Source of the DNA: a virus
IMG/VR virus record: IMGVR_UViG_3300025168_000691
Location: 1 to 23,504 of that record
Strand: one strand, 5' to 3'
Length of the DNA stretch: 23,504 nt
Both the position numbers and the translations under genes were made by a program. Below are positions 1 to 23,504 of the stretch, one piece after another. How positions within the stretch are numbered: position 1 is the first letter of the stretch; each line of letters begins with the position of its first letter. The notes beneath the pieces were generated by a model. That model had not been told where the DNA came from. It made no database searches and saw nothing but the letters and a program-made list of their open reading frames with translations.

Positions 1-1588
1 GACCACCACTATTAACTAACAATACATAACCAGATTGTCCATCTGCATGATTAGTAAATGTTAAAGCAAAATTGCCTCCAGCAGTAATTTTAAAATTATT
101 GTTAGCATTCATATCAAGTGAGCCGTCGTTATCTGCCGTTAAAGCATTACGTTGTGGTGCAGTATATACGTTTGTTTCATCTGTTTTAGGAACTGCCGCT
201 TCTAGTGTTACTGCTCCAGAAGATACAGCAAAGTCTGCACTAGCAAATGATGCTATACCTTTTGCGCTAGTACTTGCATCTGCTACTGCTACGGTAGCTG
301 TTCCACTTGAATAACCAACACTTACTGGAGATGTACCTGCTACTATTACAGCACCTTTTGCACTTGCAGTTCCATCATCAGCATTAATAGTTACGGTGTC
401 TGTTGCTCCTACAACTGTTGTTATAGAATTTCCACCAGCAATATCGACTGTATTTGTAGTAGTTACAGTTTGATTTGTGCCACTATCGGCTGTTAGTACA
501 AAATTGTTAAATGTACCATCACCATCTGCTCCGTCTTGTCCTGCCGCTCCAGTTTGGCCTTGCGCTCCTTGCGCTCCTTGACTTCCAGTTGCACCAGTTG
601 CGCCTACTATGTTTGTTTGTTTAACCCATTTAGTTCCAGAAGTTTGATATTTTGCAACATCTCCTTTGGCGGCACTTGTAAGTGCAGTAGATCCGTTAGT
701 ATCTTTCCATGTAAGACCGTTTGCTACGGCTGATGTAAAAACAAATAAATCTTGATCGCTTGGTGAACCTGGAAATGATGTTCCTGTACTCCATATTTGT
801 GTTCCTGGTATGCCAAAATTTAAATTAGCGGCCGCACTATTTCCAGCATTTGCAACAGTTGGTGTTGCGCCAGGTGATAATTTACTTACTGAATTAATTG
901 CTATTGTTGCCGCATTACCAGTAGAACCTGTAGCTCCTGTAGCTCCAGTCGGTAATCCTAAAGCAAAAGCTATAGCTCCAGTTGTTGTATTATATGATGC
1001 TGATGCAGTTGCATTACCACCTGCATTTACAGTAGATACAGTAGCAGAAGCACTTGCTGGATATACTATTGCTGATAAAGTATTACCAGAACTGTCAAAA
1101 ACTAAACCTTTACTTGCCCTTGTTGCCGCATTAGGTAACAACATAGTAACGTCTGTATCTGATTCAGCCAATCTAATTGATCTGTCGTATTTAGTATTAT
1201 TTTCTTGTGCAATAGCAAAAGTCTTATCTAAATCTGTATTTAAACTTCCTATATTAAAAGCACCTGATGTTGGAAAATCTGTTGATCTTTCAATTACAAT
1301 ATCTCTAAAAATAGTTACTACGGCTGAAGCTACTGCCGCTCCTAATGTTACACTTCCTCCAGTAAAACCTTCGTCATCTGCCGCTGTTCCAGAAACTGTA
1401 AATTGCACAGAATTAGGAGAACTTGCTACTCTTGCTCTTGTTGTATCTGTTCCAGCTATTGTAACAATTACTTTAATATCATCCAAAGAGAAAAATGGAA
1501 AATCAATAGTAAACGCTCCTGCCGAACCATCACTATTTGTAGTATACTGTACTCTTGCGTCATTATTTGCTATTGTTAAGTTTGCCAT
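1..1588 (-). CDS. Tail fibre protein, T7 gp17-like N-terminus, collagen-like repeats (3' end outside window)
   Basis: The frame is open for 529 codons from ATG at 1588 to the left edge, so the gene is partial at its C-terminus. Residues 1-150 look like the T7-type fibre N-terminal domain that fixes the fibre to the tail: a short beta-rich start, then the typical ERSTDFPTSGAFN...LNTDLDKTFAIAQE stretch at about 100-130. Two Gly-X-Y blocks follow, at about 214-224 (GATGATGSTG) and 329-358 (GATGATGSQGAQGAQ and on), as seen in phage fibres with collagen-like trimeric segments. Residues 405-465 hold two SAKG(A/I)-containing repeats common in tail fibres. The receptor-binding tip is not in the window. 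It has its own ribosome site (AAGGA, 8 nt before ATG) and follows a 53-nt gap with the shared late motif. Plus-strand open frames over this region are antisense shadows. Confidence 0.88.
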   Translation of the reverse strand, partial: MANLTIANNDARVQYTTNSDGSAGAFTIDFPFFSLDDIKVIVTIAGTDTTRARVASSPNSVQFTVSGTAADDEGFTGGSVTLGAAVASAVVTIFRDIVIERSTDFPTSGAFNIGSLNTDLDKTFAIAQENNTKYDRSIRLAESDTDVTMLLPNAATRASKGLVFDSSGNTLSAIVYPASASATVSTVNAGGNATASASYNTTTGAIAFALGLPTGATGATGSTGNAATIAINSVSKLSPGATPTVANAGNSAAANLNFGIPGTQIWSTGTSFPGSPSDQDLFVFTSAVANGLTWKDTNGSTALTSAAKGDVAKYQTSGTKWVKQTNIVGATGATGSQGAQGAQGQTGAAGQDGADGDGTFNNFVLTADSGTNQTVTTTNTVDIAGGNSITTVVGATDTVTINADDGTASAKGAVIVAGTSPVSVGYSSGTATVAVADASTSAKGIASFASADFAVSSGAVTLEAAVPKTDETNVYTAPQRNALTADNDGSLDMNANNNFKITAGGNFALTFTNHADGQSGYVLLVNSGG

Positions 1589-1631
1589 ATTTTTTCCTTA
1601 TATATTATTACCTTATGATCTTTATATTAAG

Positions 1632-1641
1632 CAATTCACAT
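1632..1641 (-). promoter_or_regulatory. Late-motif copy before the tail fibre gene
   Basis: The minus strand reads ATGTGAATTGC, directly after the stop codon of the 1048-aa gene and about 44 nt before the fibre start. The identical 10-mer lies before capsid and before TerS. The final TTGCTT could serve as a -35, with TAATAA about 18 nt downstream, so this may be a sigma-70 type promoter, a phage polymerase promoter or an operator. The position matches promoter phi17 of T7, which also precedes the fibre gene. The function is inferred from recurrence and position only. Confidence 0.5.
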
Positions 1642-4600
1642 CTATTCTATTAACGTTCTAACACCTGGTAAACTTTGTCCAGGCATAACACTAATAGCCG
1701 CATTTGAATTAAATTTTCCTTCAGAACCACTTTTTACTACTTTTGCCGCACTACTTAATAATGAAGAAGTAGGGCCTAATACAGTTGTAATTTTTTTATT
1801 TAATGTTTCATTTTTTATTGGTTCACCTAAAAGATTTCCTACACTTAATTTGTTATCTGTTATTGTAGCAACAGCACTTCCAACAGATGTAAACCATCCT
1901 CCAATACCACTTCTATTAACTCCAGCAATTAATCTTTCTGTATTATTTGCTATTGGAGCTTGACCATATTGCCTTCTTTTTAATTCTTCTACAAGAACAC
2001 CTAAAGAAATCATTGCAATAACGCCTGTAGCAAAAGCTGCATCTTTTTCTTGTAATCCTCTATATAAAACTTTATTTACAAAAGCTTGGTTAAAAGATTG
2101 ATATTGCGCCATTAAACTTCCAAATTCTGTAGAAGTCCAAGTAGCCCTATCTCCTGCACCTGGAGTAATAATAGTTTTATTAATATCCATTTTTAATGCT
2201 GAACGAAAAGCTGTTACTGCGGCAGAATCTGTCCATAAATCTGTATTAGGTAAAATAAACCCATCAATATTTTCGTGATGTTCTTTAACTTGTTTTCCTA
2301 TTCTTTCTAACATTACAGTATCTAAACCAACAGCATTATTTCTAGCTGATTGTTTTTTACTTAAACTTTTTCCAGATAATATTTTTAAAGAGTCTTTACT
2401 AATACCATTAGAAACTAATAATCCAGCAGTTTCTTTTTGAATTGTATTATATATATTTAAACCATTCATAAACATAAATATATTAGTTGCATTATGTAAT
2501 GAATTTTCCCAACCAAATCTATTTCCAAAAATATCTCCTGTATCAGACATAGATAAAGCACGGTGATTTAATTCCATTTCTAATGCTTCTGCCGCATATT
2601 GCGCTTCTTTTCTATTCATTTTTTCTATTAATTTATGACCTTTTTTAAACCATAAAGAATGAAAAGCATCTAAAGTTGGTTTTAATCCATGATTCATAAT
2701 CATAATTCCAATATCAGGAATACTAGATAATGTTGCTCCACCCATCATTGTAATAACATTTAAACTTTTTAATCCTCTAATAGAACGAGATGTTAAATTA
2801 TGAGGATTTTTAGGAGCTCCAAATGTTCCTCTTAAACGATCTCTTAATGTTCTAATATCTCTTAAGTCATTTTGTAATTCTTTATCTAATTGTTTTTTTT
2901 CAGCCGTTGTTAATGGTTCTTGATTATGACCTTTTAATTTTAAAAAATGTGCTTCTTTAATTTCATCTATAACTCCTTTTAAAGTTATATCTCCAAAACG
3001 ATTAGTTAAAGTTATATCTGTTCCCATTTGTTTTACATAATTTCTTGTTAAAAGCCCTATGTCATTAACAAGATAATCAGAAACTAAAACATCATCAATT
3101 TCTAACACTCTTAATTTACTAGCAGAAGGATCAATTAATAAATCATCTCCATCAATTTCTATATAAGGTCTTTCTCTTAAAATAGTAACGATAGCTTCTT
3201 CAGCTTGAAATCTTGCTGTTTGTAAAGTTAATTTAGAATTTTTAATCATTAAAGCATTCATTATAGAATTAATAGCTCCAACTCTATCAGCTTCTATTGC
3301 TCCATGATTCCAAATTCTAGGAGCATATCCAATTCCATTAGCAGACATAGGTCCTTTAGTTCTTAAAAATTCTATTTTATTATTTAATTCTAATATTTCT
3401 TTTTGAGTATTAACTATTTTAACAGAATCTTTAAATTTTGCTTTTTGCAAAACTTCTAATTTTTCTTGTAAAACTGCTACATTTTTTTGATAAGCTCTTC
3501 CAAAAATATCAGCATCCATAGCATCTTGTTTAATTTTATTATAAATTTTTCTATAATGCTCTGCTCCTTTTTGAACATGTGCATTATGATGTTTATCACC
3601 ATTTCTCATAGCCATAGTAATTTGTTCACGAAACTCACTATGTTTCATAATATCTTTAACACCTTTAAATTGTTGCCAAGCGGCTTTTGTTAAAGGTTTT
3701 ATATTTCCAGTTAAATTATCTGAAGGTTCTAATCCAGCATATTTAACATATTCAGATTCAGCATCATACACAGTCTTTCTTAAAGGAGATAAATAATTAA
3801 TTGCAAATTGAGTTTCAGCAGATGGCAATGTATTTTTTCCTTCAAAATGTTTATTTTTTAAAATACCACTCATATCTACTATTTGATCTGCAACAGCAAC
3901 AGAAACATTATTATTACTATTTAATAATCTAACTCCTGGATTCCAAGGAAGTTTTTCTATATTTGTTCCAGTAGATTTAATAGCTTCTTCTCTTAATTCA
4001 TCATGAATATTTAATTTTCCATCTCTCCAATTTCTATAAGGCCCACTATTTAAAGTTTCTTCATTTAATTTTGCTCCTACAGAACCAGGTTGTTCAAAAA
4101 CTTCTTCTTGATAAATATTTTTTTTATTACTTATTTGTTTTACATCTTCAAAAGGAACATTGTTTAATTTTTGAGGAGGTAATGGTTTATAAATTCTACT
4201 TAATATACTAGAAACACTTCCCATAACTGCTAAATTACCCATTAATCTATCACCTTGATACGTTACCATATCTAAGCCTTTTACTCCTTCTCCTGGTATA
4301 TTTGCCGCAATAGCTAAACCAAAACCTCTTTGATACCTACCTACGGCTGATGTTGCTTTAGCGGCTGCTTTAACTGCACCAATTCCTAAGTAAAAACTTG
4401 GATCTAATATAGTTAAACCTGCTACATTTCCTAATGCTCCTCCCCAATTACCATTTTTTAATTTCATGGCTTCTTCAGTTTCTTTTTCAAGTTTGTTTAA
4501 TATGTTACTTGTTTCTGCATGAGAACGTGACATATAAGTATATTGTTTTAAATGAGGAGCGTTTTTAATTCTATCATCTATGTCAGGATGATAATTTACA

Positions 4601-4788
4601 TCTTCTGGAAAATCTTGTTGATTAAATAAATTTATAATATTGTCTATTGGACTACCTATTTTTAATCCACGCATAAAATCTTCAGAAAGAGTAAAATCTT
4701 TACTATAAGAAGTTGTTTCATTTTCTGAAGGTAAAGCATTTACAAACCGAGAATCGTAATTTGGGCTAGATTTTTTTGAAAAATCCAT
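1642..4788 (-). CDS. Large internal virion protein (T7 gp16-position), 1048 aa
   Basis: Long protein between the gp15-like protein and the tail fibre, which is the place of gp16 in T7-like genomes. Gp16 is ejected with the DNA and helps form the trans-envelope conduit. Visible features: a Gly/Ala-rich hydrophobic segment at about 115-145 (GGALGNVAGLTILDPSFYLG), long charged helical stretches in the middle, a second hydrophobic segment around MMGGATLSSIPDIGIMIM, and a third near the C-terminus (FATGVIAMISLGVLVEEL). T7 gp16 is longer (about 1300 aa) and starts with a lytic transglycosylase domain. I do not see a transglycosylase signature here, so that activity is either absent or encoded elsewhere. 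It starts 2 nt after the stop of the 1096-aa gene. The assignment rests on position, size and composition more than on motifs. Confidence 0.72.
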   Translation of the reverse strand: MDFSKKSSPNYDSRFVNALPSENETTSYSKDFTLSEDFMRGLKIGSPIDNIINLFNQQDFPEDVNYHPDIDDRIKNAPHLKQYTYMSRSHAETSNILNKLEKETEEAMKLKNGNWGGALGNVAGLTILDPSFYLGIGAVKAAAKATSAVGRYQRGFGLAIAANIPGEGVKGLDMVTYQGDRLMGNLAVMGSVSSILSRIYKPLPPQKLNNVPFEDVKQISNKKNIYQEEVFEQPGSVGAKLNEETLNSGPYRNWRDGKLNIHDELREEAIKSTGTNIEKLPWNPGVRLLNSNNNVSVAVADQIVDMSGILKNKHFEGKNTLPSAETQFAINYLSPLRKTVYDAESEYVKYAGLEPSDNLTGNIKPLTKAAWQQFKGVKDIMKHSEFREQITMAMRNGDKHHNAHVQKGAEHYRKIYNKIKQDAMDADIFGRAYQKNVAVLQEKLEVLQKAKFKDSVKIVNTQKEILELNNKIEFLRTKGPMSANGIGYAPRIWNHGAIEADRVGAINSIMNALMIKNSKLTLQTARFQAEEAIVTILRERPYIEIDGDDLLIDPSASKLRVLEIDDVLVSDYLVNDIGLLTRNYVKQMGTDITLTNRFGDITLKGVIDEIKEAHFLKLKGHNQEPLTTAEKKQLDKELQNDLRDIRTLRDRLRGTFGAPKNPHNLTSRSIRGLKSLNVITMMGGATLSSIPDIGIMIMNHGLKPTLDAFHSLWFKKGHKLIEKMNRKEAQYAAEALEMELNHRALSMSDTGDIFGNRFGWENSLHNATNIFMFMNGLNIYNTIQKETAGLLVSNGISKDSLKILSGKSLSKKQSARNNAVGLDTVMLERIGKQVKEHHENIDGFILPNTDLWTDSAAVTAFRSALKMDINKTIITPGAGDRATWTSTEFGSLMAQYQSFNQAFVNKVLYRGLQEKDAAFATGVIAMISLGVLVEELKRRQYGQAPIANNTERLIAGVNRSGIGGWFTSVGSAVATITDNKLSVGNLLGEPIKNETLNKKITTVLGPTSSLLSSAAKVVKSGSEGKFNSNAAISVMPGQSLPGVRTLIE

Positions 4789-4790
4789 TT

Positions 4791-7700
4791 TTATCTACCA
4801 ATTCTCATATTTTGTTTCATGCCTTCTTTTAATAATTGAACAGCATTTAAACGCCCTTTTTTTGCTAAATCTATAAAAGTTCCTTCTCCCCATTTTTTTA
4901 AATTTTCACCACGAACTTTATAATCTTGTTTTGAATAATGCCATTGATAAAGCATACTAGCCATACCTCTAGGGATTCCTTCTGCCGCATTAGGATTATC
5001 AAACAATCTTAATCCATAATTTTTAAATTCAGAAAAAGTTAAACCTAAACCAGGTAATTTATCTTCCATAAACTTATAAATAGGAGAATTTCTATCAGCA
5101 TCTTGTAAATCATTCATTATGCTTGCGTAATAACTTTTTTCATAACTGTAATTAAAAATTACTGGAGATCTAGTTTCATCTGCATTTTCAATAGATAAAA
5201 AATAAGGATCACCATCTTCTCCATGTATATATCCAATTTGATATTCATTTTCTCCATTTTCATTTTTACCTATAAAACGTGTTGTAAATCTAACATCAAA
5301 AAAACTTTCTTCTCCAAAATCTTGTGGAGTAAAAATTCGGTTTTTACCTTCTTTTATATCTTGTTCTGACATTAATCCTATAGGTGGTGAAATACTATTT
5401 ATTTTATCATCATTAAACATTAATTGTATTTCTGCGGTTATTTGAGCATTGCTTGATACACTATTATTCAGTTTAAAAGTTTTATTAGCATCATTAACAA
5501 TATCTTGTTTTCTCCAAGTAAAAGAATGTCCTTGTTTTGGCATTCCTGCTACCATAGGTATTGCTGTAGGAACATAATCTTCTAAAGACATTAAAGTAGA
5601 TTTAATAATTAATGCTTCTACTGCTACTGGATCATTTTCATAAATATCTGGATTTACAGAATAAGCATGCTTCATTAATGTAATAGCTTCACCTAAAACT
5701 TCTTGAGGAATTTGAAAATTTTTTATATCATAATCTTCAAATTCCTTAATAATAGCTCTTGTTCTTTTTTCATTTAAACCAGGCCAAAATTGATCAAAAG
5801 TCCAAGAAGCAATTCCTTCATTTGAATCAAATAAATTTTCCATAATTGTATTCATATGTTCTGGCAAATCATCTAAATTATCTATTCCTTTTACACTTTT
5901 TGCAAGAAATTGTGGAATATTTATATCTCCTAAACCACCCAATTCAGGAGAATTATTAAGAGAATTTCTATTTCTATTTAATAAAGTTGGATTAGGATTT
6001 ATTTTAGTTTCAAAAATTCCTAAAAAATTTCGGTTTTGTCTTTTTCCTTTATCGGGATCAGCATTTATAATTTGTTGTTCATCAGCATATTGTTTTGCTT
6101 CTGCAATATTTCCTCCAGAAATAGAATTGTTTAAAGCTGTATCAAAGTTTTTTATCCATATTTGTGTTCGAGCATCTAATCCTCCTTTTTTTGTAAAAAA
6201 AAGTTGCTGTTCTTCATTTCCTCTTAAAAAATCACCAATCAAAGGTATAAGATTTTTTAAACTTTCAACAGGTACATTAGATATGTCTTTAATAGATTCT
6301 CCTAAAGGAGTTTGCCATGTATTTAATCCTAAATTAATAGAGTTAAATTGATTTGTAACAGCAGAAGCACTTTCTTGTAAAACATCACTATTTGTAATAT
6401 CATTTTTATTTAATATATATTTTACAGCCTCTTTGCTAGGAACTCCTCCATTTTCCATAACATTTATTAATTCTGTTTTGTATTTTTTTTCTGTATTAAA
6501 AGATTTAATTTGAACTTCTTTTTCATTTATAATGGATTGAATTTGAGAAGGGTTTAATTGAGGAAATTCATTTATAAGCCCTGTAAAAGTGTCTGCTGAA
6601 TTTGTTTTATAACTAAAAGGCCCTCCTTCCATATGAATCCAATCTGATAAATTAGAATTAATTTGTACTGTTAACATTGCATTAGTATTATTTTCTTTAG
6701 TTTTTAATTCTGTTACAAGAGTTTTATATTGTGCTACAGCAAAATTATTTATTTTTGCATAAAATTCATCTGAACCAGGGCCATTTAAAAGATGTTCTTT
6801 TTTAGGATCTAAATAAAATTCTCTTAAAGTAATATCGCCTATTCCTAATTGTGTAAGAGTATCACTTCTATCTCTATTTAAAACAGAAAGTCTTTCAGTA
6901 CCTACTTCAGCTCTTATTGCTAACCCAATAGCATATGCTTGTTCAATAGTTATTTCTTTTTCAGCTATTTTTTGTTTATATTCTTTACTATTAGGATCTA
7001 AAGTCCATTTTAATTTATTATAAATATTTTCTTTATCAATACTTCCTTGATCTAAACTTTGATAAAGACTGGTGTCATTTAAATAAGTAGCATAATTAAC
7101 AGCTTGTTCTGCTTTAACTAATTTATTTATTGCAGTAGCTATTGTATTTTCTTTATTATAAAATAATTCTATTTGTTCATTTGCTTTTTTATTAAATAAT
7201 TCTTTTTCTTCTGCTGTATTTAAACTATTTAAAGTTGTTTTGTTAAAATTAAATATTTTCTCACTTAATTCTTGAAATAATTTTGCGTTTTCTACTTTAT
7301 CTTTACCCTCTAATGAAATGCCAGAATAAGGCGATAATATAGTATTTAAAGAAAACATTTTTTGATTAATTAATATATTTGATTTAAAATTATTTAATCT
7401 TGTTTTATTATCTATTGCATTAAAACCTTCTTTACCATCAGCATTTAAAGATGTTTGAGCTTGTACAAATAGTTTTTCTATTTCTTTATTTAAAGGTTTA
7501 TTTAAAAGAAGTGCATCACTTTCAGAATCAATTACTGTTTTTTCTAAAAAAGAAATATTTTCATTAATACGTATTCTTTTATCTTCTAATATTTTATTGC
7601 CTCTAGCTTTTAATATTGCTGTATTACTAACATCATTTACAATTTCTTTAGTAAGAGCATTTAATTCAGGTGCTAAATCAGCATATGCACTTTCTGAATA

Positions 7701-8081
7701 AATTGACATTAATTCAGTAACTTTTTCAGGATCATAAGGATTATCTTGCAAAGTTTTTTCAGCAAAATTTCTAACATCTGAATTTAAAGAATTAGCAAAA
7801 GAAATTTTAGCACTATTTTTTAAAGATTGCTCATAATATGTATCGCCTTGTGGAAGAGAAGCTAAACTTTGTAAATTACCATCATTATCATAAGTAATCA
7901 TTTCTTTGCCAGCAAGTTCTCCAGCTTCAATAGCTTTATTTTTTCTATCTTCAAATCTTTGATTTAAAAGATTATTAGAAGTTTGTACTAAAGAGCCCCA
8001 ACCAGAAGTTAAATCAGGCGTAACTGTCCCAATTTGTCCTGCACCTATAAAGGGCGTTGGTGTTTTTACTTTAACTCCCAT
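4791..8081 (-). CDS. Internal virion protein (T7 gp15-position), 1096 aa
   Basis: Large, Asn/Lys/Glu-rich, mostly helical-looking protein without signal peptide or membrane segment. It lies between the small gp14-like protein and the gp16-like protein, matching the internal core protein gp15 of T7 (about 750 aa); this one is longer. The N-terminus (MGVKVKTPTPFIGAGQIGTVTPDLTS) and the following Leu/Asn/Arg-rich helix resemble the start of many podovirus internal virion proteins that carry PxxGAG or similar before a coiled region. Its ATG overlaps the previous stop as TAATG, so translation is likely coupled. No enzymatic motif was seen. Confidence in the structural role is good; the exact gp15 equivalence is inferred from gene order. 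Confidence 0.7.
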   Translation of the reverse strand: MGVKVKTPTPFIGAGQIGTVTPDLTSGWGSLVQTSNNLLNQRFEDRKNKAIEAGELAGKEMITYDNDGNLQSLASLPQGDTYYEQSLKNSAKISFANSLNSDVRNFAEKTLQDNPYDPEKVTELMSIYSESAYADLAPELNALTKEIVNDVSNTAILKARGNKILEDKRIRINENISFLEKTVIDSESDALLLNKPLNKEIEKLFVQAQTSLNADGKEGFNAIDNKTRLNNFKSNILINQKMFSLNTILSPYSGISLEGKDKVENAKLFQELSEKIFNFNKTTLNSLNTAEEKELFNKKANEQIELFYNKENTIATAINKLVKAEQAVNYATYLNDTSLYQSLDQGSIDKENIYNKLKWTLDPNSKEYKQKIAEKEITIEQAYAIGLAIRAEVGTERLSVLNRDRSDTLTQLGIGDITLREFYLDPKKEHLLNGPGSDEFYAKINNFAVAQYKTLVTELKTKENNTNAMLTVQINSNLSDWIHMEGGPFSYKTNSADTFTGLINEFPQLNPSQIQSIINEKEVQIKSFNTEKKYKTELINVMENGGVPSKEAVKYILNKNDITNSDVLQESASAVTNQFNSINLGLNTWQTPLGESIKDISNVPVESLKNLIPLIGDFLRGNEEQQLFFTKKGGLDARTQIWIKNFDTALNNSISGGNIAEAKQYADEQQIINADPDKGKRQNRNFLGIFETKINPNPTLLNRNRNSLNNSPELGGLGDINIPQFLAKSVKGIDNLDDLPEHMNTIMENLFDSNEGIASWTFDQFWPGLNEKRTRAIIKEFEDYDIKNFQIPQEVLGEAITLMKHAYSVNPDIYENDPVAVEALIIKSTLMSLEDYVPTAIPMVAGMPKQGHSFTWRKQDIVNDANKTFKLNNSVSSNAQITAEIQLMFNDDKINSISPPIGLMSEQDIKEGKNRIFTPQDFGEESFFDVRFTTRFIGKNENGENEYQIGYIHGEDGDPYFLSIENADETRSPVIFNYSYEKSYYASIMNDLQDADRNSPIYKFMEDKLPGLGLTFSEFKNYGLRLFDNPNAAEGIPRGMASMLYQWHYSKQDYKVRGENLKKWGEGTFIDLAKKGRLNAVQLLKEGMKQNMRIGR

Positions 8082-8563
8082 TATTTTTGACCATACGTTT
8101 TAGATTTTACACCTTTAGGTGGTATTTGACCTTTTTTAAATTTGTTATAATCACCTAAAGCTTGTCCTGCTGTATTAACATATCCACTCATCATAGCCAT
8201 ATTGCCTGATGTTCTTGTATTAGAAGCTGATTGATTTAATTCTTTTGCTTGATTATCACCAGCAGTTAGTATTCTACTAGAGTCACGATTGTATGAAGAT
8301 AATTGATTTTGTGCTAAAGCACGACCAGTACCTCCTCCTCCTGTTCTGCCATATGCCGCTTGTCCAGCAGATTCAGTTGACATTGCATCTGCATATTGTC
8401 TAGCTCTATTACCAGCGGCTTGCTCTGTTTCTATTTGAGTAGCTATAGCTTGTCTTTCATAAGACTGTGCTTGCATTTGCGATTGTTTTTTAGCATTTCT
8501 TGCTTCCATTATACCGCCACCAACTTTGACGGCCATCAAAGCCATTGTTACTGGATCACCCAT
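8081..8563 (-). CDS. Small internal virion protein (T7 gp14-like), 160 aa
   Basis: Starts with a short hydrophobic stretch (PVTMALMAVKVGGGIM), followed by an Ala/Gln/Arg-rich helix (about residues 20-75) and a Gly-rich linker with TGGGGTG at about 95. This composition is typical of gp14-type internal virion proteins, which are ejected first and insert in the outer membrane in T7; gp14 of T7 is about 196 aa. It directly follows tail tubular protein B (adjacent, no gap) and overlaps the next gene by one base. It has no other recognisable domain. Confidence 0.75.
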   Translation of the reverse strand: MGDPVTMALMAVKVGGGIMEARNAKKQSQMQAQSYERQAIATQIETEQAAGNRARQYADAMSTESAGQAAYGRTGGGGTGRALAQNQLSSYNRDSSRILTAGDNQAKELNQSASNTRTSGNMAMMSGYVNTAGQALGDYNKFKKGQIPPKGVKSKTYGQK

Positions 8564-10480
8564 TTAAAACTCCAATTCTACCATTACACCATTTACTGTT
8601 AAAGGTAATGGTTCTGTTTGTGTTATTGTTACTTCTCCACGTCTATCCCAACCTAACATCCAAAATTCTTTTCTTCCAGTTATTGTAGTAGGTTCTATAG
8701 ACAAATCATCATTAACATTACGTATAAGTAAACTTGTTCCTTTTGCAGATACATCTAAACTTTCATTTAAATCTAAAACTGTGCGAACAACACGTCTATG
8801 TGTACCAGCAGAAGTTCCTCCCTCTACTTGTAATTCAGGAGCCAATGTAGTTATTGTAGGAGTATAATCTAATCCGACTGTTATTGTTTTAAATTTATCA
8901 GGAGATGTTGATAAACTTCCATCAGAACCTACAGTTTTAGATCCTAAACTATAATTACCACTTACTACTTTTACAACAGTATCATCTAAATGATCTAAGC
9001 CAGTCCAAGATGCCGTAGCTGATCCAGATACTAATGTTTCAGAAGCATCTAAAGTTAAACTAGAATCAAATAGTTCTAGTAAATATACAACAGCACCATC
9101 TATAGTTCTTTTAACAATAGCAAAAACTAAACCATTAATAGATATAATATTTTTATATTCTCCATTAGTAGTCCATTTTGACCAGGAAGCTATTTTTTCA
9201 TTACGCATAGCCATATATACAGCTAACGAACCATCACCATTTATTATATAAGCATAACTTTCTTGCCCTTGATCATTTTCAGTTTGAATTTCTAATCCAA
9301 CAGGATTGTCTATTAAATGTCCTGATAACAATGATACTGAAGGTGATAAATATGCTTGTTTAATATCATCATATGTAAATTCTCTTAATGATTTTTTTCC
9401 TTTAGATAAAAACACTATAGCTTCATCAAACTCTTTAGCTTGTAATCTTGATGTTCCATAACGAGTTTGTCTACGAAAAGAAACATTACTAGGAGTTAAT
9501 GGAGCATTAGCACTTGTAGGAGAATACAATTCACTATTATCAGTAAATACTAATAAATGTCTAAATGATAAAACTCCAGTAATTTCAGATACTTGGCTTT
9601 CTAAAATTTGTACTTGTATACTGTCATCATCTGCCGCTTCTCCTGCATCAAAATTAAAATAATCAGAAGTTTTAGATGCAAATATAAAATTAGGTAAATC
9701 TCTTGTTCCTCCAAAAACTAAACGCCCAGAATGGAAACAACATGATCTAGGATAACCTCTTGTAGAACTTATAGCAGGTTCTTGCCAATCGTCTGTTACA
9801 TCAGAATTAGTAAGTGTTTCACGTACAGTACATGCCGCTGTTGTTGCATTAGTAATGCTGTTAACAGTAAATTGTTTAAGACCAATTCTAAAATTTTGTC
9901 CTGCATGAGCAGAAACCCAAAAATTAGAAGAAGATACAACATTTATGTTACCGCTAGTTCCACTAGGATTAAAAGTTAAACTATCGGCTTCAAATTTATG
10001 ATAAGGTTGATGAACTAAATTATCTTTTGTTTTGTACGCAAAATTAGTAACTGTAAATGTTGTAGCTCCAGTACGTAATATTTTTTGTGTTACTAAATCT
10101 GGATGCGTAACAATCATAGTATTTGCTGTTTGTGCTACAATTAAATCTCCAATCATTCCTGAAGTCCAAGGACAGCTATTAACAGTAGCAACTGTTGCAC
10201 CTGTTGTTCCGTTATAAACATTTAATGTTGAAGTTGTAAAAATAAAAAAATATAATTGAGAATCAGAAAATATAAACTGTTCCATTTGATGGGCTGTGCC
10301 AGACAAAGTAGATATATACTTTGTTCCAGGTCTACGTTTTAAACCACCTTGAGCCAATACACGTACATTACGTAATGTTTTAGCACCATTTGCATAAGCA
10401 TGAGTATCTACTCTTGAAGATAATAATGGATCTAATTCTCCTCCTGTAAAATTTGTCCAAAATTGGCGAAGAATTGCCAT
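8564..10480 (-). CDS. Tail tubular protein B (T7 gp12-like nozzle protein)
   Basis: 638 aa. The N-terminus is diagnostic: FTGGELDP at about 11-18, then an RVD...Y.NG.KTLRN motif and GGLKRRPGTKY at about 46-56, all hallmarks of T7-type tail nozzle proteins. The rest is beta-rich, with SCCFHSGRLVFGGT at about 225 and an SELYSPTS region in the middle, as in other members. This protein forms the hexameric nozzle at the tip of the short tail and with gp11 anchors the fibres. It follows tail tubular A with a 1-nt gap and has a good ribosome site (AAGGAGATAAC before ATG), which is why the first Met was chosen. Confidence 0.95.
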   Translation of the reverse strand: MAILRQFWTNFTGGELDPLLSSRVDTHAYANGAKTLRNVRVLAQGGLKRRPGTKYISTLSGTAHQMEQFIFSDSQLYFFIFTTSTLNVYNGTTGATVATVNSCPWTSGMIGDLIVAQTANTMIVTHPDLVTQKILRTGATTFTVTNFAYKTKDNLVHQPYHKFEADSLTFNPSGTSGNINVVSSSNFWVSAHAGQNFRIGLKQFTVNSITNATTAACTVRETLTNSDVTDDWQEPAISSTRGYPRSCCFHSGRLVFGGTRDLPNFIFASKTSDYFNFDAGEAADDDSIQVQILESQVSEITGVLSFRHLLVFTDNSELYSPTSANAPLTPSNVSFRRQTRYGTSRLQAKEFDEAIVFLSKGKKSLREFTYDDIKQAYLSPSVSLLSGHLIDNPVGLEIQTENDQGQESYAYIINGDGSLAVYMAMRNEKIASWSKWTTNGEYKNIISINGLVFAIVKRTIDGAVVYLLELFDSSLTLDASETLVSGSATASWTGLDHLDDTVVKVVSGNYSLGSKTVGSDGSLSTSPDKFKTITVGLDYTPTITTLAPELQVEGGTSAGTHRRVVRTVLDLNESLDVSAKGTSLLIRNVNDDLSIEPTTITGRKEFWMLGWDRRGEVTITQTEPLPLTVNGVMVELEF

Positions 10481-10481
10481 G

Positions 10482-11072
10482 TTATCTCCTTATATTAGCA
10501 AAACGATTTAACTTAATGTTATTTGTTGTAACAGCTTGGCTATCACGAGTTTTAGCTCTTGAAAATTGTTGTTCTGCTAATTGAGATAAAGTTTGAGCTA
10601 TATCACCTTTACGAATAATAGATAAAGAAAAAGTAGAAGCTAAACGATATACAACATACATAGCAAAATAAGGAGGCCAATCTCCTTCATCAACTCTAAA
10701 TTGATATGTTGCTGTTAAAGTATCTTCTTCACCTACATCTGCATCTAATGTATAAATTTTATCTTCAAAACGATCATACCTAATTGTAGCATCATCATTA
10801 GTAACTGTTTGTATAATTAATGGTTTAACATCTGTAGGTAACTGATAAGCCGCATCCCAAATATCTATTGGAGTATCAGTTAATCTGTTTAATATTTTTT
10901 GTCCTGTAGAAAAATTCCAAGGGTGAGAACTCAAACAATCTGTAACAACAGGTTCGTATAATAAATTTGCAGAAAGAGCTTCATCTGTTTTGTCATCAAA
11001 ACTTGTTAAAGGTTGTAAACCTACTAACACCATAGCTTGTTGAGCAATATCAATTTTAGAAGTTATAGCCAT
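10482..11072 (-). CDS. Tail tubular protein A (T7 gp11-like adaptor protein)
   Basis: 196 aa, the same size as T7 gp11. Characteristic features are the IAQQAMVLVGLQPLTSFDD start, the YEPVVTDCLSSHPWNFS motif at about 39-55, the WDAAYQLPTDV segment near 73, and a C-terminal helix with R.....DSQA. The protein forms the dodecameric ring between portal and nozzle. It is the first gene after the strong terminator at 11086-11119, so it marks the start of the tail module. Its start is close to that hairpin (about 18 nt), so read-through rather than an internal promoter probably supplies the message. Confidence 0.94.
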   Translation of the reverse strand: MAITSKIDIAQQAMVLVGLQPLTSFDDKTDEALSANLLYEPVVTDCLSSHPWNFSTGQKILNRLTDTPIDIWDAAYQLPTDVKPLIIQTVTNDDATIRYDRFEDKIYTLDADVGEEDTLTATYQFRVDEGDWPPYFAMYVVYRLASTFSLSIIRKGDIAQTLSQLAEQQFSRAKTRDSQAVTTNNIKLNRFANIRR

Positions 11073-11085
11073 AGATTATCCTTTT

Positions 11086-11119
11086 AAAAAAAGGGAGAGG
11101 AATAACTCTCTCTCCCTTT
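11086..11119 (-). terminator. Strong intrinsic terminator between capsid group and tail module
   Basis: A perfect 10-bp stem (11090-11099 with 11110-11119, AAAGGGAGAG/CTCTCCCTTT) with a 10-nt loop. Read on the minus strand it is followed by a run of seven T (complement of 11086-11092, partly shared with the stem). It sits between the 89-aa capsid-adjacent gene and tail tubular A. T7 has its terminator T-phi at the same place (after gene 10, before gene 11), where partial termination keeps capsid messages above tail messages. The equivalence of role is inferred. Confidence 0.85.
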
Positions 11120-11129
11120 AATATTATCT

Positions 11130-11399
11130 TTAGTCAGAGTCACTTGTAGCGGCAGATATATTATTTACATCTACTGTAGTTCCGTCATTAGAACTTACAA
11201 CAAATTGACCATAAACTGGAGTTCCAGAGGCCGCTGTTGTTGCAAAGATTACATCACCTGCATTTATTTCTTTTGCATAAGTGTTAAAGTAACCAGCTCC
11301 ATCAATAACTGTAGCCGCATCATCAGATTTATAGTGCCAAATATGAAAACCGTTGCCACTATATGAAACTAAAGAAAAAGTACTTGAAGTAAAAGCCAT
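11130..11399 (-). CDS. Capsid-adjacent small virion protein, possible head decoration protein
   Basis: 89 aa, starting with MAFTSSTFSLVSYSGNGFHIWHY. It is rich in Gly, Ser, Thr, Ala and Val, with no charged helices, so it is probably a small beta-sandwich. It lies 12 nt downstream of the capsid gene and before the terminator, so it is made at capsid-like levels. Proteins with a similar NGF.(I/L)W.Y....A..VI...GYFN...I..GD.I pattern follow the capsid gene in other alphaproteobacterial phages and are usually called hypothetical. A decoration or cement role is inferred from size, composition and position. Confidence 0.6.
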   Translation of the reverse strand: MAFTSSTFSLVSYSGNGFHIWHYKSDDAATVIDGAGYFNTYAKEINAGDVIFATTAASGTPVYGQFVVSSNDGTTVDVNNISAATSDSD

Positions 11400-11411
11400 G
11401 TTATATTCTCC

Positions 11412-12242
11412 TTATTTCTTTAAGTTAGCTTCGATACAACCATTTGCATCAATAAGAGCAGCATTCATTTGCATCTTGTTTAAGATGAAATAACTGTCCT
11501 TATCATTGTGGTAATCAATGTTCGATTGAACATCTGCACCAATGGCATGACCGATAGAGGTTTTGTGATATAGAAAGCATTTACGGCAATCTACTGAAGA
11601 AACTGTTGCAGAATCTAGACCAGAATGTGGAAACCACATAAAGCCTAACCAATTCTTAGCAGTCATTCCTGAAGCAAATGGAAGTTGATCCATTCCAACA
11701 TATTCAGCTCTTGAGAATTGATCAATACTCATAAGTTGTGACCAATTTTCCCAACCTATAGCCGCATAACGTTGTCCATCATCAGGAACATCACTATTAC
11801 CCATAGTTTCCATTACGCCTAATGCCCATGCTAATGTTATTCCATTAGATGTTTCATTAGATGTGCTAGATGTTGTATCTAAAGCATCTTTAATTATGTC
11901 GTCAGTTTTTCTTCCTAAAGCATAAGCACCAGATTCTTGTGCTACAACCATTTCATCATGATTAACACGTAGTTGATCTAAATCATCTACCCATTCACCA
12001 GCAAACCAATCTTCAAGTGTTACGTTGACATTAGTATGCTCAAGATTCATTGGTGGTACAGAACCAGCTCTAGCTTTTTGAGTAGCAGAGCCTTTACCTA
12101 TTTTTTGGAAAGTCGTCTTATTTTTTACGCCATCACGAGATCGAGTTGTGTTTCGAAGTTTTGAACCCATACGCTGATAGGCCATGTGAACTCCAGCTTC
12201 AAACTCTTCAACAAATGATGTGCTAATGGTATTAAAAGCCAT
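11412..12242 (-). CDS. Major capsid protein (Phage_capsid_2-like family)
   Basis: 276 aa. The N-terminus MAFNTISTSFVEEFEAGVHMAYQRMGSKLRNT and the following KATFQK-like (here KTTFQKIGKGSA) and NVTLEDWFAGEWVDDLD stretches are typical of the coat protein family found in many alphaproteobacterial phages and prophages. NHDEMVVAQESGAYALGRK.DD.I and the middle ALGVMETMGN...VP.DGQRYAAIG are also characteristic. The family has an HK97-type fold. It is shorter than T7 gp10A (about 345 aa). It has the strongest ribosome site in the arm (AAGGAGGCTTAA before ATG) and its own upstream gap with the late motif, fitting high expression. The 89-aa gene follows. Confidence 0.92.
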   Translation of the reverse strand: MAFNTISTSFVEEFEAGVHMAYQRMGSKLRNTTRSRDGVKNKTTFQKIGKGSATQKARAGSVPPMNLEHTNVNVTLEDWFAGEWVDDLDQLRVNHDEMVVAQESGAYALGRKTDDIIKDALDTTSSTSNETSNGITLAWALGVMETMGNSDVPDDGQRYAAIGWENWSQLMSIDQFSRAEYVGMDQLPFASGMTAKNWLGFMWFPHSGLDSATVSSVDCRKCFLYHKTSIGHAIGADVQSNIDYHNDKDSYFILNKMQMNAALIDANGCIEANLKK

Positions 12243-12402
12243 TTAAGCCTCCTTGTTAAAATTAAAAAAAGTTTGTTTCTCGGTTAATCCTCAAGCCTAT
12301 CTGAAGTTAATCCATTTCTGGGCTTCTGAATGTTGGCAATTTGGGCCGCTTAACACTTTATATTTGTATTTTTAACTAAGGTTTGGCAATTCACATTGCT
12401 TT
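12243..12402 (-). promoter_or_regulatory. Capsid leader with late-motif copy and repeated TTGCCAA
   Basis: This 160-nt gap is the largest inside the late block. The minus strand has ATGTGAATTGCC at 12387-12396, the same 10-mer as before TerS and the tail fibre. The 9-mer AATTGCCAA occurs twice in the same orientation, 50 nt apart (12383-12391 and 12333-12341), once inside the motif and once without the ATGTG part. The region ends with an excellent ribosome site (AAGGAGG). No open frame of note is seen. The position equals T7 promoter phi10, just before the capsid gene. Promoter or operator function is inferred. Confidence 0.5.
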
Positions 12403-13155
12403 TTAATTTTGCCTTTTTGCTAATTGATCAAATCCAGCTTTAACTTTTTGACGAAACACAGGATCATTTTGTTGAAAATACCTTGGGTCTTTCATCATGT
12501 TTTTAAGATCATCTTTAGTTAAGCTATCTTTTAATTCATTGTTATCTTGTATAGATACAGAAGGTTGACCAGCTAATTCCATAATATTTTCCAAAGATTT
12601 AATTAATGGAGCTGTAATTGCCATTTGTGACAACACTTCATAATTTTCCTGTTCCATATTAGATTTAAACCATTCATTTACACGCTCTACTCTTTTTTCT
12701 CCATATTCACCTAAAGCTTGTATTTCTAATTCTGTATTAGGGCCAGATTGACTAGCCATTTCATGGTATTCTTTTATAAATCCATTAAATTCTTTATCAC
12801 TTAATCCTAATTGATGTGAGCGATCTTTCCACCAATTCAACATAGGGTCATCTTCAGGTATTTCCATACCTAAATCTTCTGATACTTTATAGTCTTGTGG
12901 AACTTCTGGAACATCAGCAAACGCTTCTTCTTGCATTTCTTCTGCCACAGTTTTCTTTAAATCATCTGTACGCTGATAATGTCTTTTTTCTAATTCACCA
13001 TAAGCATGAGATAACTGTTCTGGGTTTTCAAATTTTTGAGGCAACCAATCAGGTCGATCTGCTTGTACTTCTTGAACACTTTCACTTGCTGGTGTTGCAG
13101 GAGCTTCTGATTCTGTTGATGCAACTTCTGTTTCTACTTGAGCTTCTTCATTCAT
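12403..13155 (-). CDS. Capsid scaffolding (assembly) protein, T7 gp9-like
   Basis: 250 aa, highly acidic, with an N-terminal Ala/Glu/Ser/Thr-rich region (residues 1-35) typical of disordered scaffold N-termini. Then comes RPDWLPQKFENPEQLSHAYGELEK (about 33-56), the WLP.KF...E.LA.AY.ELE motif shared by gp9-type scaffold proteins. A charged helical body follows, and the C-terminus (DPVFRQKVKAGFDQLAKR) probably binds coat protein. It lies between portal-linked small genes and capsid, the normal place. The start is supported by AAGGATATAACCC before ATG. Confidence 0.9.
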   Translation of the reverse strand: MNEEAQVETEVASTESEAPATPASESVQEVQADRPDWLPQKFENPEQLSHAYGELEKRHYQRTDDLKKTVAEEMQEEAFADVPEVPQDYKVSEDLGMEIPEDDPMLNWWKDRSHQLGLSDKEFNGFIKEYHEMASQSGPNTELEIQALGEYGEKRVERVNEWFKSNMEQENYEVLSQMAITAPLIKSLENIMELAGQPSVSIQDNNELKDSLTKDDLKNMMKDPRYFQQNDPVFRQKVKAGFDQLAKRQN

Positions 13156-13175
13156 GGGTTATATCCTTTTTGGGT

Positions 13176-13397
13176 TTATAGTAATTTTTCTCTTTTAAAA
13201 CCTGCATTTGGTTTTTGTTTTTTAGGTGTAGGCTGTACTGGTCTTTTAGAAGTAGAGTTTTCCATATTTATCATTTTATGAATAGCACCTATTTTTTTTA
13301 CTCTTTTAATGTGCTGTCCTATAGTATCTCCTGGAAAAGCATTACTTGTTCTATTAGATAACGCTATAGTTTTTTTTGCTTTTTTATATAAACTCAT
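13176..13397 (-). CDS. Small basic protein of unknown function, 73 aa
   Basis: Lys/Arg-rich (MSLYKKAKKTIALSN and a C-terminus with PTPKKQKPNAGFKREK), no Cys, no membrane segment. It is the last of five consecutive tiny genes between portal and scaffold. The ATG lies 10 nt after the stop of the 14-aa KP peptide, whose end supplies its ribosome site (TAGGAGATTATTA). No family is recognised. A virion-associated or nucleic-acid-binding role is possible from charge and location, but not shown. Confidence 0.7.
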   Translation of the reverse strand: MSLYKKAKKTIALSNRTSNAFPGDTIGQHIKRVKKIGAIHKMINMENSTSKRPVQPTPKKQKPNAGFKREKLL

Positions 13398-13407
13398 TAA
13401 TAATCTC

Positions 13408-13452
13408 CTAATAAGATGGTTTGGGTTTTGGTTTGGGTTTTGGTTTAGCCAT
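13408..13452 (-). CDS. 14-aa Lys-Pro repeat micro-peptide
   Basis: ATG at 13452 overlaps the stop of the 49-aa gene (TAATG). The peptide is MAKPKPKPKPKPSY, that is five Lys-Pro repeats, then TAG. It is much too short for ordinary gene calling. Support for translation comes from the TAATG junction, identical to the four other junctions of this cluster, and from the ordered KP repeat. An alternative is that the TAATG restart merely carries ribosomes across to the 73-aa gene's ribosome site at 13399-13408. Function unknown. Confidence 0.45.
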   Translation of the reverse strand: MAKPKPKPKPKPSY

Positions 13453-13601
13453 TATTTACCTACCTTTTTTAATGCACTTTTATGTGCTTTTGTAAAACTT
13501 GTTCCTTTGTTCATAGCTAGTTTCATTGCTTTCATATGTTTTGTAGAATGATGAGAAGCATGTTTTCTTAAAGTTGCTTTTTGTTTTAATGTAAATGCCA
13601 T
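13452..13601 (-). CDS. 49-aa very basic His/Lys-rich protein
   Basis: The protein reads MAFTLKQKATLRKHASHHST, then KHMKAMKLAMNKG and SFTKAHKSALKKVGK; it ends in TAA sharing a base with the next ATG. Nearly one residue in three is Lys or His and there is no acidic residue. Proteins with an H..HH..KHM..M...M..G.SFT.AHK.A.KKVG pattern are, from memory, frequent small genes near structural genes in marine phages, with no known role. A DNA-binding or capsid-internal role is a guess from charge. It is coupled to the 87-aa gene upstream by TAATG at 13601. Confidence 0.75.
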   Translation of the reverse strand: MAFTLKQKATLRKHASHHSTKHMKAMKLAMNKGTSFTKAHKSALKKVGK

Positions 13602-13864
13602 TATGATTTTTCCTGTTTTCCTAAAAATAATCGGCGTTTAATAATACCTACAATCCAACGTTGTCCTTCAATATGTTTTAAAGAACTTTCATCTATAGCA
13701 GATCCGTTAATATTGTTTATAGTAATGTTTTCTAAATAACGAAGAAATTCAGATCCGCTATCTGTTTCAAATACTCTAACTGCTGTACCATTAAGTTTGC
13801 TTTCAGCATCTTTTGTATATTGAAATCCATCACAAGAACTAACAGTATTATTTTTAGTTACCAT
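13601..13864 (-). CDS. Hypothetical protein, 87 aa
   Basis: Mixed-charge small protein (MVTKNNTVSSCDGFQYTKDA...) with a central predicted beta stretch (TAVRVFETDSGSEFLRYLENITINNI) and a C-terminus GQRWIVGIIKRRLFLGKQ. No family recognised. It shares its start base with the stop of the 92-aa gene and its stop base with the next start, so it is translationally coupled on both sides within the portal-to-scaffold cluster. Confidence 0.75.
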   Translation of the reverse strand: MVTKNNTVSSCDGFQYTKDAESKLNGTAVRVFETDSGSEFLRYLENITINNINGSAIDESSLKHIEGQRWIVGIIKRRLFLGKQEKS

Positions 13865-14142
13865 TAAGCATCTTTCTTTTTGTGTTTGTTAGCAAAGTTT
13901 CTTGCACTTTCTTTATTTCTAAAACCCCAAGCTCTTAAAGCTAATGCTAAACGACTTGGTTCTCCATTATCTTTTTTCATACCTCCTGCCATGCCACCGA
14001 AACGTGCGGCAAAACTTACTCTACGAGGACCTGTGCCTGTTTTTTGTGGTGACTTTAAATTACCACCATCTTTGTTTTCAAAGTGTTTTCTACCTGCTTC
14101 GTTTAATCCACCTTTAGGATTTTGAAATCTTTTTGCTACCAT
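13864..14142 (-). CDS. Small basic phage protein, DUF6321-like, 92 aa
   Basis: Contains GGLNEAGRKHFENKDGGNLK at about 11-30, then SFAARFGGMAGGMKKDNGEPSRLALALRAWGF in the second half. This fits the small domain with pattern GGLn..Gr..y....GsnLK.P......R..SFcaR..GM.g......k...R...AL..W.c that I recall as DUF6321, present beside portal genes in many marine phages. The function is unknown; Arg/Lys-rich content and location suggest a virion-linked or DNA-contacting role. It is coupled to the portal by TAATG at 14142. Confidence 0.75.
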   Translation of the reverse strand: MVAKRFQNPKGGLNEAGRKHFENKDGGNLKSPQKTGTGPRRVSFAARFGGMAGGMKKDNGEPSRLALALRAWGFRNKESARNFANKHKKKDA

Positions 14143-15773
14143 TATTGTGGCGGCCCTCCTTGGCCTGGTGGTTGTCCACCTTGTGCGCCCTGCGCTTGTT
14201 GCATTACATTTTGTGCTTGTTCTACTTCAGCTTGTAACTCTTCTGGAGTATTTAACAAATCTTCATCAATACCAAATTTAGAAGCTAACCATTTAACAGT
14301 ACGCTCTCTATTCATTAATAACATTGACATTTGTTGTCCAAATGAACCCATTATAGTTTCATTAAAACGACTAAAATCAGATATGTCTTGAAAATCTTGC
14401 GCTCTTAATAATGGACTAGCTGGTACTACACGTATTTGTCTACCATCTATACGAGGTAAATCTAATAAACCCATTTCTGTATATAAGAATACAATACGAT
14501 TAACTAAAGGTTGTAGAAATTCTCTTTGCATACGCCCTGCTACAGCACCCATATCTCTAGCAACTTCTGCTAATCTTTGAGAAACTTCTGTTGCACTCAA
14601 TGGAGTTTTAGCTCCTTCACGATCTAGCTCATCAATAAACAACGCTTTTCTTACATTACGTCTTTGTTCTTCTAATACTAATTGCGCTACATCAAAACGT
14701 GATGGAGAAGTTAAAGGTTCAATCTTACTGCCACTTGCTCTAGGAACAAAAGTGCCAGGTTGTAATATAATGTTTTCAGGATTAAAGACACCATCATCAT
14801 CATACAAATATGCTCCAGCTATTGCCATTTCAGCGTTTTCTAAAATAAGCTTAACTGTTAAATTTAATGTTTTAATGGCTGGCATAGCTTGTAAGATAGG
14901 CCCTCTACCCCAAACTTCAAAACCTGATTTAGACCAACGTGTTGAAATCCAAGGATTACTTCCTGCGCCTAAATATTCTGTTTGATATAAAACTGTTTTA
15001 TGTGTTTCTGATATACATACTTTAATCCAAGAATCTTCAAATGGTTTATCTTTATTAACCATAGTCGCTTCAATAATCTTAATTTTTTTATCAGGATTAC
15101 GTTTTATATCTTCAATTATTAATTTTGTTAATTTAAAATGAGGGTAGGTTTGTTGTAAATCTCTTAATGGTAAATCATTACGCCAATGAAACCAGCAACC
15201 AACTTCATCACCTTTTGCTGACAATAATGCAACATGTGTTGCAGGAACAGCAGTAAATTTTAAATCTCCTACAAAACGCCCAGGCTCACAAATCATATTC
15301 ATTGTGCCTATGCCTAAGTCTTGTAGACCTTCATGTAATTCAGAATTAAAATTACTGTTACGTAATCCTTCATGTATTAGATCTGTTGCATTATCTAATT
15401 CAGCCATTATTTTTTGACTACGAACATTACCAGGATATTCAGGCCCAGGCATTAATCTAAATGCTCTACCATTTGGTGGAAAAAATCCTAGTTGTAATCG
15501 TGATGCAAATCTTGGTACACCAACAACAGCCGTTTCATCATAAATTAAATCTGTACGTTTATCACCATAAGATTGACTTCCTGTATTAGAATCAAAAAAT
15601 CCTTCTCGACCAGGCAATACGTAATCATTAATTTCATCCCAAGTACTTACCCAATTATCCCTACGTGCTTTAGCTTCCTTAAACATTTTCATTGTACTTT
15701 CATACAAAGTGTTTTGTTGAGGATTAGTAGGTGCTTCTGGATTTGGATCAGTACGAGGAAGAATTGATGCCAT
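14142..15773 (-). CDS. Portal protein (T7 gp8-type head-tail connector)
   Basis: 543 aa, the usual size for T7-type connectors (about 535). Typical elements: RRDNWVSTWDEINDYVLPGR near 37-56, RTDLIYDETAVVGVPRFASRLQ near 73-94, then FPP..RAFRLMPG. A central GRGPILQAMPAIKTLN, RR.VRKALFIDEL and TPLSATEVSQRLAE...R.MGAVAGR.Q.EFL.PL (about 375-425) are hallmarks of the family. The last 25 residues form a Gln/Gly/Pro-rich tail. Twelve copies form the DNA entry and exit channel at the capsid vertex and dock the terminase. It overlaps the 85-aa gene and the 92-aa gene by one base each (TAATG). Note the gene order TerS-TerL-portal, unlike T7 where terminase is at the far end. Confidence 0.95.
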   Translation of the reverse strand: MASILPRTDPNPEAPTNPQQNTLYESTMKMFKEAKARRDNWVSTWDEINDYVLPGREGFFDSNTGSQSYGDKRTDLIYDETAVVGVPRFASRLQLGFFPPNGRAFRLMPGPEYPGNVRSQKIMAELDNATDLIHEGLRNSNFNSELHEGLQDLGIGTMNMICEPGRFVGDLKFTAVPATHVALLSAKGDEVGCWFHWRNDLPLRDLQQTYPHFKLTKLIIEDIKRNPDKKIKIIEATMVNKDKPFEDSWIKVCISETHKTVLYQTEYLGAGSNPWISTRWSKSGFEVWGRGPILQAMPAIKTLNLTVKLILENAEMAIAGAYLYDDDGVFNPENIILQPGTFVPRASGSKIEPLTSPSRFDVAQLVLEEQRRNVRKALFIDELDREGAKTPLSATEVSQRLAEVARDMGAVAGRMQREFLQPLVNRIVFLYTEMGLLDLPRIDGRQIRVVPASPLLRAQDFQDISDFSRFNETIMGSFGQQMSMLLMNRERTVKWLASKFGIDEDLLNTPEELQAEVEQAQNVMQQAQGAQGGQPPGQGGPPQ

Positions 15774-16030
15774 TAAACTGCTCCACCTCCACCAAGACTA
15801 CGAGTTTTAGTTTTCTTACCTTGTTTATCTGCGCTTCCAGTAAAACCAGAATAGCTAGAACCTTCTCCCATTAATGAAGAATAGCCATAACGTTGTTTTC
15901 TTTTTTCAGCCGCATCTGCTGCATTTTGATTATCAAGAGCTAATCTTTCAGCACGTTCGCTTTCTAATTGTTTCTGCAAACGTTCTGCGCTATCATCTCT
16001 TTTTGGTTTTGGATTAAATATGCTTCCCAT
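15773..16030 (-). CDS. Hypothetical protein upstream of portal, 85 aa
   Basis: Short charged protein: MGSIFNPKPKRDDSAERLQKQ, then an Ala/Glu/Arg coiled-coil helix (about 14-48) and a Gly/Ser-rich tail ending SLGGGGAV. Similar short proteins with an initial MG..F.PK and a Lys/Glu helix sit just before the portal gene in other podoviruses of marine bacteria; the role is unknown. The ribosome site is AAGGAGCATTCC. It is the first gene after the motif copy at 16097-16105 and is coupled to portal by TAATG. Confidence 0.75.
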   Translation of the reverse strand: MGSIFNPKPKRDDSAERLQKQLESERAERLALDNQNAADAAEKRKQRYGYSSLMGEGSSYSGFTGSADKQGKKTKTRSLGGGGAV

Positions 16031-16048
16031 AGGAATGCTCCTTAATTG

Positions 16049-16453
16049 TTAAATATTATTTTCTGTACCAAACTTGAACACTCCGCCATTCTTTTGCAAT
16101 TCACAATACAAAGAATATGGAGTTATACATAATTTTTTTATACCACACAAATGTCGAATAGGGCTAACACAATATAATGGAATCATAGGCAAGCTAATAG
16201 GATGAGGTTTTTTTTCTATTTCCAATACAACACCATTATCTTTTAATTCTTTTATCATGCACGCTACATAATCTCTTGGTACTGTGTCAACTATTAATCC
16301 TTTAGATGACCATTCAAACAATATCCAAGTTTGTGTTAAAGAATTAAAACGTAAAGCAAAAGTATGAGAAAATTTTTTGCGGAACATAGTAAAAACATTC
16401 CACCATCCCCAGCTTTTAGATTCTACGAAACATACTAGCCACTTTTCTTCCAC
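16049..16453 (-). CDS. Possible circularly permuted NlpC/P60-like (papain-fold) protein overlapping TerL
   Basis: The frame overlaps the end of terL and ends 18 nt before the 85-aa gene. I chose GTG at 16453 (GGAAAA about 8 nt upstream), giving 134 aa. A TTG at 16492 would give 147 aa, and ATG at 16393 a version starting after the overlap. ESKSWGWWNVFT, however, reads as conserved protein and favours a start inside terL. Visible pattern: WWNVFTMFRKKFSHTFALRF with His (residue 30), then PLYCVSPIRHLCGI with Cys (residue 95), then TPYSLY. An N-terminal His followed by a late Cys in a C-V-x-x-x-x-x-L-x-G-I context is the order in permuted NlpC/P60 (YiiX/LRAT-like) enzymes, whose members hydrolyse amide or ester bonds. 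Family members near terL in other phages are called hypothetical. The fold and activity are inferred. Confidence 0.6.
   Translation of the reverse strand: MEEKWLVCFVESKSWGWWNVFTMFRKKFSHTFALRFNSLTQTWILFEWSSKGLIVDTVPRDYVACMIKELKDNGVVLEIEKKPHPISLPMIPLYCVSPIRHLCGIKKLCITPYSLYCELQKNGGVFKFGTENNI
16097..16105 (-). promoter_or_regulatory. Late-motif copy (9 of 10) before the 85-aa/portal group
   Basis: The minus strand reads TTGTGAATTGCA, matching the shared 10-mer ATGTGAATTG at nine positions and the C that follows in two other copies. It lies inside the 3' end of the NlpC/P60-like gene, about 67 nt before the 85-aa gene's start. Being in coding sequence, it could be coincidence, but the position before the portal group fits a late promoter series. 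Confidence 0.35.
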
Positions 16454-17951
16454 GATTTTTTCCAAAAGGATTAAAATTTCTTTGCACAACAAAAGATTTA
16501 GCTTTTAGTGCATTGCCTGATGTAACTCTACGACCTTCACCACCACCTATAACAGCATATTGTAAAGCATCATGTATATGAGAAAATCTATTTTTGTTAG
16601 GTCTTTCATCATATTTTTCCTGACCTACTACTTGCATGCGTCTAAACTGATAGCCGCCTTCAAATCCTGCAATAATTGTAGTACAGGTGGGGGATATTTG
16701 AAGAGCGGCATTACCTTCTACCATACGATTTAATACATTTTCTACAGCTTCTACTCGCAACATGGGGTCGTTTGTTGTAGCAGGAACAGCAGGAATGCCA
16801 TTAGCTCGCAGGATCATGAATGGCGTATGTTCATCAGTTTGCGCCATTTGATTTCCAGCAGGATCTCCGATAAATTTTATTTCATTATCAGACCATCCTT
16901 GTCGTGATATTTCATGTTTTAGTACTTCAGAAAAACGTGTAGCTCCCATATCATTAGCAATTAATTCATGCAGGATTTTCCATTTACCACCCATACTCTG
17001 TTGGCAAAATACAGCGGCAGGGGTTCTACCAAAATCTATACCTACTAAAATTTCTCCTGATGTGGCTTTTATAGGAGAACTTGCAACATGTGTTTCTAAT
17101 TTAAACATAGGATAGACAGATTTGCCATCCATTAACGTTTGATATTTATTTAAGACATAAACTTTAACCCAAGGGCGACTTTTTCCTAAAATAATCTTAT
17201 TATAATAGTCATCTTTTAAATTATCACCGTTTTCTCTGTTTTTATTAATTTCATAGCCTTCTAACGCTCCTTCTTTATTAGTTTTTTCTACCATTGCGCC
17301 AGGTTGTGTATAAAATTGCCAATCATCAGGCTTAATTAACGTTAATTTCTCTTCATCTGTAATATATTCAGGGGTTGGCACTTCTCCAGACATAATTCCC
17401 CACCAATGCGTTTCATCTGGTGAGTTTGTGTCCATGATAACACCTGACCAACTCGGCCCACCATCTTTCATAGAAGGAAAACGACCTACTCTCATAGTAC
17501 ACGCATCAACAATAGACTTTGGGATCTCTCGTGCTTCATTAATCCACAAACCTGTTAACTCTAAAGACAATAGTTTCTTAACATCCGATTGATTATCCAG
17601 AGCTAAAAAAATAATTTCGGCTTCAACAACAGATTTATCAGGCAAAGCAAATCGCATGTGATGGGTATAAGGTGGCGACCAATTAAACTTGCCCATATCA
17701 TCACCAAACCAATCCCTCCATGTCTTAATAGTTGTGGTTTTTAATTGAGGATTCGTATTTCTAATAACAGCCCATCTACTTCTTCGTAATCCTTTTTTAT
17801 CTATCTGCTGGGAACAGGATTTACGCATGATTTCAAAACAACAGGCCACACTCTTACCACTACCGACAGGGCCTCGTAATCCTCGTACAAAGTTATCGGA
17901 CTTCATAAATTTTTTAGCAACTAATCCTGGTGGTTTATAATCTATTTTCAT
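16416..17951 (-). CDS. Terminase large subunit
   Basis: 511 aa. ATPase half: Walker A GPVGSGKS at 27-34, Walker B-like LTGLWINEAREI with the catalytic Glu at 139, and VIMDTNSP at about 171-178 as the coupling motif. Nuclease half with three acidic residues in RNase H-like context: GIDFGRT (Asp306), FIGDPAGNQ (Asp363) and SHIHDALQYA (Asp461). All key residues are present, so the enzyme looks intact. It cuts and pumps DNA into the procapsid through the portal. The ATG overlaps the stop of the 63-aa gene (ATGA). Its last 38 bases also encode the start of the next gene in another frame. Confidence 0.96.
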   Translation of the reverse strand: MKIDYKPPGLVAKKFMKSDNFVRGLRGPVGSGKSVACCFEIMRKSCSQQIDKKGLRRSRWAVIRNTNPQLKTTTIKTWRDWFGDDMGKFNWSPPYTHHMRFALPDKSVVEAEIIFLALDNQSDVKKLLSLELTGLWINEAREIPKSIVDACTMRVGRFPSMKDGGPSWSGVIMDTNSPDETHWWGIMSGEVPTPEYITDEEKLTLIKPDDWQFYTQPGAMVEKTNKEGALEGYEINKNRENGDNLKDDYYNKIILGKSRPWVKVYVLNKYQTLMDGKSVYPMFKLETHVASSPIKATSGEILVGIDFGRTPAAVFCQQSMGGKWKILHELIANDMGATRFSEVLKHEISRQGWSDNEIKFIGDPAGNQMAQTDEHTPFMILRANGIPAVPATTNDPMLRVEAVENVLNRMVEGNAALQISPTCTTIIAGFEGGYQFRRMQVVGQEKYDERPNKNRFSHIHDALQYAVIGGGEGRRVTSGNALKAKSFVVQRNFNPFGKNRGRKVASMFRRI

Positions 17952-18139
17952 TCAACACTATGTGTGTCCACACCCCTTTTAATTAATTCTTGCGCCACTT
18001 CAGGCCCTATACTCTCTATTAACTTATCCGCTTCTCGTATATTAAAATGTTCCTTGGGATAATTTTTCATATGGATTCCAAAAATAATTTCACGTAGTCT
18101 TCTATGATCTCTTGGATTGAGTGATTGTAGAAATGACAT
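17948..18139 (-). CDS. Hypothetical protein between terminase subunits, 63 aa
   Basis: Small helical protein (MSFLQSLNPRDHRRLREIIFG...) with no Cys. Its ribosome site is GAGGAGTTAAAAA and its stop overlaps the terL start by 4 nt. It may assist terminase because of coupling, but no domain is recognised. The 126-nt gap before it (18140-18265) holds a weak GGG-loop-CCC hairpin followed by TTTT at about 18226-18237 and otherwise nothing clear. Confidence 0.75.
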   Translation of the reverse strand: MSFLQSLNPRDHRRLREIIFGIHMKNYPKEHFNIREADKLIESIGPEVAQELIKRGVDTHSVE

Positions 18140-18265
18140 TTTTTAACTCCTCACGCTTGTGTTATAGGTTTATAAGTATTCAAGGCCAGTTTTTTAAACC
18201 CACCTTCGTATACGCATCTCCTCAAAAGGGTCCCCCCTACTTCTATTGTTCACTCTACATTCCTT

Positions 18266-18703
18266 CTAGTCTACACCAAAGTTTATCTGCACTGCTGTAG
18301 TTGGTCTAACAGGTTCGCTTCTGATACCAGCTCTGTCCATCAAGTCACGACTGGCTTCTAGTCTTACGTTCCCCGACTTGTGTTCGAGTAATGATACCAT
18401 AGTTGCCAATGCTTGACTACCATGCCAACCCAACACACTTAACGCTAACTCTTTACGATACTCCATAACGTGTTGCTTTTGTGCCGTTCTCCACGCCCAA
18501 GCTTTGTTCGCACCTATCCGTCTACTTGCTTCGGTTACGTTGCAACCATCATGCAACACCGCATGTACCAATTCAGCTTGTTGGTCGGTTACTTTAGGGT
18601 GATTAATACGTATTGTGGTTGATGATAATGTAATCTCTTCCATTGGCACAACACCACGTTTATATTTACTTGCTTGTTCAGGATTTGCTTTTACGTTACT
18701 CAT
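18266..18703 (-). CDS. Terminase small subunit (DNA-recognition)
   Basis: 145 aa. TDQQAELVHAVLHDGCNVTEASRRIGANKAWAWRTAQKQHVMEYR (about residues 34-78) is a homeodomain-like helix-turn-helix typical of small terminases. The C-terminal part ALATMVSLLEHKSGNVRLEASRDLMDRAGI is the common oligomerisation segment (L..H.S.NVRL.AAR.ILDRAG), followed by a short basic and beta tail (VRPTTAVQINFGVD) that usually contacts the large subunit. A Met four codons earlier (18715) is possible, but its AAGGA is immediately adjacent. The second ATG has it 12 nt upstream, so I used 18703; neither spacing is ideal. It is the first gene of the leftward block. Confidence 0.85.
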   Translation of the reverse strand: MSNVKANPEQASKYKRGVVPMEEITLSSTTIRINHPKVTDQQAELVHAVLHDGCNVTEASRRIGANKAWAWRTAQKQHVMEYRKELALSVLGWHGSQALATMVSLLEHKSGNVRLEASRDLMDRAGIRSEPVRPTTAVQINFGVD

Positions 18704-18777
18704 TACTATCAACATTCCTTAAACTATTTCAATCTGCGTAAGTGTTATCTATATAGAGCATCTCTCAAAATACACGT

Positions 18778-18787
18778 CAATTCACAT
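18778..18787 (-). promoter_or_regulatory. Late-motif copy before TerS
   Basis: The minus strand reads ATAATGTGAATTGACG, carrying the exact 10-mer ATGTGAATTG, about 75 nt before the TerS start. The overlapping TTGACG followed about 17-19 nt later by TCTATATA gives a fair sigma-70 promoter, so this copy may be the start of the whole leftward transcript. It is one of four copies, all in the same orientation relative to the genes that follow. Confidence 0.5.
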
Positions 18788-19106
18788 TATATAACTCCTT
18801 GTTATTACACAAAATAATATGCAGTTTTCGATTTCATGTGAATGCCAAGAACTCACAAACGAACTGATATTCACTACCCTTGCTGACGCATTGGTCGTTC
18901 ATACCAGTTGTTTGCGAGAACTAAAACACAAGAGTTTATTTAGGTTAGTTTCAATCGAAACATAATCTGTACCATAATGTACTTCTTGAATGGAGTAATC
19001 ATTAAACTCAACGGATGAGTTCAATAATTACGTGATATGTAAGAACATATCAATACCTCTAATTTTATGTTTCCCAAGAGGTCAAGGATAAAATATCCAA
19101 TGACAA
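18788..19106 (+). other. Left half of the divergent gap: folded region with several stems, no gene
   Basis: No convincing open frame. Inverted repeats on the plus strand: 18852-18866 with 18905-18918 (CTC-CAAAC-AACTG against CAGTT-GTTTG-GAG, about 13 pairs with one mismatch and one bulge); 18948-18961 (GTTTC/GAAAC); 19005-19021 (AACTCA/TGAGTT); 19034-19053 (TGATATGT-AAGA-ACATATCA, 8 pairs); 19081-19104 (GTCA-GGATA/TATCC-TGAC, 9 pairs). CATGTGAATGCC at 18835-18846 is a near copy of the late motif in the opposite orientation. CCCAAGAG precedes the last stem at about 19073-19080 and recurs at 19246-19253. The gap probably also contains the rightward promoter, but I see no strong -35/-10 pair. 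It may be a structured RNA, an origin, or both. Confidence 0.5.
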
Positions 19107-19393
19107 GTATCATCATCATCATGATGTTCCAGCTGACGGATTATAGTCCGGACGTTTGCCAAAGGGGTAGGGGTTCGCTAAAGCGCTCACGCATATCATT
19201 TATGTAAAGTATTTTTTTTCCAAGAAGAAACTATTTATGAGGATTCCCAAGAGGTCATTCTTTATTGATATGTATGTCATCATAAGAATGATGTCATACA
19301 AGCAAATAGTTTGAAAATAAATAATTGACATTTGGCAAGCCGACAGGACTAGAAACCGACAGACAAGTAGAACATCATTGATGATGATGATGC
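19107..19393 (+). ncRNA. Candidate structured RNA or long 5' leader, nested fold closed by a 23-pair helix
   Basis: Stems nest in order. P1: 19107-19129 with 19370-19393, 23 pairs with one bulged T (19379) and one G-U. P2: 19144-19149 with 19346-19351 (TAGTCC/GGACTA). P3: 19154-19163 with 19331-19340 (GTTTGCCAAA/TTTGGCAAGC, one G-U). P4: 19228-19236 with 19304-19312 (AAACTATTT/AAATAGTTT). P5: hairpin 19271-19283/19288-19300, 13 positions with one mismatch and loop AAGA. Wobbles favour transcription on the plus strand. P1 is made largely of ATC/GAT triplets, so its register may slip and each arm can also fold on itself. The 3' arm ends 31 nt before the first rightward start codon, close to its AGGGG ribosome site. 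No recognised RNA family; a minus-strand open frame at 19200-19403 is not credible. Confidence 0.6.
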
Positions 19394-19424
19394 AATTAAG
19401 CATCCAAAAAAAGGGGACTATACC

Positions 19425-19610
19425 ATGAACAATACTATCAACAATAAACTAGGCGTTATCACTCTAGAACAGCTAGAGGCACTAAGTAAAAAACTGCCTA
19501 ACAACGAACATTTAGTAACGGATTTAATGCAAGCGCATCAATCAGGCGACCCAGACAGGGTAGACCAGATACAATCTTTAATATCCGATAACTTAAACAT
19601 GGAAGTGTAA
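19425..19610 (+). CDS. Hypothetical protein, first gene of the rightward arm, 61 aa
   Basis: Small helical acidic protein (MNNTINNKLGVITLEQLEAL... ending LISDNLNMEV). The ribosome site AAGGGGACTATACC precedes the ATG and directly follows the folded RNA region. No family recognised. Likely early by position. Its base use resembles the following 240-aa gene (more C and G than the genes right of 22 kb). Confidence 0.7.
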   Translation: MNNTINNKLGVITLEQLEALSKKLPNNEHLVTDLMQAHQSGDPDRVDQIQSLISDNLNMEV

Positions 19611-19637
19611 CACATTACTATCAACATCAACAACAGG

Positions 19638-19671
19638 CATTGGCTAGTGGTACAAACATCATTAGCCAATG
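19638..19671 (+). promoter_or_regulatory. CATTGG...CCAATG leader hairpin before the 240-aa gene
   Basis: Perfect 9-bp inverted repeat CATTGGCTA (19638-19646) / TAGCCAATG (19663-19671) with a 16-nt loop, followed 33 nt later by ATG with ribosome site AGGAGGTCAAC. The ssb leader has a closely similar hairpin and the same AGGTCAAC before its start. There is no T-run after the stem, so it is not a simple terminator. It may be an RNA processing site or protein-binding site. Confidence 0.55.
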
Positions 19672-19703
19672 TAATTTTCATAAGATTAACTTAGGAGGTC
19701 AAC

Positions 19704-20426
19704 ATGACACAACCAATACTTAATTCAGACGTAGTTACTTCAATAGACCACAAAGCAGGTTCAAGTCCCGTACTAGGACAAATACCAGACCACACGCAAG
19801 ATGAGCTAAAAGAATTAGCAACAGAACGCTGGGCTGGCATCTGCTTACCAACTACAGAGGCACTAAATAACTTCGGTTATCACATGACTATTGCATTATC
19901 ATCTCTCAATGACTTGCATTCGGAAGATAGAATAGCTGTTATGAAGTTAACAGACGGTTTCTTAACTACAGCAGAAAACAAACGTGACCAAACAGCAGAC
20001 CACGGCAACTATGTAGCATCTAAACTAAAAAGGTTTAACGATAGAATACATAGTGGTGGTGACATAGACGTAAATCAACAAATGGAATTAGAAGAATCAT
20101 TAGGTAAATTACGTCAACAATGGGGGGTACTTAATCAATCAGTAAATGTGCTATCAACAGTTAGAGAACGCATGATAACAGAGCTAAATTTACAAAATTG
20201 GCCCAAGCGTCATAACAGAAAGGAAACACAAAAATCTAAAGCATCTGTATCTAGAATGTCAGCAGATGACCCTAGATTACAATCTATACTCAGAGATTTA
20301 AACACCAGTCGCAAACCAAAAACTGTGCCATATACACCAAGACATAATGGCATAGACGACAAATCATCAGTCAATGAGTACCAAGTACCAGCAGACTTCG
20401 AGATACCAGAGAAAGTAGAGGCTTAA
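19704..20426 (+). CDS. Hypothetical early protein, 240 aa
   Basis: Hydrophilic protein without Cys-rich or membrane segments. The middle third (about 60-165) looks helical and probably coiled (MELEESLGKLRQQWGVLNQSVNVLSTVRERMITEL). The C-terminal quarter is basic then acidic and likely flexible (RKPKTVPYTPRHNG...). No enzyme motif recognised. It has the best ribosome site of the rightward arm (TTAGGAGGTCAAC) and its leader resembles that of ssb, suggesting shared control and possibly a DNA-replication or host-takeover role. That role is inference from context alone. Confidence 0.75.
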   Translation: MTQPILNSDVVTSIDHKAGSSPVLGQIPDHTQDELKELATERWAGICLPTTEALNNFGYHMTIALSSLNDLHSEDRIAVMKLTDGFLTTAENKRDQTADHGNYVASKLKRFNDRIHSGGDIDVNQQMELEESLGKLRQQWGVLNQSVNVLSTVRERMITELNLQNWPKRHNRKETQKSKASVSRMSADDPRLQSILRDLNTSRKPKTVPYTPRHNGIDDKSSVNEYQVPADFEIPEKVEA

Positions 20427-20456
20427 TCTCTACCAATAGCAATCAAGCTATCAACC

Positions 20457-20495
20457 AGATACTTGCTCTTAGGATGAGCTTAAGAGTGAGTATCT
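20457..20495 (+). other. 15-pair stem-loop after the 240-aa gene
   Basis: AGATACTTGCTCTTA (20457-20471) pairs with TAAGAGTGAGTATCT (20481-20495) across a 9-nt loop. All 15 positions pair, two as G-U on the plus strand and none as mismatch, pointing to plus-strand RNA. No T-run follows, so it is unlikely to be a plain terminator. It lies 30 nt after one stop codon and 24 nt before the next start; an RNase III-type processing stem is possible. Confidence 0.6.
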
Positions 20496-20519
20496 ACAAT
20501 TAATTTAAAGGAAAATATT

Positions 20520-20672
20520 ATGGCTTTAACAATGAAACAATTAGAAAAAAGAATAGAAGAATTAGAAAATGCTCAAATAAGCAATAAAATTACTAAACAT
20601 GTTAAATCGTTAGGAAGATTTATACCTAAAATAAGATTGGAAAATACTCCTAAAATTAAAGTTAACTTTTAG
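20520..20672 (+). CDS. Hypothetical small basic protein, 50 aa
   Basis: MALTMKQLEKRIEELENAQI is a short coiled-coil helix; the second half is basic (KHVKSLGRFIPKIR...) and ends KIKVNF. Ribosome site AAAGGAAAATATT. The stop is followed 14 nt later by a strong terminator. No family recognised. Although short, start signal, codon use and tight placement between two RNA elements support a real gene. Confidence 0.7.
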   Translation: MALTMKQLEKRIEELENAQISNKITKHVKSLGRFIPKIRLENTPKIKVNF

Positions 20673-20685
20673 CTCTCCTAGAAAC

Positions 20686-20721
20686 AGCATCTATTTTTAA
20701 CGAAGTAGATGCTTTTTTTTT
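20686..20721 (+). terminator. Intrinsic terminator after the 50-aa gene
   Basis: Perfect 8-bp stem AGCATCTA (20686-20693) / TAGATGCT (20706-20713), 12-nt loop, then nine T in a row counting the last stem base. It ends the first rightward transcription unit (19425-20672). Confidence 0.88.
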
Positions 20722-20864
20722 ATTCGATATTCACACAGCTCACCTCACAAGAGTTCGGTTCGCTGGGGTCTGCCTCATTGCAATAAACAGCTTTGGGGTA
20801 AGCCTCAAAGGTTAAGCCTCAATAAACAATTAGCCAATATAAGTTTTATAAAGGAGATTTAAAA
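20722..20864 (+). promoter_or_regulatory. Leader of the membrane-protein gene with GCCTCA repeats
   Basis: Starts right after the terminator, so a promoter is expected here, though none is clear. It contains GCCTCA three times (about 20772, 20802, 20817); two of these are inside a direct repeat TAAGCCTCAA at 20799-20808 and 20813-20822. An 8-pair hairpin CTTTGGGG/CCTCAAAG lies at 20791-20810 with loop TAAG and one G-U on the plus strand. TTAGCCAATATAAG at 20829 resembles the right arm of the CATTGG...CCAATG hairpins, but no left arm is found. It ends with AAAGGAG before ATG. Confidence 0.5.
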
Positions 20865-21158
20865 ATGGAGTTTTTATTATTCGGTATTATATCAGGTAGT
20901 GCTTTTATATTATTATTTGCTAAGATAGGACTCAAAAAAATAGCTAACTATGAAATCATTGTAGATATATTATCAACAGTAGGATTAGTCCTTATGTTTG
21001 CAGGAACTTTTGCTGGAATGGTAGCAGGGTTACTGGGTGGTATATTAATTTCAATTTTCTTATTTCTATACAAACGTGTATTTGGTTATCAAAAGCCAAT
21101 AATTAAAAAGATGAAATTAAAATGGGTTGACCAAGAAGCTAAATGGCAATCCAAATAA
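20865..21158 (+). CDS. Small membrane protein, 97 aa
   Basis: Two or three hydrophobic helices at about 3-20, 31-49 and 51-70, the last two joined by a Gly-rich AGTFAGMVAGLLGG stretch, then a basic Lys/Trp tail (about 70-97) presumably in the cytoplasm. Size and layout would allow a holin, but similar proteins appear among early or middle genes of marine phages as hypothetical membrane proteins, and no endolysin gene is nearby, so I do not call it a holin. Ribosome site AAAGGAGATTTAAAA. Confidence 0.75.
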   Translation: MEFLLFGIISGSAFILLFAKIGLKKIANYEIIVDILSTVGLVLMFAGTFAGMVAGLLGGILISIFLFLYKRVFGYQKPIIKKMKLKWVDQEAKWQSK

Positions 21159-21300
21159 GTTTTAGATGATATAAACGTAGAAGAAGTCGGTAAAAAATAA
21201 CCCCGAATTAGAGCAACTACGAAATATATCTAAAATGTATTAACTTAATGGTCACAGAATCTGAAAGAAGACGTATGTTAGTTAAGTTAATATTAATTCA

Positions 21301-21402
21301 GGTAGATACTATGTATACAAGTCGCTATTCTACCAGAGAGGCTAAACGTGATGCCTCAATAAGACTGCATTGGTTTAGCTTGGTCAAACGGTTAAGCCAA
21401 TG
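21301..21402 (+). promoter_or_regulatory. Folded leader of ssb with three hairpins
   Basis: H1: GGTAGA (21301-21306)/TCTACC (21329-21334). H2: GAGGC (21338-21342)/GCCTC (21353-21357). H3: CATTGGTTTAGC (21368-21379) with GTTAAGCCAATG (21391-21402), 12 pairs, two of them G-U on the plus strand. H3 matches the hairpin at 19638-19671 in both arms and in part of the loop (TGGT.CAAAC). The open frame that begins at 21248 and runs in frame into ssb crosses this region, but has no ribosome site and unusual Arg content, so I treat it as leader. The rest of the gap (21159-21300) shows nothing clear. Confidence 0.55.
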
Positions 21403-21454
21403 TAGAATAATTAAGCGTATATTTCAACAACTTAAAATAGAAAGGTCAACACTC

Positions 21455-21889
21455 ATGTCATACGCAAATATTACAGTACTAGGAAACGTAGGTGCAAAAC
21501 CAGTAGTTAGAACTGTTGGTGATACACAAGGAGCTTCATTTAACATAGCTGTTACAGAGCAATACAAATCTAGAACAGGTCAAATGCAAAAAACAACACA
21601 TTGGTATACTGTAGATGCCATAGGCAATTTAGTATCTAATGTTATTGTTCCTTATATAGACAAAGGTGCTACAGTATTAGTATCAGGTTTTCCTAAAATG
21701 GACTCATACGAATCTAAAACATTAACAAGTTCAGACGGTAAACCTCCAATGCTAACACGCATGAAAATTAATATATCAGGTTTTGGTGGTCAGCTTAAAC
21801 TGGTTAGCACTAAAGGCAAAGGTGCTACAGTTACACCATCAAATACTAATCCTGTATCAACAATGCATGATGACGATATTCCCTTTTAG
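21455..21889 (+). CDS. ssb: Single-stranded DNA-binding protein
   Basis: 144 aa from the internal ATG at 21455, where the bacterial-type SSB N-terminus MSYANITVLGNVGAKPVVR begins. The OB-fold core follows (ASFNIAVTEQY, THWYTVDAIG, GATVLVSGFPKMDSYES) and a short linker leads to the canonical acidic tip DDDIPF that binds replication and repair partners. It coats single-stranded DNA during phage replication. A longer frame is open back to 21248 but lacks a start signal; AAAGGTCAACACTC before 21455 supports the shorter form. Typical length for phage SSBs. Confidence 0.93.
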   Translation: MSYANITVLGNVGAKPVVRTVGDTQGASFNIAVTEQYKSRTGQMQKTTHWYTVDAIGNLVSNVIVPYIDKGATVLVSGFPKMDSYESKTLTSSDGKPPMLTRMKINISGFGGQLKLVSTKGKGATVTPSNTNPVSTMHDDDIPF

Positions 21890-21958
21890 CTAAAGGGAGT
21901 TGGAGATAATAGAATTCCAGAGTATACCAATACGTTAATGGATTACTATTATCTCCAA
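21881..21958 (+). other. Hairpin pair after ssb: stop-codon hairpin and 13-bp perfect inverted repeat
   Basis: CCCTTT/AAAGGG (21881-21886/21892-21897) encloses the ssb stop codon in its 5-nt loop. Immediately after, TTGGAGATAATAG (21900-21912) and CTATTATCTCCAA (21946-21958) form a perfect 13-bp inverted repeat around a 33-nt loop, followed by AAAA and not by a T-run. This could block exonucleases at the message end or be a processing stem; on the minus strand it has a T-run of only four and a long loop, so it is not a convincing terminator. Confidence 0.6.
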
Positions 21959-21974
21959 AAGGTATCTAGCTATA

Positions 21975-22042
21975 ATTATTCCCAGTTACAAGCAAGGAAC
22001 ACATAACAGGATGCTAGACTAAGTCTGTCCAGTTGGAATAAT
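21975..22042 (+). other. Inverted repeat ATTATTCC/GGAATAAT in the gap before the 58-aa gene
   Basis: Perfect 8-bp arms at 21975-21982 and 22035-22042, enclosing 52 nt with a small AGACT/AGTCT palindrome. A run of A and two more GCCTCA words (about 22053 and 22083) follow before ATG at 22088. The element is weaker than those nearer 19 kb. No gene is seen in 21890-22087. Confidence 0.4.
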
Positions 22043-22087
22043 CTAAAAAAAAGCCTCATAAAACAACAACTTACAGGAGATTGCCTC

Positions 22088-22264
22088 ATGAAAAATAATT
22101 TAAATGACTTAGAAATAATACTAAATGCATTAAACATTGTTAGAATTAAAATTGATCCAGGAAGAGGTTGGTCAAAATGGAAAAATCGTTATGAAGATAT
22201 TGAAGAAGCATATTTTAATTTAAACTTTGTTATACAAAAATTAAAGGAAAATAAAAATGGGTAA
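22088..22264 (+). CDS. Hypothetical protein, 58 aa
   Basis: MKNNLNDLEIILNALNIVRI followed by GRGWSKWKNRYEDIEEAYFN: helical, with two Trp. Ribosome site ACAGGAGATTGCCTC. It overlaps the next gene by 8 nt (ATGGGTAA). The first of a run of six compact, AT-rich small genes up to 23310. No family recognised. Confidence 0.7.
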   Translation: MKNNLNDLEIILNALNIVRIKIDPGRGWSKWKNRYEDIEEAYFNLNFVIQKLKENKNG

Positions 22265-22499
22265 AATGTCAGATCAACACATAGAAAAACAAGAAGAATT
22301 AAACCAAGAAGAATTAGAACAACAAGACTTAGACGAACAACAACAAGCTATAGCAGAATTAAATCGTAAAGATAAAAAAATAGATATAACTCCACCAGAA
22401 GAAACAGTAAAATTATTAAAAAAAGCAGGTTTTAAATTAGTATTTAGAGATAAAGATTTAGAAGAAATGATTAAAGCACAAGAAAGGGCTAAAAAATGA
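22257..22499 (+). CDS. Hypothetical Glu/Gln-rich coiled-coil protein, 80 aa
   Basis: Residues 5-45 are extremely rich in Glu and Gln (EELNQEELEQQDLDEQQQAI) and probably form a coiled coil; residues 50-80 hold PPEETVKLLKKAGFKLVFRDKDLE, a compact alpha-beta-looking segment. Ribosome site AAAGGAAAATAAAA. The second Met (residue 4) is also possible. Overlaps the next gene by 4 nt (ATGA). Function unknown. Confidence 0.72.
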   Translation: MGKMSDQHIEKQEELNQEELEQQDLDEQQQAIAELNRKDKKIDITPPEETVKLLKKAGFKLVFRDKDLEEMIKAQERAKK

Positions 22500-22699
22500 T
22501 TTCATTTCAAATTAAAAATATTCTATCTTGTTTAGCTTGGTTAAAAACATGCCCTCATAAATTTACTATAAGTTCTATGCAAGGTGGATTTATCCACGTT
22601 AAATTTTTTATAAGTGAAAAATCTTTAAGCCAATATGATGATAAAGAAAATATACCAGAAATAATGGAGGCATTAAATGACACCAAGATTCAGAAGTAA
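22496..22699 (+). CDS. Hypothetical protein, 67 aa
   Basis: MISFQIKNILSCLAWLKTCP, then a beta-looking middle (KFTISSMQGGFIHVKFFIS) and an acidic end. Two Cys near the N-terminus have no obvious metal-site partner. ATGA overlap with the upstream gene; its 3' end overlaps the following gene by 23 nt. No family recognised. Confidence 0.65.
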   Translation: MISFQIKNILSCLAWLKTCPHKFTISSMQGGFIHVKFFISEKSLSQYDDKENIPEIMEALNDTKIQK

Positions 22700-22886
22700 A
22701 GCATCATTTCTAGGCACATTTGTCATAGTTCATGTAGCATCAAGTATAAGTATTTTGTTTATACTGTTAGTAATGGGCATTAACCCAACGCTACTGGTAT
22801 CTGTACTAGGTGCGCCTCTATGGATAACTGTGTGCATATGTTCTTGGAACTTAACTAAAAAACTTAATAAAAGAAAGTATATATAA
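22677..22886 (+). CDS. Small membrane protein with two helices, 69 aa
   Basis: Basic N-terminus (MTPRFRSKAS), hydrophobic helices at about 11-33 and 38-58, then a strongly basic tail (KKLNKRKYI). Both ends are positive, so both are probably cytoplasmic with a short periplasmic turn (MGINP). Ribosome site GGAGGCATTAA inside the previous gene. Its base use is less AT-rich than its neighbours. A holin or host-membrane modifier is possible but unsupported. Confidence 0.7.
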   Translation: MTPRFRSKASFLGTFVIVHVASSISILFILLVMGINPTLLVSVLGAPLWITVCICSWNLTKKLNKRKYI

Positions 22887-23125
22887 TGATTAATATAACA
22901 AATTTTAAAGTAGAAGAAATAGAAACCACTAAAAGCAAATGGAATGAAAAAAAGAAAAAACATATCGATTATAAAGTTCCTCTTGTAGAAACTAAAATAG
23001 TTTATGAACAAGAAAATCTTTATGATTCTTTTGAGCTTTATAAACATTTAGATTATTGGAAAACAAAAGCTAATTATTGGAGTACAAAAATAAAAATTAC
23101 ATTTAATGTAGAAGAAGGAGAATAA
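22886..23125 (+). CDS. Hypothetical Lys-rich protein, 79 aa
   Basis: MINITNFKVEEIETTKSKWN, then a KKKKH cluster, then an aromatic stretch (YKHLDYWKTKANYWSTKIKITF) and an acidic end (NVEEGE). The pattern, short beta strand then charged helix then Trp/Tyr strand, is seen in many small phage proteins of unknown role. Its ATG shares one base with the previous stop (TAATG at 22886). Confidence 0.7.
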   Translation: MINITNFKVEEIETTKSKWNEKKKKHIDYKVPLVETKIVYEQENLYDSFELYKHLDYWKTKANYWSTKIKITFNVEEGE

Positions 23126-23127
23126 TT

Positions 23128-23310
23128 ATGCCTTACATATTAAATGATAAAGTTATTGTTACCTATTTAGATAATACAGCCAAACAAAGAAAAGAAGAAG
23201 CTACCATTGTAGGTAGAACTATGGAACAATTTCCAAAATATGATGTTCTTATAAATCACAACAATTATGTATTAACTAATATAAAAGAAAAATGGTTAAA
23301 CCTACTGTAA
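23128..23310 (+). CDS. Hypothetical protein, 60 aa
   Basis: MPYILNDKVIVTYLDNTAKQ with GRTMEQFPKYDVLIN: beta-rich, probably a small SH3-like barrel by its alternating pattern. Ribosome site AGAAGGAGAATAATT. Its last 9 bases overlap the end of the oppositely oriented gene at the right edge. Function unknown. Confidence 0.7.
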   Translation: MPYILNDKVIVTYLDNTAKQRKEEATIVGRTMEQFPKYDVLINHNNYVLTNIKEKWLNLL

Positions 23311-23503
23311 CATCTTGATATTACTAGGTTTTCTATCATTTAACGTATCAGATAATTGTAAACGAGATTTATGCAACTGAATACGTTTTAATAAATCTTT
23401 ACGTTCATACCATTCTACACGAATTGGTGATAAAAATTCACCAGGTGTTGGCATTTTACAATACGTATGTGTTTCTAATAACTTTAAAACACCACGTTCC
23501 CAT
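23302..23503 (-). CDS. C-terminal end of a leftward gene (5' part outside window)
   Basis: Open on the minus strand from the right edge to TAG at 23302-23304: 66 residues, beginning WERGVLKLLETHTYCKMPTP, then GEFLSPIRVEWYERKDLLKR, ending SNIKMLQ. Mixed charge, clearly protein-like, and the only long open frame at the edge. I do not recognise the family from this tail. It is convergent with the rightward gene block and overlaps it by 9 nt, so the phage has a second leftward block or a rearranged unit beyond the window. Confidence 0.7.
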   Translation of the reverse strand, partial: WERGVLKLLETHTYCKMPTPGEFLSPIRVEWYERKDLLKRIQLHKSRLQLSDTLNDRKPSNIKMLQ

Positions 23504-23504
23504 A

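Follow-up and report, generated by a model that had tools for sequence, protein, structure and literature searches.

The gap between the leftward terminase genes and the first rightward gene of this virus is best read as encoding a new class of large, modular and probably noncoding phage RNA, similar in kind to GOLLD and ROOL and not homologous to either. The window, by which we mean the whole 23,504-nt stretch of viral DNA that was analysed, carries two structured domains that together fill this gap, from the terminase small subunit gene to the rightward gene starting at 19425. We assign a probability of about 0.55 to the reading that the leftward strand yields an RNA of ~630 nt, in all likelihood noncoding, whose action depends on its own folding, much as with the large RNAs GOLLD and ROOL. 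The argument draws on the position of the element, its covariation, its conserved motifs and loops, its preference for one strand, and the exchange of cassettes between close relatives. An initial annotation had placed a structured RNA of 287 nt on the plus strand of the same gene-free gap; the location is supported, the unit grows to ~630 nt in two domains, and the RNA is probably the leftward (minus) strand and not the assigned plus strand. In RNA sense, domain I, closed by helix P1, is followed by domain II and then by the terminase promoter. The features are, in that order:

19425..19610, plus strand: first rightward gene, 61 aa, one flank of the gap (gene call)
19417..19444, minus strand: candidate start promoter of the RNA, TTGTTG, 16 nt, TATAGT with a TG extension (score 8.4, weak)
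18781..19408 (about), minus strand: whole structured RNA candidate with two domains, both ends estimated from the folds and the comparative extent
19107..19403, minus strand: domain I, closed by P1 (folds; an exchangeable cassette in relatives)
19368..19391, minus strand: 5' arm of P1 in RNA sense (fold)
19325..19329, minus strand: 5' strand of the shared motif, GUCAA with a mismatched C (motif comparison)
19271..19300, minus strand: apical hairpin of domain I with a UCUU loop and one U-U mismatch (fold)
19204..19208, minus strand: 3' strand of the shared motif, UUUAC, AUGU-C-AA pairing with UU-U-ACAU (motif comparison and fold)
19109..19131, minus strand: 3' arm of P1 with the simple repeat (GAU)n (fold; (UG)n or (GUA)n in other clades)
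18781..19106, minus strand: domain II (fold energies of the two strands)
19033..19052, minus strand: UCUU-loop hairpin of domain II (fold and loop comparison)
18995..19031, minus strand: 16-bp hairpin of domain II, whose two G-U pairs would each be an A-C mismatch in plus sense (fold and sequence)
18852..18918, minus strand: long hairpin of domain II (fold)
18750..18780, minus strand: terminase promoter, -35 TTGACG at 18775-18780, 19-nt spacer, -10 TATATA at 18750-18755, read from the window sequence
18266..18715, minus strand: terminase small subunit gene, the other flank (weak match to phrog_2538, E 1.6e-4)

Within domain I, all five nested stems described initially are present where they had been placed. 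P1 pairs 19379-19391 with 19109-19121 and 19368-19377 with 19122-19131, and further inward lie 19346-19351/19144-19149 (TAGTCC/GGACTA), 19332-19338/19156-19162 and 19303-19312/19228-19237. The 287-nt stretch folds far beyond chance on both strands (plus -93.7 kcal/mol, z -7.6; minus -88.5 kcal/mol, z -7.3), and none of 200 shuffles matches its energy on either. Since z stays at -3.7 and -4.0 after removal of P1 (19132-19367; again 0/200 shuffles), the ATC/GAT repeat is not the source of the fold, and the view that its triplets do not explain the nesting holds.

Comparable structures recur throughout a family of related phages. Searches with the terminase proteins gathered ~230 IMG/VR loci, from which 93 unique gaps were extracted, including those of the window and of the isolate Hodr, a Pelagibacter phage; a few of the shortest may reflect misjudged gene starts. 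The same gap is found in ~90 IMG/VR relatives and in Hodr and mostly measures 500-900 nt. Folding z-scores were negative, that is, better than shuffles, in all 47 unique gaps extracted first, and 86/86 gaps are more stable than their shuffles on both strands. In Hodr, whose gap measures 337 nt, a hairpin of ~170 nt occupies the corresponding position, with z-scores of -5.0 and -5.2. Bacterial and archaeal genomes yielded no relatives of TerL or TerS, and among 50,697 phage records similar DNA was limited to matches of chance size.

Covariation in related marine phages, which had been named initially as a check on the structure, supports the fold. In every one of eight clade alignments the pairs changed on both sides outnumber those in all 300 shuffles, and in the window's own clade there are 17 against a shuffle maximum of 13; these counts are not probabilities, because shuffling leaves relatedness in place. 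Clade D (14 sequences, RNA sense) has 86 consensus pairs, 25 of them changed on both sides, a number that 0/500 shuffles reach, and in the beta group 27/47 pairs have changed on both sides. Controls with a slid partner also retain relatedness, yet their pair counts collapse, with 5-7 pairs left in clade D. A direct example is the helix formed by TAGTCC/GGACTA and TTGCCAA/TTGGCAA, which in two members of the window's clade, L004 and L006, consists of unrelated but still complementary arms.

Which strand is the RNA? The five stems do carry two G-U pairs in plus sense, the ground for the earlier assignment, and domain I of the window taken alone makes no real strand choice, being near neutral and slightly in favour of plus. 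The rest of the locus and the family favour minus. For the window the question is settled by domain II, which folds at -99.2 kcal/mol as minus (z -7.0) and -75.4 kcal/mol as plus (z -4.7); part of this difference comes from the G-U pairs that the hairpin at 18995-19031 has on the minus strand. Across the family the minus strand folds better in 86/86 gaps, with an excess stability after dinucleotide-shuffle correction of -38.1 against -26.4 kcal/mol for plus (Wilcoxon p 2e-14, overstated because related loci are not independent). By domain the minus strand prevails in 61/64 cases for domain I and in 53/64 for domain II, whereas in coding DNA farther downstream in these loci the preference is reversed, with minus better in just 13/87. 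Two measures that use no energy model agree. Among isolated mismatches, defined as single ones with five perfect pairs to either side, 14 are A-C and 2 are G-T in plus sense, corresponding to 14 G-U and 2 A-C on the minus strand, and the minus strand holds 15 distinct GNRA hairpins compared with 4 on plus. When only pairs predicted on both strands are counted, G-U and A-C come to 47 and 34, which is nearly uninformative, and consensus energies are ambiguous on strand in clades A and B.

Read in this direction, the relatives share an anatomy. In P1 a 5' arm near the start codon of the first rightward gene pairs with a 3' arm made of a simple repeat, which is (GAU)n in the window, (UG)n in most relatives and an invariant (GUA)n in clade D. 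A (GAU)n or (UG)n repeat occurs in 65/93 gaps, and in 53 of these 65 at most 5/100 shuffles pair equally well. The sequence GUCAA, found 60-100 nt from the start, accounts for 61 occurrences over the 93 gaps; paired with UUUAC it forms a helix in 37 loci, where 1.55 would be expected. Its C opposite U is retained in 17/22 distinct helices while the flanks covary. Loops are likewise conserved on different stems: UCGAU sits on 8 different stems in 31 loci, and GUAA, GCAA and GACCAA as well as UCUU, the last in the window's clade, behave in the same way.

Comparisons between nearly identical phages show whole domains being replaced. L240 and L243 are 100% identical in the terminase gene (430 nt compared) and in the first rightward gene (170 nt) and 93% identical in domain II, whereas their domains I agree at 0.46, the random level. 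For L103 and L218 the values are 99%, 99% and 98%, and 0.48 for domain I, and the same replacement of domain I is seen in L139/L149 and L123/L124. Identity is lost 17-58 nt into the gap and regained at the repeat arm, which is retained in the swaps while the incoming domain I comes with a 5' arm complementary to the repeat. The pairs L178/L198 and L135/L149 show an exchange of domain II. The window and L004, compared at the DNA level, are 97% identical in the terminase gene and 93% in the first gene, with 52% in domain I and 64% in domain II against 48% at random. Such domain swaps between near-identical genomes amount to natural experiments. Given the repeat anatomy of P1 and this exchange of cassettes, the best explanation for the repeat arm is that it serves as an acceptor with tolerance for many 5' arms.

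From these comparisons a course of events can be sketched. The gap would be transcribed, presumably as a separate RNA, in the leftward direction, giving two independently folding domains. P1 would close domain I, its low-complexity 3' arm pairing with differing 5' arms partly through G-U; since this arm would accept different partners, it could work as a universal clip with which whole domain-I cassettes are swapped without breaking the fold. Domain II would come next and end beside the terminase promoter. By analogy with known large RNAs, the molecule may act in trans, as a scaffold, a self-assembling particle, or a protein- or defence-facing RNA, and its fast turnover may reflect diversifying selection. 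A fuller version, which we hold tentatively, combines two exchangeable cassettes joined at the low-complexity arm with diversifying selection on an RNA directed at host defence or at other phages (RNA-based superinfection immunity, counter-defence) or on a self-assembling RNA particle. Were the repeat arm a universal acceptor of cassettes, it would represent a principle of modularity new to RNA.

The regulatory signals around the element bear on how it is made. No conserved sigma-70 promoter for the RNA was detected on either strand of the gap; the weak candidate at 19417-19444 occurs in the window's clade and is not conserved elsewhere. No T7-like RNA polymerase was found in 13 related contigs, but control genomes gave none either. 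The terminase promoter recurs in most relatives and clades as TTGACA-19-TATAAT or TATACT, and its 19-nt spacer, compared with the usual 17, suggests that a phage or host factor activates the promoter.

Under a competing and rather unlikely explanation, the structure serves the leftward operon of packaging and structural genes as a long 5' leader: a transcript starting near the first rightward gene would cross both domains and continue into the terminase gene, with the fold controlling or antiterminating it, as the put RNA does in HK022. This agrees with the leftward strand and with a position immediately ahead of the terminase genes in all relatives. It stays alive because the RNA has no mapped start or terminator: no terminator was found in the window region, where the sole terminator-like site lies outside the RNA candidate. 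The candidate resembles put and other leader antiterminators in being a structured RNA of a phage that precedes an operon; here, however, a conserved promoter separates the two and would bypass the RNA, which, lying upstream of that promoter, is not needed as a leader. No conserved expression platform was seen, and the size of the candidate far exceeds that of known leader antiterminators, put RNA being much shorter and located in early transcripts.

An element acting at the DNA level, for instance one whose inverted repeats form single-stranded or cruciform DNA at a packaging site or an origin of replication, appears improbable. The location between divergent gene blocks beside the terminase genes and the simple repeats at a fixed place would suit it, single-stranded DNA could likewise be the active form of a strand-specific structure, and structured single-stranded DNA can tolerate G-T pairs; but strand asymmetry with GNRA loops, loops kept on changing stems and a conserved C-U mismatch within a covarying helix are typical of RNA. 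We likewise give little credence to a regulatory or leader RNA that serves the first rightward gene and lies on the initially assigned strand: besides the plus-sense G-U pairs and the slight leaning of domain I, P1 does end 20-45 nt ahead of the rightward start codon in most repeat-bearing relatives, but the minus strand is favoured in all compared gaps and in domain II of the window, the unit is ~630 nt with two domains, and the gap lacks a consistent rightward promoter. A TTGAC before the first gene had been considered as such a promoter and was rejected, having no -10 after it and forming the GUCAA side of the helix common to the relatives. Of the roles initially listed, a free phage RNA, a long leader or a replication structure, the free RNA thus fares best and the rightward leader is unlikely.

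The candidate RNA was also compared with known families, and the initial impression that it matches no known class was borne out. At the gathering score no Rfam family was found in the window or, for 29 related loci, in the gap, and relaxing the limit to E 10 brought nothing relevant in the window region; the Rfam covariance models of GOLLD, ROOL, OLE and phi29 pRNA did not match. The literature searched on Hodr and on large marine phage RNAs contained no description of the element. GOLLD and ROOL both occur in phages and prophages, the former as a large ornate RNA, the latter as a large structured RNA with an unknown function (PMC12286853). The candidate shares with GOLLD its size class, phage origin, an elaborate covarying fold and a division into one more and one less conserved part; it differs in lacking an Rfam match and a tRNA in the window (the one tRNA among the Rfam-scanned loci, L023:708-780, lies outside the gap) and in swapping its domains as cassettes around a simple-repeat arm. 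GOLLD is often located near tRNA genes and forms a homo-oligomeric RNA cage. With ROOL the likeness is that of a large structured phage or prophage RNA; the candidate has no Rfam match and lies beside the terminase, whereas ROOL resides in tRNA islands. As the covariance models fail to match and the genomic setting differs, we do not regard it as a member of either family. Phi29 pRNA is, like the candidate with its neighbouring terminase genes, a phage RNA tied to DNA packaging, but the candidate is several times longer, has no Rfam match and occurs in phages with a two-subunit terminase. Extensive covarying structure in a gene-free phage locus, as found here, agrees with the general kind of large structured phage noncoding RNAs. 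These large ornate RNAs are few and their functions open; the candidate would add a widespread marine class beside terminase genes with a clear signature motif, and Hodr, whose host is Pelagibacter HTCC1062, provides a cultivated phage with a comparable structure.

Several smaller observations concern the flanks of the gap. In Hodr (EXVC031P, L094:3585-3921) the base of the large hairpin contains the ribosome site of the first rightward gene, whose translation could therefore be controlled by pairing. The first rightward gene of the window and its relatives is usually small and poorly conserved (~55-80 aa); several of its products have an SGD-x-x-R stretch near the C terminus, and the protein is a possible partner of the RNA. 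Directly after this gene the plus strand has a terminator-like hairpin at 19637-19672. The 10-mer ACTATCAACA occurs in three copies near gene starts (18702-18714, 19431-19443 and 19614-19626), and ACTATCAA is also found within the RNA region of L004, L007 and L010; ACTATCAACA/ACTATCAA is possibly a regulator site. Finally, an exact 14-nt direct repeat, TTCCCAAGAGGTCA, is present at 19071-19084 and 19244-19257, with one copy in each RNA domain.
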